Origin: an uncultured Bacteroides sp.
Lineage (GTDB): Bacteria > Bacteroidota > Bacteroidia > Bacteroidales > Bacteroidaceae
Direction: 5' to 3'
DNA length: 59,850 nt
Assembly (NCBI GenBank): GCA_949296855.1
Contig: CASFRN010000078.1
Span: 1-59,850, forward strand
Shown here: positions 1 to 59,850 of the stretch, in pieces
Layout of the letters: each line of letters begins with the position of its first letter
Position numbering within the stretch: position 1 is the first letter of the stretch
Position numbers and translations under genes: made by a program
Notes under the pieces: model-generated
What the model was told of the DNA's origin: nothing
The model's input: only the letters and a program-made list of their open reading frames with translations
Databases searched by the model: none

Positions 1-286
1 ACAAACTTATATCTGGAATCCGAGACTGTTTTGTCACGGATTCACTAATCATGTGCCATAGTAAACCAAGCAAATGCTTCGAGGCGGTTTTAAGGCAATA
101 CATGGAGATTTGCTGCATATACGTTTTAGAGAAAAGATACTTTTTTTATTTCATCCACAAAAGCCTCAAAGCAATTTCTTCGCATGGAAGGGCACTCCTA
201 TTAAAAAGATACCAAATTAACAAGTTTGTAACGAGATTCGCATAGAAATGAAATAAGGGCGCAATATCGATGCAAAATCACAATTT
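1..286. other. Gene-free left edge upstream of susC
   Basis: I see no convincing gene here. A short inverted repeat pairs GAATCCG at 16-22 with CGGATTC at 37-43 but has no T-run after it, so it is a poor terminator candidate. The rest is AT-rich upstream sequence of the SusC gene. A 64-codon open frame at 51-245 has no family resemblance or signal and is not called. Confidence 0.5.
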
Positions 287-294
287 TACTTTTG
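287..294 (+). promoter_or_regulatory. Bacteroidales -7 promoter element for susC-susD
   Basis: TACTTTTG fits the Bacteroidales -7 consensus TAnnTTTG and lies 34 bases before the SusC start codon. I see no clear -33 TTTG partner, which is common at regulated loci. Transcription would begin near position 301. Confidence 0.5.
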
Positions 295-328
295 CAAACG
301 AAATTAAACCCTAATAAACAATTATCTT

Positions 329-3300
329 ATGCAAAGCAAACTTATTACAAACAAATCCATGCTAAGGAAACTCCTTTCCTTTGCGTTTTTTCTTTTAGTA
401 AGTACGTATGCATTTGCCCAAAACACAGTGACCGGTACCGTTACAGACAATACCGGAACGCCATTGATTGGGGTAAGTGTAATTGAAAAAGGTACTACAA
501 ATGGTAATGTTACCGACATTGACGGTAAGTACACTGTGAACGTAGAAAAGGGGAAAACGTTAGTTTTCTCCTACATCGGCTATGTGACCCAAGAAGTAGA
601 AATCCAATCGAATACCATCAACATTGTGATGGGCGAGGATTCGCAATTATTGGAAGAAGTCGTAGTCATCGGTTACGGCAGTATGCAGCGCAAAGACGTG
701 ACCAGTTCTATTACTACCGTAAAAGCAGAAGACCTGAACGTAGGTGTCTACACCTCACCAGCCCAATTGCTGCAAGGCAAAGTGCCGGGCTTAACAATTG
801 CTAATACCAGCGACCCAAATGGTTCGCCTTCTATTTCCTTGCGCGGTGCCTCTACACTCCGTTCAGGTGAGGCAATGGAACCTTATTATGTGATCGACGG
901 TGTGCCGGGCGTAAGTCTTTCACTCATTGCACCTGAAGATATCGAAAGCATTGATGTATTGCGTGACGCCTCAGCTACAGCTATTTACGGTTCGAAAGCA
1001 GCCAACGGCGTTATCATCGTCACTACTAAAAAAGGTAACAAAGAGGGACGTACGAACGTAAGCTATAGCGGTTATGTAGCATGGGACAAAGCCTTGAATA
1101 CTTTGGACATGATGACCGCCGACGAAGTATTGGCATACACAGAAGCCAACAACATCGACTTATCAGGTTATTACGATGTAAACAACCCGGCAAACGTCAA
1201 TTGGCAAGACGAAGTGCTCCGTACAGCTTTCAGCCATAATCACAATGTAGCCATCAACGGAGGAAATGAAAAAACTTCGTATAATGCGTCTCTCAACTTC
1301 CTCGAACGTCAAGGAGTTGTACGCGGTACTGGAATGGATCGCTTGACAGCCCGTTCGTTCTTGCAGACCAAAGCATTCAACGACCGCTTAGACCTTTCGT
1401 TCAGCATAAACGCCAGCATTTCAAACAATGAAAGCAGCCCTACAGACAATGAAGGCAGAAGCGCACTGGATGCCATGAACTACTACTTGCCTCTGAACCC
1501 AATTTACAACGAAGACGGCACTTATTACGGAAGAACCACTTCACAATATTACAACCCGATGTCTTTAATTAATGAAGACCGTTATAAGACCACACAAAAG
1601 TTATTACAAGGTGTAGCCAAAGCAACGGTACACATCATTGACGGATTGGATTGGAACTTGAACTTGTCTTATCAAAACGAACAATACATTTACAATAAAT
1701 ACCATTCTTCTAAATCACAAATCGTTGATTACGCTTCTCGCAATGGCGATGCTGAACGCAGCACAGTAGAAAACATCAAGAAACAAATGGAAACCTACAT
1801 CAATTGGGACCGTACATTCAACGATGCACACAAAGTGGGCGTTATGTTGGGTTACTCTTGGGAACAGGCAGACAATAACGACGGTTTCGGAGTTCGGGCT
1901 TATAATTTCTATAATGATGATTTGAGTTACTACAATTTAGCATTAGCAAACAACATGTCACAAGATGAAATCGGCAACTTGAACTCACAATATCTGCTTT
2001 CTACTTTGCGCATGATTTCATATTATGGCCGTATCAACTATAGCTACAATAGCAAATACCTGCTACAGGCTACTATCCGTCGGGACGGTTCTTCGGCATT
2101 CGGCGTTAACAACCGCTGGGGTACATTCCCCGCAGTATCTGCTGCATGGCGTATCATCGAAGAAGACTTCATGAAAGACCAAAACATTTTTGATGATTTG
2201 AAATTCCGTATCGGCTATGGTGTCAGCGGTAACTCACTTGGATTTGATGCCTTCTACTCACGCCAGGTATATGGTTCTACCGGATGGTTTACCGGATCAG
2301 ACGGAAACAGTTACCGTGTATTGGGCGCAACACGTAATGCAAATCCTAACTTGAAATGGGAAAAGACAGGTATGTTCAACGTTGGTCTGGATTTCGGTTT
2401 CTTCAACAACCGCTTGACCGGTACCATCGAATATTATAATAAAAAGACAAGTGACTTGATTTACAGTTATGGAGTATCTACATTGATTTATCCATATAAT
2501 ACAATGGTAGCCAACGTCGGCGACATCAGCAACAAAGGTATCGAAATCACTATTAATGCCGTTCCGGTACAAACCAAAGATTTCACTTGGAGCACTTCGC
2601 TAAACTTATCGCATAACAAGAATGAAGTAGTCTCCATGTCAAATTCGGAATTTAGCGTAAACTTCATTGATATGGCAGACCCGAATATCAACAGCTATTC
2701 TAACCAACATGTACAACGCTTAATGGAAGGCGCTCCTATCGGACAATTCTACTTGTGGGAATGGGCAGGATATGATGAAAACGGAATGTCTGTATTCAAT
2801 GACTATGACGCAAATGGAAATCTGATTGGCGTCACAGATAAACCAGACGATACAGACCGCCGTATGGCAGGTTCTGCACAACCGAAAATTACCTTCGGCT
2901 GGAACAACGACCTGACATGGAAAAACTGGTCATTGAGCGCATTTTTCCAAGGGGTGGCAGGCAATAAGATATTCAATGCTATCCGCGCAAGCTATAGCGA
3001 CCCGACATTGCTTTCAAGTTTCGGAAAGAATATTTTAGCAGAAGTAGCAACCGAACAACACGCTAACGACTCTCGTGCTCAAGCACCTTCTACCCGTTAC
3101 TCGGAAAATGGTTCTTACCTTCGCCTGTCTACCCTGACTTTAGGCTACAACTTCGGTAAATTGGGCAACTGGGTAAACAACATGCGCATCTACGCTACTT
3201 GCAACAATGTATTCACCATCACAGGTTACAAAGGCATTGACCCTGAAGTAAATTTGGGAGGCTTAACTCCGGGTATGGACATGCGTAACAACAATTATCC

Positions 3301-3343
3301 GCGTACCCGTAGCTTTATGGTGGGTGTAAATATGAACTTCTAA
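329..3343 (+). CDS. susC: SusC/RagA-family TonB-dependent outer-membrane transporter
   Basis: This 1004-residue protein is an outer-membrane importer that should take up glycan oligosaccharides using TonB energy, working with the SusD-like lipoprotein encoded 23 bases downstream. A signal peptide ends near residue 31 (AFA/Q). A carboxypeptidase-regulatory-like beta-sandwich follows (about 32-100, VTGTVTDNTGTPLIGVSV), then the TonB-box/plug region (VVIGYGSMQRKDVTSS, about 113-128; YVIDGVPG). The rest is the beta-barrel, ending in an aromatic residue (VNMNF). Length is normal for SusC homologues. A second methionine at residue 11 is an alternative start, but the upstream codons fit signal-peptide composition. 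The substrate cannot be read from the sequence; the downstream GH92 gene points to alpha-mannosides. Confidence 0.95.
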   Translation: MQSKLITNKSMLRKLLSFAFFLLVSTYAFAQNTVTGTVTDNTGTPLIGVSVIEKGTTNGNVTDIDGKYTVNVEKGKTLVFSYIGYVTQEVEIQSNTINIVMGEDSQLLEEVVVIGYGSMQRKDVTSSITTVKAEDLNVGVYTSPAQLLQGKVPGLTIANTSDPNGSPSISLRGASTLRSGEAMEPYYVIDGVPGVSLSLIAPEDIESIDVLRDASATAIYGSKAANGVIIVTTKKGNKEGRTNVSYSGYVAWDKALNTLDMMTADEVLAYTEANNIDLSGYYDVNNPANVNWQDEVLRTAFSHNHNVAINGGNEKTSYNASLNFLERQGVVRGTGMDRLTARSFLQTKAFNDRLDLSFSINASISNNESSPTDNEGRSALDAMNYYLPLNPIYNEDGTYYGRTTSQYYNPMSLINEDRYKTTQKLLQGVAKATVHIIDGLDWNLNLSYQNEQYIYNKYHSSKSQIVDYASRNGDAERSTVENIKKQMETYINWDRTFNDAHKVGVMLGYSWEQADNNDGFGVRAYNFYNDDLSYYNLALANNMSQDEIGNLNSQYLLSTLRMISYYGRINYSYNSKYLLQATIRRDGSSAFGVNNRWGTFPAVSAAWRIIEEDFMKDQNIFDDLKFRIGYGVSGNSLGFDAFYSRQVYGSTGWFTGSDGNSYRVLGATRNANPNLKWEKTGMFNVGLDFGFFNNRLTGTIEYYNKKTSDLIYSYGVSTLIYPYNTMVANVGDISNKGIEITINAVPVQTKDFTWSTSLNLSHNKNEVVSMSNSEFSVNFIDMADPNINSYSNQHVQRLMEGAPIGQFYLWEWAGYDENGMSVFNDYDANGNLIGVTDKPDDTDRRMAGSAQPKITFGWNNDLTWKNWSLSAFFQGVAGNKIFNAIRASYSDPTLLSSFGKNILAEVATEQHANDSRAQAPSTRYSENGSYLRLSTLTLGYNFGKLGNWVNNMRIYATCNNVFTITGYKGIDPEVNLGGLTPGMDMRNNNYPRTRSFMVGVNMNF

Positions 3344-3366
3344 CCAACAAAGGAGACAAGATTTAT

Positions 3367-4983
3367 ATGAAAACAAAAAATATACTTACCGGTGCCATGC
3401 TGGCACTTGCAACAATCAGTTGCTCAGATTTGGATGTGGATATCAAATCCCAATACACGGATTATCCCATGGATTCGGAGATTGCCTTAGATGCCAGAAT
3501 AAGCAACGCTTATTACGCATTCCGCGCACCATTGAACCGCCGTTACGATGAATTGCTTTCACTTAGTTCAGACGAATACTCAGCCGTTTGCTTTGCCGGA
3601 GGATGGCTGGACGGACGCCAATATTCAAACTGCTCTACCCATTCATGGAATGCTTCTGCCAATGATAACCAATTGAATGTATGTAGCGATTTATTAGCCG
3701 GTATAACCAACTGCAATTTATTATTACGCGATTTGGATGAAAGCGATGTAGCACTTTCGGCTCCGGTTCGGGCAGCCCGTGCATTCTACACTTTCCTTTT
3801 CATGGATAATTTTGGCGACACCCCCATTGCCGATGATAAATTAACTCAAGGTGCTACAAAAATAGACCGTTCTCCACGTGCCGATGTAGCCCGTTGGATA
3901 GAATCGGAATTACTTGCCGTGCATGACGATTGTCCCAGTGAAGTAAATGAATCTACTTACGGCACCCCGACCTGCTGGATGGTAGATGCCCTGCTTGCCA
4001 AATTGTACATCAACTGGAATGTATATACACAAGATGTAACTAGTGCAGACTGGAATCCGAATGCGGCTAATGAAAAGCTGAACGATTGTATTGCCATTTG
4101 CGACCGCATCATTGCTTCCGGCAATTTCAATTTGAGTGATGATTACAAGACTAAATTCATGTACACAAATGGCCCGCACATCAAAGACTTTATCTATGCC
4201 GTACCTTACGAAGCCACACTCAACCAAGGTATGATGTATGCCCGTTACCGCACATGGCGTTACGGAGGAGCGAACGGTTTCTACACTACTGTATTGACTC
4301 CAAGTTGTGGTGGGAACTTTGCCATGAATCCGGAATTTGCAGAATTGTTCTGTTTGCCGGGCGACCGCCGAAACGATGTAATTGTAGGTGACCCTGCACA
4401 AGATTCAATCTACGTTTATCAATACGACCCTGTAAGCGGCGAAGTAACCGATGTTCCTCACATGTATGAAGGAAAACAAGTGGTATTCACCAAAAATATC
4501 ACACTGATAAGAGAAGACGGCGACCTCGATGTGGGTGCAGACGGAACAAGACAAGGATATCGTTCAATCAAATTCTATCCGGACCCGAACGATTACAACG
4601 TATATAGCCGCAATCAAGACAATGATATTCCTATCTTCCGCTATGCAGATATTATCCTGACCAAATGTGAAGCCATTGTACGTGGAGGAAATGCAACCAA
4701 CGGCGATACTCCGATGAGCTTGTTCAACCAAATCCGTGCGTATGTCAATGCACCTGAACTCGTAGGAGATCCGTCATTGCAAGACATTTTGGATGAACGC
4801 GGACGTGAATTCCTGGATGAGCATTGGCGTCGTAATGACCTGATTCGTTTCGGAGATTATGAACGTCCTTGGGGATTCAAACACATCAACCCAGACAATG
4901 CAAAACTGACCAACCGCATTTTTCCGTTGAGTCAAACCGTATTGCAATCCAATACCAATTGGAATCAGAATACTGGTTATTAA
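3367..4983 (+). CDS. susD: SusD/RagB-family glycan-binding lipoprotein
   Basis: This 538-residue surface lipoprotein should cap the SusC barrel and bind glycan at the cell surface. The signal peptide ends at the lipidation cysteine, residue 19 (LATISC). The family pattern is visible: an N-terminal helical repeat region (ARISNAYYAFRAPLNRRYDE), a middle segment RAARAFYTFLFMDNFGDTP, and a C-terminal block with ADIILTKCEAIVR, FLDEHWRRNDLIRFG and the terminal NQNTGY. The C-terminal LIRFG and NTGY motifs are typical of SusD. It is cotranscribed with susC and followed by a strong terminator, so the pair may be a two-gene unit. Confidence 0.95.
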   Translation: MKTKNILTGAMLALATISCSDLDVDIKSQYTDYPMDSEIALDARISNAYYAFRAPLNRRYDELLSLSSDEYSAVCFAGGWLDGRQYSNCSTHSWNASANDNQLNVCSDLLAGITNCNLLLRDLDESDVALSAPVRAARAFYTFLFMDNFGDTPIADDKLTQGATKIDRSPRADVARWIESELLAVHDDCPSEVNESTYGTPTCWMVDALLAKLYINWNVYTQDVTSADWNPNAANEKLNDCIAICDRIIASGNFNLSDDYKTKFMYTNGPHIKDFIYAVPYEATLNQGMMYARYRTWRYGGANGFYTTVLTPSCGGNFAMNPEFAELFCLPGDRRNDVIVGDPAQDSIYVYQYDPVSGEVTDVPHMYEGKQVVFTKNITLIREDGDLDVGADGTRQGYRSIKFYPDPNDYNVYSRNQDNDIPIFRYADIILTKCEAIVRGGNATNGDTPMSLFNQIRAYVNAPELVGDPSLQDILDERGREFLDEHWRRNDLIRFGDYERPWGFKHINPDNAKLTNRIFPLSQTVLQSNTNWNQNTGY

Positions 4984-5030
4984 TATCCTCATCAATGAAC
5001 ATTCATTTTTAAAATTCTAATCTATCCGCC

Positions 5031-5083
5031 TTGCGTTACAACTCATGTCGTGATGACACCAGTTGTAGCGCAAAGTCTTTTTT
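5031..5083 (+). terminator. Intrinsic terminator after susD
   Basis: TTGCGTTACAACT at 5031-5043 pairs with AGTTGTAGCGCAA at 5061-5073 with one mismatch. The stem is followed by a run of T residues at 5077-5083. This should end the susC-susD transcript before the next promoter. Confidence 0.75.
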
Positions 5084-5145
5084 ATAATTGACGTAAGAAC
5101 AATTAATTTCTTCATCTTTCGTTTTCCGTTCTCCATTAAAAAAAG

Positions 5146-5153
5146 TATCTTTG
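5146..5153 (+). promoter_or_regulatory. -7 promoter element for the AAA-ATPase gene
   Basis: TATCTTTG is a perfect match to TAnnTTTG, 24 bases before the ATG at 5178. With the terminator just upstream, it indicates that the ATPase gene and the GH92 gene behind it form a transcript separate from susCD. Confidence 0.7.
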
Positions 5154-5177
5154 TAAAAAGTAAAAAACTTACGCCTT

Positions 5178-6749
5178 ATGACACAATCGCTATTCGGAAG
5201 ATACCCTGTCGGGATTCAGACTTTTTCTGAAATCAGGAAAAATAATCTTTTGTACATAGACAAGACGGAATATGTTTACCGCATGACGCATTCGGGAAAG
5301 TATATGTTTTTAAGCCGTCCGCGCCGATTCGGGAAATCATTGCTTGTAAGTACCCTACATGCTTATTTCGAGGGACGAAAAGAACTATTCGAGGGACTTG
5401 CCATTGAAAAGTTGGAAAAAGAATGGACACAATATCCGGTGCTTCGCTTCGATATGAGTTTGGGTAAACACATGGATATAGAAAATCTGAACCGTTACCT
5501 GCATCATCTTTTACAAAACAACGAAGAACAATTGGGTATTGTCGCCCGTGAAGCTGAAGACGTAAATATCCGTTTTGCCAATCTGATTCGGAATGTTTAT
5601 CGCCAGACCGGAAAAGAAGCCGTAGTCTTGATAGACGAATACGACGCTCCGTTGCTGGACGTTGTGCATGAAGAAAAAAATCTTCCGGCACTGAGAAATG
5701 CAATGCGTAACTTTTATAGTCCGCTTAAAGCGTGCGACCCTTACTTACGCTATGTATTCTTGACTGGTATTACCAAATTCGCACAAATGAGCATTTTCAG
5801 TGAACTGAACAACATACAAAACATCAGTATGTTGGCTCCTTATGCCGCCATTTGCGGAATATCTGAAGAAGAAATCCGTACACAAATGGATACAGACCTG
5901 GACAAATTGGCTAAAGAAATGAATCTGACTAAAGAAGAAACATTCGACAAACTAAAAGCCAATTATGACGGCTATCACTTCACTTGGCCATCGCCCGACA
6001 TTTACAATCCATATAGCTTGATAAACGCTTTCAACGAAGGTCAACTGAAAGCGTATTGGTTCGAAAGCGGAACACCTACTTACTTAATAGAGATGTTGCA
6101 CAAGTTCAATGTCCTGCCCTCCCAATTGGGAGAAAAATTCAATGCTTTGGCAAGTGATTTCGATATTCCTACCGAAAAGCTATCCAACATTACTCCCTTG
6201 CTCTATCAAAGCGGATATATCACAATAAAAGATGGTAATACATTTTTAGAATCGTACACTTTAGGAATTCCCAACCGTGAAGTCCGTATTGGGTTAATGA
6301 AAAGCTTGATACCTTATTATTTAACCCCAAATACACAAACGGCCTCTTCTGCTATCATCAATATAGCACAATGTTTATACCAAAACGATATGGAAAAAGC
6401 CTTGCAAAATATGCAAACATTCCTTTCGACTGTCCCTTATTGTGACAACACCCATTACGAAGGACATTACCAACAAGTGCTTTACATCATTTTCAGCCTA
6501 TTGGGCTATTATGTGGATGTAGAAGTACGAACGCCCCAAGGACGGGTAGACGTAGTCATGCGTAGCCCTTCTACCTTATATATTATAGAAGTGAAATTGG
6601 ATAAAAATGCAGATAGTGCCATAGAGCAAATAAACCTGAAGAATTATCCCGAACGCTTCGCGCTCTGCAGATTGCCAATCGTAAAAGTAGGTGTAAACTT
6701 CGATAGCGAACGACATACATTGAAAGAATGGAAGATATTTAATAATTAA
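5178..6749 (+). CDS. AAA-ATPase-like protein with C-terminal PD-(D/E)XK nuclease domain
   Basis: This 523-residue protein belongs to the abundant Bacteroidetes family with an AAA-ATPase-like N-terminal domain and a PD-(D/E)XK nuclease-type C-terminus (formerly DUF1703). The N-terminal half has a Walker-A-like loop SRPRRFGKSLL (about 45-56) with arginines where glycines are usual, and a Walker B motif AVVLIDEYDAP (about 150). The C-terminal domain shows GRVDVVMRSPSTLYIIEVKL, giving the D...ExK active-site pattern. The biological role of the family is unknown. These genes are often multicopy and may be mobile or defence-related. It has its own promoter, and its stop lies only 13 bases before the GH92 start, so the two could share a transcript although a functional link is not established. 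Confidence 0.85.
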   Translation: MTQSLFGRYPVGIQTFSEIRKNNLLYIDKTEYVYRMTHSGKYMFLSRPRRFGKSLLVSTLHAYFEGRKELFEGLAIEKLEKEWTQYPVLRFDMSLGKHMDIENLNRYLHHLLQNNEEQLGIVAREAEDVNIRFANLIRNVYRQTGKEAVVLIDEYDAPLLDVVHEEKNLPALRNAMRNFYSPLKACDPYLRYVFLTGITKFAQMSIFSELNNIQNISMLAPYAAICGISEEEIRTQMDTDLDKLAKEMNLTKEETFDKLKANYDGYHFTWPSPDIYNPYSLINAFNEGQLKAYWFESGTPTYLIEMLHKFNVLPSQLGEKFNALASDFDIPTEKLSNITPLLYQSGYITIKDGNTFLESYTLGIPNREVRIGLMKSLIPYYLTPNTQTASSAIINIAQCLYQNDMEKALQNMQTFLSTVPYCDNTHYEGHYQQVLYIIFSLLGYYVDVEVRTPQGRVDVVMRSPSTLYIIEVKLDKNADSAIEQINLKNYPERFALCRLPIVKVGVNFDSERHTLKEWKIFNN

Positions 6750-6762
6750 CGATTAATAATTG

Positions 6763-9024
6763 ATGAAACTACAACAACTGATGGGCATAGCCTTTGGCTT
6801 GTGCCTGAGCGGAACGCTTTATACGTCTGCTCAAACGCAACTGACCGACTATGTAGACCCGCGCATTGGGTCGGAAGGATTAGGACGGGTATTCATCGGT
6901 CCTTCTTGTCCTTACGGAATGGTCAAACCTTCGCCCGATTGTACTCCTTCACCCAATAGCGGCTGGTTACCCATGCCCGAACGGGTAGACGGATTTTCGC
7001 AAGTGCATGTAAGCGGAACGGGAGGAGGACCCAAATATGGAAATATCTTAGTGACTCCCTTTTGCAACGGAATGGAGCAAATCCAACACTTAGACTATCG
7101 GACTTACGAAAATATCCGGTTGGGATATTACGACACTCGTTTCAAGCAAAGCGGCATCCGTACGGAAATCACCACCACCCAGCGAGCTTCGTTCTATCGG
7201 TTCACCTATCCCGAAGATTCATTGAAATCATTGGCTATTGATGCAGGTTTCTTCTTGGGAGAAAGTCCTATACCTGACACCCGCGAAGCACAACAATTCG
7301 TAGGCTCGGAAATAGAAATCTTGTCCGAACATGAAGTATGCGGCTATACCCGCATCCGTGGAGGATGGAACAACGGACGTGCTTATACGGTTTACTTCTA
7401 CGCCGAAACCGACAAACCCTTCATCGAAAGCCGCACGTGGAAGGGAGACAAAATCACCAACGAACGTTCTCAATTTGATTCCTACGAGAAGACCGGCGCC
7501 CTGCTCCGCTTTGCAAAAGGAGACTCGGTAGTACAACTAAAAGTCGGCATCTCCTTCCTGAGTTGCCAAAGAGCCAAACACAATGCCCATACCTATATTC
7601 CCCATTGGTCTTTCGAGCAAGTGCATAACGACCTGTTGGCACAATGGGAAAAATTGTTCAAGGCGATTGAAATCGCTCCCGATACGCCCGAAGCACAAAA
7701 GCGGATGTTCTATACCGCACTCTATCACACAATGATTATGCCCGTAGACCGCACAGGAGAAAATCCGCTTTGGAACGACCCCGAACCGTATTACGATGAC
7801 TATTATGCCATTTGGGACACTTACCGCACCTCTACCCCACTTATTACCCTCATCGACCCGCAACGGGAAACCGACATCGTGCGTTCGCTCATCACCATTT
7901 ATAAACGAGACGGATATATGCCCGACGCACGAAGTGGAAACGCCAACGGACGTACGCAAGGAGGCTCGAACGCCGAAATCGTCATTGCCGATGCTTTTGT
8001 GAAAGGGCTGAAAGGCATTGATTATGAATTGGCATTGAAAGCCATGTTGCAAGACGCTACCGTACCTCCCGGAGGAAACCAGGAAGCGGAAGGACGCGGC
8101 GGATTAGTGCCTTACTTGGAATTGGGCTATATCCCCCACGGCATTCCTCGGGCAGGAAACCGCACCGTAGAATATGCGTATTGCGATTATGCCATTGCCT
8201 TGGTAGCAAAAGGATTAGGTAAGGAAGACCTCTATCAGCAATACCTGAAGCAATCGGGAAACTGGAAAAACCTGTGGCGAAGCGATTACGAACACGAAGG
8301 AGTGAAAGGATTCATTATGCCGCGCGATAAAGAAGGGAATTGGCTGGACCAACTTCCTTTCGGAAACTCGAAAGTGCAGAAACCTACCTATACCTACACA
8401 CCGGTCACCTTCGAAGGACCGTGGTACACCCCGTGGTGGGATATGTTCTTCTACGAAGCCAGCTCGTGGGAATACTCGCTCAGCATCCCTCACGATGTGC
8501 CGGGACTCATCGCACAATGCGGAGGCAAAGAGAAATTTGAAGAACGCCTCGACATCTTCTTCGATAAAGGCTTTTATAACGTGAACAACGAGCCTTCGTT
8601 CCTCACACCTTGCCTGTACCATTGGATAGGAAAACCGTGGCGGAGCGATGACCGCATCCGTGAAATCATCACCAAGAACTTCAACGATTCGCCCATGGGA
8701 CTTCCGGGCAATGACGATTCGGGTGCCATGTCTTCGTGGCTCGCCTTCCACATGATAGGTCTTTATCCCAATGCGGGACAAGATTATTACCTGATTCATG
8801 CTCCGATGCTGAAAGAAACCACGTTCAACTTAGCAAGCGGAAAGAAGTTCAAAGTCATCGCCCGCAATCTTTCAGAAAAAAACCGCTATATCCAATCGGT
8901 TACGCTAAATGGAACGGAATATCCCTATTCTGCCCTGCGCCATAAAGACATCGAAGCCGGAGGCGAATTAATTCTGAATATGGGAAGCAAACCCGGAGAA
9001 TGGGGAACTGAATTAGGATTATAA
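6763..9024 (+). CDS. GH92-family exo-alpha-mannosidase
   Basis: This 753-residue enzyme matches glycoside hydrolase family 92, the Ca2+-dependent inverting exo-alpha-mannosidases that trim mannose from N-glycans and yeast mannan. A signal peptide ends near residue 23 (TSA/QT). The N-terminal domain starts DYVDPRIGSEGLGRVFIG with the conserved PYGMVKPSPD. The catalytic (alpha/alpha)6 domain holds YYDDYYAIWDTYRT, the metal/acid segment, and GNDDSGAMSSW near residue 645, where the family's catalytic aspartates sit. I chose the ATG at 6763; an in-frame TTG one codon earlier is less likely. The linkage specificity cannot be read from the sequence. It is probably periplasmic and fed by the adjacent SusCD importer. 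Confidence 0.93.
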   Translation: MKLQQLMGIAFGLCLSGTLYTSAQTQLTDYVDPRIGSEGLGRVFIGPSCPYGMVKPSPDCTPSPNSGWLPMPERVDGFSQVHVSGTGGGPKYGNILVTPFCNGMEQIQHLDYRTYENIRLGYYDTRFKQSGIRTEITTTQRASFYRFTYPEDSLKSLAIDAGFFLGESPIPDTREAQQFVGSEIEILSEHEVCGYTRIRGGWNNGRAYTVYFYAETDKPFIESRTWKGDKITNERSQFDSYEKTGALLRFAKGDSVVQLKVGISFLSCQRAKHNAHTYIPHWSFEQVHNDLLAQWEKLFKAIEIAPDTPEAQKRMFYTALYHTMIMPVDRTGENPLWNDPEPYYDDYYAIWDTYRTSTPLITLIDPQRETDIVRSLITIYKRDGYMPDARSGNANGRTQGGSNAEIVIADAFVKGLKGIDYELALKAMLQDATVPPGGNQEAEGRGGLVPYLELGYIPHGIPRAGNRTVEYAYCDYAIALVAKGLGKEDLYQQYLKQSGNWKNLWRSDYEHEGVKGFIMPRDKEGNWLDQLPFGNSKVQKPTYTYTPVTFEGPWYTPWWDMFFYEASSWEYSLSIPHDVPGLIAQCGGKEKFEERLDIFFDKGFYNVNNEPSFLTPCLYHWIGKPWRSDDRIREIITKNFNDSPMGLPGNDDSGAMSSWLAFHMIGLYPNAGQDYYLIHAPMLKETTFNLASGKKFKVIARNLSEKNRYIQSVTLNGTEYPYSALRHKDIEAGGELILNMGSKPGEWGTELGL

Positions 9025-9036
9025 CTTATATCGATT

Positions 9037-9110
9037 TACCACAGAAAACACAGAGGTACACAGAGTTTTCCTAATTATTTTCCTCTGTGTTACCCTGTGT
9101 CCTCTGTGAT
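9037..9110. repeat. Intergenic inverted-repeat doublet (CAGAGG-type arms)
   Basis: The left arm at 9037-9065 (ACCACAGAAAACACAGAGG...) pairs with the right arm at 9082-9110 (CCTCTGTGTTACCCTGTGTC...), leaving a loop of about 16 bases. It fills the gap between the GH92 and GDPD genes. It is a variant of the family seen at many other gaps in this window. Confidence 0.85.
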
Positions 9111-9143
9111 GAGATATCAATCAATAACACAAATAGATTCACA

Positions 9144-10409
9144 ATGAAAAGAATATATCTTCTTTGCCTATTTATAATAGGTACATGTTGCAACGGAAGT
9201 ATATGCGCACAGACTTCTATACCCGATACGTTATTGTTCGTGTTCAAACTCCACGGACAGACCCGTAAGTATGAAATGTCGTTCCGCAAGCAGAGCGATA
9301 CCCTCCGCATAGATTGGCGTATCTTGCGAAACCTGCATTGGCAAAAAGGAAGCTACCTGATGACTTCCGCATCGCAAGAAACGGGAAACACCTTGTGCTT
9401 CCTCCAGCCCGTAGATAAGGAAAAACTCTTGTTAGCTCCAGACGAGACCGCTTACATCCTATCGCGTCAAGCCTATAAGGAACTGAAGAAGAGCGGGACA
9501 TTCCACTATAATCAAACCGTTTACAAGAAAGGGAACAAGAAAGGGGAAGCCTTGGGATGCCCGCTTATCCATTGCATAGACCAAACCGAAAGAGCGGAAG
9601 TGTGGATTCTGGATAACGAATCCCTCCCTATCGTATGGAAGATGCAGAACAATCCGTTGAACGTAAACTGGCAGGTAGACCATCCTTCGGCTGTATATAA
9701 AGACCCGATAGAAGTGGTGGTGCACCGCGGAGCCAATCATTTGGCACCCGAAAACACCTTAGCTTCGGCATATGCGGCACTCAGGCACGGTGCCACATGG
9801 ATAGAGTTAGATGTACGGAAAAGCAAAGACGGAGTGCTGTACAACCTGCACGATGAAACCCTCGACCGCACCACCAACGGGAAAGGCGCATTAGCCGATA
9901 TGAATTCGGAAGAAGTAGACCAATTAGACGCTGGAAGCTGGTTCGGCAAAGAATATGCCGGTACGCACGTGCCCCGCATCGCCGAGATGCTGGACTCACT
10001 TCATGGGAAAGCAAACGTGTTCTTCGACGTAAAGCACGGCACTCCCATTAGCGACCTCGTGAAACTGGTCCGCCTGAAAGGATTCGCTACGAACAGTTTC
10101 TTTTGGTTTGCCGATGAAGGAATGCTGAAAGAATTTGTCCGCCTCGCTCCCGAAATGAAAATCAAGGTAAACGCATCCAACATCACCCGCCTGCAATATT
10201 GGATGACGGTATGCCGTCCATCGGTCGTGGAAATCAGCCCGGAGCAAATCACTCCTGAATTTAAAGCATTTTGCAAAGAGAACGGAATCCGCATTATGGC
10301 GGCTATCCAAAACGGTACCGAAGAAGCTTACCGTACCGCTATACAGAAAGAGCCAGACTTGGTCAACCTTGACCAACCCGAACTCTTCGAAAAAGTGCTT
10401 TCCGAATAA
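9144..10409 (+). CDS. Secreted glycerophosphodiester phosphodiesterase with extra N-terminal domain
   Basis: This 421-residue protein should hydrolyse glycerophosphodiesters or related phosphodiesters in the periplasm. A signal peptide ends at about residue 22 (SICA/QT). Residues ~23-190 form a domain I do not recognise. Residues ~192-415 are a GDPD TIM barrel with the catalytic and metal-binding signatures VVHRGANHLAPENT, WIELDVRKSKDG and NLHDETLDRTTNG. The start was set at the ATG at 9144 because upstream in-frame GTG codons lie inside an intergenic repeat and the signal peptide begins here. Its place behind GH92 suggests it may act on the same glycan or a phosphate-decorated one, but this is inference. 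Confidence 0.88.
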   Translation: MKRIYLLCLFIIGTCCNGSICAQTSIPDTLLFVFKLHGQTRKYEMSFRKQSDTLRIDWRILRNLHWQKGSYLMTSASQETGNTLCFLQPVDKEKLLLAPDETAYILSRQAYKELKKSGTFHYNQTVYKKGNKKGEALGCPLIHCIDQTERAEVWILDNESLPIVWKMQNNPLNVNWQVDHPSAVYKDPIEVVVHRGANHLAPENTLASAYAALRHGATWIELDVRKSKDGVLYNLHDETLDRTTNGKGALADMNSEEVDQLDAGSWFGKEYAGTHVPRIAEMLDSLHGKANVFFDVKHGTPISDLVKLVRLKGFATNSFFWFADEGMLKEFVRLAPEMKIKVNASNITRLQYWMTVCRPSVVEISPEQITPEFKAFCKENGIRIMAAIQNGTEEAYRTAIQKEPDLVNLDQPELFEKVLSE

Positions 10410-10424
10410 ACAGGTAACTGTTAG

Positions 10425-10481
10425 TAATTAATAGTTAATGATGAAAGACAATATACATTACACCATTACTAACTATTAATT
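10425..10481. repeat. Intergenic inverted repeat between convergent genes
   Basis: TAATTAATAGTTAATGATG at 10425-10443 pairs imperfectly with CATTACTAACTATTAATTA at 10463-10481. The arms belong to a second, AT-rich repeat type (TTAATAGTTAAT) that also occurs nested inside other intergenic repeats here. It separates the convergent GDPD and aroC genes and could serve as a bidirectional transcription stop, although it lacks a U-tract. Confidence 0.7.
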
Positions 10482-10507
10482 ATCCCAATTACATCAGTGG
10501 TAAAGGC

Positions 10508-11584
10508 TTACATTCGGCTGGCTTTATCCAGCAAATAATAGTCGAGTAGGGTCATTGCCGCCATGGCTTCTACGATGGGGACGGCACGGGGCAATACGCA
10601 GGGGTCATGGCGTCCGCGGGCTTTCAGGACGGTTTCGTCTCCTTCCTTGTTCACCGTGGGCTGTTCCATGAGGACGGTCGCTACGGGTTTGAAGGCTACA
10701 CGGAAATAGATGTCTTCGCCGTTGCTGATTCCCCCTTGGATGCCTCCCGAACGGTTGGTGCGCAAGGCGATATGCCCGCCTTCGTTATAGAACAAATCGT
10801 TTTGCTGGCTTCCCTTCAGATCCATGCTTCCGAATCCTTGCCCGTATTCGAACCCTTTGGCGGCGTTGATGCTCAGCATGGCGTTCCCCAATGCGGCATG
10901 AAGTTTCCCGAATACGGGTTGTCCCAATCCAATGGGGCATCCTCGGATGACGCAGCTCACTACGCCTCCGATGGTATCTCCTTCGCCCTTTACACGCAGG
11001 ATAAGCTCTTCCATTTGCCGTGCCAGTTCAGGGTCGGGGCAACGCACGGGATTCCTTTCGATGCACCCGAAGTCGTATTGTGCATAGTCTTTATCCAAAG
11101 CCAAGGTTCCCACTTGCGAAGTGAATGCCGTTATCTGCACGCCAATTTCTTTCAGTGCCAGTTTGGCTAATGCACCCGCTACGACACGTGAAATGGTTTC
11201 GCGTGCCGAGGAACGTCCTCCGCCTCGATGGTCGCGTATGCCGTATTTCTGTGTGTAGGTGAAATCGGCATGCGAGGGACGGAACACGTCTTTCATGTTG
11301 TCGTAATCAGCCGAATGCTGGTTGGTGTTCCATACCACGAACCCGATGGGGCATCCCGTAGACACTCCCTCGAAGATGCCCGAAAGGAACTCTACGGCAT
11401 CGGCTTCCTGACGTCCCGTAGTCAGGGCAGACTGCCCCGGGCGGCGGCGTGCAAGTTCTTGTCTTACGAATTCCTCATTGATGCGGATGCCGGCAGGGAA
11501 TCCGTCAATCACGCCTCCAATCGCTTTTCCGTGCGATTCGCCGAAGCTGGTCAGCGTAAATATATTTCCAAAAGTGTTGTTCAT
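10508..11584 (-). CDS. aroC: Chorismate synthase
   Basis: This 358-residue enzyme catalyses the last shikimate step, converting 5-enolpyruvylshikimate-3-phosphate to chorismate with reduced FMN as cofactor in the cytoplasm. The family signature [18 protein letters not shown] lies at residues ~15-32. Further conserved blocks are [17 protein letters not shown], the [16 protein letters not shown] loop that binds FMN and phosphate, and [16 protein letters not shown]. Length is normal. It is monocistronic or at the end of a minus-strand series, bounded on both sides by inverted repeats. Two more genes of the pathway, aroE and aroA, lie elsewhere in the window. Confidence 0.97.
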
Positions 11585-11603
11585 ACGTATATGTCATTTT
11601 TTT

Positions 11604-11731
11604 CACCACAGATTACACGGATTTTTAAAATTAAGAATTAAAAGTTGGAAGTTAAAAATTACCATGCGGCATCTTTACTTTTAATTTCAATTCTCAAATT
11701 TTAATTTTTAAAATCTGTGTAATCTGTGGTG
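11604..11731. repeat. Intergenic inverted-repeat doublet with nested AT-rich arms
   Basis: The outer arm CACCACAGATTACACGGATT begins at 11604 and its partner AATCTGTGTAATCTGTGGTG ends at 11731. Inside, TTTAAAATTAAGAATTAAAAG faces CTTTTAATTTCAATTCTCAA, a second nested pair. It lies between aroC and the TPM gene. Confidence 0.9.
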
Positions 11732-11740
11732 CTTAATCTA

Positions 11741-12655
11741 TTAAAATTTGCTTCCTGCTCCTCCGCCTCCGAAGTCTCCTCCTCCGAAACTTCCTCCGCC
11801 GAAGCCGCCTCCTCCGTGTCCTCCGCCTCCGAAGAACGGACCGCCTAAGAAGGGCCAGCCGTTTCCTCCGCGGTGATGGAAATCATCGTCTTCGCGCACA
11901 CGGCGTTGCTTGCGCACCACATTGCCGCAATTCCCGCATACGTAGGTCACTTCTTCGATGCGGTATCCGTCTCCTTGCGAAAAGCTCTGTACCGATATCT
12001 GACGAAGCTTATGCTTGTGGCATTGCGGGCAACGCTTGCGCTGCTTGGCGTTGAGCCATAAGAACAGGGGGACGAGGATGAAGCAGCAGAAGAAAATGGC
12101 GAACAAGAGCAGCGTGTCGTTTTCTTCTTCGGAAGAGGAAACGGGATTGCCTGTCCCGCTTAACTGGGCACGCACCGCGCGCACACCCGCTAACATGCCA
12201 GTGTCCCATTCGTCTTTACTGAAATGAGGATTCATGTAGCGCACCTGAATCCGCTTACATATCGCGTCGGGGAGGTCGCCTTCCAAGCCATACCCCGTGG
12301 CAAACTGGATGCACCGCTCGCCCGTGACGAGAAGGATGACCAGCCCGTTGTCGGTCTCTTTCCTGCCCACTCCGTTTTCCCTTCCCAACCGGTAAGCGAA
12401 ATCGAAACAATCTCCGCCTTCTATTTGCCCTACCGCTACCACTAAGGTTTGGATGCCCGTTTCGCGTTCGAGGGCGTAAAGTGTCGTGTCGATGGCATAG
12501 ACCGTGGTTTCGCTCAAGATGCCGTCGGGATTGCTCACGTAGCGCCGGGCATCCTGCAGGTGAACCATGGGGATGTCTTCCACCTTATATACGTTGGTTT
12601 GCGCCCCAAGCGCGGTACAGGCGAATAGCAGGAAAAGCAACAAATGTCTTTTCAT
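11741..12655 (-). CDS. TPM-domain membrane protein with zinc ribbon and Gly-rich tail
   Basis: This 304-residue protein belongs to the TPM (YgcG-type) family. A signal peptide covers ~1-18 (LGAQ). The TPM domain at ~30-165 includes YVSNPDGILS and GIQTLVVAVGQIEGGD. A membrane segment follows at ~178-200. A zinc ribbon is visible as CPQCHKHKL...YVCGNCGN (two CxxC pairs). The last ~45 residues are glycine-rich (HGGGGFGGGSFGGGDF), typical of the family. The biochemical role is unclear; other members act in photosystem repair or as phosphatases. The gene is 9 bases behind lemA, a pairing conserved across many bacteria, suggesting a joint cell-envelope role. Confidence 0.88.
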   Translation of the reverse strand: MKRHLLLFLLFACTALGAQTNVYKVEDIPMVHLQDARRYVSNPDGILSETTVYAIDTTLYALERETGIQTLVVAVGQIEGGDCFDFAYRLGRENGVGRKETDNGLVILLVTGERCIQFATGYGLEGDLPDAICKRIQVRYMNPHFSKDEWDTGMLAGVRAVRAQLSGTGNPVSSSEEENDTLLLFAIFFCCFILVPLFLWLNAKQRKRCPQCHKHKLRQISVQSFSQGDGYRIEEVTYVCGNCGNVVRKQRRVREDDDFHHRGGNGWPFLGGPFFGGGGHGGGGFGGGSFGGGDFGGGGAGSKF

Positions 12656-12664
12656 AAGCGAGGA

Positions 12665-13246
12665 TTAGAACTTGACTTCGGGTGCTTGTTCGGCTCCTTC
12701 TTCCGCTTCGAAGTAGGGACGTTTCTCGAATCCGAAGATGCCCGCAAAGATGTTTTTCGGGAACCGGCGGATGGAGGTGTTGTATTCGCGTGCCGTCTCG
12801 TTGAATTTACGCCGTTCTACGCTGATGCGGTTTTCCGTACCTTCTAATTGTGCCTGAAGTTCCTTGAAGTTTTCGTTGGCTTTCAGGTCGGGATAATTTT
12901 CGGTCACGGCAAGTAAGCGTCCCAATGCGCTTCCTATCTCGCCTTGCGCACGTTGGTAAGCCGCTAATTTTTCGGGAGTAAGGTCATCAATATCAATCGA
13001 CATTTGAGTAGCCTTAGCGCGGGCTGACACCACGGCATCGAAAGTTTCCTTCTCGTGTGCGGCATATCCCTTGACGGTGTTTACAAGGTTCGGAATCAGG
13101 TCGGAACGCCGTTGGTATTGGTTTTCTACATTGCTCCAGGCTGTTCCCACTTTTTCTTCCTGCGTCACCATCGAGTTATACGAAGAGACACTGTATCCTA
13201 TCAGAACGACAAGAACTACAATCACGATAATCCAAGTTTTTTTCAT
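12665..13246 (-). CDS. lemA: LemA family protein
   Basis: This 193-residue protein has one N-terminal membrane helix (residues ~5-23) followed by a long helical domain. The family hallmark is plain: NSMVTQEEKVGTAWSNVENQ, YQRRSDLIPNLVNTVKGY and KNIFAGIFGF near the C-terminus. The helical part is expected outside the cytoplasmic membrane. Function is not established for the family; the conserved partner is the TPM protein encoded directly downstream, and the two probably act together in envelope maintenance. Confidence 0.95.
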   Translation of the reverse strand: MKKTWIIVIVVLVVLIGYSVSSYNSMVTQEEKVGTAWSNVENQYQRRSDLIPNLVNTVKGYAAHEKETFDAVVSARAKATQMSIDIDDLTPEKLAAYQRAQGEIGSALGRLLAVTENYPDLKANENFKELQAQLEGTENRISVERRKFNETAREYNTSIRRFPKNIFAGIFGFEKRPYFEAEEGAEQAPEVKF

Positions 13247-13317
13247 ACGATGTTTCTTTGTTTTTATTGGTTTACAATATTTTTATAATCAATCAGAAAT
13301 GAATTACGAAAACCTTT

Positions 13318-13397
13318 TGTCATTCTGAACGAAGTGAAGAATCTCGAATGTGTTCACGTGGATATATACGAGATCCTTCACTTCGTTCAGGATGACA
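13318..13397. repeat. Inverted repeat of the GAACGAAGTGAAG type in a 321-base gap
   Basis: TGTCATTCTGAACGAAGTGA... at 13318-13346 pairs with ...TCACTTCGTTCAGGATGACA at 13369-13397. The same element occurs at the right end of the window (59749-59826). It occupies the gap 13247-13567 between lemA and the hydrolase gene. The rest of that gap is AT-rich with no gene visible and presumably holds the lemA promoter. Confidence 0.85.
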
Positions 13398-13567
13398 ATA
13401 CATCAACTATTTTTCGCAAATCATTTTTATGTTATTATTTATATACTATTCAAGGGTTGACGTATAGGTGACCGACTATTACGTATATCGTTGATTAATG
13501 ATACAATTGCTTTCATAAAATAATCTCCTTTCCGATTTTGTTTGTTCACAAAGATACACCTTTTCTT

Positions 13568-14530
13568 TTAATTTTCAAGATACCCCTCCACAAACTTCCG
13601 CACTTTTCCGGTATATTCTTCGGGATAATCACGGTACGAGTGGGCATGGTCTACTCCGGGAACTACCCATAGAGCTTTGGGCTGAGGTTTGGCTTCGTAA
13701 AGCCGATACACCATCCACGTAGGTACAAAATCGTCTTTATCGCCATGAATGAAAAGCATGGGTTTGCGGCATTTCTTTACTTGATTCAAAGCCGAAGCCT
13801 CGTGGAAGTTCCATCCGTTCTGAAGCTGGCATATCCATTCGGTCACATATAATAAAGGAAAGGCGGGCAGGTGGAACATCCCCTTCAATTCTTTTTCGAA
13901 CTGGTCCCATACGCTGGTATATCCGCAATCTTCCACAAAACACCGTATATAGTCGGGAAGCTTCTCGCCCGAAACCATCATTGTGGTGGCGGCTCCCATT
14001 GAGATGCCGTGCACCACGGCTCGGATGGAATCGCCGAAGATATGCGGAGCGGTATTTATCCATTGTATGACATCTTTCCGGTCGAGCCAACCCATTTGGA
14101 TGGCATCGCCTTCGGTCAGTCCCGTATAACGCAGGTCGGGCAGGAGGATGTTGTAGCCTAAAGAGCGGTTGTATAAATATCCGATATGGAACATACGGAT
14201 GGCATTATCGGTATAGCCATGTACGATAACGGCGGTGTGTGTCGTAGGACGGGGAGCACGTACATAGAAAGCGTGCATACGAATGCCGTCGGGAGCGGTG
14301 ATAAAGGTATCGCGCAAGGCACGGCATTGGTTCAGGCTGTCTATCCAAGGCACGATGTGCGGATAGGTTTGGCGCATATATGCCATAGAGCCTTCCATGT
14401 CTTTCCCGCGGTTTACGGGGCGTAGGGAGAAATCGAGCATATACAGGCTTCCTCCGATGAGCGAGGCGATAAGAAGAATCAAAACGATTCCGCTTCCGAT
14501 AAGGACTTTTTTCTTTTTATTTTTCACCAC
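13568..14530 (-). CDS. Membrane-anchored alpha/beta hydrolase
   Basis: This ~320-residue protein has an N-terminal membrane anchor (about 9-31) and an alpha/beta-hydrolase domain. The nucleophile elbow is VHGISMGAATT (Ser in GxSxG), the acidic residue lies in HGDKDDFVPT, and the histidine in VPGVDHAHSY, completing the triad. VIVHGYTDN supplies the oxyanion-hole region. The substrate is unknown. No ATG precedes the anchor: the only in-frame starts are GTG codons at 14530 and 14527, and both lie inside the arm of the intergenic inverted repeat. The reading frame therefore begins within the repeat. Confidence 0.85.
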   Translation of the reverse strand: MVKNKKKKVLIGSGIVLILLIASLIGGSLYMLDFSLRPVNRGKDMEGSMAYMRQTYPHIVPWIDSLNQCRALRDTFITAPDGIRMHAFYVRAPRPTTHTAVIVHGYTDNAIRMFHIGYLYNRSLGYNILLPDLRYTGLTEGDAIQMGWLDRKDVIQWINTAPHIFGDSIRAVVHGISMGAATTMMVSGEKLPDYIRCFVEDCGYTSVWDQFEKELKGMFHLPAFPLLYVTEWICQLQNGWNFHEASALNQVKKCRKPMLFIHGDKDDFVPTWMVYRLYEAKPQPKALWVVPGVDHAHSYRDYPEEYTGKVRKFVEGYLEN

Positions 14531-14612
14531 AGATTACACAGATTAAGAATTAAATATACACCACAGAAAGCACTGGAATATTAATTAATTTAATCTGTGT
14601 AATCTGTGGTGA
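14525..14612. repeat. Intergenic inverted-repeat doublet overlapping a start codon
   Basis: CACCACAGATTACACAGATT begins at 14525, and its partner ending in AATCTGTGTAATCTGTGGTGA runs to 14612. A further partial copy (ACACCACAGAAAGCAC) sits between the arms. The left arm overlaps the putative GTG start of the hydrolase gene, and the right arm ends 5 bases before the aroE stop codon. Confidence 0.9.
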
Positions 14613-14617
14613 GAAAA

Positions 14618-15361
14618 TCATTGGTTCCATATTTCCCACGAGCCGAAGGCTTGGAGCAGGAGCATTTCGAGTCCGTTCTTTACTACGGCTCCCTGGTCGC
14701 TTCCTTTTTTCATGAAAAGCGTCGTGTCGGGATTGTAGAGCAAATCATAGAGCAGATGCCTTGGAGTAAGGCATTCGTATGGGATATTCGGGCACTGGTC
14801 TGCCTGAGGATACATTCCTACGGGTGTGCAATTGACAATGACCTTGTATTCGTTCATGACTTCAGGAGTCAGTTCTTCGTAAGTGATGGTCTGATTGTTG
14901 TGCCGGTTCCGGGATACGAAAAGCGTTTCCAGTCCCAGTTGCTTCAAACCGTAGTTAATGGCTTTCGAAGAACCGCCTGTACCTAAAATCAACGCTTTCT
15001 TGTGATGCGGTTCCAATAACGATTCAATGGAACGGGTAAAGCCGATGACATCCGAGTTGTATCCTGCTAATTTCAACTTTCCTTTGACCCGTTCGAACTT
15101 GATGACATTGACTGCGCCTATTTCGGCGGCAACCGTGTCCACACGGTCTAAATAAGAGATGACTTTCTCCTTATAAGGGATAGTGACATTCAGCCCGCAT
15201 AAGTCGGGATTCATAGCCACGACTTTGGGGAAGTCTTCGATAGCCGGTATTTCGAAGTTGACGTATTGCGCGTCGATGTTTTCCGATGCGAATTTCTCGT
15301 TGAAGAAATTCTTGGAAAAAGAATGTCCGAGCGGATAACCTATCAAACCAAATTTTTTCAT
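14618..15361 (-). CDS. aroE: Shikimate dehydrogenase
   Basis: This 247-residue cytoplasmic enzyme reduces 3-dehydroshikimate to shikimate with NADPH. The substrate-binding start GYPLGHSFSKNFFNEKF, the catalytic NVTIPYKEKV (Lys) and the Rossmann glycine-rich loop LILGTGGSSKAINYGL are all present, with NCTPVGMYP later. The protein is slightly shorter than E. coli AroE, as usual in Bacteroidales. It starts 21 bases downstream of ubiE and is probably in the same transcript. Confidence 0.96.
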   Translation of the reverse strand: MKKFGLIGYPLGHSFSKNFFNEKFASENIDAQYVNFEIPAIEDFPKVVAMNPDLCGLNVTIPYKEKVISYLDRVDTVAAEIGAVNVIKFERVKGKLKLAGYNSDVIGFTRSIESLLEPHHKKALILGTGGSSKAINYGLKQLGLETLFVSRNRHNNQTITYEELTPEVMNEYKVIVNCTPVGMYPQADQCPNIPYECLTPRHLLYDLLYNPDTTLFMKKGSDQGAVVKNGLEMLLLQAFGSWEIWNQ

Positions 15362-15382
15362 GACATGAAGTTTATAAACAGA

Positions 15383-16123
15383 TTACTTAGTTGCAAAATA
15401 TAACGTACAGATGCCCAATGTCAGCCTTTTGAAGAGAACCTCCCGGAAGCCTGCCTTGCGGAGGATGCCTTGCATCACTTCTCCTTGGGGGAAAGCCTTA
15501 ATGGAGTTAGGCAAATAGGTATAGGCACTACGGTCTTTAGAGAACAGTTTCCCTAAGTTGGGGATAACGATTCTTGAATAGAGGGCATAAAGTTGCTTCA
15601 TCGGGAACCATTCGGGCTCGGATAGTTCCAGAATCACAAGGTGTCCGTCCGGAACCAGTACCCGATGCATTTCTTGTAATCCTTTATCGAGATTCTCGAA
15701 ATTCCGCACACCGAAAGCCACGGTAATGGCATCGAAGCGGTCATCGGGAAAGGTGAGCGCGGTGCAGTCTTCTTTGGCGAAAGAGATGTGCGCGTCCAGG
15801 TGCGCTTGTTTCACTTTCTCCCTTCCTACGTTCATCATTCCTTCCGAGATGTCGGTCCCTATCAGTTCTTCGGGCTGGAGCATACGGTAGGCTTGTATGG
15901 CGAAATCGCCCGTACCTGTGGCTACATCCATGATGTGTTGCGGACGGTATGGCTTGAGTAGGCTGATGGCTTTGCGTCTCCAGCTTTTGTCGATGTCCAG
16001 CGAGAGCAGGTGGTTCAGCTTGTCATAAGCAGGGGCGATGTTGTCGAACATCTTTTCCACTTGTGCCGCTTTCCCTTCGCTTTCGTTATAAGGCTTGATT
16101 TTCTCTTGGGGATAATGAGTCAT
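15383..16123 (-). CDS. menG: Demethylmenaquinone methyltransferase (UbiE/MenG)
   Basis: This 246-residue SAM-dependent methyltransferase makes menaquinone from demethylmenaquinone, the respiratory quinone of Bacteroidales. The family pattern begins [24 protein letters not shown], then the SAM-binding [14 protein letters not shown], the motif [20 protein letters not shown], and the C-terminal [19 protein letters not shown]. Chorismate, the product of the aro genes in this window, is the precursor of the quinone ring, which fits the adjacency to aroE. Confidence 0.95.
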
Positions 16124-16155
16124 AGAATATGAAAATAGTGTAATTGATTATTATT

Positions 16156-16224
16156 CACCACAGAGATCACAGAGTATCACTGAGGAAATAATTAAACTCT
16201 GTGTTCCTCTGTGTCCTCTGTGGT
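16156..16224. repeat. Intergenic inverted-repeat doublet (CAGAGG-type arms)
   Basis: CACCACAGAGATCACAGAG at 16156-16174 faces CTCTGTGTTCCTCTGTGTCC... ending at 16224. It lies between menG and purC. The arms are the CAGAGG variant, closest to the copies at 9037 and 55609. Confidence 0.85.
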
Positions 16225-16244
16225 AAATAGTTCTCATATTTGTG

Positions 16245-17192
16245 TTATTTCATCAGATAATCCATTACGTTCTTTTCGATACGTTCGGCAAGGTGTTCGG
16301 TATCGGCTTTTACGAACGGTTCACCGGTGATGTGCTCGAACAATTCGATGTAACGGTCGCTAATGGAAGATACGATTTCGGGAGTCATTTCGGGCACTTG
16401 CTGGCCTTCTTTTCCTTGGAAACCGTTTGCCATTAACCATTCGCGTACAAATTCTTTCGATAATTGCTTCTGAGGCTCTTCTTTTTCGAAGCGTTCCTGA
16501 TAACCTTCCGAATAGAAATAACGGCTTGAGTCGGGCGTATGGATTTCGTCCATCAGGTAAATCTGTCCGTTGTGTTTTCCGAACTCGTATTTCGTATCTA
16601 CCAATATCAAGCCACGTTCAGCCGCGATTTGTGTGCCGCGTTCGAAGAGGGCGAGGGTATAACGTTCCAATGTTTCATATTCTTCGGGAGTGGCAAGTCC
16701 GCGGGCAAGGATTTCTTCTTTCGAGATATCCTCGTCGTGCATGCCCATTTCAGCCTTTGTGGTAGGAGTGATAATCGGATGCGGGAACTTCTCGTTCTCA
16801 CGCATGTTTTCGGGCAGACGCACACCACAAATCTCACGCACGCCGCTCTTGTAAGCACGCCATGCGCTTCCGCACAAATATCCGCGTACAATCATTTCCA
16901 CGGGGAATCCCTGGCACATCACGCCCACGGTCACCATCGGGTCGGGAGTGGCGAGTTTCCAGTTGGGGCTAATATCAGAGGTAGCATCCAAGAATTTAGC
17001 CGCTATTTGGTTCAGCATCTGGCCTTTATAGGGAATACCTTCGGGCAATACCACATCGAATGCCGAGATGCGGTCGGTAGCTACCATAATCAGTTTTTCA
17101 TCATTGATGTTGTACACATCACGCACTTTGCCATGATAAACACTTTTCAGTCCCGGAAAGTGAAAATCGGTTTTTGTTAAAGCTTTACTCAT
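16245..17192 (-). CDS. purC: SAICAR synthase (phosphoribosylaminoimidazole-succinocarboxamide synthase)
   Basis: This 315-residue enzyme joins aspartate to CAIR using ATP in de novo purine synthesis. The start shows [20 protein letters not shown] and [20 protein letters not shown], hallmarks of SAICAR synthase. Later signatures are [23 protein letters not shown] and [14 protein letters not shown]. The length matches the longer, yeast-like class common in Bacteroidetes. The gene begins 14 bases after phoH. Confidence 0.97.
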
Positions 17193-17206
17193 AATTGCTA
17201 TATATA

Positions 17207-18199
17207 TTATAGGTGTATATCCGTTTCTTTTGATGTTTTTGTTTGTTTGGAGGCAACTTTGTTCTCTGCCTCAAATTTTTCGTATGCCTCAACGATGCAG
17301 GTCACCAATTTGTGGCGCACGATGTCTTTTTTATTCAGTTCGATGAAGCTGATGCCTTTTACTCCTTTCAGTATCTTCAAGGCTTGTATCAAGCCCGAAG
17401 TCTGATGCGAGGGAAGGTCTATCTGCGTCATGTCGCCCGTTACTATCATCTTGGTGTTCATGCCCATACGGGTGAGGAACATCTTGATTTGCTGGGTGGT
17501 GGTGTTTTGTGCTTCGTCCAAAATCACCACGGCATCGTTTAAGGTCCGTCCGCGCATGAAGGCGAGCGGAGCAATCTGAATGATGTTCAAGTCCATGTAT
17601 TCCTTTAGCTTAGCCGCCGGAATCATGTCTTGCAAGGCATCATAAAGCGGTTGCAGGTACGGGTCGATTTTGTCTTTCATGTCTCCGGGAAGGAAACCTA
17701 ACTTTTCTCCTGCCTCTACCGCCGGGCGGCTCAGGATAATCTTCTTGATTTCCTTGTTCTTCAATGCCCGCACGGCAAGAGCTATTGCCGTATAGGTCTT
17801 TCCCGAACCGGCGGGACCGATAGCGAAGGTCAGGTCGTTCTTCTCGAACTCCTTTACCAGTTTCAACTGGTTGGCGCTTCTGGGTGTAATCGGCTTGCCC
17901 GTCACGCTATACACGATAGCGTCGCCCGTCTTCTCCACCGCGGGCTTGTTTCCTTTGATGATATCCAGAATCGCTTCTTCGTTCAATGAATTGTATTGCG
18001 CGCAATGTTTCTCCAAGTCTAATACGGCTTCTTCAAAGGCGCACATTTCCTCTTCATCTCCCATCACCTTGATGACATTCCCGCGGGCTACAATGCGCAG
18101 CTTGGGAAACAATGCCTTAACCATTTGCATGTTGGCGTTATTGATGCCATAGAAAACCACCGGGTCGATGTCCTCCAATACAATATGCTTTTCTATCAT
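17207..18199 (-). CDS. phoH: PhoH-family ATPase
   Basis: This 330-residue cytoplasmic protein is a PhoH-like P-loop ATPase, related in its core to helicases and often linked to RNA metabolism. Walker A is GPAGSGKT at residues 128-135. Downstream are [20 protein letters not shown], the Walker B segment [10 protein letters not shown] and the sensor region [11 protein letters not shown]. The N-terminal ~100 residues resemble a KH-like nucleic-acid-binding extension. It is the first gene after a clear minus-strand promoter and is followed closely by purC. Confidence 0.93.
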
Positions 18200-18229
18200 T
18201 CAGTCTTTGCTCGTAATTAAATTTTTCTG

Positions 18230-18259
18230 CAAATTTAATCATTCCTTTGAATCTACAAA
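18230..18259 (-). promoter_or_regulatory. Promoter for the phoH-purC transcript
   Basis: Read on the minus strand, TTTG at 18259-18256 is separated by 18 bases from TAAATTTG at 18237-18230, matching -33 TTTG and -7 TAnnTTTG. The phoH ATG is 30 bases further on. Confidence 0.7.
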
Positions 18260-18292
18260 CGTCTAATCGGGCAAATTCTTTCTTTTTTCACC

Positions 18293-18321
18293 TTGTGTTT
18301 CATCGAATCTGCGTATCTTTG
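18293..18321 (+). promoter_or_regulatory. Promoter for the DUF5715-truA transcript
   Basis: TTG at 18293-18295, an 18-base spacer and TATCTTTG at 18314-18321 form a near-consensus Bacteroidales promoter. It is divergent from the phoH promoter in the same 143-base gap. The start codon lies at 18343. Confidence 0.7.
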
Positions 18322-18342
18322 TGCGTTTTTAAATGAGAAGAC

Positions 18343-19014
18343 ATGAAAAAAATTACGAATATAAGCCTGATAGTATGCGGTTTTCTGATGTTTTTAGGGA
18401 GTTGCATGGAACCCGACCGTACCATTGTGTTGAACAATCCCCACAACATACGGGGCGTGGTGAGCTATAAACGGAGTTTTAATGATTTGAATGATGTGCA
18501 ACTCTCTACGGCAAAGCGCATCGGCATCCGTCCGATTGCATCGAGAGAGGAAGCCGAAGACGAGGTGGAGTCTGCTTATCTTGAGCGGATTGCCTCGTGC
18601 GAGCGGTATGACATGGATTCGTTGACCCATTCCATTCCTTACCTTATCCCGAAAGCCAGTGCCTTGCTCGATACCATTGGCGTTAATTTTCTCGATTCGT
18701 TGAAACATAAGGGTCTGAACCCGAACAAAATAATCGTGACCTCGGTGTTGCGCACTAAGGACGATGTGAAACGCTTGCGCCGCACTAACGGGAACGCTTC
18801 GCTTAATTCGTGCCATTTCTACGGGACTACGTTCGACATCAGTTGGAAACGTTTCACCAAGGTAGAGCATCCCGAAGGACGCCCCATGCAGGATGTAAGT
18901 ACGGATACGTTGAAACTGGTGCTTTCGGAAGTGCTCCGCGACTTGCGGAAAGCCGACCGTTGCTATGTGAAGTACGAGTTGCGTCAAGGATGTTTTCACA
19001 TAACCGCACGATAA
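18343..19014 (+). CDS. DUF5715 lipoprotein, probably M15-like (VanY/VanX-type) peptidase
   Basis: This 223-residue predicted lipoprotein has a signal peptide ending at Cys21 (FLGSC). The C-terminal half carries a pattern like zinc peptidases of family M15: [10 protein letters not shown] (Ser134, Arg137), [12 protein letters not shown] giving His158 and Asp165 with the HxxxxxxD spacing, then Glu212 and His219 ([11 protein letters not shown]). In M15 enzymes these residues bind zinc and act on D-Ala peptides of peptidoglycan. The assignment to DUF5715 comes from overall pattern memory; the peptidase role is inference. It is 4 bases upstream of truA. Confidence 0.75.
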
Positions 19015-19018
19015 GCGT

Positions 19019-19780
19019 ATGGCACGGTATTTCATCTATTTAGGATACGACGGTACGAATTACCACGGTTGGCAAATCCAGCCCAATGGGGCAAGCGTGC
19101 AGGAAGAATTGCAAAAAGTGCTTTCCACTTTGATGCGCCGCCCGATGGAAGTGGTAGGGGCAGGGCGTACGGATGCGGGTGTTCATGCCAGCCTGATGAT
19201 AGCGCATACGGATATAGATGCGTCGGTCGATGCATCTATATTAGTTGATAAACTCAACCGTTTGCTTCCGCCCGACATTGCGGTTTACCGCATCCGGAGA
19301 GTGACGGACGAAGCCCATGCCCGCTTCGATGCCACCTATCGGAAGTACCAATACCACATCACCACAAGCAAGAACCCCTTTCTCCGGCATTATGCGTGGA
19401 GGGTGTTCCAACCGCTTGATTTCGAGCGGATGAACGAAGCCGCCGCGGTGCTTTTCGAATATACCGACTTTACGAGTTTCAGTAAGTTGCATACCGATGT
19501 GAAGACCAATAATTGCCGCATCATGCATGCCCATTGGGAGCAGACGGGGGCGGACGAATGGGTATTTACTATCCAAGCCGACCGGTTCTTGCGCAACATG
19601 GTGCGGGCGGTGGTCGGTACGCTCGTCGAAGTGGGACGGGGCAAGCTTTCAATAGAAGGATTCCGCCGGGTGATTGAGGCGAAAGACCGGTGCAGCGCGG
19701 GTACGTCTGTTCCCGGTCATGCCCTTTTCTTGGTCGATGTGGGTTATCCCGACCGCTTGTTCCTCTTACATAGAACATAG
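19019..19780 (+). CDS. truA: tRNA pseudouridine(38-40) synthase
   Basis: This 253-residue enzyme makes pseudouridine at positions 38-40 in the tRNA anticodon arm. The start [20 protein letters not shown] and the catalytic motif [12 protein letters not shown] (Asp) are diagnostic. Later conserved parts are [14 protein letters not shown] and [17 protein letters not shown]. Length is typical. It begins 4 bases after the DUF5715 stop, so the two are likely coupled. Confidence 0.97.
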
Positions 19781-19860
19781 TTTCTCTCGCCTTTGCGTCC
19801 CTGCATCAATCATTTTCAAACATTTTCTATGAGATTTTTCTGACTTTTTCTAACTTTTTC

Positions 19861-19890
19861 TTGCGAAAAAGAATCAATTCATTAAATTTG
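19861..19890 (+). promoter_or_regulatory. Promoter placed directly before a start codon
   Basis: TTG at 19861-19863, a 19-base spacer and TAAATTTG at 19883-19890 make a near-ideal Bacteroidales promoter. The ATG of the next gene follows only 6 bases later at 19897. The expected transcription start falls on or beside that ATG, so the mRNA may be leaderless. Confidence 0.65.
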
Positions 19891-19896
19891 CAACCG

Positions 19897-20520
19897 ATGA
19901 GAAAAAGCGTTTACATCTTAGGGCTTGGACTGGCGGTCAGCATCATCCTGTCTTGCGGCAAAAGAAACAAAGACGACAATCTTTGTCTGCCGATTGACAC
20001 GTTCGCCGACGGCGATTTAGCTTTCCGCCGAGGAGCAGGATTGTTAAGCCGAGTGGTAGTAACGGCCGACCAAGGAGGAATGTATTCACACGTAGGAATC
20101 CTGAAACGTAGGGGAAATGAATGGTATGTGATACATGCTGTCCCGGACGAGCCAGACTTCGAAGGTGATGCAGACAGAGTGAAAGTGGAACCGGTGAACC
20201 GGTTCTTCGGTCCAGACAGAGCCGTATGCGGAGCCGTGATGAGATTCAAGGGCGACTCATCTATAGCACGCCGGGCGGCACAAGCAGCCTGGCACATAGG
20301 TAGCCAAAAACTACGATTCGACCATCACTACAACTTGGAAGACACCACCGAGATGTACTGCACGGAACTGGTGAATCACGTCTACCGGAAAGCCGGCACC
20401 GACCTTTCGGAAGGACGAATCAGCCACATTGATGTGCCGGCTTTTAGCGGAAGCTATCTTCTGCCAAGCGATATAGCCGATAACCGACAATTGGAAATCA
20501 TTTTCCAATTCGTCCGATGA
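19897..20520 (+). CDS. YiiX/YebB-like NlpC/P60 cysteine hydrolase lipoprotein
   Basis: This 207-residue protein has a lipoprotein signal ending at Cys20 (IILSC). The mature part matches the permuted NlpC/P60-like YiiX family: FADGDLAFRRGAGLLSRVV, then His65 in MYSHVGIL, and Cys155 in EMYCTELVNHVYRKAG as the probable nucleophile. Members of the superfamily cleave peptides or acyl bonds in the envelope; the substrate here is unknown. I chose the ATG at 19897 because the signal peptide begins there and the upstream sequence is a promoter. Confidence 0.85.
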   Translation: MRKSVYILGLGLAVSIILSCGKRNKDDNLCLPIDTFADGDLAFRRGAGLLSRVVVTADQGGMYSHVGILKRRGNEWYVIHAVPDEPDFEGDADRVKVEPVNRFFGPDRAVCGAVMRFKGDSSIARRAAQAAWHIGSQKLRFDHHYNLEDTTEMYCTELVNHVYRKAGTDLSEGRISHIDVPAFSGSYLLPSDIADNRQLEIIFQFVR

Positions 20521-20566
20521 AAAAAGCGAACGATACATAAAATTATTAACCCAAAAAAACAGTACG

Positions 20567-20974
20567 ATGAAAAAGTTTATTTATTTCGGAATGATGGTAG
20601 CGGCGGTGCTGATGATGGCCGCCTGTTCCTCGGACAGTACACCTTCGGGTGCTTTGAAGACTTATATGTCTGCACTGCAGGACAGAGATTATGAAAAATT
20701 CACGGAAGGCATTAATGTTTCGGGTAAAGCCACACCCGAAGAACAAAAAGCCGCCCGCGCGACCTTTGCCGCCTTACTCTCGGAAAAAGGGGGAAAAGAA
20801 CTGGACAAGAACGGAGGATTGAAAGGATTTGAAATCCTGTCGGAAGAAATTGCCGAAGACGGAAAGTCGGCTATCGTGAAATTCAAGCAAATCTACAATG
20901 ACGGAACAGAAAAGGAAGACGAACAGAAAATGGTGGAAGTAGATGGGAAATGGCTAATGGACATCAGTAAATAA
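20567..20974 (+). CDS. Small DUF4878-like lipoprotein
   Basis: This 135-residue predicted lipoprotein has a signal ending at Cys20 (LMMAAC). The remainder resembles the DUF4878/NTF2-like fold found in many Bacteroides lipoproteins: SGALKTYMSALQDRDYEKF at the start and KMVEVDGKWLMDI at the end. The fold binds small ligands or acts as a domain partner, but no specific function can be given. It lies 46 bases behind the YiiX-like gene without an obvious promoter of its own. Confidence 0.8.
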   Translation: MKKFIYFGMMVAAVLMMAACSSDSTPSGALKTYMSALQDRDYEKFTEGINVSGKATPEEQKAARATFAALLSEKGGKELDKNGGLKGFEILSEEIAEDGKSAIVKFKQIYNDGTEKEDEQKMVEVDGKWLMDISK

Positions 20975-20979
20975 ACCTC

Positions 20980-21034
20980 AAAAAAGAAGCTGCCTCAACA
21001 TGAAAAACCGAAGTTCATTTCTGAGGCAGCTTCT
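20980..21034 (-). terminator. Intrinsic terminator after carB
   Basis: AGAAGCTGCCTCA at 20985-20997 and TGAGGCAGCTTCT at 21022-21034 form a perfect 13-bp stem. On the minus strand it is followed by six T residues (20985-20980), so it should end the carAB transcript. On the plus strand it sits just behind the DUF4878 gene and may also slow that transcript. Confidence 0.85.
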
Positions 21035-21063
21035 CGCATGAAAAGATTCCGTTTCCCAACGGG

Positions 21064-24000
21064 TTATTTATACTCGTCCCAGCTCTTAATGGCAATGTCA
21101 TCAATGGTCATCGAGCAAAAGGCATTGATGAATGCGCTTGCCAAGCGGGCGTTAGTAATGAGCGGAATATTCAGGTCGATAGCCGCACGGCGGATTTTAT
21201 ATCCGTTGGTAAGCTCGCCCACCGAAAGGTCACGCGGGATATTGACCACCATATCTATCTCCTTCTTGTGAAGCATCTCCAAGGCTTGTGGATGTCCTTC
21301 TTCGCTGGGCCAGTAGACACGGGTGTTCTCAATCCCGTTCTCAATAAGGAATTTCGAAGTGCCTCCCGTAGCATAGAGGTTATATCCTTTCTTCTTTAAC
21401 GCTTTAGCTGCCTGAAGCATATCTACCTTCTGACGTGCCGCACCCGTAGAGAGCAGGATGTTCTTTTCGGGAATGCGATAGCCCACGGAAAGCATCGACT
21501 TGAGGATGGCACACGAAGTGTCTTCGCCAATACATCCCACCTCACCTGTAGATGCCATATCCACACCCAATACGGGGTCGGCTTTCTGAAGACGGTTGAA
21601 CGAGAACTGGCTTGCCTTGATGCCTACATAATCGAGGTCGAAGAGGTTCTTTTCGGGTTTCTCTACCGGAAGCCCCAACATCACTTTTGTGGCAAGCTCG
21701 ATGAAGTTTATCTTCAACACCTTGCTCACGAAGGGGAACGAACGCGAAGCACGGAGGTTACACTCGATTACTTTAATATCATTATCGCGTGCCAAGAACT
21801 GGATGTTGAACGGACCCGAAATGTTCAATTCCTTCGCTATCTGACGGGAGATGCGCTTGATGCGGCGCACGGTCTCTACATACAATTTCTGAGGCGGGAA
21901 CTGAATCGTGGCATCACCTGAATGCACACCCGCAAACTCGATGTGCTCGGAAATCGCATACGCCACAATCTCCCCGTTCTGAGCCACGGCATCCATTTCT
22001 ACTTCCTTGGCATGCTCGATGAACTGGCTTACTACTACAGGATGTTTTTTCGATACATTAGCCGCCAACTGGAGGAAACGTTCCAGTTCTTCTTGATTGG
22101 AACAAACATTCATTGCCGCTCCCGAAAGTACATACGAAGGACGCACCAATACGGGGAAACCTACCTTCTGAATAAAGGCATTGATGTCATCCATTGAGAT
22201 TAACGCGCTCCATTCGGGCTGGTCTACTCCGATACGGTCGAGCATAGCCGAGAACTTGTCGCGGTCTTCGGCATTGTCAATGCTCTTGGCAGAGGTTCCG
22301 AGGATATTCACCTTCTGCCCGTCAAGGCGCATAGCGAGGTTATTCGGAATCTGACCTCCCGTTGACACGATAACGCCATGCGGGTTTTCCAAGTCGAGAA
22401 TGTCCATCACCCGCTCGAATGTCAATTCATCGAAATAAAGACGGTCGCACATATCATAATCGGTTGATACGGTTTCGGGATTATAGTTAATCATCACCGA
22501 ACGGTATCCTTCCTTACGGATGGTATTCAACGCCTGCACTCCACACCAGTCGAACTCTACCGACGAGCCGATGCGATAAGCACCCGAACCAAGCACCACG
22601 ATACTCTTACGGTCGCCCAAATAGTGTACATCGTTCGCCGTACCGCTATATGTCAGATACAAGTAATTGGTCTGTGCGGGATATTCGGCGGCAAGGGTAT
22701 CTATCTGTTTCACCACAGGCACGATACCTACGCTCTTGCGGTATTGGCGTACCGCCAAGATGCCGTCCTCCATATCGCCCTGCCAACCAATGGCACGTGC
22801 CACTTGGAAATCAGAAAATCCCTGGCGCTTTGCCTGATAAAGCAATTCCTTCGGAAGTTCGGAAAGCTGGATGTGGTTATTCCCCCACTCATGCAACTCT
22901 TTCGAGATCTCCATGATGTTTTCCAACTTATAAAGGAACCACTTGTCTATCTTGGTGAGTTCGTGAATCTGGTCAACGGTATATCCCGCACGCATTGCCT
23001 TCGAAATAACGAAGATACGCTTATCGGTCGGTTCGCGCAAAGCCTTGTCGATGTCGGAAATCACTAATTCTTTGTTTTCCACAAATCCGTGCATTCCCTG
23101 CCCTATCATGCGGAGTCCTTTCTGGATAGCTTCTTCAAAGGTGCGCCCGATAGCCATCACCTCTCCTACCGACTTCATCGAAGAGCCTAACTCACGGTCT
23201 ACCCCGTGGAACTTGCCTAAATCCCAACGCGGAATCTTGCACACCACATAGTCGAGTGCAGGCTCGAAGAATGCCGAAGTGGTCTTAGTCACCGAGTTCT
23301 TTAAGTCAAACAAGCCGTAACCCAATCCGAGTTTAGCGGCTACAAACGCCAAGGGATACCCCGTAGCTTTCGAAGCCAAAGCCGAAGAACGGCTCAAGCG
23401 GGCGTTCACCTCAATCACCCGATAATCTTCCGATTCGGGGTCGAAAGCGTATTGCACATTGCATTCGCCTACGATACCGATATGGCGGATGATGCGGATG
23501 GCAAGTTCACGGAGTTTATGGTATTCGCTATTGGTCAGGGTCTGCGAAGGGGCAATCACGATAGATTCGCCCGTATGGATGCCCAGCGGGTCGAAATTCT
23601 CCATGTTACAAACCGTGATGCAATTATCAAAACGGTCGCGCACCACTTCGTATTCCACTTCCTTCCAGCCCTTGAGGCTCTTCTCTACCAAAACCTGCGG
23701 AGAGAACGAGAAGGCTTTTTCCGCCAATACGTTCAGTTCTTCTTCGTTATCGCAAAAGCCCGAACCAAGCCCGCCCAAAGCGTATGCGGCACGGATGATG
23801 ACGGGATAGCCCAAATCCTTAGCCGCCCGACGTGCCTGCTCAATGTTCTCGCATGCCTCGCTCTTAATGGTCTTCACATCAATCTCATCGAGCTTCTTCA
23901 CAAAGAGTTCGCGGTCTTCGGTGTCCATAATGGCTTGTACGGGCGTACCGAGCACACGCGCACCGTATTTCTCGAACACGCCTTCTTTATAAAGCGCCAC

Positions 24001-24291
24001 ACCGCAATTCAATGCCGTCTGCCCTCCAAACGAGAGCAACACGCCGTCGGGACGTTCCTTGTCTATTACTTTCTCCACAAAATAAGGAGTAACGGGAAGG
24101 AAATAAATCTTATCCGCCACGCCTTCCGAAGTCTGTACCGTGGCAATATTGGGGTTGATAAGCACCGTTTCGATGCCTTCTTCTTTTAAGGCTTTCAAGG
24201 CTTGGCTTCCCGAATAGTCGAACTCGCCCGCCTCGCCGATTTTCAACGCGCCTGACCCTAATAACAATACTTTCTTTATGTTTTCTTTCAT
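21064..24291 (-). CDS. carB: Carbamoyl-phosphate synthase large subunit
   Basis: This 1075-residue subunit makes carbamoyl phosphate from bicarbonate, ATP and ammonia for pyrimidines and arginine. It starts KVLLLGSGALKIGEAGEFDY and contains two ATP-grasp halves (EVEYEVVRDRFDNCI and EVEMDAVAQNGEIVAYAISE). The C-terminal ~140 residues form the MGS-type allosteric domain (KGYNLYATGGTSKFL). The length is full. The small subunit is encoded upstream, separated by an inverted-repeat doublet of about 84 bases. Confidence 0.97.
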   Translation of the reverse strand: MKENIKKVLLLGSGALKIGEAGEFDYSGSQALKALKEEGIETVLINPNIATVQTSEGVADKIYFLPVTPYFVEKVIDKERPDGVLLSFGGQTALNCGVALYKEGVFEKYGARVLGTPVQAIMDTEDRELFVKKLDEIDVKTIKSEACENIEQARRAAKDLGYPVIIRAAYALGGLGSGFCDNEEELNVLAEKAFSFSPQVLVEKSLKGWKEVEYEVVRDRFDNCITVCNMENFDPLGIHTGESIVIAPSQTLTNSEYHKLRELAIRIIRHIGIVGECNVQYAFDPESEDYRVIEVNARLSRSSALASKATGYPLAFVAAKLGLGYGLFDLKNSVTKTTSAFFEPALDYVVCKIPRWDLGKFHGVDRELGSSMKSVGEVMAIGRTFEEAIQKGLRMIGQGMHGFVENKELVISDIDKALREPTDKRIFVISKAMRAGYTVDQIHELTKIDKWFLYKLENIMEISKELHEWGNNHIQLSELPKELLYQAKRQGFSDFQVARAIGWQGDMEDGILAVRQYRKSVGIVPVVKQIDTLAAEYPAQTNYLYLTYSGTANDVHYLGDRKSIVVLGSGAYRIGSSVEFDWCGVQALNTIRKEGYRSVMINYNPETVSTDYDMCDRLYFDELTFERVMDILDLENPHGVIVSTGGQIPNNLAMRLDGQKVNILGTSAKSIDNAEDRDKFSAMLDRIGVDQPEWSALISMDDINAFIQKVGFPVLVRPSYVLSGAAMNVCSNQEELERFLQLAANVSKKHPVVVSQFIEHAKEVEMDAVAQNGEIVAYAISEHIEFAGVHSGDATIQFPPQKLYVETVRRIKRISRQIAKELNISGPFNIQFLARDNDIKVIECNLRASRSFPFVSKVLKINFIELATKVMLGLPVEKPEKNLFDLDYVGIKASQFSFNRLQKADPVLGVDMASTGEVGCIGEDTSCAILKSMLSVGYRIPEKNILLSTGAARQKVDMLQAAKALKKKGYNLYATGGTSKFLIENGIENTRVYWPSEEGHPQALEMLHKKEIDMVVNIPRDLSVGELTNGYKIRRAAIDLNIPLITNARLASAFINAFCSMTIDDIAIKSWDEYK

Positions 24292-24311
24292 TGATGTTTC
24301 TCTTTTTTTTG

Positions 24312-24395
24312 CACCACAGATTACACAGATTCATAAAATTTATTTTGCAGGATATGATATGAATAATAATTTGATTAACCTGTGTAATCTGTGGT
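24312..24395. repeat. Inverted-repeat doublet between carA and carB
   Basis: CACCACAGATTACACAGATT at 24312-24331 faces CCTGTGTAATCTGTGGT at 24379-24395. It sits inside an operon, between two subunits of one enzyme, so any effect on transcription or mRNA stability would alter their ratio. Confidence 0.9.
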
Positions 24396-24404
24396 AAGTT
24401 TTAT

Positions 24405-25553
24405 TTAAATCAGCTTTACGAACTCATCGAAAAGGAACTCCGTATCCGTAGGACCGCTGGCGGCTTCGGGATGGAACTGAGCAGAGAACCACGGATTGCA
24501 CTTGTGGCGAATGCCTTCGTTCGACCCGTCGTTCATATTGATGAAGAGCGGTTCCCAGTCGGTGCCCAGCGTATTGTTATCTACGGCATATCCGTGGTTT
24601 TGACTGGTGATGAAACAACGCTCCGTGCCTACCATACGCACCGGTTGGTTATGGCTCCGGTGTCCGTATTTCAACTTGTATATCTTCGCTCCTCCCGCTT
24701 TCGAGAGCAATTGGTTTCCCATACAGATGCCGAAGATAGGGAGTTTCTCGTTCTGCATTGCCTTACGGATGTTCTGCACAGCGGCATCGCACGTATCAGG
24801 GTCGCCGGGACCGTTGGAGATGAAAAGACCGTCGAAGTCCAACCCGTTGAAATCATAGTCCCAAGGCACACGGATGACTTCTACGTTCCGCTTCAAGAGA
24901 CACCTTATTATATTAGCCTTCACGCCGCAATCCACAAGAAGAACCTTCTTCAATTGACAATTGACAATTGACAATTGACTATTCAGTTCTTCTTTGGGAG
25001 TATCAACAGAGAATGTACGGCTTTCGTTGCCTGCATAGACAATGATGTCCTTGCACGATACACGGTCTACATAATTTATGTCTCCATAATTGTCAATTGT
25101 CAATTCTCCATTTTCAATTTCATCATCGAAGACGATTTTCCCCATCATCACCCCATGTTCGCGAAGCACCTTGGTCAATTCGCGGGTATCGATGCCCGTA
25201 ATGCCCGGCACTTGTTCGCGCTTCAACCAGTCCGCAAGGCTCTCTACGGCATTCCAATGATTGTACCGCTCGCTATAATCGCTCACGATAATCGCCTCGG
25301 CGTGTATTCTCTCACTCTCCATAAACGTAGGCAAACCGTTCTCCGCAAACGTAAACGGAGGCACTCCATAATTGCCTACCAACGGATAGGTCAACGTCAT
25401 CAGCTGGCCTGCATACGAAGGGTCAGTCAGGCTCTCCGGATAACCGGTCATCGCCGTATTGAACACCACTTCGCCCGCTACTGGCTTTTCATAACCGAAC
25501 GACTTGCCGCTAAACCGGCTCCCGTCGTCAAGGATTAACGTCACGTTTCTCAT
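24405..25553 (-). CDS. carA: Carbamoyl-phosphate synthase small subunit (glutaminase)
   Basis: This 382-residue subunit releases ammonia from glutamine for CarB. The N-terminal domain runs VTLILDDGSRFSGKSFGYEK to about residue 145. The class I glutaminase domain starts near 203 (VLLVDCGVKANIIRC) and holds the nucleophile Cys277 in GICMGNQLL and the histidine block SAQFHPEAASGP. The linker between the domains carries two unusual segments, ENGELTIDN (147-155) and NSQLSIVNCQL (191-201), each encoded by AATTGAC-type 7-bp repeats. The frame stays open through both. Its ATG directly abuts the stop of the upstream small gene (TAGATG). Confidence 0.95.
   Translation of the reverse strand: MRNVTLILDDGSRFSGKSFGYEKPVAGEVVFNTAMTGYPESLTDPSYAGQLMTLTYPLVGNYGVPPFTFAENGLPTFMESERIHAEAIIVSDYSERYNHWNAVESLADWLKREQVPGITGIDTRELTKVLREHGVMMGKIVFDDEIENGELTIDNYGDINYVDRVSCKDIIVYAGNESRTFSVDTPKEELNSQLSIVNCQLKKVLLVDCGVKANIIRCLLKRNVEVIRVPWDYDFNGLDFDGLFISNGPGDPDTCDAAVQNIRKAMQNEKLPIFGICMGNQLLSKAGGAKIYKLKYGHRSHNQPVRMVGTERCFITSQNHGYAVDNNTLGTDWEPLFINMNDGSNEGIRHKCNPWFSAQFHPEAASGPTDTEFLFDEFVKLI
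24952..24979. repeat. Four tandem copies of AATTGAC inside carA
   Basis: Four perfect copies of the heptamer AATTGAC occupy 28 bases within the carA coding sequence, encoding LSIVNCQL on the minus strand. Because 28 is not a multiple of three, gain or loss of one unit would shift the carA frame. Confidence 0.95.
25088..25109. repeat. Inverted-orientation AATTGTC repeat inside carA
   Basis: Two copies of AATTGTC followed by AATTCTCC lie 108 bases from the first array and in the opposite orientation. They encode GELTIDN on the minus strand. Together the two arrays form an inverted-repeat pair flanking the conserved carA segment INYVDRVSCKDII. Confidence 0.9.
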
Positions 25554-25760
25554 CTAATTTAATTCGTCTTTATTGTTTTGTGTTTTGTTCTTATCGTTTT
25601 TCTTTCTTTTCAAACTATAATCAATAGCCAATCCAAAAAGCAAGCCTATAGGCATCCATACGCCAATATTATCAAGGCAAACACCAATCGCCACTCCTAA
25701 CATCAACCCTACCGCCAAGCCATAACCGGCATCAAATTCCGGTTGCTTTTTCTCTTCCAT
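25554..25760 (-). CDS. Small two-helix membrane protein, unknown function
   Basis: This 68-residue protein has a short acidic start, two hydrophobic glycine-rich helices (GYGLAVGLMLGVAIGVCL and GVWMPIGLLFGLAIDYSL) and a lysine-rich tail. I do not recognise a family. It lies between purF (19 bases away) and carA, where its TAG stop abuts the carA ATG. Such tight packing indicates a real, cotranscribed gene and possible translational coupling with carA. The tail may face the cytoplasm by the positive-inside rule. Confidence 0.75.
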   Translation of the reverse strand: MEEKKQPEFDAGYGLAVGLMLGVAIGVCLDNIGVWMPIGLLFGLAIDYSLKRKKNDKNKTQNNKDELN

Positions 25761-25779
25761 ACCGTTTCTTCATCTATTA

Positions 25780-27663
25780 TTAAAAACTCATATTTTGTTC
25801 CACATAATCGATAAACGCTTGATTGACCAGCTTCACTCCGCCCGGTGTGGGATAATTGCCGCTAAAGTACCAGTCGCCTTCATGGTCGGGACAAGCCTCG
25901 TGCAAGCCTTCCAAGGTCTGATAGACGATTTCAACCTTCGCCTGAGTGCCTGCTGGAGTAAGGAGTTCCACCATCTTGCGCGATACTTCCTCATCGGTAA
26001 AGGGTGCATAAATGTCTTTCACGTAGTTCACCATTTCTTCCTTGGGCAGTTCCACTTGCGCCTTCGACTTCCGGTAGGCTTCCTCGATAACTCCGTGCAT
26101 ACCCCGGTCTTCAAGCAAGGCAATAGCGGCACGGAAAGCGATGAACTGCTCCATGCTTGCCATGTCAATGCCGTAATAATCGGGATAGCGCACTTGGGGA
26201 GAAGAAGACACGATAACGATTTTCTTCGGATGCAAGCGGTCGAGGATACCGATGATGCTTTGCTTCAACGTAGTGCCCCGCACGATGCTATCATCGATGA
26301 TAACCAGATTATCAGCGTATGGAACCAAGCTTCCGTAAGTGATGTCATAAACATGGGCTGCAAGGTCATTCCGCGTATTTCCTTCGGCAATGAAGGTGCG
26401 GAGCTTGATGTCCTTTATCGCCACTTTCTCGCTCCGGATGCGTTGCGAAAGGATTTGCTCCAGTTCGGTATGGCTGGGCTTATGCCCGAGCGCTTCGATG
26501 CGTTGCACTTTAAGCTGGTTCAGATAATTGTCGAATCCTTCTAACATCCCGTAGAATGCCACCTCCGCCGTATTCGGGATAAACGAAAAGACGGTGTGCA
26601 CCACGTCATAATCAACGGCTTTCAGGATAGGTTCTACTAACTTCTCACCCAATAGTTTCCGCTCGCGGTAAATATCCACATCGCTTCCGCGGCTAAAGTA
26701 AATCCGCTCAAACGAACAGGCTTTCTTCGCTTTCGGCTCATTGATTTGAGCCAAACGCATCTCGCCTTTCTTATTTACTAAGATAGCTTGTCCGGGCTGA
26801 AGCTCGTTAACACTATCGGCAGGTACGTTCAGCACCGTCTGAATGACCGGACGCTCGGAAGCAAGCACCATAATTTCATCGTCCATATACCAGAAACCCG
26901 GACGGATGCCCCACGGGTCGCGCACGGCAAAACATTCTCCGCTTCCCGTCAATCCGCAGATTACATAGCCTCCGTCCCACTTGGGGCTGGACGTTTTCAA
27001 TACATTGGTCAGGTCGATGCGGTCCTCGATGGCATGAGTGATGTCCATCCCTTCCAGCCCTTCTGCCTTGCATTCGTTGAAGAGCCGTTCCACTTCGCGG
27101 TCGAGCCTGTGCCCCACTTGTTCCAGCATGATATACGTATCGGCATACTTGCGCGGATGCTGGCCTGCGGCGGTGATGTCGGCGAATATCTCGTCCACGT
27201 TCGTCAGGTTGAAGTTTCCGCACAAGGCAAGGTTCTTTGCCCGCCAGTTATTGCGGCGCAAGAAAGGATGCACATACGAAATACCGCTCCGACCTGTGGT
27301 AGAATATCGCAAATGCCCCATATACAACTCGCCCGCAAAGGGCAGGCATTTCTTCGCATATTCCGCATCAGCAAATTGTTCGGGAGTCAAGTCCTTAAAC
27401 TGGCTGTGCACCGTGCCGAATATCTCGGTAATCGCCCCCGAGCCCAACGCCCGCTCGCGGAACATGTATTCCTCGCCGGGGGCTGCCTGAAGCTTCACGC
27501 AAGCCAGCCCCGCGCCTTCCTGTCCGCGGTTATGCTGCTTCTCCATAAGCAGATAGAGCTTGTTCAGCCCGTACATCCACGTCCCGTACTTCTCCTGATA
27601 ATATTCCAGCGGCTTGAGCAACCGTATCATCGCTACCCCGCATTCGTGTTTAAGTGGTTCCAT
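25780..27663 (-). CDS. purF: Amidophosphoribosyltransferase (PurF-type), long form
   Basis: This 627-residue enzyme joins a class II glutaminase to a phosphoribosyltransferase, forming phosphoribosylamine from PRPP and glutamine at the start of purine synthesis. After a 7-residue propeptide-like start comes the nucleophile Cys8 (HECGVAM), then HNRGQEGAGLA and GHLRYSTTG. The PRPP loop is VIIDDSIVRGTT at about 454-465. It is longer than the ~470-residue E. coli enzyme. Bacteroides often carry both a long and a standard form, so this may be a paralogue with a specialised role. It heads the purF-small gene-carA-carB series behind a structured leader. Confidence 0.88.
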   Translation of the reverse strand: MEPLKHECGVAMIRLLKPLEYYQEKYGTWMYGLNKLYLLMEKQHNRGQEGAGLACVKLQAAPGEEYMFRERALGSGAITEIFGTVHSQFKDLTPEQFADAEYAKKCLPFAGELYMGHLRYSTTGRSGISYVHPFLRRNNWRAKNLALCGNFNLTNVDEIFADITAAGQHPRKYADTYIMLEQVGHRLDREVERLFNECKAEGLEGMDITHAIEDRIDLTNVLKTSSPKWDGGYVICGLTGSGECFAVRDPWGIRPGFWYMDDEIMVLASERPVIQTVLNVPADSVNELQPGQAILVNKKGEMRLAQINEPKAKKACSFERIYFSRGSDVDIYRERKLLGEKLVEPILKAVDYDVVHTVFSFIPNTAEVAFYGMLEGFDNYLNQLKVQRIEALGHKPSHTELEQILSQRIRSEKVAIKDIKLRTFIAEGNTRNDLAAHVYDITYGSLVPYADNLVIIDDSIVRGTTLKQSIIGILDRLHPKKIVIVSSSPQVRYPDYYGIDMASMEQFIAFRAAIALLEDRGMHGVIEEAYRKSKAQVELPKEEMVNYVKDIYAPFTDEEVSRKMVELLTPAGTQAKVEIVYQTLEGLHEACPDHEGDWYFSGNYPTPGGVKLVNQAFIDYVEQNMSF

Positions 27664-27696
27664 ATCGTTCGTTTTCGTTTAGTTTTGCCGTAAATA

Positions 27697-27880
27697 TAAA
27701 AAAAATACCTGAATTACCGAATCGGTAAGTTCAGGTATCATATTCTAACGTATATCTTTATGTCGAAGTATAAACTACACATAGATTACTCTTTTATTCG
27801 GAATTAAATTAAACAATAACTTTAAAAGGGTAAGAATGCTCAAAAGATACTCGCTTATCCCTTTTTTGAGTGCAAAAATA
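27697..27880 (-). promoter_or_regulatory. Candidate structured leader and attenuator of purF
   Basis: On the minus strand a -7 box TATTTTTG lies at 27880-27873. The predicted transcript then forms a stem from AAAAGGGATAAG (27865-27854) with CTTACCCTTTT (27834-27824). About 85 bases later comes a 16-bp stem (27738-27722 with 27720-27705, one bulge) followed by eight T residues (27704-27697), a textbook intrinsic terminator placed 33 bases before the purF ATG. A terminator inside a leader suggests attenuation or riboswitch control. It could instead be the old terminator of the decayed element next door. Confidence 0.5.
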
Positions 27881-27924
27881 ACTCTTTTAAACGGAAAAGT
27901 TCGTTAGTTTTGTGTTAAAATTGA

Positions 27925-28140
27925 ATTAACGTTTACTTTCCCAACAACCAGTTTGGGGAGATTGAAACCGCATTCCGGACTATGAAATCCTCCGGCTTCA
28001 ACATCGAGGACACACATCTGCGCAACACCGAATGCCCGCCCGTACGCATCTATCCGCCCCGCACGGCGCAGCTATTTCCGATTGCCTATATTTTCAGTTG
28101 GTATGGCTTATGCATATATATTGCGAATATGAAGGTATAA
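27925..28140 (+). pseudogene. Fragment of an IS4-family transposase
   Basis: A 71-codon frame reads NNQFGEIETAFRTMKSSGFN and IEDTHLRN before the similarity is lost. The block IETAFRTMKSSGFNIEDTH matches the C-terminal E-x6-K region (Glu followed by Lys after six residues) of IS4-type DDE transposases. There is no start codon, no N-terminal catalytic domain and no terminal inverted repeat in view, so this is a decayed relic. It lies between the divergent purF and aroA genes. Confidence 0.65.
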
Positions 28141-28402
28141 AGCACATCCAGCCTTTTTGTCTGTAGCGACTGTGTTTTCCTGATGAGGTAGACACCTTTA
28201 CTGATAGCATAGACACATTATTACACTGCGCCCATTTGACGTGGAAAAAGAAGTCTGCAAAAACGGTTACAGTTACACCGTAAGCGATAAATCAAAATTT
28301 GCCTTACACACAATAACACTAGGCATCTGCCCGAATCAGCATTTCCTGTACGCCATCGAATAATTTTCAATTTTCAATTCTCAATTTTAATTTAAAAACT
28401 CG
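28141..28402. other. Decayed sequence between the transposase relic and aroA
   Basis: No intact gene is visible. An open stretch ending at a stop at 28361-28363 would read PFDVEKEVCKNGYSY and HTITLGICPNQHFLYAIE, which looks like the C-terminus of a lost gene I cannot identify. It has no start codon. AT-rich ATTTTCAATTTTCAATTCTC repeats follow up to the aroA promoter. Confidence 0.4.
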
Positions 28403-28410
28403 TATCTTTG
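28403..28410 (+). promoter_or_regulatory. -7 promoter element for aroA
   Basis: TATCTTTG is a perfect -7 match 27 bases before the aroA ATG. An in-frame TTG start at 28408 falls inside this element and was rejected for that reason. Confidence 0.65.
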
Positions 28411-28437
28411 CACACCGAACGCAAAAAGGAAAACATC

Positions 28438-29673
28438 ATGAAAACTATACTATTGGCCCCGCCCGCATCGGTTCACGCAACGGTGCAACTACCTTCCTCG
28501 AAAAGCATCTGCAACCGTGCGCTGATTATCAATGCGCTGGCGCAAGGATATGCACGGATTGACAACTTGTCGGACTGCGATGATACGCGCGTCTTACTCC
28601 GCGCCCTGCAAGATATGCCCGGCACAATCGATATCGGAGCCGCCGGCACCGCCATGCGGTTCCTCACCGCCTATCTGTCGGTAAACGAGGGGACGCACAT
28701 ACTGACCGGCACCCGACGGATGCAGCAACGCCCCATCGGTGTCTTGGCGGACACCCTGCGCGCGTTGGGAGCCGAGATAACCTACGCTGGAGAGGAAGGG
28801 TATCCCCCCTTGTGCATTACAGGACACCGGCTGGAGGGGAACGAAGTGCCGCTACCGGGAAACGTAAGCTCACAATACATCTCGGCATTGCTGATGATAG
28901 GGCCAACCCTGCAAAACGGACTGAAGCTGACGCTAACGGGAGACATCATTTCACGCCCGTACATCGACCTGACCCTGCAACTGATGCGGACATTCGGCGC
29001 AGAAGCGGGCTGGACGGGAGAGAACCAGCTACGCGTAGAGCCGCACCCATACCAAGCCCCCGCCACTTATTACGTGGAGAGCGACTGGAGCGCCGCTTCG
29101 TACTGGTATGAAATCTGTGCGCTAACGCCTCATGCAGAAATTGAATTGCCCGGACTGTTCAGGCAAAGCCCGCAAGGAGACGCACGGGTGGCATCGCTTT
29201 TCGCCCCGCTGGGCGTAGAGACGCGTTATGAAAACAACCGGGTAATCCTTTCTAAATCAGGCATAAAAGCGCCGCGGTTTGAACATAATTTCATCAACCA
29301 GCCCGACTTGGCGCAGACATTTGCCGTTACGTGTGCATTACTTGGCGTTCCATTCTGCTTCAGTGGGTTACAAAGCCTGAAGATTAAAGAAACTGACCGT
29401 ATGGCGGCATTGATAACGGAAATGAGGAAACTGGGCTATATATTGGAGGAAAAAGACCGTTCTGTTTTAATGTGGAACGGAGAACGGTGCGCGCCCGATG
29501 CTTCCCCCCGGATTGACACTTACGAAGACCACCGTATGGCGATGGCCTTCGCTCCTGCTTGCATCCGGATAAATGGCTTGCGGATAAACGACCCGCACGT
29601 AGTAAGCAAATCGTACCCGCACTATTGGGAGGATTTGAGCCGTGCCGGCTTTTCGATACAGGAGGAACGTTAG
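28438..29673 (+). CDS. aroA: 3-phosphoshikimate 1-carboxyvinyltransferase (EPSP synthase)
   Basis: This 411-residue enzyme transfers enolpyruvate from PEP to shikimate-3-phosphate, making the substrate of AroC. Signatures are LPSSKSICNRALIINALA near the start, GAAGTAMRFLTAYL (the PEP-binding glycine loop), VSSQYISALLM, and DHRMAMAFAP close to the C-terminus. The length suits the Bacteroidales form. The gene base composition is somewhat richer in GC than its neighbours to the left. It begins a plus-strand series. Confidence 0.96.
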   Translation: MKTILLAPPASVHATVQLPSSKSICNRALIINALAQGYARIDNLSDCDDTRVLLRALQDMPGTIDIGAAGTAMRFLTAYLSVNEGTHILTGTRRMQQRPIGVLADTLRALGAEITYAGEEGYPPLCITGHRLEGNEVPLPGNVSSQYISALLMIGPTLQNGLKLTLTGDIISRPYIDLTLQLMRTFGAEAGWTGENQLRVEPHPYQAPATYYVESDWSAASYWYEICALTPHAEIELPGLFRQSPQGDARVASLFAPLGVETRYENNRVILSKSGIKAPRFEHNFINQPDLAQTFAVTCALLGVPFCFSGLQSLKIKETDRMAALITEMRKLGYILEEKDRSVLMWNGERCAPDASPRIDTYEDHRMAMAFAPACIRINGLRINDPHVVSKSYPHYWEDLSRAGFSIQEER

Positions 29674-29676
29674 GCC

Positions 29677-30108
29677 ATGGGGATACTCCTTATTATATTG
29701 GCGTGTGTCGTACTTTTCGGTATGGGCGCCGGATATGTGCACAACCGGAATGTGCGGAAGAAACTGGCGAACGGAGAATTGAAGGAAATGCCTCCCGTGA
29801 TTACGGCAGATAGCGAATGTTGCGGACAACACGCCGTATGCGAGAAAGAAAGCCTCCTTGCCGCTGTTAGCAAGGATATCGAATATTACGATGATGAAGA
29901 ACTGGACTGTTTCAAGGGACATCCGTCAGATACATATACGAATGAAGAAATTGAAGAGTTCCGCGACATCCTCTATTCGATGCAGGAAACCGACGTGGCG
30001 GGATGGGTAAGAAGCCTCCAACTCCGGGGAGTCGGGCTTCCCGACGAAATGAAAGACGAAGTGTTCCTCATTGTGGGGGAAAGAAGGGCTGGAACAGTTA
30101 AAAATTAA
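29677..30108 (+). CDS. Membrane-anchored protein of unknown function
   Basis: This 143-residue protein has one N-terminal membrane helix (GILLIILACVVLFGMGAGYV) and a soluble acidic domain with a cysteine-rich patch (SECCGQHAVCEKESLL) followed by EYYDDEELDCFKGHPSDTYT. A later block reads EEIEEFRDILYSM. I do not recognise a characterised family, although similar proteins occur next to aroA in Bacteroides. It starts 3 bases after the aroA stop. Its final codons (TVKN and stop) run into an AT-rich intergenic repeat. Confidence 0.75.
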   Translation: MGILLIILACVVLFGMGAGYVHNRNVRKKLANGELKEMPPVITADSECCGQHAVCEKESLLAAVSKDIEYYDDEELDCFKGHPSDTYTNEEIEEFRDILYSMQETDVAGWVRSLQLRGVGLPDEMKDEVFLIVGERRAGTVKN

Positions 30109-30186
30109 AAATTAACAGTTAATAACGGCAATGTGTACGGATACAAAAAGCATTCCGTTATTCACCATTCATTATAAACTATTCAC
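30096..30186. repeat. AT-rich inverted repeat before the ABC permease gene
   Basis: The core arms are AATAACGGCAATG at 30121-30133 and CATTCCGTTATTC at 30151-30163. AT-rich flanks (GTTAAAAATTAAAAATTAAC and CATTCATTATAAACTATTCAC) continue the symmetry. It resembles the inner arms nested in the longer doublets at 37583, 45853 and 50956. It supplies the stop codon of the upstream gene. Confidence 0.7.
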
Positions 30187-30190
30187 TAAA

Positions 30191-31003
30191 ATGGATTTAC
30201 TGCAGTACACTTTTTTCCAACATGCCTTGTTAGGAAGCCTGTTCGCAAGCATCGCCTGCGGAATTATCGGTACCTACATCGTCGCCCGCCGGCTGGTGTT
30301 CATCAGCGGGGGCATCACGCACGCTTCGTTCGGAGGCATCGGCATCGGGCTTTATACGGGGATACCGCCCGTGTTAGGAGCCGCCGCATTTGCGGTGCTT
30401 TCAGCCTTCGGCGTGGAATGGCTCAGCAAGCGGAGCGACATGCGCGAAGATTCTGCCATCGCCGTGTTCTGGACCTTCGGGATGGCAGCTGGCATCATCT
30501 TCAGTTTCCTGACACCGGGCTTCACGCCCGACCTCTCTTCGTTCCTTTTCGGGAACATCCTGACCATCACACGGGGCGACATCCTCTTGCTGGGCGGGCT
30601 GAGCTTAGCACTCATCCTGTTCTTCTCCATCTTCCTGCGCCCTATCGCCGCCATCGCGTTCGACCCCGAATTTGCCCGTTCGCAACGGATGCCCGTAGGC
30701 TTCTTCGAATATACGCTGATGATGTTCATCGCACTGACCGTCGTGGCTTGCCTCCGCATGGTGGGCATCGTACTTGTCATCTCGCTCCTCACGCTTCCGC
30801 AGATGACCGCCAACTTGTTCACGTACCGGTTCAAACACATCATTTGGGCATCCGCCGGCATCGGCTACCTGAGCTGTTTGGGAGGACTGGCTCTCTCTTA
30901 CCGATACCAGATACCTTCGGGAGCTTCCATCATTTTCGTATCCATCTTGCTTTATGCGCTCGCAAAGTTGGGGCGTATGTGGTGCAAAAAAGAAAATTTT
31001 TAA
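30191..31003 (+). CDS. Metal ABC transporter permease (ZnuB/MntB type)
   Basis: This 270-residue polytopic membrane protein is the permease of a zinc/manganese-type ABC importer. It shows about eight membrane segments and the family block GTYIVARRLVFISGGITHAS, then AFDPEFARSQ and VVISLLTLPQMTA-like LVISLLTLPQMTANLF. I placed the start at 30191; an upstream in-frame ATG at 30131 falls inside the repeat. No ATPase or metal-binding lipoprotein gene is adjacent, so the partners must be elsewhere. Confidence 0.88.
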   Translation: MDLLQYTFFQHALLGSLFASIACGIIGTYIVARRLVFISGGITHASFGGIGIGLYTGIPPVLGAAAFAVLSAFGVEWLSKRSDMREDSAIAVFWTFGMAAGIIFSFLTPGFTPDLSSFLFGNILTITRGDILLLGGLSLALILFFSIFLRPIAAIAFDPEFARSQRMPVGFFEYTLMMFIALTVVACLRMVGIVLVISLLTLPQMTANLFTYRFKHIIWASAGIGYLSCLGGLALSYRYQIPSGASIIFVSILLYALAKLGRMWCKKENF

Positions 31004-31011
31004 TACCTTTG
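31004..31011 (+). promoter_or_regulatory. -7 promoter element for tsaE
   Basis: TACCTTTG fits TAnnTTTG and starts at the base after the permease stop codon. The tsaE ATG is 29 bases downstream. No convincing -33 partner is visible. Confidence 0.5.
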
Positions 31012-31039
31012 CGGAACATAACGATAAACAAAGATCAAT

Positions 31040-31462
31040 ATGAACATAAATATCACAAAACTTGACCATATCCACGAGGCAGCAAAAGCTTTCATCAACG
31101 CCATGGGCGACAATACCGTATTTGCCTTCTACGGCAAGATGGGCGCGGGGAAAACCACTTTCATCAAGGCGGTATGCGAAGAACTGGGCGTGACGGATGT
31201 TATCAACTCGCCCACATTCGCCATCGTAAACGAATACCGTTCGGACACGGGCGAGCTGATTTACCATTTCGACTTCTACCGCATCAAGAAAATAGAAGAA
31301 GTGTACGACATGGGCTATGAAGACTATTTATACAGCGGCGCATTGTGCTTCATCGAATGGCCCGAACTGATAGAAGACCTGCTTCCGGGAGACGCCGTGC
31401 GAGTCAGCATCGAAGAGCAAGCGGACGGGAGCCGCACACTTTGCCTCGATACGGAAGCATAA
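31040..31462 (+). CDS. tsaE: tRNA t6A synthesis ATPase TsaE
   Basis: This 140-residue P-loop ATPase supports the TsaBD complex in making t6A at tRNA position 37. Walker A is [15 protein letters not shown] near residue 31. Further signatures are [33 protein letters not shown] and [15 protein letters not shown], all diagnostic of TsaE. Length is typical. A YciO/TsaC protein for the preceding carbamoylation step is encoded at 51094. Confidence 0.95.
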
Positions 31463-31473
31463 CTGTCCCCGCC

Positions 31474-31701
31474 ATGACGGTACATTACATCATACAGGCA
31501 CTGTTCGTCCTTGTGGGGACGCTTGCCCTGTTGGCGGCCTTGTTCAACTGGGAGTGGTTCTTCACGGCGCAAAATACACGGTTCATCGTGGCGAACGCCG
31601 GAAGGGGTTGCGCGCGCCTGTTTTATGCAGCCATCGGCGCATTGATGATTGCTACGGGTATATTCTTTTTTCTCTCAGTAAGAGGAGATGCCTTGACTTG
31701 A
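31474..31701 (+). CDS. Imm17-like small membrane protein
   Basis: This 75-residue protein has two hydrophobic helices (ALFVLVGTLALLAALF and LFYAAIGALMIATGIFFFL) joined by FFTAQNTRFIVANAGRG. It resembles the Imm17 family, predicted as immunity proteins for polymorphic toxins. No toxin gene is nearby. It lies 11 bases after tsaE and is followed by an AraC-type membrane regulator, so it could instead be a housekeeping membrane protein with the immunity name. The ATG at 31474 was chosen because it directly precedes the first helix. Confidence 0.7.
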   Translation: MTVHYIIQALFVLVGTLALLAALFNWEWFFTAQNTRFIVANAGRGCARLFYAAIGALMIATGIFFFLSVRGDALT

Positions 31702-31718
31702 CTTTTTTAACTTTCGGT

Positions 31719-32828
31719 ATGGGCACATTGTATTTATCGGTTGAACTTACTTTCGATTTTATCGCGTTCGCCTTGGGTTGCATACTCGCCTTTCAGGCCA
31801 AAGACAACCACCTGAAACTATATTGGGGCATCATAGCCGCCTGCATCGGCTTGTTTTTCATGTGGGAGAATGTGGGCTGGCTGGTAATCGTGGCCGACAC
31901 CCCCGAATACCGGTTCACTTCCCTGCTCAGCATCGACAAGATGCTGAAATGGTATGCCTTGGCAAGCGTAGTGTCTCTTTTCCCGATGGCTTCGCTTTAC
32001 CCGGGCTATTTCAACCATTGGCGCCTGATGGCGTTCCTGTTCCCTCCCGTTATCCTCATCACCGTAGGGCTGTGCTACCTAAGCTTCAATGGAACACTGA
32101 CCCCAATCCATTCCGCGAGCGAGATTTTGGCCAACCTCGACAAGACAGACGTCCGCCTGCGGCTTGCCATATTCTTCATCTCCATCCTGCTCCCGCTGGC
32201 TTATTTCATCTACCCGCTTGCATCCCGGCGGGCGTTCAGGCAAATCAACCGATGCATGTACGTATTCATCGGGTTCATGTTCTTGTTCTTGGGCATCTAC
32301 ACCACCTTCACGCTAAACATCAACGAGTTTGTGTTCAACCTGTTCGGCATTGCGGCACTGGTGTTCACCTTGTCATTCTCCGTCGTTTACCTGTTCCGCG
32401 AGAATCCTTTTTCCAGCCACATCCTGATGCTCCCCCCCGCCGACAAAAACACTTCCTTGCCATTTCCCGGAAAGGCGGCTCGCGACCCGCTCTTCGCGAC
32501 CATCGACAATTACCTAAGGCAAACCCACGCCTATGCCGACAAAGCATATACTATCGGCCGGCTGGCCGGCGAGCTGGACGAGGAAGAAAAGCCCGTATCG
32601 CAAGCCATCAAGAGTGGAGGCTTCACTGGCTTCCGAGAATACATCAATTACCTGCGGCTGGAACACTTCAAGCAGCTTGCTTCAGCCACACCCGGCAAGA
32701 ACGTGAAAGAACTGATGTATCTTTGCGGCTTCACTTCACGTACCACTTTTTACCGAATCTTTACCGAAAGATTCGGAATTTCCCCTACGCAATTCATCGA
32801 AAAGCTATCGAAAACGGATAATCCATAA
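31719..32828 (+). CDS. Membrane-bound AraC-family transcription regulator
   Basis: This 369-residue protein combines about seven N-terminal membrane helices (residues ~1-230) with a C-terminal AraC-type helix-turn-helix domain. The DNA-binding part includes YTIGRLAGELDEEEKPVSQA, FREYINYLRLEHF, and the second helix region VKELMYLCGFTSRTTFYRIF followed by FGISPTQF. It may sense a membrane or extracellular signal. The start was placed at 31719, just before the first helix. A strong terminator follows, so it ends the transcript begun at tsaE. Confidence 0.88.
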   Translation: MGTLYLSVELTFDFIAFALGCILAFQAKDNHLKLYWGIIAACIGLFFMWENVGWLVIVADTPEYRFTSLLSIDKMLKWYALASVVSLFPMASLYPGYFNHWRLMAFLFPPVILITVGLCYLSFNGTLTPIHSASEILANLDKTDVRLRLAIFFISILLPLAYFIYPLASRRAFRQINRCMYVFIGFMFLFLGIYTTFTLNINEFVFNLFGIAALVFTLSFSVVYLFRENPFSSHILMLPPADKNTSLPFPGKAARDPLFATIDNYLRQTHAYADKAYTIGRLAGELDEEEKPVSQAIKSGGFTGFREYINYLRLEHFKQLASATPGKNVKELMYLCGFTSRTTFYRIFTERFGISPTQFIEKLSKTDNP

Positions 32829-32839
32829 GCGAATCCCGC

Positions 32840-32878
32840 AAAAAAAGCGTCCCATTACCGAAATGGGACGCTTTTTTT
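32840..32878 (+). terminator. Intrinsic terminator after the AraC regulator
   Basis: AAAAAAAGCGTCCCATT at 32840-32856 pairs with AATGGGACGCTTTTTTT at 32862-32878, with a loop of about five bases and a T-run. This is the clearest intrinsic terminator in the window. Confidence 0.95.
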
Positions 32879-32909
32879 GCCCAAACTGTCTAAAAATTAT
32901 ATACATTTG
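32876..32909 (+). promoter_or_regulatory. Promoter for the outer-membrane barrel gene
   Basis: TACATTTG at 32902-32909 fits the -7 consensus. A TTTG at 32876-32879, sharing bases with the preceding terminator, is a possible -33 element at a 22-base spacing. The 5' leader would be about 83 bases long. Confidence 0.5.
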
Positions 32910-32998
32910 CCTTATCATACGAACAAGGCCCGGACAAGCGGAAAAGCAAAATAACAGATGAGGTAACCATTTATACAATCCATTAAACTTAAACGCTT

Positions 32999-33553
32999 AT
33001 GAAAAAAAGTCTTTTAACAATCGTTATGTCACTTGCCGCTTTAATAGGATTCGCACAAGGAGGCAACTGGAATGACAGAATCGGCCAATGGAATGCAGGC
33101 ATCGTAATCGGTTATGGCACGGATATCTCCAAACCATCGTTCGGCATCAGAGGGGTGTACGACATCGTCAACGCTTTCTCCGTAGCTGGGAGTTTCGACT
33201 ATTACCTAAAAGAGAGTGAAGAATTTGATGCAGGGTATGCAAGCGCAAGCGCCGACCTGAAATGGTGGGACATCAATGTGGATGCCCATTGGAATTTCCT
33301 CTATAGCGACAATTATAAAATATACGCCTTGGTAGGTATAGGCTATATCCATTCAAAGTATTCTTATTCGGGAAGCGCGGGAGAATATGAAATGGGAGAT
33401 TCCGCTTCAGACAGTTCAATGGCAGGGAACTTCGGCATCGGCGGGCAATACAACTTCACCGAGCGATGGGGAGTAGCTTTCGAAGCCAAATACCAAGCCT
33501 ATAGCGGGGGAGGTCAATTCGTGCCCGCGATTTCCGTCATGTACAGATTCTGA
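32999..33553 (+). CDS. Small outer-membrane beta-barrel protein
   Basis: This 184-residue protein has a signal peptide of ~19 residues (LIGFA/QG) and alternating strands such as WNAGIVIGYGTDISKPSFGI and IYALVGIGYIHSKYSYSG. It ends in phenylalanine (SVMYRF), as barrel proteins do for insertion by the Bam machinery. It resembles the OmpX/PagP-sized outer-membrane beta-barrel family common in Bacteroides. Function is unknown. It is transcribed alone, from its own promoter to its own terminator. Confidence 0.85.
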   Translation: MKKSLLTIVMSLAALIGFAQGGNWNDRIGQWNAGIVIGYGTDISKPSFGIRGVYDIVNAFSVAGSFDYYLKESEEFDAGYASASADLKWWDINVDAHWNFLYSDNYKIYALVGIGYIHSKYSYSGSAGEYEMGDSASDSSMAGNFGIGGQYNFTERWGVAFEAKYQAYSGGGQFVPAISVMYRF

Positions 33554-33632
33554 CGCAACTCTTCCCCACCATACTGCCCAATCCACTCTACCTCATCTTT
33601 CTCTCAAATACAAACAAAGGTGGATTGAGTCA

Positions 33633-33664
33633 GGCGACCGGACGAAACCAAACCGGTCGCCTTT
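33633..33664 (+). terminator. Intrinsic terminator after the barrel gene
   Basis: GGCGACCGG at 33633-33641 and CCGGTCGCC at 33653-33661 form a GC-rich 9-bp stem with an 11-base loop, followed by TTT. It lies 80 bases behind the barrel gene stop. Confidence 0.75.
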
Positions 33665-33792
33665 AAATATGCAGTAGTACTTCCTTTGCTGATGCAGTAT
33701 ATATTCATTTTAAGCCCTACTCCGGCTGGAATGCGGACATATCATGGAATTAATTTTGCTTCGGTTTATTTCTTCTTTTCCTTTTTTTTATT

Positions 33793-33800
33793 TACATTTG
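33793..33800 (+). promoter_or_regulatory. -7 promoter element for the cytidylate-kinase-like gene
   Basis: TACATTTG matches TAnnTTTG and lies 36 bases before the ATG at 33836. The T-rich sequence ahead could hold a weak -33 element. Confidence 0.5.
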
Positions 33801-33835
33801 CTTTATACTTGAAACAACCATCAAAAGCAAACGTC

Positions 33836-34468
33836 ATGAACGATCATTTTGTAATCAACCTCGGCAGACAATTGGGAAGCGGAGGAAAAGAAATCGGAGA
33901 AAAATTAGCGAAAGACTTGGGCATCGCTTTCTATGATAAAGAGCTGATAAACCTCGCTTCAAAAGAAAGCGGCTTATGCAAAGAGTTCTTCGAGAAAGCT
34001 GACGAGAAAGCCTCGCAAAGCCTGCTGGGAGGTTTGTTCGGGACACGTTTCCCTTTCATCACCGAAGGAGCCTACCCCTACAATTCGTACCTGAGCAATG
34101 ACTCCTTGTTTAAAATCCAAAGTGATGTCATCCGTCATCTGGCGGAGAAACAATCGTGCCTCTTCGTAGGGCGATGTGCCGACTATGTATTGCGCGACCA
34201 CCCACGGTGTGCCAACATCTTCGTATCCGCTTCGCCTCAAGCACGCATCGAGCGGTTGACCAAGCGTCTTAACATCAGTGCGGAAAAAGCCGAAGAAGTA
34301 ATGGAGAAAGCCGACAAGAAACGTTCCTCTTATTATAATTACTACAGCTACAACACTTGGGGAGCCGCCGCTACCTATCACCTTTGCATCGACTCGTCGG
34401 TATTGGGTATCGACGGCACGGCAGACTTCATCAAGCAATTCGTGAAAATGAAATTGCAACTCCCCTGA
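33836..34468 (+). CDS. Cytidylate-kinase-like protein
   Basis: This 210-residue protein belongs to the cytidylate-kinase-like P-loop family. The N-terminal loop is NLGRQLGSGGKEIGEKLAKD, followed by LGIAFYDKELINLAS. The segment CLFVGRCADYVLRDHP and the block VSASPQARIERLTKRL complete the pattern. It is distinct from canonical Cmk; substrate and role are uncertain. I chose the ATG at 33836 since upstream in-frame starts precede the promoter element. Confidence 0.85.
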   Translation: MNDHFVINLGRQLGSGGKEIGEKLAKDLGIAFYDKELINLASKESGLCKEFFEKADEKASQSLLGGLFGTRFPFITEGAYPYNSYLSNDSLFKIQSDVIRHLAEKQSCLFVGRCADYVLRDHPRCANIFVSASPQARIERLTKRLNISAEKAEEVMEKADKKRSSYYNYYSYNTWGAAATYHLCIDSSVLGIDGTADFIKQFVKMKLQLP

Positions 34469-34490
34469 ACACAAGAGCACATTACACAAA

Positions 34491-34982
34491 ATGACTAAAA
34501 TAGGGCTTTTATCAGACACGCACGGCTATTGGGACGAACGCTACTTAAGCTATTTTGAACCGTGCGATGAAATATGGCACGCGGGCGATATCGGCTCAAT
34601 GGAAATTATCCAGAAGCTGGAGGCTTTCCGCCCCTTGCGTGCCGTATACGGAAATATTGACGGACAAGACATCCGCCGGCTTTTCCCCGAAACCGCACGT
34701 TTCACGGTAGACGAAACTGATGTGCTCATCAAACACATCGGAGGATACCCGGGCAAATACGCCCCTTCCATACGGAGTGTGTTGTCCGCCCATCCTCCCC
34801 GCCTGTTCATTAGCGGGCATTCGCACATACTAAAAGTTAAATACGACCCTACCTTCGGGTTGTTGCACATCAATCCGGGCGCAGCGGGGAAATACGGATG
34901 GCATACGGTGCGCACGCTGGTACGGTTCAACATCGGCCAAGGCAATTTTTCTGACCTCGAAGTAATAGAATTAAACGGGTAA
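34491..34982 (+). CDS. YfcE/MJ0936-type metallophosphoesterase
   Basis: This 163-residue calcineurin-like phosphodiesterase has all metal-binding motifs: LLSDTHGYWD (Asp, His), WHAGDIGS (Asp), VYGNIDG (Asn) and SGHSHILKV (His pair). Such proteins hydrolyse phosphodiesters such as bis-pNPP or cyclic nucleotides in vitro; the physiological substrate is unknown. It starts 22 bases after the kinase-like gene and is likely cotranscribed. Confidence 0.92.
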   Translation: MTKIGLLSDTHGYWDERYLSYFEPCDEIWHAGDIGSMEIIQKLEAFRPLRAVYGNIDGQDIRRLFPETARFTVDETDVLIKHIGGYPGKYAPSIRSVLSAHPPRLFISGHSHILKVKYDPTFGLLHINPGAAGKYGWHTVRTLVRFNIGQGNFSDLEVIELNG

Positions 34983-34986
34983 AGCT

Positions 34987-35017
34987 TGCCTGATTGAAAA
35001 AACTTTGCGAAATTTGC
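34987..35017 (+). promoter_or_regulatory. Candidate promoter for rfbB
   Basis: TTG at 34987-34989 and GAAATTTG at 35010-35017, 20 bases apart, form a near-consensus promoter with one mismatch in the -7 box. The rfbB ATG is 23 bases downstream. Confidence 0.5.
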
Positions 35018-35039
35018 ACCGCAAAAATAAAATAACATT

Positions 35040-36179
35040 ATGAAAACGTATTTAGTTACAGGAGCTGCCGGATTTATCGGTGCCAATTACATAAAATACA
35101 TACTGGCTAAACACGAAGATATACGCGTTGTTGTTTTAGATGCCTTAACCTACGCTGGAAATCTTGCTACGATAGCTAAAGACATCGATGACGAACGTTG
35201 TTTCTTCATTAAAGGGAATATATGCGACCGCAACTTGGCAGACCAGTTATTTTCTGAATACAAATTCGACTGCATCATCAACTTTGCCGCCGAAAGCCAC
35301 GTAGACCGAAGCATTGAAAACCCGCAACTATTCTTGCAGACCAATATCTTAGGCACACAAAACCTGTTGGAAGCTGCCAGATGCGCATGGGTGACAGGTA
35401 AAGACGAGCAAGGTTACCCTACATGGAGGCGTGACGTGCGCTTCCATCAGGTATCTACCGACGAAGTATACGGTTCGTTAGGCGAAGAAGGGTATTTCAC
35501 CGAAGACACCCCGCTCTGCCCGCACAGTCCATACAGCGCGTCAAAAGCAAGTGCCGACTTCATCGTGCTTGCCTACCGCGACACTTACAAAATGCCCGTA
35601 ACCATCACCCGATGTTCGAACAACTACGGCCCTTACCAGTTTCCGGAAAAACTGATCCCGCTGGTCATCAAGAACATCCTCGAAGGCAAGCGCCTACCGA
35701 TATACGGGAAAGGCACGAACGTGCGCGACTGGCTATACGTGGAAGACCATTGCAAAGCCATCGACTTGGTAGTGCGCAACGGCAAGAACGGTGAAATATA
35801 CAATGTAGGCGGACACAATGAAAAACAAAACATCGAAATTGTACGGTTGATTATTGATACCGTACATGGAATCTTGAAAACAGAGCCGGAATACCGGAAA
35901 ATGCTGAAAAAGAAAGAAATGGATGAAAACGGCCAAATACGCATCGATTGGATAAATGAATCACTCATTACATTCGTGAAAGACCGTTTGGGACATGACC
36001 AACGCTATGCTATCGACCCGTCGAAAATCACACGTGACTTGGGGTGGGAACCGGAAACACGATTCGAAGACGGTATTGTGAAAACCATACGGTGGTATCT
36101 GAATAATCAGGAGTGGGTGAAAAACGTAACCAGCGGAGATTATCAGAACTATTACGAAAATATGTACAAAAACAAATAG
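35040..36179 (+). CDS. rfbB: dTDP-glucose 4,6-dehydratase
   Basis: This 379-residue NAD-dependent enzyme converts dTDP-glucose to the 4-keto-6-deoxy sugar used for rhamnose and other surface sugars. The Rossmann motif is TGAAGFIGANYIKY at residues 6-19. Catalytic segments are AAESHVDRSI, STDEVYGSLGEEGYFTED and the YxxxK pair in YSASKASAD. EIYNVGGHNEKQNIE and WEPETRFEDGIVKTI mark the C-terminus. The partners rfbA, rfbC and rfbD are not beside it, so its pathway genes must be elsewhere. Confidence 0.95.
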   Translation: MKTYLVTGAAGFIGANYIKYILAKHEDIRVVVLDALTYAGNLATIAKDIDDERCFFIKGNICDRNLADQLFSEYKFDCIINFAAESHVDRSIENPQLFLQTNILGTQNLLEAARCAWVTGKDEQGYPTWRRDVRFHQVSTDEVYGSLGEEGYFTEDTPLCPHSPYSASKASADFIVLAYRDTYKMPVTITRCSNNYGPYQFPEKLIPLVIKNILEGKRLPIYGKGTNVRDWLYVEDHCKAIDLVVRNGKNGEIYNVGGHNEKQNIEIVRLIIDTVHGILKTEPEYRKMLKKKEMDENGQIRIDWINESLITFVKDRLGHDQRYAIDPSKITRDLGWEPETRFEDGIVKTIRWYLNNQEWVKNVTSGDYQNYYENMYKNK

Positions 36180-36184
36180 TTTCT

Positions 36185-36272
36185 TAATGAAGAATGAAGG
36201 ATTGAGAATGAGTGAAGTTATTAATTCGCTCTTTATCCTTCATTCTTCATTTTCCATTCTTAATTCTTCATT
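36185..36272. repeat. Inverted repeat of the AATGAAGAATGAAGG type
   Basis: TAATGAAGAATGAAGGATTG... at 36185-36216 pairs with ...CATTCTTAATTCTTCATTA at 36236-36272. It separates convergent rfbB and thrC. The right arm overlaps the last codons and stop of thrC (MKN and TAA). Confidence 0.8.
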
Positions 36273-37561
36273 AGATATGCCTTGAACGAGGCGAAGTCTT
36301 TCGACATCGGGACGCTTTGCTTCGTACCGCTCATAAACGCCTGAAGTTTTTCGGGAATATTAACCTTGGTACCAATGATAGCCTCTACCGTTTGCAAGAA
36401 CTTGGCGGGGTGAGCCGTTTCGAGGAACACGCCCGTTTCACCCGGCTTCAGGTCTTCAGCCAACGCACGATAACCACACGCTCCATGAGGGTCGAGCAGA
36501 TAACCGATCTCTTCGTATGCCTTCTGCACCGTCTCGCGGATTTGCTCGTCAGTATAAGTCTCACCGCTGATTTCACTCGAAATGGCTTCGTGGCTTCCTC
36601 CGTATAGGTCAAGGATGCGGGCGAAATTGCTGGGATCTCCTACGTCCATGGCATTGGCAATAGTAGCTATTGAAGGACGGGGAGTGTACACGCCTGTCTT
36701 CAGATACTGGTAGAAAATATCGTTGCGGTTATTGGCTGCAATGAAGCGCTTGACGGGAAGTCCCATCCGCTTGCCGAAAAGCCCTGCGGTGATGTTTCCG
36801 AAATTCCCGCTGGGCACACAGATAACCAGATTATCTGCCTTGCCCAACTTCTTCATCTGAGCATAAGCATAGAAATAATAGAACGCCTGAGGCAAGAAGC
36901 GCGCCACGTTAATGGAATTAGCCGAAGTGAGTTGCATGTGCGCTTTCAGCTCTTCGTCCATGAAAGCGTTCTTCACCAACGCCTGGCAATCGTCGAACGT
37001 GCCGTCCACTTCAATAGCAGTGATATTCCGCCCCAAAGTGGTGAATTGCTTCTCTTGTATCTCGCTCACTTTTCCCTTCGGATAAAGCACATACACATGG
37101 ATGCCTTCCACACCGAGGAAACCATTTGCCACTGCGCTTCCCGTATCACCAGAAGTAGCGACCAACACATTGACCTGCTTCTTTCCTTCCTTGCGAATAA
37201 AATAGCCCAAGAGGCGCGCCATAAAGCGTCCACCCACATCCTTGAACGCCAATGTGGGTCCGTGGAAGAGTTCCAACGAATAGATGTTGTCCTTCACCTT
37301 CACTACAGGAGCATCGAAACTCAAGGTATCGTACACAATTTGTTTCAACACATCTGCGGGCACATCTTCGCCGAAGAAAGCATCCGCCACGCGGCAGGCT
37401 ATCTCCTGAAATGAAAGGTTTTCTATCTCATCGTAGAACGATGCGGGCAAAGGCTTGATTTCACGGGGCATATAAAGACCTTTATCGCCAGCCAACCCGC
37501 GTACTACGGCTTCTTCCAGCGTAGCGTCAGAAGCCTGCTTATTCGTACTATAATATTTCAT
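36260..37561 (-). CDS. thrC: Threonine synthase
   Basis: This 433-residue PLP enzyme converts O-phosphohomoserine to threonine. It starts MKYYSTNKQASDATLEEAV, and the PLP lysine lies in FHGPTLAFKDVGGRF. The loop VATSGDTGSAVANGF binds phosphate and VPSGNFGNITAGL is conserved. I chose the ATG at 37561 because nine upstream codons are not conserved in character and one in-frame GTG lies in the repeat. It is the last gene of the thrA operon. Confidence 0.95.
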   Translation of the reverse strand: MKYYSTNKQASDATLEEAVVRGLAGDKGLYMPREIKPLPASFYDEIENLSFQEIACRVADAFFGEDVPADVLKQIVYDTLSFDAPVVKVKDNIYSLELFHGPTLAFKDVGGRFMARLLGYFIRKEGKKQVNVLVATSGDTGSAVANGFLGVEGIHVYVLYPKGKVSEIQEKQFTTLGRNITAIEVDGTFDDCQALVKNAFMDEELKAHMQLTSANSINVARFLPQAFYYFYAYAQMKKLGKADNLVICVPSGNFGNITAGLFGKRMGLPVKRFIAANNRNDIFYQYLKTGVYTPRPSIATIANAMDVGDPSNFARILDLYGGSHEAISSEISGETYTDEQIRETVQKAYEEIGYLLDPHGACGYRALAEDLKPGETGVFLETAHPAKFLQTVEAIIGTKVNIPEKLQAFMSGTKQSVPMSKDFASFKAYLMKN

Positions 37562-37582
37562 AAGTATGTGGTTTTGTTTTTT

Positions 37583-37714
37583 CACCACAGATTACACAAA
37601 TTTTATCAATTACTAATTAAGAGTGAATAATGAATAACTGTAAGTATTTTCATCAGTCGTTATTAACTATTAATTGTTCATTATTAATTTATTTAATCTG
37701 TGTAATCTGTGGTG
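37583..37714. repeat. Composite inverted-repeat doublet inside the thr operon
   Basis: The outer arm CACCACAGATTACACAAATT starts at 37583 and its partner AATCTGTGTAATCTGTGGTG ends at 37714. An inner pair (AATTAAGAGTGAATAATGAA facing TTGTTCATTATTAATT) is nested within, leaving a short unpaired core. The copies at 45853 and 50956 share this two-layer build. It lies between the mutase-like gene and thrC. Confidence 0.9.
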
Positions 37715-37719
37715 AAACT

Positions 37720-38931
37720 TCAATTGTTCATAAATAGATTCATAAACTCGTCTTTCTCTAACATACCGTATCCGCCCTTTTGGCACGATACCTCATCGTA
37801 TGTCTGCACCTCGTCCGGCTCGATGCCCGGATAATAAATGAGGAACGGTATCGGCTCTGCCGTATGCGTACGAAGCTCGCAAGGAGTCGGATGATCGGGA
37901 AGCACGGCTATCGCCACAGGCTCGTCCCAATCCTTCACCGCTTCCCAAATGGGCTTTATGGCACGCTGGTCTAAGTACTCGACGGTCTTTAGCTTCAAAG
38001 GAATATCGCCTTCGTGTCCTGCTTCATCGCTCGCCTCGATGTGCAAATATACGAAATCATCGGTCTTCAAGGCATCGATAGCGGCTTGCGCCTTGCCTTC
38101 GTAATTGGTGGTATAAAGTCCCGTAGCACCTTCTACATCGATGCAACGCAATCCGGCATAGCGTCCGATGCCTCGGATAAGGTCGACCGCCGTAATCACC
38201 GAGCCTTTGCGAATAGCAGGGTACTTATTCGATAAAGCCTCCATCTTCGGACGATAACCGGGGCTCCAGGGCCAAATGCTGTTAGCTGGGTCTTTGCCTT
38301 CGTTCACCCGTTTCAGATTAAGCGGATGTTCCGCCAATAATTCTTGCGACTTCAAAATCAAACCGTTCAATAAATCGGCGGTTTCTTGCGCTTCGGGAAC
38401 CAATGCCTTTACTAAATTCGGACGGAAAGGTTGCAACGGAATGTCGTGCGGAGGCACACAAGCCACGTGCTTGTTCCCGCCTTTCACCACCAACAAGTGG
38501 CGGTATTGCACGCCCGTATAGAAATGGATGCAGTCATTGCCCAAACGTTCTTCCAAGAAACGAATCAGTACGTCCGCTTCTTCGGTAGTGATATGTCCTG
38601 CCGAGTGATTCTTCAACATATCCCCTTCGACACATACCAAGTTACAACGCATTGCCATGTCATCGGGAGCTAAATCGACTCCGATGCTGGCGGCTTCCAA
38701 TACGCCGCGTCCTTCGTACACCGTAGGAAGGTCATATCCCATCACCGACATATTCGCCACCTCGCTTCCCGGATGGAAGCCGTCGGCTACGGTCTTCAGC
38801 ATACCCGTGCGTCCCATCCGCGCTAACATATCCATATAAGGCGTATGGGCATATTGCAATAAAGTCTTGTTTCCTAAGGAGGGAACAGCCCAGTCCGCCA
38901 TTCCGTCTCCTAATATAATCAGATGTTTCAT
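37720..38931 (-). CDS. apgM: ApgM-type phosphoglycerate-mutase-like protein, probable homoserine kinase
   Basis: This 403-residue protein belongs to the cofactor-independent phosphoglycerate mutase/alkaline phosphatase superfamily. It starts HLIILGDGMADW, with the metal-binding Asp, then EVANMSVMGYDLPTVYEGRG, and ends with HIEASDEAGHEGD and AVLPDHPTPCE, further metal ligands. The subgroup found inside threonine operons has been proposed to be the missing homoserine kinase. Here it starts 9 bases after thrA, with thrC next, and no GHMP-type thrB is present. Context therefore favours phosphorylation of homoserine over glycolysis. Confidence 0.85.
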   Translation of the reverse strand: MKHLIILGDGMADWAVPSLGNKTLLQYAHTPYMDMLARMGRTGMLKTVADGFHPGSEVANMSVMGYDLPTVYEGRGVLEAASIGVDLAPDDMAMRCNLVCVEGDMLKNHSAGHITTEEADVLIRFLEERLGNDCIHFYTGVQYRHLLVVKGGNKHVACVPPHDIPLQPFRPNLVKALVPEAQETADLLNGLILKSQELLAEHPLNLKRVNEGKDPANSIWPWSPGYRPKMEALSNKYPAIRKGSVITAVDLIRGIGRYAGLRCIDVEGATGLYTTNYEGKAQAAIDALKTDDFVYLHIEASDEAGHEGDIPLKLKTVEYLDQRAIKPIWEAVKDWDEPVAIAVLPDHPTPCELRTHTAEPIPFLIYYPGIEPDEVQTYDEVSCQKGGYGMLEKDEFMNLFMNN

Positions 38932-38940
38932 GTTGCTTTT

Positions 38941-41373
38941 TTAAATATTAGCAATGCTCATAATATCGGCAAACACTCCGGCGGCGGTCACACCCGCACC
39001 TGCTCCATAGCCTTGGATGAGCATCGGATATTCATTATACCGTTCGGTGGTCAAGAGGATGATGTTGTTGCTTCCGGCTAATTCGAAGAACGGATGATGA
39101 CGGTCTACCTCCATCAATTCCACCACGCCTTTGCCATCCTCGAAACGTGCCACAAAACGCCAACGCTTGCCTTCACGCTCCAAAACCTTGCGGCGTTCCT
39201 CAAAGTCAGCATCGAGCGAAGGAATCTTGCGCCAAAAATCATCTAACGAACCTTCGAAGAAGCTATCGGGGATGAAGAGGTGTTTTTCCACATCTTCCTG
39301 ATTCAGGCGATACCCTGCCTCACGTGCCAAGATAACCAACTTACGCACTACGTCGGTCCCGCTCAGGTCGATGCGTGGGTCAGGTTCGGAATAACCTTGT
39401 TCCTTTGCGTTCCGTATGGTTTGGCTCAAAGGCACATCGGCACTGATTTCGTTGAAGATATAGTTCAGCGTGCCGCTCAATACGGCTTCTATCTTCAGTA
39501 TCTTGTCTCCGCTATTAATCAGGTCGTTAATCGTATTGATGACCGGAAGCCCCGCTCCTACATTGGTCTCGAAAAGGAACTTCACGCCCCGATGGCGGGC
39601 TATCTGCTTCAGCTCGGCATAAAGCTCATAATCCGAAGAAGCCGCTATCTTGTTTGCCGCCACCACCGAAATGTTATGCCCCAAGAAGTCTTTATACAAG
39701 GAAGCGATTTCCTCGCTTGCGGTACAATCCACGAAGACCGAATTGAAGATGTTCATCCCGATTATCTCATCGTGCAACACCTGGGTCGATGAAGGCATGC
39801 CCTTCTCTTCCAAGTCTTCGCGATAATGGTCTAAGTCGATTCCCGCACGGGTAAACATCGCCTTGTGACCATTGGCTATCCCCACGATTTTCAGGTTCAG
39901 CCCGCGTTCTTGTTTCAAGCGTTCCTGCTGGCTATGTATCTGGTCTATCAGGCTACGCCCCACCGTACCGATACCGCAAATGAAGAGATTCAGCACTTGG
40001 TATTCGGAAAGAAAGAACGAGTCGTGTATCACGTTCAAGGTCTTACGGAGCGAACCGCCTTCCACTACAAACGAAATATTCGTTTCCGAAGCGCCTTGTG
40101 CACAAGCTATCACGTTGATGCCGTTCCGTCCCAAGGTGCCGAAAAGTTTTCCGGCAATGCCCGGTGTATGCTTCATGTTCTCGCCTACGATAGCCACCGT
40201 GGCAAGTCCGCCTTCGGCTTTCATCGGACTGATTTCGCCCATTTCGATTTCTTTAGCAAACTCTTCATCGAGCACCTTGCAAGCCAATGCCGCATCTTCA
40301 TTGCGCACGCCGATAGAAGTGGAGTTTTCCGAAGAAGCCTGAGAAACGAGGAACACACTGATGCCGTTCTCCGCCAAGGTCTTGAAAATGCGGTAGTTCA
40401 CGCCGATAACGCCTACCATACCCAGCCCCGTCATCGTGATAAGGCACGTATTGTTAATAGACGAAATACCTTTGATAGCTTTCGAAGAATGGTCGGCTTC
40501 TTGCTTCACGATAGTGCCCGGAGCATCGGGATTAAACGTATTCTTTATTAATATAGGTATATTCTTATGACACACGGGATAAATCGTAGGCGGATAAACC
40601 ACCTTCGCACCGAAGTTACAAAGCTCCATTGCCTCCACATAACTCAGTTCGGTAATGGGATAAGCGGTGCTGATGACACGCGGGTCAGCGGTCATAAATC
40701 CGTCCACATCGGTCCAGATTTCCAACACATCGGCATCCAGTGCCGCAGCAATGATAGAAGCGGTATAGTCCGAACCGCCCCGTCCCAAATTGGTCACCTC
40801 ACCCGTCTCCTTATCAGTCGAGATAAATCCCGGAACCAAAGACACACGCGGAATTTCGCGGAACGTCTCACGTACCAAGCGATTGGTTAGTTCCGAGTCG
40901 AGGATATGCTTGTTATGTTTCTTCTCGGTCTTGATGAACTGGCGCGAATCAAACCATTGCGCCCCCTCGATAAGTGTAGCCACAATGATAGAAGACAAAC
41001 GCTCGCCATAGCTCACGATAGTAGCCGAAGTCTTGGGCGAAAGGTCGCGTATCAGGTAAATGCCTTGGAAAATGTCTTTCAATTCACTCAATAGCTCATT
41101 CACACAATCGAGGAGCAGCTCGCGTTTCTCGCCTGCGGGAATCACCGTATATACCATTTCGATATGGCGGTTCACGATTTCCTTCATCTCCTTCTCGTAG
41201 CCCGAATCGCCCGATGCCGCCATGTTTGAAGTCTTTATCAGCTTGTCGGTGATGCCTCCCAATGCCGAAACCACTACGATTACCTTATCATCTATCGCCT
41301 CAACGATTTTCTTTACATTCAACATGCTATTGACGGACCCTACCGATGTTCCGCCGAATTTCAATACTTTCAT
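38941..41373 (-). CDS. thrA: Bifunctional aspartokinase / homoserine dehydrogenase
   Basis: This 810-residue fusion performs the first and third steps of the aspartate pathway. The kinase domain starts MKVLKFGGTSVGSVNSM and includes VSYGERLSSIIVA and RGGSDYTASIIAAAL. Two ACT-type regulatory segments follow (about 310-450), which normally sense threonine. The dehydrogenase part starts at about residue 460 with LFICGIGTVGRSLIDQ and has the catalytic block AKEQGYSEPDPRIDLSGTD. Length is normal for ThrA/MetL. It heads the operon behind a long leader that contains a small open frame. Confidence 0.97.
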   Translation of the reverse strand: MKVLKFGGTSVGSVNSMLNVKKIVEAIDDKVIVVVSALGGITDKLIKTSNMAASGDSGYEKEMKEIVNRHIEMVYTVIPAGEKRELLLDCVNELLSELKDIFQGIYLIRDLSPKTSATIVSYGERLSSIIVATLIEGAQWFDSRQFIKTEKKHNKHILDSELTNRLVRETFREIPRVSLVPGFISTDKETGEVTNLGRGGSDYTASIIAAALDADVLEIWTDVDGFMTADPRVISTAYPITELSYVEAMELCNFGAKVVYPPTIYPVCHKNIPILIKNTFNPDAPGTIVKQEADHSSKAIKGISSINNTCLITMTGLGMVGVIGVNYRIFKTLAENGISVFLVSQASSENSTSIGVRNEDAALACKVLDEEFAKEIEMGEISPMKAEGGLATVAIVGENMKHTPGIAGKLFGTLGRNGINVIACAQGASETNISFVVEGGSLRKTLNVIHDSFFLSEYQVLNLFICGIGTVGRSLIDQIHSQQERLKQERGLNLKIVGIANGHKAMFTRAGIDLDHYREDLEEKGMPSSTQVLHDEIIGMNIFNSVFVDCTASEEIASLYKDFLGHNISVVAANKIAASSDYELYAELKQIARHRGVKFLFETNVGAGLPVINTINDLINSGDKILKIEAVLSGTLNYIFNEISADVPLSQTIRNAKEQGYSEPDPRIDLSGTDVVRKLVILAREAGYRLNQEDVEKHLFIPDSFFEGSLDDFWRKIPSLDADFEERRKVLEREGKRWRFVARFEDGKGVVELMEVDRHHPFFELAGSNNIILLTTERYNEYPMLIQGYGAGAGVTAAGVFADIMSIANI

Positions 41374-41399
41374 ACGATTTGTTTCGATATAATTAATAA

Positions 41400-41491
41400 T
41401 CGCACACAGATGACACTGATAAGACAGATTTTCACGGATTTAAATTATATCTGCGACTATCCTTTAAAATCCGTGTCATCTGTGTGCGATG
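41400..41491. repeat. Inverted-repeat doublet in the thrA leader
   Basis: TCGCACACAGATGACACTGA... at 41400-41443 faces AATCCGTGTCATCTGTGTGC... ending at 41491. It is a diverged relative of the CACCACAGATTACAC family. It would be transcribed as part of the thrA 5' leader. Confidence 0.85.
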
Positions 41492-41583
41492 AATGATAAA
41501 CATTTATTTATTGAATTATAAAACACGAAGAAATGCCTGAGTCCACAGGCGTGTATCACGTAGAAACACATATATACAATCAC

Positions 41584-41676
41584 TCAACCCCGAGGGGTCA
41601 TCCCTGTGGCGGATGTATAAAGGGACATACGCCCTGTGGCACACATCAGATTGATATGAAGATTGTTTCGATTCAT
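41584..41676 (-). CDS. Possible 30-residue leader peptide of the thr operon
   Basis: A 30-codon frame begins 15 bases after the predicted transcription start of thrA. It reads MNRNNLHINLMCATGRMS and continues LYTSATGMTPRG. It contains four threonines and four methionines. The triplet Ala-Thr-Gly occurs twice, 10 codons apart, encoded by the identical GCCACAGGG. Downstream, GCCTG/CAGGC (41550-41535) can form a hairpin, while its GCCTGTGG can instead pair with either CCACAGGG copy. This is the layout of a translation-coupled attenuator, but the peptide is not as threonine-rich as enterobacterial ThrL. No terminator with a U-tract is obvious. Confidence 0.4.
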   Translation of the reverse strand: MNRNNLHINLMCATGRMSLYTSATGMTPRG

Positions 41677-41697
41677 GTATAAATGCTTTATTGTGCG

Positions 41698-41726
41698 CAA
41701 ATATAGTAACATTTTTCCATAAACAA
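41698..41726 (-). promoter_or_regulatory. Promoter for the thr operon
   Basis: On the minus strand TTG at 41726-41724, an 18-base spacer and TATATTTG at 41705-41698 give a good Bacteroidales promoter. It predicts a thrA leader of about 318 bases. The remaining gap from here to metA (41727-41949) is AT-rich with no gene visible. Confidence 0.65.
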
Positions 41727-41949
41727 GCATATCCGGCGTTTTTTTTGAAGAAAATATTCATCACGTTACACATTGACGCATTATTATCATACAGATGCAT
41801 ATAAAAACGCACCTATATACATCGGCTCATCCATATATATGGTAAAACGCTATATCGTATGATTCACGGCAGGTGCAATCAGATGCACACATTCATGCTA
41901 AGCGGGCAAGTTCTTCGAGCTTAATTTTCTTATTGGCTTGTGCCGGGCA

Positions 41950-41980
41950 TTGTTTCTTCTTTAAAAAAACGCTATCTTTG
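41950..41980 (+). promoter_or_regulatory. Promoter for metA
   Basis: TTG at 41950-41952, a 20-base spacer and TATCTTTG at 41973-41980 match the consensus. The metA ATG is 26 bases downstream, leaving too little room for a riboswitch after the start site. Confidence 0.75.
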
Positions 41981-42006
41981 TGCCTGACTAAAAAAATAAT
42001 GAATTT

Positions 42007-42930
42007 ATGCCACTGAATTTACCTGATAAATTGCCCGCCATTGATTTGTTGAAAGAAGAGAATATCTTCGTCATCGACACGTCGCGCGCGAGCACACAAG
42101 ACATCCGCCCGTTGAAAATCGTCGTCCTCAACCTGATGCCGATTAAGATTACCACCGAGACCGACCTCATCCGCTTGCTCTCCAACTCGCCTTTGCAGAT
42201 AGAGGTGAGCTTTATGAAGCTGAAGAGCCACACCTCGAAGAACACGCCGATAGAGCACATGAAAGCGTTCTACCGCGACTTCGACCTGATGCGGGGCGAA
42301 AAGTTCGACGGGATGATTATCACGGGCGCACCTGTGGAGCACCTCGATTTTGAGGGCGTGAACTACTGGAGTGAACTTCAGACCATTTTCGACTGGGCAC
42401 GCACGCACGTCACTTCTACGCTCTATATCTGCTGGGCTGCGCAAGCGGGGCTGTACCATTATTACGGTGTGCCGAAATACCAGCTCGGCAAGAAGATGTT
42501 CGGCATTTTCGAACATCACGTGTGCGAGGGTTTCCAGAAACTGCCTATCTTCCGTGGATTCGACGATGTGTTTTTCGTTCCGCACAGCCGCCATACGGAA
42601 GTGCGCCGTGCGGATATCGAGAAGCATCCCGAACTTCAGATTGTCTCCGAGTCGGACGATGCGGGCGTGCATATCGTAATGGCGCGTGGCGGAAGGGAAT
42701 TCTTCGTAACGGGACATTCGGAATATGCTCCTTACACCCTCGACGGGGAATACCGGCGCGATGTGGCGAAAGGCTTGCCCATCGACCTGCCGAAGAACTA
42801 TTACCGTGACGATGACCCCGACAAAGGCCCGTTGGTGCGCTGGCGGAGCACCGCCAACCTTTTGTTCTCCAACTGGCTGAACTATTACGTTTATCAGGAG
42901 ACACCGTATGATATCAATGAAATCAGATAA
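42007..42930 (+). CDS. metA: Homoserine O-acyltransferase MetA, predicted acetyl-CoA type
   Basis: This 307-residue enzyme activates homoserine for methionine synthesis. It starts [20 protein letters not shown], and the nucleophile is Cys142 in [15 protein letters not shown]. Residue 111 is Glu in [14 protein letters not shown]. In the MetA family Gly at this position goes with succinyl-CoA and Glu with acetyl-CoA, so this one should be an acetyltransferase despite the usual succinyltransferase name. [14 protein letters not shown] carries the catalytic His and Glu. It is divergent from thrA, whose product feeds it. Confidence 0.95.
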
Positions 42931-42939
42931 ATTGATTTT

Positions 42940-43047
42940 CACCACAGATTACACGGATTAATAAAATTATTTTCTCTGTGTTTTCCTATTATACTTTGTG
43001 GTGAATTTGTGAATAATAAATTATTTTAATCTGTGTAATCTGTGGTG
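42940..43047. repeat. Inverted-repeat doublet with an internal partial copy
   Basis: CACCACAGATTACACGGATT begins at 42940 and AATCTGTGTAATCTGTGGTG ends at 43047. Between them lies CTCTGTGTTTTCC...CTTTGTGGTGAA (42974-43005), a third arm in the right-hand orientation. This copy may be a nested or rearranged insertion. It lies between metA and the U32 gene. Confidence 0.9.
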
Positions 43048-43061
43048 ACATTAAAAAAGAC

Positions 43062-44912
43062 ATGACAATCGAACTATTGGCTCCCGCGAAAAACTTGGCG
43101 TGCGGGATAGAGGCTATCAACCATGGGGCGGACGCCGTGTATATCGGGGCACCCCGCTTCGGGGCGCGTGCCGCCGCGGGAAACTCGTTGGAGGACATCG
43201 CGGAATTGGTGCGTTATGCGCATCTGTTTCGGGCGCGCATTTACGTGACGGTGAATACCATTCTGAAGGATGAGGAGCTGAAAGATACCGAGGCGATGAT
43301 TTGGGACTTGTACCGCATCGGCGTAGATGCGCTCATCGTGCAGGATATGGGCATTACCCGCCTCAACCTGCCTCCCATTCCGCTTCATGCCAGCACGCAG
43401 ATGGATAACCGCACGGCAGAGAAGGTGAGCTTCTTGGCGGAGGCGGGATTCCGTCAGGTAGTGTTGGCTCGCGAACTGACTTTGGAAGAGATTCGGAAAA
43501 TCCACCGCGCCTGTCCCGATACGTTGCTCGAAGTCTTCGTACACGGAGCGTTGTGCGTGAGCTATAGCGGGCAATGCTACGTGAGCCAAGCGTGTTTCGG
43601 ACGAAGTGCGAACCGTGGGGAATGTGCCCAATTCTGCCGCTTGGCGTTCGATTTGGAAGATGCCGACGGGAAGGTCATCGCCCACGATAAACACTTGCTT
43701 TCGCTCAAGGATATGAATCAAAGCGGGAATTTAGAGGAACTGCTCGATGCGGGCGTTTCGTCGCTCAAGATAGAAGGAAGGCTGAAGGACGTGTCGTATG
43801 TGAAGAACGTAACGGCTTATTACCGCCAGCGGTTGGACAACATTTTCAAGCGGAGGAAAGAATACGTGCGGGCTTCGTCGGGAAGCGTGCGGGTGGAATT
43901 CCGTCCTCAGTTGGACAAGAGCTTCAGCCGTGGATTTACCGATTATTTCCTTCACGGGCGCAATCCCGGCATCTTTAACTTGAACACGCCGAAATCGTTG
44001 GGCGAGGAAGTGGGAACGGTGAAGGAGGTGCGTGCTACGTGTCTGACCGTGGCGGGCGTGAAGCCTTTTGCCAACGGAGACGGCTTGTGCTACGTGGACG
44101 AACAAGGCAAGTTGCAGGGCTTCCGGGTGAACCGTGTGGAGGACAACAAGCTCTTCCCGCAGGAGATGCCCCGCCGCATCCGTCCGAAGACGGTGCTTTA
44201 CCGCAATTTCGACCAAGCTTTCGAGCGCGCGATGCAGAAGAAGTCTGCCGAGCGGAAGATAGTGGTAGACATGCGATTGGAAGAGAACAATTTCGGCTTC
44301 ACCCTTACCTTGACCGATGAAGACGGGATACGTGTGAGCGTGGTGCTGGAGCGGGAAAAGGAAATTGCCCGCACTTCGCAAGCCGAGAACTTGAAAACCC
44401 AGTTGGGCAAGTTGGGCAATACGCCTTTCGCGGCGGAAGAGATAAGCATCGGCTTTACGGAAGACTGGTTTATCCCTTCGTCCGAGCTTTCCGACTTGCG
44501 GCGCAGGGGCGTGGAACGTTTGCTTTCGGCACGCCGCATTACCTATCCTCAGGAGCGGAGAAGGTGGACGGAGACCGTTCATCCGTTTCCGGCAAAGGTG
44601 TTGGATTATCGAGGCAATGTGATGAACCGTGAGGCGGAAGCGTTTTACCGTTCGCACGGCGTGGAACGCATCGCTCCCGCTTTCGAGAAAGACCCTCCGC
44701 GCGACGCGGTATTGATGGAATGCAAGCATTGTGTGCGGTATAGCATGGGCTGGTGTCCGGTGCATCATCAGAAACGTGCTCCTTTCCGCGAGCCTTTCTA
44801 CTTGGTGAGCGCAGACGGCAGACGTTTCCGCTTAGAGTTCGATTGCAAGGCGTGCCGGATGAAGGTTCTTTCATCTGTGGTAAAAAAGACGATAGATTAT
44901 GCTGAAGAGTAA
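43062..44912 (+). CDS. U32 peptidase family protein (RlhA/TrhP-like)
   Basis: This 616-residue protein belongs to the U32 'collagenase-like' family, whose studied members hydroxylate RNA bases (RlhA on 23S rRNA, TrhP on tRNA) rather than cut collagen. It begins ELLAPAKNLACGIEAINHGA and GADAVYIGAPRFGAR. A cysteine cluster in HGALCVSYSGQCYVSQACF and NRGECAQFCRLAFD could bind an iron-sulfur cluster. The C-terminal extension has CKHCVRYSMGWCPVHHQK and CKACRMKV, two more possible metal sites. Its stop overlaps the next gene by 14 bases. Confidence 0.9.
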   Translation: MTIELLAPAKNLACGIEAINHGADAVYIGAPRFGARAAAGNSLEDIAELVRYAHLFRARIYVTVNTILKDEELKDTEAMIWDLYRIGVDALIVQDMGITRLNLPPIPLHASTQMDNRTAEKVSFLAEAGFRQVVLARELTLEEIRKIHRACPDTLLEVFVHGALCVSYSGQCYVSQACFGRSANRGECAQFCRLAFDLEDADGKVIAHDKHLLSLKDMNQSGNLEELLDAGVSSLKIEGRLKDVSYVKNVTAYYRQRLDNIFKRRKEYVRASSGSVRVEFRPQLDKSFSRGFTDYFLHGRNPGIFNLNTPKSLGEEVGTVKEVRATCLTVAGVKPFANGDGLCYVDEQGKLQGFRVNRVEDNKLFPQEMPRRIRPKTVLYRNFDQAFERAMQKKSAERKIVVDMRLEENNFGFTLTLTDEDGIRVSVVLEREKEIARTSQAENLKTQLGKLGNTPFAAEEISIGFTEDWFIPSSELSDLRRRGVERLLSARRITYPQERRRWTETVHPFPAKVLDYRGNVMNREAEAFYRSHGVERIAPAFEKDPPRDAVLMECKHCVRYSMGWCPVHHQKRAPFREPFYLVSADGRRFRLEFDCKACRMKVLSSVVKKTIDYAEE

Positions 44913-45846
44913 ATACCTTATTCCGTTCTTGTTTCTGCTGGCGTTGCTTGCGGCTTGCCATTACCGCCCGATGTACATTCCCGAAAGCGGGGAGGAGGGC
45001 GATTCTGCCCGTATCAATACGCGGGCGTATGCGTTGAATAGCAATTTTCAGGTAGAGGCGGATACGTTATGGCTCCATGTGCTTCCGTTTATGGACACCG
45101 TGGCATTGGTGCAAGGAGATGAAGTGGTGGTGGCGGAATTCGATGTGCATCCGCAAGATTCTGTGGACTCGGTGTGGGTGAAGGTGGCACGCGACCAAGA
45201 GACCATCGGTTGGATTCAGGAACACCGCTTGCTGGAAAACATTGTGCCCGTCGACCCGATTTCGCGCTTTATCCATCTCTTTAGCAATGCCCATACCTTG
45301 CCTTTCTTCTTGGTATTAGCGGTGTTTTTCCTTTGGTTTGTCTATCGGGCTGTACGGCGCAAGCAAATCAAGCTCATTTGGCTGAACGATATCGATAGCG
45401 TGTTTCCTCTTCTCTTGTCGCTCTTGATGGCGATAGCCGCCACTACGTATAACAGCATCCAGCATTTCGTCCCCGAAACGTGGGAACGGTATTATTACGA
45501 GCCTACGCTGAATCCTTTCGATGTGCCTTTCATCTTGGGTTTCTTCATTGTATGTGTGTGGCTGATTGTGTTGGTAGGCGTGGCGGTGCTCGATGATTTG
45601 TTTCATCAGACAAAGGCGGAAGTGGCTTTCTTTTACTTGGTAGGGCTGGTTTCGTGCTGCATATTCATTTATGTGTTTTTCACTTACCTCAATATTTACA
45701 TCGCTTACGTATGCCTTGCCGCCTACGGTGCGGGTTGCATCCGCTGGTTCTGTAAGTCAGACCGCTATCCGTATGTATGCGGGGCGTGCGGGGCAAAGAT
45801 GCGTGCCAAAGGTATCTGCCCGCATTGCGGGGCGTTGAACGAGTGA
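44899..45846 (+). CDS. Multi-domain membrane lipoprotein with SH3-like and zinc-ribbon ends
   Basis: This 315-residue protein has a signal ending at Cys20 (LLALLAAC). An extracytoplasmic region follows; VWVKVARDQETIGWIQEHRL looks like an SH3-type module. About five membrane helices occupy ~135-285. The C-terminus is a zinc ribbon (VCGACGAKMRAKGICPHCGA, two CxxC pairs) that should lie in the cytoplasm. I recognise no characterised family. The 14-base overlap with the U32 gene indicates translational coupling, so the two may act together. Confidence 0.8.
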   Translation: MLKSKYLIPFLFLLALLAACHYRPMYIPESGEEGDSARINTRAYALNSNFQVEADTLWLHVLPFMDTVALVQGDEVVVAEFDVHPQDSVDSVWVKVARDQETIGWIQEHRLLENIVPVDPISRFIHLFSNAHTLPFFLVLAVFFLWFVYRAVRRKQIKLIWLNDIDSVFPLLLSLLMAIAATTYNSIQHFVPETWERYYYEPTLNPFDVPFILGFFIVCVWLIVLVGVAVLDDLFHQTKAEVAFFYLVGLVSCCIFIYVFFTYLNIYIAYVCLAAYGAGCIRWFCKSDRYPYVCGACGAKMRAKGICPHCGALNE

Positions 45847-45852
45847 GTTTTT

Positions 45853-45984
45853 CACCACAGATTACACAGATTTAAATAATTAAGAATTAAAAGTGAATAA
45901 TGAATAACGAAGAATTCTTCAATTAGCCGTCATTAACTATGAATTGTTCATTATTAATTATTTAAATCTGTGTAATCTGTGGTG
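45853..45984. repeat. Composite inverted-repeat doublet
   Basis: The outer arms are CACCACAGATTACACAGATT from 45853 and AATCTGTGTAATCTGTGGTG ending at 45984. The inner arms are AATTAAAAGTGAATAATGAA and TTGTTCATTATTAATTA. The central core around 45907-45927 is unpaired. It separates the convergent membrane-protein gene and the TonB receptor gene. Confidence 0.92.
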
Positions 45985-45992
45985 AAAGAACA

Positions 45993-48359
45993 TCAGAAGT
46001 TGCACCGCAGGTCGATGCCCACTTGCAAGGGGCGTCCTGCTTGCTCGAACCCGCGGCCCATGGTTTCGAAATAGAACGCTTGGTAATGCTTGTTGAGGGC
46101 GTTGGCAATCCACAAAGCGATTTGCCCGTTGCCTTTGGCGAAGCTGATACGTCCGTCCAGGGTACCGTAGAACGGCTGGCTGGCGTTGTTTTGCTCCGTC
46201 CAGTAGATGCGTCCTGCCGCCCGATAGTTGGCATCGAGTGTGATATGGTCAAGTATTGTGTTCCGCCGCAGGGTGAAACGGTATTGCCCTCCCGCACTGA
46301 AAGTGTGCTTCGGAACGAAAGGCACGTAACGCCCGTTGTAGGTTTCTTCTTCGCTTACCACATAATCGGTAAACGTGGCATACGTGTATCCGTAGTTGGC
46401 GTTCAGGCTGAAGGCATCGGTCACTTGGGCACGTACCGATGCTTCCGCTCCGATGCTCCGGCTCTTTCCCGCATTGACCGTGATGCGTCCCAATCCGTTT
46501 TCGGCAAAGCGGGAAATTTGCTGGTCGCGCGTGTCCATATAGAAGAAAGCCGCATCGGCTTGCAGTTTTCCTTCGGGCGAGGTGAGATGTGCTCCCACTT
46601 CGTAATTCCACGAATATTCGGGCTTATAGAGCGTGGCTTCCGATACGTTTACATCCGAGGCGGGGAAGTCGGGCATCATTCCCGCGAAGTTCCCTAACAC
46701 TTCGTCTTGCTTGATAGCATCCATCATAGCCGTGCGCAGGTCGTTCTGCACTAAGTCGGAGAACATTTGGATGTTGTAGCCTCCCGAACGGTAGCCTTTG
46801 CTCACCGTAGCATAGACATTGTTTTGCCGGTTCCACGCATATTGCAAGGTGAATTTAGGAAGCAATTGCAGGTAATCAGTCCGTTCTTTGCCGATGAATT
46901 GGGTCAAGGCTTCCAAGGGGCGCACGATGTCTTGGGGCAGGAAAGGAGCCGATACACCAAAGTCGAATCCCATGGCGCATCGGGAGTCGTAATCCAGCCA
47001 AAGTTTTTCGTAATCCAGCCGGAACCCCACCGTGAGCGAAAGCCCTTCGGTAAAGAGGTCGTTCAAGGTCGATTGATGATAGACGGATCCGTTTAAGGCG
47101 GGAGTCTTGAAAGTTCCCGTCACGGTCATCGGGCGTGTAGTGACCTGTGCCGAAAGTGTGGGTGCGCTAGCCGGGAGGTTCGAAAGCCCCGCATTGATGT
47201 TGTCTTCAATCAGGCTCCGGATGCCTTCGTCTTCGAAAGTCACGGGAGCGTCTGTGTCCAGCCATTGGTAGAATCCGCTCACGCCCGTAGTCCATTGCCA
47301 GCGTGTGCCCGGCTTCGATTTCAATACGATTTCTTGCGAAAGGGTTTTCGAGTTCTGCTTTTGCATCATCGTATAGATATCGGCTTCGGTAAAGTCCTGG
47401 TCCAAATTCATCCGGTCGTACAGGTATTGGAATCCCGTCACGCTGTTCAGGGTGAAGTTTTTTCCGTGATGCTCGATGTTCAATCCCCCGTTCACTAAGT
47501 TGCGCTTGTATCCGCAAGGGTGGTTGTATGCGATTTCACCGATGTGTTCCCCGCGGTCTTCTTCCTTTCCGTCTGTCCGTCCTGTGTAGGCGTATGGATA
47601 GCCGCCTTGGTTGGTATATTCATAATTGAGGGTGAAGTCCAATTTCAGGTCTTCATTAGGAAACCAGATGGCACGCACACGCCCTCCCGCTTCATCATCG
47701 GTATCAATGCGCTTTCCGTTGTAGGCGTTCTTGAAGAAGCCTCCCTTGTGCTCGTAAAACATCCCTACCGAGAACGCGAATTGGTCTGAAATGCGGTGAT
47801 AGTGCTTCAGCATCGCCTTATAGTTATTATAGGAGGCAGCACTGAGTTGCACGTCGGTTCCTTGGTAAGTAAAGGGCGATTTGGTGAACACGCGGATAAG
47901 CCCGCCCATCGTATTGCGTCCGTAGAGTGTGCCCTGCGGACCTCGCATCACGTCGATGCGCTCGATGTCGGAGTAGTTGAAGTCGAAAGCGGATTTGTCG
48001 ATGAACGGGATGTTATCGACATACAATCCTACGGCAGGCGTATTGATGCGCGAACCGATGCCCCGCACGTAGACCGAGGTGGTGAGCTTCGACCCATAGT
48101 CGGGGATGAACAGGTTGGGCACCCGTCCCGAAAGCGATTTCACCGACCCGATTTGCCCGCTCCGTATGTCAGCTTGCGAAAACGAGTTGGACGAAAGCGC
48201 TTGTTGACGGAGACGCGTGTTTTCTTTCGGTGTGGCAATAATCACCACTTCTTCGATGTCGATAACTTTCACCGTGTCGCGCGGGGCGATAAGTCCGGAT
48301 GCAAATCCCGATACCGCCGTGGCAAGTGCAAGGGTCGTAAAGATAAGTCTTGTCTTCAT
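45993..48359 (-). CDS. TonB-dependent outer-membrane receptor (siderophore/cobalamin class)
   Basis: This 788-residue receptor is of the classical TonB type, not SusC: there is no N-terminal carboxypeptidase-like domain and no SusD partner. A signal peptide ends near residue 20. The TonB box region is IEEVVIIATPKEN. The plug includes TTSVYVRGIGSRINTPAVGL, DNIPFIDKSAF and RIDVMRGPQGTLYGRNTMGG. The barrel ends VGIDLRCNF. The overall pattern recalls iron-siderophore receptors such as pesticin/yersiniabactin type. The substrate is unknown and no synthesis or ABC genes are nearby. Confidence 0.92.
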   Translation of the reverse strand: MKTRLIFTTLALATAVSGFASGLIAPRDTVKVIDIEEVVIIATPKENTRLRQQALSSNSFSQADIRSGQIGSVKSLSGRVPNLFIPDYGSKLTTSVYVRGIGSRINTPAVGLYVDNIPFIDKSAFDFNYSDIERIDVMRGPQGTLYGRNTMGGLIRVFTKSPFTYQGTDVQLSAASYNNYKAMLKHYHRISDQFAFSVGMFYEHKGGFFKNAYNGKRIDTDDEAGGRVRAIWFPNEDLKLDFTLNYEYTNQGGYPYAYTGRTDGKEEDRGEHIGEIAYNHPCGYKRNLVNGGLNIEHHGKNFTLNSVTGFQYLYDRMNLDQDFTEADIYTMMQKQNSKTLSQEIVLKSKPGTRWQWTTGVSGFYQWLDTDAPVTFEDEGIRSLIEDNINAGLSNLPASAPTLSAQVTTRPMTVTGTFKTPALNGSVYHQSTLNDLFTEGLSLTVGFRLDYEKLWLDYDSRCAMGFDFGVSAPFLPQDIVRPLEALTQFIGKERTDYLQLLPKFTLQYAWNRQNNVYATVSKGYRSGGYNIQMFSDLVQNDLRTAMMDAIKQDEVLGNFAGMMPDFPASDVNVSEATLYKPEYSWNYEVGAHLTSPEGKLQADAAFFYMDTRDQQISRFAENGLGRITVNAGKSRSIGAEASVRAQVTDAFSLNANYGYTYATFTDYVVSEEETYNGRYVPFVPKHTFSAGGQYRFTLRRNTILDHITLDANYRAAGRIYWTEQNNASQPFYGTLDGRISFAKGNGQIALWIANALNKHYQAFYFETMGRGFEQAGRPLQVGIDLRCNF

Positions 48360-48379
48360 TTGTTATGCTGTATTTTTTG

Positions 48380-48480
48380 AAACGCAAATTTTCGCAGATT
48401 AACGCAGATAAATAAATTATTTCTTCTGTGTCTTCTATGGTGAAAAAATAATCTACGAAAATCTACGTTAATCTGCGTTT
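48380..48480. repeat. Inverted repeat of the TTCGCAGATTAACGCAG type
   Basis: GAAACGCAAATTTTCGCAGA... at 48380-48410 faces ...CTACGTTAATCTGCGTTT ending at 48480. Inner TTCTGTGTCTTCTATGGTGA resembles an arm of the CACCACAG family. It lies between divergent genes. Confidence 0.85.
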
Positions 48481-48579
48481 TTTCAACCGCCTGCAAAGTA
48501 ACGCCAAATCTTTGATACTTGCAATCCTCATAAATGAGGAAATTTTATAGTTCTGTTTCCTGCTTATTGTAAAAACTCG

Positions 48580-48587
48580 TATCTTTG
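48580..48587 (+). promoter_or_regulatory. -7 promoter element for the radical SAM gene
   Basis: TATCTTTG matches the consensus exactly, 23 bases before the ATG at 48611. An in-frame GTG at 48587 overlaps this element and was rejected as a start. Confidence 0.65.
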
Positions 48588-48610
48588 TGGCGGTAAAAAA
48601 CAGATTCGGT

Positions 48611-49570
48611 ATGGACAAGCGTGCGCGTTATAGAGACTTTTCGGGCTTTTTGGCGGAACTGTTCCCCTTCAAGGTGCAGAAGATTTCGCTGAATGCGGGC
48701 TTTACCTGCCCCAACCGGGACGGGACGAAGGGCTATGGCGGATGTACGTATTGCAATAACCAGACGTTTAATCCCGACTATTGCCGGACGGAAAAGAGCA
48801 TTACCCGCCAATTAGAAGAGGGGAAGGTGTTCTTTGCCAAGAAATATCCGGAGATGAAATATTTGGCTTACTTTCAGGCATATACGAATACGTATGCCGG
48901 GGTGGGCGAATTGAAGCGGATGTACGAAGAAGCGTTGGGAGTGGAAGACGTGGTGGGGCTGGTCATCGGGACCCGTCCCGACTGTATGCCCGACGCTTTG
49001 CTGGATTATCTTGCGGAACTGAACAAACGCACCTTCTTGCTTGTTGAATACGGGATAGAAAGCACCGATGACGAGACGTTGCGCCGCATCAACCGCGGGC
49101 ATACGTTCGCCTGTACGGAGGACGCGGTGAGGCGTACGGCGGCAAGGGGCATCCGCACGGGAGGGCATGTCATCGTGGGGCTTCCAGGCGAGGCGGAGAG
49201 AGAGAAGGTGATTCGTCAGGCTGGGATTTTGTCGCGCCTTCCGCTCACGACCTTGAAGTTGCACCAGCTTCAGCTGATAAAAGGTACGCGCATGGGGCAG
49301 GAGTATGCCGGACATCCCGAAAACTTCCACCTCTACACGGCGGACGAGTATATCGACTTGGTGATAGACTATATCGAACATTTGCGTCCCGGCTTGGTGC
49401 TGGAGCGTTTCATATCCCAGTCTCCTAAAGAACTTTTGATAGCTCCCGACTGGGGGATGAAAAACTACGAGTTCACCGCCCGCCTCCGCAAGCGGATGGA
49501 AGAACGGGACGCATGGCAAGGAAAGTTTTTTATAGAACGCAGAGACACGGAGACACAGAGGGATATTTAG
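48611..49570 (+). CDS. Radical SAM protein of the YhcC/TIGR01212 type
   Basis: This 319-residue protein has a 4Fe-4S binding motif in an unusual spacing, CPNRDGTKGYGGCTYC, typical of the YhcC/TIGR01212 group. SLNAGFT precedes it, and YFQAYTNTYAGVGELKRMYE and GTRPDCMPD follow. The family is conserved but its reaction is unknown. The last codons, ERRDTETQRDI, are encoded by the arm of an intergenic repeat (GAACGCAGAGACACGGAGAC), so the original C-terminus has probably been replaced or extended by repeat sequence. Confidence 0.9.
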   Translation: MDKRARYRDFSGFLAELFPFKVQKISLNAGFTCPNRDGTKGYGGCTYCNNQTFNPDYCRTEKSITRQLEEGKVFFAKKYPEMKYLAYFQAYTNTYAGVGELKRMYEEALGVEDVVGLVIGTRPDCMPDALLDYLAELNKRTFLLVEYGIESTDDETLRRINRGHTFACTEDAVRRTAARGIRTGGHVIVGLPGEAEREKVIRQAGILSRLPLTTLKLHQLQLIKGTRMGQEYAGHPENFHLYTADEYIDLVIDYIEHLRPGLVLERFISQSPKELLIAPDWGMKNYEFTARLRKRMEERDAWQGKFFIERRDTETQRDI

Positions 49571-49726
49571 AAGCAGATAAAGGGAGTTAGAAGGAGTTAT
49601 GCCTTCGGCAGGAGTTAAATGCCAATAGTCTTGTGGTGTTAGCTTCTAACTCCCTTTAACTCCCTGAAATAACTCCCTTTTAACTCCTTAAATAATAAAT
49701 CTCTGTGTCTTCGTGTCTCTGTGTTC
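49535..49726. repeat. Long composite inverted repeat overlapping a gene end
   Basis: The outer arms are GAACGCAGAGACACGGAGAC... from 49535 and CTCTGTGTCTTCGTGTCTCT... ending at 49726. Inner arms pair AAAGGGAGTTAGAAGGAGTT with AGCTTCTAACTCCCTTTAAC and AACTCCCTTTTAACTCC. The left arm provides the last codons and stop of the radical SAM gene. Confidence 0.9.
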
Positions 49727-49763
49727 AAAAATAAAAATGGATAAACTTAAAAACTAAACAAAT

Positions 49764-50945
49764 ATGAAACTGAAAGGGAACGTACATTACGTGGGTGTGA
49801 ACGACCGTTCGAAGACGTTGTTCGAAAATTTGTGGCCGTTGCCATACGGCGTGTCTTATAACTCTTATCTGATAGCCGATGACGAGATGGTGGCGTTGGT
49901 AGATACGGTAGACGTGGCTTTCTTCGAGGTGTACTTGAAGAAAATCAAGGCGGTAATCGGCGACCGTAAAATCAATTATCTGATTATTAATCACATGGAG
50001 CCGGACCATTCTGGCTCAATCGCTTTGATTAAGCAATATTATCCCGACATCGTGTTGGTGGGCAACAAGAAGACGTTCGACATGGTGGAAGGTTTCTACG
50101 GCGTAGGCGGAGACCGTTACGTGGTGGGCGAAGGTGATTTCCTGAAATTGGGACACCACAACCTGCGCTTCTACCTGATTCCGATGGTGCACTGGCCCGA
50201 AACCATGGTCACTTTCGATGAGACCGAAGGCATCCTCTTCTCGGGCGACGCGTTCGGTTGCTTCGGCGCGTTGAACGGCGGATGCATCGACAAGGACATC
50301 AATATCGAAATCTACGAAGGTGAGATGCGCCGCTATTACGCGAACATTGTGGGCAAGTTCGGCAATCCGGTGCAGAAGGCGTTGCAGAAATGCAAGGGGC
50401 TGGATATCCAGATGATTTGCTCTACCCACGGGCCGGTATGGACCGAGAAGATTCCGCAAGTGGTGGACATGTACGACCGCCTGAGCCGGTACGAAGGCGA
50501 GGAAGGCGTGGTTATCGCATACGGCACGATGTATGGCAATACCGAAGAGCTTGCCGAAACCATTGCCGAAGAACTCAGCGCGCAAGGCATCAAGAACATC
50601 GTGATGCACAACGTGTCGAAGACCCCGCATTCGTACATCTTAGCGGACATTTTCCGCTACAAAGGCTTGATAGTGGGCTGCACTACTTATAATATGAACC
50701 TCTATCCCGAAATGGAAGCCTTGTTGAGCAAGATAGCCGCGCGCGAGATGAAGAACCGTGTGATGGGCTATTTCGGCTCGTTCACCTGGGCAAGCGCAGC
50801 CGTGAAGAAATTAGCGGAATATGCCGAGAAGCTGAAGTTCGAGTTAGTGGGCAATCCGGTAGAGATGAAGCAAAGCATGAGCGAGGACACCGCCCGTCAG
50901 GCGAAAGAACTGGCGAAGGCGATGGCGGAAAGGCTGAAAGCGTGA
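49764..50945 (+). CDS. fprA: FprA-family A-type flavodiiron protein
   Basis: This 393-residue flavodiiron protein should reduce oxygen or nitric oxide, protecting an anaerobe. The N-terminal metallo-beta-lactamase-like domain carries the diiron ligands NHMEPDHSGS (His-x-Glu-x-Asp-His), VHWPETM (His), SGDAFGCFG (Asp) and STHGPVW (His). The C-terminal flavodoxin domain starts YGTMYGNTEELAETIA, which binds FMN, and contains GYFGSFTWASAAVKKL. No rubredoxin or NADH oxidoreductase gene is adjacent. Confidence 0.96.
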   Translation: MKLKGNVHYVGVNDRSKTLFENLWPLPYGVSYNSYLIADDEMVALVDTVDVAFFEVYLKKIKAVIGDRKINYLIINHMEPDHSGSIALIKQYYPDIVLVGNKKTFDMVEGFYGVGGDRYVVGEGDFLKLGHHNLRFYLIPMVHWPETMVTFDETEGILFSGDAFGCFGALNGGCIDKDINIEIYEGEMRRYYANIVGKFGNPVQKALQKCKGLDIQMICSTHGPVWTEKIPQVVDMYDRLSRYEGEEGVVIAYGTMYGNTEELAETIAEELSAQGIKNIVMHNVSKTPHSYILADIFRYKGLIVGCTTYNMNLYPEMEALLSKIAAREMKNRVMGYFGSFTWASAAVKKLAEYAEKLKFELVGNPVEMKQSMSEDTARQAKELAKAMAERLKA

Positions 50946-50955
50946 TTGATTTTTT

Positions 50956-51075
50956 CACCACAGATTACACAGATTTAAATAATTAATAATGAAGACTTAA
51001 TAGCAGCAAAACATATACCGTTATTCATTATTCACTTTTAATTATTAATTATTTAAATCTGTGTAATCTGTGGTG
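50956..51075. repeat. Composite inverted-repeat doublet
   Basis: The outer arms CACCACAGATTACACAGATT (from 50956) and AATCTGTGTAATCTGTGGTG (to 51075) enclose inner arms AATTAATAATGAAGAC and TTCACTTTTAATTATTAATT. It has the same two-layer structure as 37583 and 45853. It lies between the flavodiiron and YciO-type genes. Confidence 0.92.
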
Positions 51076-51093
51076 AGCTTTTTATAAACGTCT

Positions 51094-51705
51094 ATGTTAC
51101 AGAAACTATACGACAAGAACAACGACCCGAAGGTGTTGCAACGCATCGTTGACATCCTGAACGACGGGGGGATTATCATCTATCCCACCGACACGATGTA
51201 TGCCATGGGATGCCATGCCTTGAAAGAACGTCCTATCGAGAAGATTTGCCGGTTGAAGGGCTTGAATCCCAAGAAGAACAATCTTTCCATCATCTGTTAC
51301 GACCTGAGCAACATCAGCGAATACGCACAGGTGGGCAATGCCACTTTCAAGCTGATGAAGCGCAACCTGCCCGGTCCGTTCACCTTTATCCTGAAAGCCG
51401 ATAGCCGTTTGCCCAAGATATTCCGCAACCGGAAAGAAGTGGGCATCCGTGTGCCCGGCAATGAGATTATCCGTGAGATATGCCGCTTGCTGGATGCTCC
51501 GATATTGACCACCACCTTGCCCCTGCGTGAAGGGGAAGACATCGAATATGCCACCGACCCGGAACTGATAGACGAGAAATTCGGTGATGAAGTAGACTTG
51601 GTTATCGATGGAGGCATAGGCGGCATTGAACCTTCTACCGTGATAAATTGTTATGAAGATGTGCCGGAGATAGTGCGGCAAGGAAAAGGAATACTAATTG
51701 AATGA
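51094..51705 (+). CDS. YciO/TsaC-family protein (threonylcarbamoyl-AMP synthase-like)
   Basis: This 203-residue protein is of the Sua5/YciO/YrdC family, whose TsaC members form threonylcarbamoyl-AMP for tRNA t6A. Signatures are GGIIIYPTDTMYAMGCHAL, IEKICRLKGLNPKKNNLSII and LPGPFTFILKA, then VGIRVPGNEIIREIC. The length and pattern suit the YciO branch, whose exact activity is less certain than TsaC. TsaE is encoded 20 kb to the left. Confidence 0.9.
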   Translation: MLQKLYDKNNDPKVLQRIVDILNDGGIIIYPTDTMYAMGCHALKERPIEKICRLKGLNPKKNNLSIICYDLSNISEYAQVGNATFKLMKRNLPGPFTFILKADSRLPKIFRNRKEVGIRVPGNEIIREICRLLDAPILTTTLPLREGEDIEYATDPELIDEKFGDEVDLVIDGGIGGIEPSTVINCYEDVPEIVRQGKGILIE

Positions 51706-51722
51706 AGAATTAAAAAAAAGTT

Positions 51723-52595
51723 ATGTTTTTATCATCATTAGCTTCGCTTTTGCTGGCGGCGGAAGCGGAAACAAAATTGGTTAATGTTGAGCAATTGCTC
51801 GACAAGTTATTAAATTGGAGCATCGAAGCGGGGAAGAATATCCTGGCTGCTTTGATTATCTTCGTTGTAGGGCGTTTTGTCATCAAGCAAATCAATCGCT
51901 TGTTCCGGAAGATATTGGAACGGCGCAAGTTGGAAATCAGCGTACAGACATTTTTAGAGAGCTTGGTAAGCTTGTTGCTCAACTTGGTACTCGCCTTTGC
52001 GGTTATCAGCAAGCTGGGTGTAGAAACCACCAGTCTTGCGGCTCTGTTGGCTTCGGCAGGTGTGGCTATCGGTATGGCTCTGTCGGGCAATCTGTCGAAC
52101 TTTGCGGGCGGGCTGATTATCTTGGTGTTCAAACCTTTTAAGGTAGGCGATTACATCGACGGACCGAATGACGAGAGCGGTACAGTGAAGGAAATCCAAA
52201 TCTTCCATACGGTGTTGACCACGGTAGATAACCGCCTGATTTACGTGCCTAACGGCTTGTTGAGCAGCAATGCCATCACCAATTACAGCAAGCAGGAAAC
52301 ACGCCGTGCCGAATGGGTGTTCGGAGTGGAATACGGAGAAGATTTCGATAAGGTGAAAGCCGTGCTCCAGCGCATCATCGATGCCGACCCGCGCATCCTG
52401 AAAGACCCAGCCCCGATGATTGCCTTGGGCGCATTGTCGGCAAGCAGTGTGGATATCAAAGTACGCGCATGGGCAAAGACCTCCGATTATTGGGATGTCT
52501 ATTTCGATATGAATAAGATTGTTTACGAAACCTTCAACAAAGAAGGCATCGGTTTCCCGTTCCCGCAACTTACGGTGCATCAGGCGAAAGACTGA
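51723..52595 (+). CDS. mscS: MscS-family small-conductance mechanosensitive channel
   Basis: This 290-residue membrane protein has three N-terminal helices and the MscS pore helix LAALLASAGVAIGMALSGN followed by FAGGLIILVFKPFKVGDYI. The beta domain includes GTVKEIQIFHTVLTTVDN and VPNGLLSSNAITNYS. The C-terminal domain ends in FPQLTVH. It relieves turgor on osmotic downshock. It begins 17 bases after the YciO-type gene and probably shares its transcript. Confidence 0.96.
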   Translation: MFLSSLASLLLAAEAETKLVNVEQLLDKLLNWSIEAGKNILAALIIFVVGRFVIKQINRLFRKILERRKLEISVQTFLESLVSLLLNLVLAFAVISKLGVETTSLAALLASAGVAIGMALSGNLSNFAGGLIILVFKPFKVGDYIDGPNDESGTVKEIQIFHTVLTTVDNRLIYVPNGLLSSNAITNYSKQETRRAEWVFGVEYGEDFDKVKAVLQRIIDADPRILKDPAPMIALGALSASSVDIKVRAWAKTSDYWDVYFDMNKIVYETFNKEGIGFPFPQLTVHQAKD

Positions 52596-52618
52596 TGTAT
52601 TGTGTATCGGATTGGAAA

Positions 52619-52703
52619 CGCAGACGACACAGATTTTACAGATTTTCACAGATTATTTTTTATACAATCTGTGTTCATCTGTAAAATCTGTGTCGTCTGT
52701 GTG
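52619..52703. repeat. Inverted-repeat doublet of the CAGACGACACAG type
   Basis: CGCAGACGACACAGATTTTA... at 52619-52654 faces ...GTAAAATCTGTGTCGTCTGT... ending at 52703. The arms repeat CACAGATT units with a GACGAC end. It lies between convergent mscS and the DUF4861 gene and is long enough (about 34 bp) to form a stable hairpin. Confidence 0.9.
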
Positions 52704-52741
52704 CTATGATATAAGCTGATTATGATCAGCTACATATCAAT

Positions 52742-53977
52742 TTACTCTATGGTTACTTGCAAAGGGTGACGCACTTGCCGGGCAAACGTTTTTAAGTATT
52801 CAGTCCAATCAGCCTCGGTCTTGAAACCGTATTTACTCCATCCTGATCCCCAATAATAAATGAAATCGGTATCGGGTTGGTAAGTGCAAATACCGAGTAC
52901 GTGCCCCAATGCATCGCCTACAGGTTCATCGAAAAACTGTACTTTTGTCCGTACCGCCGAGTCGGGGAAAACAGCACCTATATAAACGATACCGTTATCC
53001 GATTGGGGTTCGGTAGTAGGATCGGCGTAGGCGATGTATCCATCTTCGGCATTATAAGCATAACCATCCGCATTGGCCGCATGGATAACGATTCCTCCAG
53101 CAACAGGAGTAGGTTGGCTCAGGTTAGTATATGTCACGGTGGTCTTGTTTAGTTGCGAGCCTTCGTCGAGCTGGATGACGCGGGTTTCGATGACATTCGA
53201 ATCGTTTTTTACAGTCAGCGGATTAAAGGCCAGCCTAAGGGTGAAGCGCAACGGCCCGTTGTCTAATATCTCATACGTTTTATAGCAATACGGATAAACA
53301 ATGACGGAGTCGGACATCAAAGCTGAAGTACCACCTCCCAAAGTAGGTCCTACCGCATAACAATCCATTCCGTTTCCGTGGTCTACATGGTAAGAAATTT
53401 TATTTACCAGTTCATCGGCTTCCCGCTTCTTTCCAATTTTCCGCAAGGCGTTAATCCTTGCCCAGACAGCAGTATCCAATTCCATTGCGTAACGGTCTTC
53501 TACCACCAGATTGGCAACGCTTTTGGTAAACACGTCATAGCCGTATGCCTGTTCGCCCTTCTTTTGCAAGGAGGGGCCATAAACACGATAAGCGGCGCGG
53601 TCGTTTTCCCAAGCGATATCGTCCAAGCGTTCGGGATAGGAACGCCCGTATACCACGGTAGTAACCGCCGAAGGTGTCCCTTGCTGGATGGTATAACGGA
53701 CAGATACATTTGCCCCTACCGATACGGGGAAAATGAGTTGGTCATCGTAAGTCCGTTGGTAAGGTACTTCTTGCGCCTTTTCATCGTAGATGACGATTTG
53801 TGCCGTATCGGGCAAATTCAATTGCTGATAAATTTTCGCAATGGATACTTCTACCATTTCGCCCGCACGGCCGGCATCAAGCGGATTGGTTACAGTAACG
53901 GTCACCGATTGGGGATTACCGCATCCCCACAAACTCAGTGCGGCACAAACCGCCACGGTAAGGATTGTTTTTTTCAT
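52742..53977 (-). CDS. DUF4861 lipoprotein of a glycan-degradation locus
   Basis: This 411-residue predicted lipoprotein has a signal ending at Cys19 (LSLWGC). It matches DUF4861, a family often found with polysaccharide-degrading genes. Conserved-looking parts include YGRSYPERLDDIAWENDRAAYRVY (first 20: YGRSYPERLDDIAWENDRAA), KISYHVDHGNGMDCYAVGPT and FIYYWGSGWSKYGF. The catalytic role, if any, is unknown. It is the last gene of the GH127-GH97-GH88 series, which suggests it helps process uronic-acid-containing oligosaccharides. Confidence 0.8.
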   Translation of the reverse strand: MKKTILTVAVCAALSLWGCGNPQSVTVTVTNPLDAGRAGEMVEVSIAKIYQQLNLPDTAQIVIYDEKAQEVPYQRTYDDQLIFPVSVGANVSVRYTIQQGTPSAVTTVVYGRSYPERLDDIAWENDRAAYRVYGPSLQKKGEQAYGYDVFTKSVANLVVEDRYAMELDTAVWARINALRKIGKKREADELVNKISYHVDHGNGMDCYAVGPTLGGGTSALMSDSVIVYPYCYKTYEILDNGPLRFTLRLAFNPLTVKNDSNVIETRVIQLDEGSQLNKTTVTYTNLSQPTPVAGGIVIHAANADGYAYNAEDGYIAYADPTTEPQSDNGIVYIGAVFPDSAVRTKVQFFDEPVGDALGHVLGICTYQPDTDFIYYWGSGWSKYGFKTEADWTEYLKTFARQVRHPLQVTIE

Positions 53978-54353
53978 ACGCCTTTCGTATATTAAGGAAC
54001 TGTTTTATAAGAAACTGTTCAAATTAGCCCAAGAATCATGTTATAGACTTCCATAAAATTCAAAATCAGCAGGTCTATTAGAAAATATCAGATCTTTAAA
54101 GAGACCACAACAATAAAGTTATAACACAATATCCAACCGACCTAACTGAAAAACAGCAGCAAGTTATTAAAAAATTTTTAGAACCGCAATCAAGGAAGCG
54201 GAAACATTCGTATGCCGCTCTCTGATTCCGCTCCTTGCAAACCGCCTAATTCTTCGTCAGATAGCCCGCTATCTTCCTCATCACAGAAGCAAAATGCCTC
54301 AAATCAAATTATAATCTGAAAAAATCTGTGTTTCTGCATTGAAGTCTTTCCAA
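53978..54353. other. Gene-free gap between DUF4861 and GH88 genes
   Basis: No intact gene is visible in these 376 bases. A minus-strand -7-like box TAATTTG lies near 54027-54033 and may start a separate DUF4861 transcript. A minus-strand stretch at about 54258-54314 reads FDLRHFASVMRKIAGYLTKN then stops; it is too short to name and may be a relic. Confidence 0.4.
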
Positions 54354-55571
54354 TCAGACTCCACGTTTCAACCTTAGCAATGCCTCAATGTAATAATAGT
54401 CGGCATAAATGATGGAAGCATCTATTTCAGATCCGTTGGGATAATGTCCCGTAGAGTGCAGTAGGAAAGCGGGTTTCTGCTTGCCACATTGATACTTATC
54501 CGAACTCAAGCTTTCCAACATACGAAGAGCTGCTTCCCGATATGTGCTTCCTTTTTCAGGAGACACATAGCCTGAAAGTTCCAGCAACGCCGAAGCCACC
54601 ACACACGCTGCCGATGCATCACGTGGGGCATAAGGGATGGCGGGGTCATCGAAATCCCAATAAGGGATGTAGTCATCGGGGAGACGCTTCAGGTAAACAT
54701 CAGCCACCTGCTGCACAAAGTCAAGATACTTCGGGTCTTGCGTCTCCCGATAGACTACCGTATAGCCGTATATCGCCCAAGCCTGACCGCGTGCCCACAT
54801 ACTGCTGTCGGAATAACCTTGGTGCGTCATACCCTTGATGAAATGTCCCGTCAACGTATCGTACACCGCTACGTGATAAGAAGTATAATCGGGGCGGAAA
54901 TGGTATTTCATTGTGGTATCAGCATGCGATACGGCTATATCATAAAATTTTTTATCGCCTCCATTTTTCGATGCCCAAAAGAGCATCTCGAGGTTTATCA
55001 TATTATCCATAATGGTATTGTGCCCTCCTAACATTTCCACGTTACGAGGCCATGAGAGGATGGTTCCCGCCTTAGGATTGAACAGTTCCGCCAGTGCATC
55101 AGCACTACGGAGAATAACTTCGCGGTACGTTTCGTTATGCGTTAACCGGTATCCGTTTCCGTAACTGCAAAACATCAGGAAACCCAAATCGTGATCATAG
55201 GCGGGCGTAATGTGTGAAATGCTTTCCAACGCATCAGTAAACCTTTCGGCTTCCGCCTTTATCACAGGATCTTTCGTATATTCGTAATCATACCATAGGA
55301 TGCCGGGCCAAAAGCCTGCACACCATTCTTCTTTCGTTGCCTTGCTACAATACCAATGCGATGTACTATCGGGAATGTTGCGAGGCATCATCGTATAGTC
55401 CGTCCCTTTATCCCCGCGAGAGAGTTCATCTAACGTGCGATGCACCTGCGCATCGCAATATGCCAAAGCCTTGTCTACATCAAATTGCCCGGATGTTGTA
55501 CCAGAGTTCGAATCCGTACAAGCCGCAAGCATAGTCAATCCGACCCCCATCAACCAATTTCTTGCTTTCAT
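54354..55571 (-). CDS. GH88-family unsaturated glucuronyl hydrolase
   Basis: This 405-residue lipoprotein-like enzyme should release unsaturated uronic acid from the ends of oligosaccharides made by polysaccharide lyases. The signal ends at Cys18 (TMLAAC). The (alpha/alpha)6 barrel carries Asp128 in AYDHDLGF and Asp189 in NTIMDNMINLEM, which correspond to the two catalytic aspartates of the family. SMWARGQAWAIYG and DASAACVVASALLEL are further family marks. The ATG at 55571 was chosen over one 12 codons upstream because the signal peptide starts there. Confidence 0.92.
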   Translation of the reverse strand: MKARNWLMGVGLTMLAACTDSNSGTTSGQFDVDKALAYCDAQVHRTLDELSRGDKGTDYTMMPRNIPDSTSHWYCSKATKEEWCAGFWPGILWYDYEYTKDPVIKAEAERFTDALESISHITPAYDHDLGFLMFCSYGNGYRLTHNETYREVILRSADALAELFNPKAGTILSWPRNVEMLGGHNTIMDNMINLEMLFWASKNGGDKKFYDIAVSHADTTMKYHFRPDYTSYHVAVYDTLTGHFIKGMTHQGYSDSSMWARGQAWAIYGYTVVYRETQDPKYLDFVQQVADVYLKRLPDDYIPYWDFDDPAIPYAPRDASAACVVASALLELSGYVSPEKGSTYREAALRMLESLSSDKYQCGKQKPAFLLHSTGHYPNGSEIDASIIYADYYYIEALLRLKRGV

Positions 55572-55608
55572 ATTCGTATTTCTTTTTATTTGATTATGCT
55601 TATTCATT

Positions 55609-55686
55609 CACCACAGAGGACACTGAACCACAGAGGAAAATAATTCTCTAATTTATGACTCTGTGAGCCTCTGTGTTCTCTGTGGT
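55609..55686. repeat. Inverted-repeat doublet (CAGAGG-type arms)
   Basis: CACCACAGAGGACACTGAAC... from 55609 faces ...CTCTGTGTTCTCTGTGGTG ending at 55686. It lies inside the GH97-GH88 operon gap. Confidence 0.88.
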
Positions 55687-55704
55687 GAAATAGTCATTCA
55701 TCAT

Positions 55705-57642
55705 TCACAAAGTTTCTCCCTGATAAGAAGCATACTCCTTCAAGTCTCTCTCCGAAGCGGGAACCAAGCGTACGGCAGCTCCCCCACTCGGCTTCAAGGC
55801 AAACATCAACGCCTGCTTGCCTGTGAGCAACAACTTACTACATTTCACTTGCGTGCGTGTACCAGTCTCTTCTCCGCCATCGGTATACAAGTGAGCTACG
55901 TAAGTCTTTCCGTCTTCCAAGAAAGAAAGGTCTACTTTCTGTGTGGAAGCGTCGTTATTGGTTATCAGTCCCACGAACCATTCTTCTCCGCTCCGGCGGG
56001 CTATCGTGACATTTTTGCCGGGAGCTCCGTCAATAACCTTGCTCTCATCGAACACAGTCTGCAACTCTTCAAACCATTCTATCTCAGGTTCGCCTCCATA
56101 AAACGAAGGCTTGTCATACCAAAAGATAGTCTGCAACGGGCTGTAGAATATCAGCGATGCCGCCAATTGATGGGCATGAGTGGTCTTCAGACGCTTATCG
56201 TAATAACAAATGGTATAGTCTGCCGCCCCATTAATCATACGAGTAAAAGGCAATATCGTGTTGTGTGTGGCATCAGGAAACTCTTCGTTGCCGTGTATGC
56301 CCTCCTGAGTCAGCAAATTGGGGTATGTGCGGCTGAATCCCGACGGACGGAACTCGTCATGAATGTTAATCATCAGCTTGTTCTCAGCGGCATAGCGCAC
56401 CATATCGTGCAACCACACCGACCAACGGTGGGAAGCATATTGCACGAACCCCGACTTCACGCCTACCACACCCCATTCGTGTAACAAAGGGAATAGCTCG
56501 CGCATCTGTTTCTGCAAAGCGTGCTGATTAACATAAAGCCACACGCCTACCCCCTTTTTCTTCCCGTATGCAATGACTTTCGGAAGATTGAGTTTCGATA
56601 CAACTTTAGTTGCATCGCCGTCAAACGAAGTGCAAGGCATATACCATTGCCAGTCGAACAACATATACGGTATCTTGTGAGCCGCACAGAAGTCGATGGT
56701 CTCCATCGCCCCTTTTGTGGTTAAAGTGGTCTCACGCATAATCTTGCCGGGCTTCACCCACGAAGCGTCGGCTATCTCGCACGGCAGATTCAAGTTTTGG
56801 ATGATGTCGTTGTGTTCCAATAATTCACCCGGCTTATCTGCCACCATAATCACCTTCCACGGTGAAGCAAAATAAGTCACGGCATCTACAGGGCTGTACA
56901 TCACCGACTCCAACGTGTTCCGCTTCTTCGTAGATGCTGTAAATTTAGTCAGGCACCAATCATCCACATCAGCATCCGTCAAAGCCATCCATTTCCCATC
57001 CGGAAGTTCTAACGTCAAAGTACGCTCTACAGGATGTTTGAGCGCATTTACGTCCACATAATCAAAAGGAGCCTGTGCCCATTCTTCTGCCCAAGCCTTG
57101 GTACCTTCGGGAAGGGTATATTCCGTCAGGTCGCCCGTCACCTTGTGAAAGATAGCCTGCGGATGTTCGGGGAAGAAATAACGGAACGCCACGCCTTCAT
57201 CGTAAGCACGCACTTCAATGTTCATTCGATACTTCGAACCGTCTTTCTTCGACAAGTACAACGTACCTGCATTGTAACAGTCACGCACGGTGCTCCGCTC
57301 TCCATACAACGGATTCCACACCTCATCATGCTTCCCGTAAAATACCGAATCCACTTCCAAGTTATCCATCCAGCAGTCGGGCTGTTCCAGCTTACGGAAT
57401 CCCAACGCTTTTTCCCATACACGATTGTCCAGTTCCAGCCCCACACGCGACTGTTCTATCACCTTCTTACCTTTATATGTCACTTCATAATATAAGGTAT
57501 TCACTCCCGAAGCCGTCCGGGCTGTGTAACACTCCAAACGGTGTGTTCCATCGGGTGACACCACTTCTAATTTCTCAGGCACGGCGGCACATAGTGAAGC
57601 GCCTGCCACGCACATCATTATTCCAGCTACAAGATGTTTCAT
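55705..57642 (-). CDS. GH97-family glycoside hydrolase with altered nucleophile position
   Basis: This 645-residue enzyme has a signal peptide (~20 residues) and the GH97 layout: an N-terminal beta-sandwich (SPDGTHRLECYTARTASG), a (beta/alpha)8 barrel and a C-terminal sheet. The barrel shows YMLFDWQWYMPC, GVGVWLYVNQHAL and HDEFRPSGFSRTYPN. Retaining members of the family carry an Asp nucleophile in a KVDF-like motif; here the equivalent stretch reads GVKSGFVQYASHRW, with glycine at that site, as in inverting SusB-type members. Activity could be alpha-glucosidase- or alpha-galactosidase-like. The start was placed at the ATG at 57642 before the signal peptide. Confidence 0.9.
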   Translation of the reverse strand: MKHLVAGIMMCVAGASLCAAVPEKLEVVSPDGTHRLECYTARTASGVNTLYYEVTYKGKKVIEQSRVGLELDNRVWEKALGFRKLEQPDCWMDNLEVDSVFYGKHDEVWNPLYGERSTVRDCYNAGTLYLSKKDGSKYRMNIEVRAYDEGVAFRYFFPEHPQAIFHKVTGDLTEYTLPEGTKAWAEEWAQAPFDYVDVNALKHPVERTLTLELPDGKWMALTDADVDDWCLTKFTASTKKRNTLESVMYSPVDAVTYFASPWKVIMVADKPGELLEHNDIIQNLNLPCEIADASWVKPGKIMRETTLTTKGAMETIDFCAAHKIPYMLFDWQWYMPCTSFDGDATKVVSKLNLPKVIAYGKKKGVGVWLYVNQHALQKQMRELFPLLHEWGVVGVKSGFVQYASHRWSVWLHDMVRYAAENKLMINIHDEFRPSGFSRTYPNLLTQEGIHGNEEFPDATHNTILPFTRMINGAADYTICYYDKRLKTTHAHQLAASLIFYSPLQTIFWYDKPSFYGGEPEIEWFEELQTVFDESKVIDGAPGKNVTIARRSGEEWFVGLITNNDASTQKVDLSFLEDGKTYVAHLYTDGGEETGTRTQVKCSKLLLTGKQALMFALKPSGGAAVRLVPASERDLKEYASYQGETL

Positions 57643-57704
57643 AAATTTCGTCTTTTTACTAAGGAATACGAACAAATAGGTAAATGCACTCAATCGAAAT
57701 ACGA

Positions 57705-59648
57705 TTATTTTTCATCCGAATAAGTTTTCAAGTCCACGTTCCAATACACCACGTAACGCTGGCGATGTACGTCGTAGAGCGGCGAAACTGTCACACCGTC
57801 CGCCGTGCAGAATCGCAAAGTACTGTCCGAAATACGCTTCACACTGTTTTCCGGATGTTTTTCATCCCATTTCAACGAAACGGGAAGCCCTTCCGGAATG
57901 TGATAATTATAAGTATAATAATCGTTGTATTTCAAAGGGTCTGAATCAGGGGCAGGAGCCTGCATCCCTTCCGTCCCCAGTTCGCCCGCCAGTACAACAG
58001 GCCCGTAGAGTAACGTCGCGCGGCTCGAGTCATCAGGCGTAGCCTCCAAAGAGAAATGCATCGGATAAGTAACTTCCACACAATCGCCCTCTCTCCATTC
58101 CCTATCAAGCGTAATATATGAGCCAGGCTTCTGACCGACCCTTATCCGCTTGCCGTTTACCTTCACTTCGACCTTTCCGCTCCACAACGGGTAACGCAAA
58201 AACAACTTGGCACGGGTCGGACTATCCACGGAAACAATCAATGACGTGATTTCGCTTTCGGGGAAACAGGTTTCCTGACGCAGGGTAATGCCTTTCTCTC
58301 TCCAATGTAACACAGAAGGGATGAACAGATTGACAAACACACCTTCTTCGTTATGATAATAGATACCTTCAGCATATTTGGCATGGCTCTCGAAACCGCT
58401 CCCCACACAGCACCAGAACGAGCGGTCGGGCGTGCTATACACCTTGTGCGAACCCGAGAGCAAAGGCAGGAAGTAAGCAACCATTCCCGTCGCTGGGTCT
58501 TGCTGCCCAAGAATATGGTTGTACAACGCCCGCTCGTAATAGTCCGCCACACGGGGCGAAGCGTCCCAGCAGAACAAGTGACGGCTTAGCTTCAGCATAT
58601 TATACGTGCAGCAGGTCTCGCCCGTATAGCCCGACAGATGTTTTGAGAATTGCGCAGGGTCGAAATAATGCTCCTTATCGCTGCTGCATCCGGGCGCGAA
58701 AGTATGGCGGTCTATCATCGTATTCCAAAAGAACTTGCTGAGCGAACGGCTCTCCTCGCTTCCGTCCAACTCGTAATTACGTGCCTCTGCCAGCACTTTC
58801 GGAATGAACGTATTGGTGTGCTTAGTGCCCAGTTCATCGCACCCCTCCTTTAAAGGGTCGATGACCTCATCGTGGTAAAAGAAGCGGGCAAGCCAACGGT
58901 AACGCTCGTCTCCCGTCAAGGCATAGAGATTGTAAAACGACTCATTGACGCCCCCGAACTCGTTGCGTATCATCTTGCGACGGGTCTCCTCGGAAAGCGG
59001 TTTCAGCTTGGCATATGCCCAGTCGCCCATCCGCTTCACCACGTCCAACGCTTGCCGGTTGTCTGCATATAGGTATTGGTCTATCAGACCCGAAAAGATT
59101 TTATGCAGTGTGTACCACGGTGCCCATACACTCGTGCCTCGGATATTCCGGTTTATCAGTTCTTCGGGATAAGCGCTCAAGTATCCGTTTCCATTTGTCT
59201 GCTGCACTTCTGCCAGCCCGCTCACCAAGCTGTCGCCTTTCAGGCGGAACACCTCGCTCCCTGTAGCGGCATACATCAATGAATAGGCGGAAAGCAAATG
59301 TCCCGTGATGTGCCCACGCAACTCGCAGTCGAGCGACTCCCAACCTCCTAATTTCTTCACCGTCATATAACCTCCTTCACGCCCCGCATAGACTCCCGCC
59401 GTCGTACGGAAGCTATGGAGCAACTGATTAACCTCTATCGAGACCATCCAAGCCGAATCGCGCTCCATATTCTCCCTGAAACGGCTGGGCAACAAACGCA
59501 CATCGCTCAAATCGAAGCACTCCGACGCCATCGGCACACTATTCTCTACCTTAAATTTTCCTTCGAACTGCCCCGGATAAACCGACTGGGCACACACGCC
59601 GCCCCATCCTGCGAGGCAAGCCAACATCATTCCTGCAATCTTCTTCAT
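57705..59648 (-). CDS. GH127/GH146-family beta-L-arabinofuranosidase (DUF1680)
   Basis: This 647-residue secreted enzyme has a signal ending near residue 20 (GGVCA/QS) and an (alpha/alpha)6 barrel. The zinc and catalytic residues of the family are all present: Glu344 and Cys346 in YTGETCCTYN, and Cys413-Cys414 in FWCCVGSGFESHAKY, the first of which should be the cysteine nucleophile. It should remove beta-L-arabinofuranose from plant pectin or glycoprotein side chains. It heads the minus-strand series with GH97 62 bases behind. Confidence 0.93.
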   Translation of the reverse strand: MKKIAGMMLACLAGWGGVCAQSVYPGQFEGKFKVENSVPMASECFDLSDVRLLPSRFRENMERDSAWMVSIEVNQLLHSFRTTAGVYAGREGGYMTVKKLGGWESLDCELRGHITGHLLSAYSLMYAATGSEVFRLKGDSLVSGLAEVQQTNGNGYLSAYPEELINRNIRGTSVWAPWYTLHKIFSGLIDQYLYADNRQALDVVKRMGDWAYAKLKPLSEETRRKMIRNEFGGVNESFYNLYALTGDERYRWLARFFYHDEVIDPLKEGCDELGTKHTNTFIPKVLAEARNYELDGSEESRSLSKFFWNTMIDRHTFAPGCSSDKEHYFDPAQFSKHLSGYTGETCCTYNMLKLSRHLFCWDASPRVADYYERALYNHILGQQDPATGMVAYFLPLLSGSHKVYSTPDRSFWCCVGSGFESHAKYAEGIYYHNEEGVFVNLFIPSVLHWREKGITLRQETCFPESEITSLIVSVDSPTRAKLFLRYPLWSGKVEVKVNGKRIRVGQKPGSYITLDREWREGDCVEVTYPMHFSLEATPDDSSRATLLYGPVVLAGELGTEGMQAPAPDSDPLKYNDYYTYNYHIPEGLPVSLKWDEKHPENSVKRISDSTLRFCTADGVTVSPLYDVHRQRYVVYWNVDLKTYSDEK

Positions 59649-59748
59649 ACGTTACTTCATTGTTTTCCTTTATCTACGGAAAAGCCACTGCTTTTACTCA
59701 ACCGCACATAAAAAGAGGGTGTATCAAAATAGAAATAAGCTTTCATTT

Positions 59749-59826
59749 TGTCATCCTGAACGGAGTGAAGGATCTCGAATACACAAGCTGATGCACACGA
59801 GATTCTTCGCTATGCTCAGAATGACA
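59749..59826. repeat. Inverted repeat of the GAACGGAGTGAAG type at the right edge
   Basis: TGTCATCCTGAACGGAGTGA... at 59749-59777 pairs imperfectly with ...TTCGCTATGCTCAGAATGACA ending at 59826. It is the same element as at 13318. The rest of 59649-59850 holds no gene and presumably the GH127 promoter, which I cannot place. Confidence 0.8.
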
Positions 59827-59850
59827 TTACTTTTTGATAGGCAATTTTCA

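Follow-up and report, generated by a model that had tools for sequence, protein, structure and literature searches.

Inverted heptamer arrays in the interdomain linker of carA, best read as tolerated coding hairpins at a site repeatedly replaced by recombination

Introduction

The described systems nearest to the arrangement reported here are the Rickettsia palindromic elements (RPEs) and quasi-palindrome template switching. In the portions of the sources available to us, RPEs are repeats of 100–150 bp, some of them in preexisting open reading frames (PMC3767692), and template switching between the arms of inverted repeats has been inferred both for coding genes of yeast (PMC8604942) and for RNA hairpins (PMC8794818). 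Long inverted repeats are likewise reported within translated mitochondrial genes of Nematomorpha (PMC6649704, seen in part). Heptamer repeats of the unit TAACTGA have been described from Beggiatoaceae, Cyanobacteria and some Bacteroidetes; in the part of that study at hand, they are mostly intergenic in the genome studied, with one repeat pair inside the putative purC of a Bacteroidetes species (PMC4679880).

Here we describe inverted heptamer arrays within carA in a stretch of 59,850 nucleotides (the window; contig CASFRN010000078.1 of assembly GCA_949296855.1, an uncultured Bacteroides sp.), and compare them with the carA linkers of relatives. Among the literature matches listed, which cover subscription papers thinly, there was no report of heptamer hairpins in Bacteroides carA.

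Results

The carA locus of the window

The carA gene and its repeat features, all on the minus strand, are as follows.

24405–25553, minus strand: carA, carbamoyl-phosphate synthase small subunit, 382 amino acids (open reading frame; NCBIfam TIGR01368, E = 3.8e-133, above cut-off)
24930–25130, minus strand: linker block; in other species, the matching block is replaced from one close relative to another
24951–24983, minus strand: inverted-repeat arm, downstream in the coding sense, encoding NSQLSIVNCQL (TRF; 28 of 32 positions paired with 25088–25119)
24984–25087, minus strand: 104-base spacer, consisting of the conserved YGDINYVDRVSCKDII segment and an extension, AGNESRTFSVDTPKEEL (comparison with relatives; loop length)
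25088–25119, minus strand: inverted-repeat arm, upstream in the coding sense, the ENGELTIDN region (TRF; duplex)
25107–25109, minus strand: GGA codon in the upstream arm, located by eye, where a perfect complement of the other arm would read as a stop (one stop-making mismatch in the window's locus, L089)

A preliminary description of this DNA had proposed that repeat DNA lies in frame inside a core enzyme gene. This is supported: the frame is that of CarA, and both (CAATTGA)n and its inverted counterpart keep that frame in the stretch joining the two CarA domains. Four exact AATTGAC units occur at 24952–24979, as described, the 108-base gap to the second array (24980–25087) is as given, and translation confirmed both peptides. 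By TRF, the downstream array comprises 4.7 copies with 96% matches. The upstream array, described as inverted AATTGTC repeats, is real but less regular than stated, with 4.6 copies and 84% matches; only two units are perfect, followed by AATTCTC and CATTTTC. With up to two mismatches allowed and overlapping registers on both strands counted, the window contains 11 matches to AATTGACAATTGAC; 100 shuffles gave 0.81 on average and never more than 3. The 28 paired positions of the stem are Watson–Crick and enclose a 104-base loop. As RNA, the array stretch folds with a z-score of −3.44, and none of 200 shuffles was as stable.

Linkers of relatives

We compared 227 loci with 210 unique linkers. In the genus of the window, 49 of 60 genomes gave a true CarA match (four further matches were paralogues or scrap), and 30 loci were fetched. 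In Bacteroides, the CarA N-terminus was found in 128 of 149 genomes; 112 of these loci were fetched, the 16 most distant being left out, and one frameshifted locus (L262) was set aside, giving 111. The named loci number 80, some from the same genomes as the Bacteroides set. Many of the compared genomes are incomplete drafts, and core trees are shallow.

The linker measures 66 amino acids in the window's carA and 41–42 in 25 of the 30 loci of its genus. Five linkers in this genus reach at least 50 residues, and two of them have inverted arms: that of the window and that of G001, the only close genome, which carries the same arrays. The Bacteroides loci include 59 linkers of at least 50 residues, 47 of 41–42, and 34 with significant inverted arms; the named loci include 20 long linkers, seven with inverted arms, one of these from Prevotella (L061). 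Linker length varies across Bacteroidales. The comparison with relatives suggested in the preliminary description found both repeat segments missing from most of those looked at.

Palindromes of other kinds occur in carA linkers, with SLTPDPSPKGEG types in five loci (L055, L065, L076, L085 and L169). A different palindrome (ACACAGAGACAC..GTGTCTCTGTG) lies in frame at the upstream site of the L263 linker. Just before carA in L204 (9301–9400), outside called reading frames, is a G+C-richer heptamer hairpin with the unit AGCTACA, and the related locus L203 has a different array at that site. In four Bacteroides loci (L169, L225, L265 and L266, from G379, G438, G416 and G446), open frames of 1456–1520 amino acids continue past carA, which suggests carA–carB fusions in some Bacteroides.

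Complementarity of the arms

Long linkers (at least 50 residues) number 78 of the 210, and in 37 of them the arms are complementary above all 100 shuffles; 41 show no significant arm complementarity. The highest complementarity score among 129 short linkers (at most 46 residues) was 16. Across 70 linkers, arms pair with their own partner at a score of 28.5, compared with 16.9 when arms are exchanged between species, and none of 20,000 permutations reached the own-pair score. With 53 representatives less than 75% identical, the scores were 22.9 and 14.2, and none of 50,000 permutations reached the former. The repeat unit matches within species and differs between them: among the 37 linkers it is AATGAAG in 18, AATTGAC in 12, AGTTGAG in five and GGTGAGA in one, and the one remaining linker has another palindrome. 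One and the same conserved segment is enclosed by the stem at all 37 loci. As in quasi-palindrome template switching, the arms are complementary beyond expectation and share a unit within species. No instance of the same change in both arms was seen between close pairs when alignments were inspected by eye.

If arm 1 complemented arm 2 perfectly, a stop codon would arise in 35 of the 37 linkers. In 33 of them a single mismatch alone averts the stop; the GGA codon plays this part in the window. The limit is partly built in, because the complement of such arrays holds TGA every 21 bases. Mismatches range from 2 to 22 per duplex, so most duplexes lie below the limit of symmetry; the best have two, one of them stop-preventing.

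Replacement of the linker block between close relatives

The linker block comprises the arms and the middle segment. It differs strongly between close relatives with nearly identical flanks, and its own nearest relatives are often in more distant species. Among 51 pairs with carA core identity of at least 94%, 18 pairs, drawn from six groups of relatives, have linker identity below 0.80, with gaps scored as differences; the lowest core window in these carA pairs was 0.88. The 48-base middle segment also differs (0.60–0.83) in all 18. One pair, L119 and L141, is about 99% alike over 13 kb and differs at four internal blocks (an outer site, gltB, the carA linker and carB), all with heptamer arrays. 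Over aligned bases in windows of 500 bases between −9 kb and roughly +4 kb, the two are 97–100% identical, except for two carB windows at 92 and 96.

Six genome pairs yielded 24 internal diverged blocks, that is, blocks not touching an alignment end. Heptamer arrays are present in 16 and absent from eight; without carA, 11 of 19 hold arrays, whereas about 8% of 200-base blocks drawn at random from either genome would do so. Differing carA linkers were the reason for choosing five of the six pairs (the exception is L149/L151), and the gltB site recurs among pairs; the binomial tail of 6e-8 for array-bearing blocks assumes independent blocks, which they are not.

Nearest neighbours point the same way. 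The linker of L165 is nearest to that of L163 (core identity 0.872), whereas its core is nearest to L153 (0.956), and linker and core neighbours also disagree in L017, L119, L221 and L261. The best linker matches outside close kin lie at 0.73–0.89, and exact donors were not found among the compared loci. After G001, the linker closest to that of the window belongs to L153, with identities of 0.83 for the linker and 0.78 for the core; the other relatives in the window's own genus reach at most 0.69; from these identities, import from Bacteroides and ancient sharing appear equally possible. A quick core tree (143 rows) requires at least 28 changes of insert state and at least 45 of unit class, counts to be read with the many weak branches of such trees in mind (as shown for the protein tree).

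Inserts in gltB and carB

Inverted heptamer inserts are present in gltB (NF008730) in four loci of 11 read (L196, L198, L202 and L206), and in carB in L196 only, of 11 read; the window's carB has no heptamer insert. The inserts read in both genes replace native residues and are not simply added. An inner motif, CCGCATGG, is common to gltB and carB of L196 and carA of L224. A composite 29-residue peptide, searched in 31 Bacteroides genomes, matched only gltB and carB of G300, a search too narrow to serve as a census of other genes.

Arrays elsewhere in the window and its genome

Two further array sites in the window were listed, without strand.

28362–28393: one heptamer array with the unit AATTTTC, lying upstream of both aroA and a TATCTTTG box (TRF)
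36186–36272: inverted heptamer arrays with the unit AATGAAG, between two convergent genes and touching the last bases of the open reading frame 36260–37588

The first of these had been noted earlier as a similar intergenic array at 28363–28390, and it proved real with slightly wider bounds. Within 260 bases it has no inverted partner scoring above 15. The TATCTTTG box is presumably a Bacteroides promoter box. Outside called reading frames, an AT-rich inverted heptamer array of TTATTCA type lies at 51021–51053, with a partner ending at 51002.

The genome of the window spans 3.46 Mb in 178 contigs and is 92.97% complete. A search of it for the same arrays, as had been proposed, gave 162 matches to the unit pattern (up to two mismatches), against 51 for a reversed control, with overlapping registers counted. 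By our own reading, 10 of 20 stretches around such matches show a heptamer inverted repeat. Crude reading-frame calls place the array span wholly in non-coding DNA in 10 of these 20, more than 90% in coding DNA in four, and in both in six; by this tally, arrays are therefore found both between genes and within frames. Four loci of this genome (L176, L178, L179 and L181) have arrays wholly within crude reading frames and may be further coding cases. We also looked in it for a second, donor copy of the carA linker, and found only array-sized partial matches. The loop motif CCGYRYGGCAATTSTYMATT, considered as an element signature, gave 18 matches against 4 for a reversed control, only one of them exact, and a single family is unconvincing.

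Array length and reading frame

The preliminary description held that the array is prone to slippage, so that unit number varies. Length changes are indeed seen, but both clean cases amount to three units, or 21 bp, and stay in frame. Loci L198 and L199, 98% identical over 20 kb, differ by 21 bp in gltB, L199 having three units fewer in one arm, and arm 1 of carA in L012 is about three units longer than in L147. None of the 49 CarA sequences from the window's genus has internal stops, and 48 have an open frame of at least 349 residues, the exception being G022 with 210. In Bacteroides, 125 of 128 carA frames are open for at least 358 residues, and two of the remaining three run into a contig end (G341 and G426). 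The third, L262, comes from an 89% complete draft (G451) and is frameshifted, with one deletion of 23 bases, which includes the end of the downstream array, and a second of 65 bases farther on; from its sequence, it may be either a pseudogene or an assembly error.

Discussion

On the sequence evidence, the carA arrays are best read as tolerated coding hairpins at a site that would be repeatedly replaced by recombination, their arms probably matched by template switching. We think it fairly probable that they represent, within a coding sequence, a class of inverted heptamer arrays also present in intergenic DNA of Bacteroidaceae, shaped by slippage, template switching and recombination together. 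Within the interdomain link of carA, the arms lie at two tolerant positions. Unit number would shift through replication slippage, with the frame kept by selection. One arm would template the other during replication, as in quasi-palindrome template switching, with stop codons setting the limit. Blocks could then pass between species in short tracts of homologous recombination, for which breaks or stalling at the hairpin may be the trigger.

Four other accounts were weighed. The hairpin could be a selected structure of the carA mRNA, such as an interdomain pause, stability or attenuation element, with selection keeping the arms complementary. The stable predicted fold of the window's stretch, the upkeep of complementarity while units change, and a stem enclosing the same conserved segment in 37 loci all speak for this. 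Set against it are three loci with native linkers (L017, L221 and L261) whose cores are 96–97% identical to those of hairpin-bearing L016, L009 and L153, and L133, a near-twin of L131 that has lost complementarity (score 15 against 46). A bias towards G–U pairs, considered as a mark of RNA selection, was not found: mispairs in 17 representatives comprise 9 G–U, 26 A–C and 38 others. We regard a selected RNA structure as unlikely. Much the same standing falls to a mobile palindromic element, REP-like or RPE-like, that depends on a transposase. The similar build of the inserts in carA, carB and gltB would fit such an element, as would the inner motif shared by two genes of L196 and carA of L224 and the unrelated palindromes, for example the SLTPDPSPKGEG types, at the same carA sites. 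Yet the carB and gltB inserts take the place of native residues, and casual inspection noticed no fixed element end or target duplication. Mobility by RAYT, as for REP elements, was set aside: the Y1 transposase family (PF01797), the one family searched, had no match in the window's genome (93% complete), while the control matched in 5 of 14 genomes.

Neutral growth would mean that an unconstrained linker drifts and slippage lengthens the heptamer arrays, the match between arms being due to a genome-wide unit bias. This account would suit the variable linker length across Bacteroidales and the frequent arrays in the window's genome. It sits badly with arms that agree in unit and orientation far above the arm-exchanged controls, and with the replacement of the middle segment along with the arms. 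Among long linkers with scores of at least 25, there are also 36 inverted pairs to 9 direct ones, though 12 of the 78 have a direct score above their own shuffles. We consider neutral growth highly improbable. The same is true of phase variation, which the preliminary description had raised as a possibility for carA, with gain or loss of a unit switching the gene off or on. A 7-base unit is not a multiple of three, array length varies, and the draft with the frameshifted L262 has lost the end of its downstream array. Against these points, the clean length changes preserve the frame, nearly all Bacteroides frames are open and two of the three exceptions are contig ends, and the L262 deletion of 23 bases does not correspond to whole units and is accompanied by a second in the same gene. 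Given the open frames across the 60 and 149 genomes searched, we did not retain phase variation as the default reading; it is not supported in assembled genomes, which can hide minority variants.

A bolder form of the reading of tolerated, recombining hairpins can be offered tentatively, and we hold it to be rather doubtful: heptamer hairpins of Bacteroidaceae may be recombination hot spots that swap blocks of about 200 bases in carA, carB and gltB between species. If so, conserved enzymes would carry fast-moving, exchangeable cassettes with function kept; hairpins made of repeats would sit in core enzymes and pass between species as short blocks, and the symmetry of coding hairpins would be limited by stop codons. 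With dozens of alleles already sequenced, the locus lends itself to a natural test of hairpins as attractors of recombination and template switching.

How does the locus compare with known systems, as far as the accessible parts of the sources describe them? Like the TAACTGA repeats, the carA arrays are tandem units of 7 bp. Those repeats, however, are direct, have one unit and mostly sit shortly before start codons; the part of that paper at hand does not describe inverted pairs within coding linkers (PMC4679880). The Nematomorpha genes share with carA coding palindromes in translated genes, but there both arms encode conserved protein regions, whereas the carA arms encode a linker that many relatives lack. 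With quasi-palindromes the likeness is that one arm of an inverted repeat would template the other. The yeast events, in the text available, are clusters of a few bases, in contrast to the arms of about 30 bases, the turnover of unit types and the stop limit in carA, and the carA spacer of about 100 bases exceeds the spacers of up to 70 screened in the yeast study (PMC8604942), which counts against template switching. The likeness to RPEs, as they are partly described to us, is one of build: palindromic repeat DNA is tolerated inside existing genes at recurring sites, and in carA a palindromic repeat lies in frame within a conserved open reading frame. The carA arms differ from RPEs in being heptamer arrays with species-specific units that straddle a native segment.
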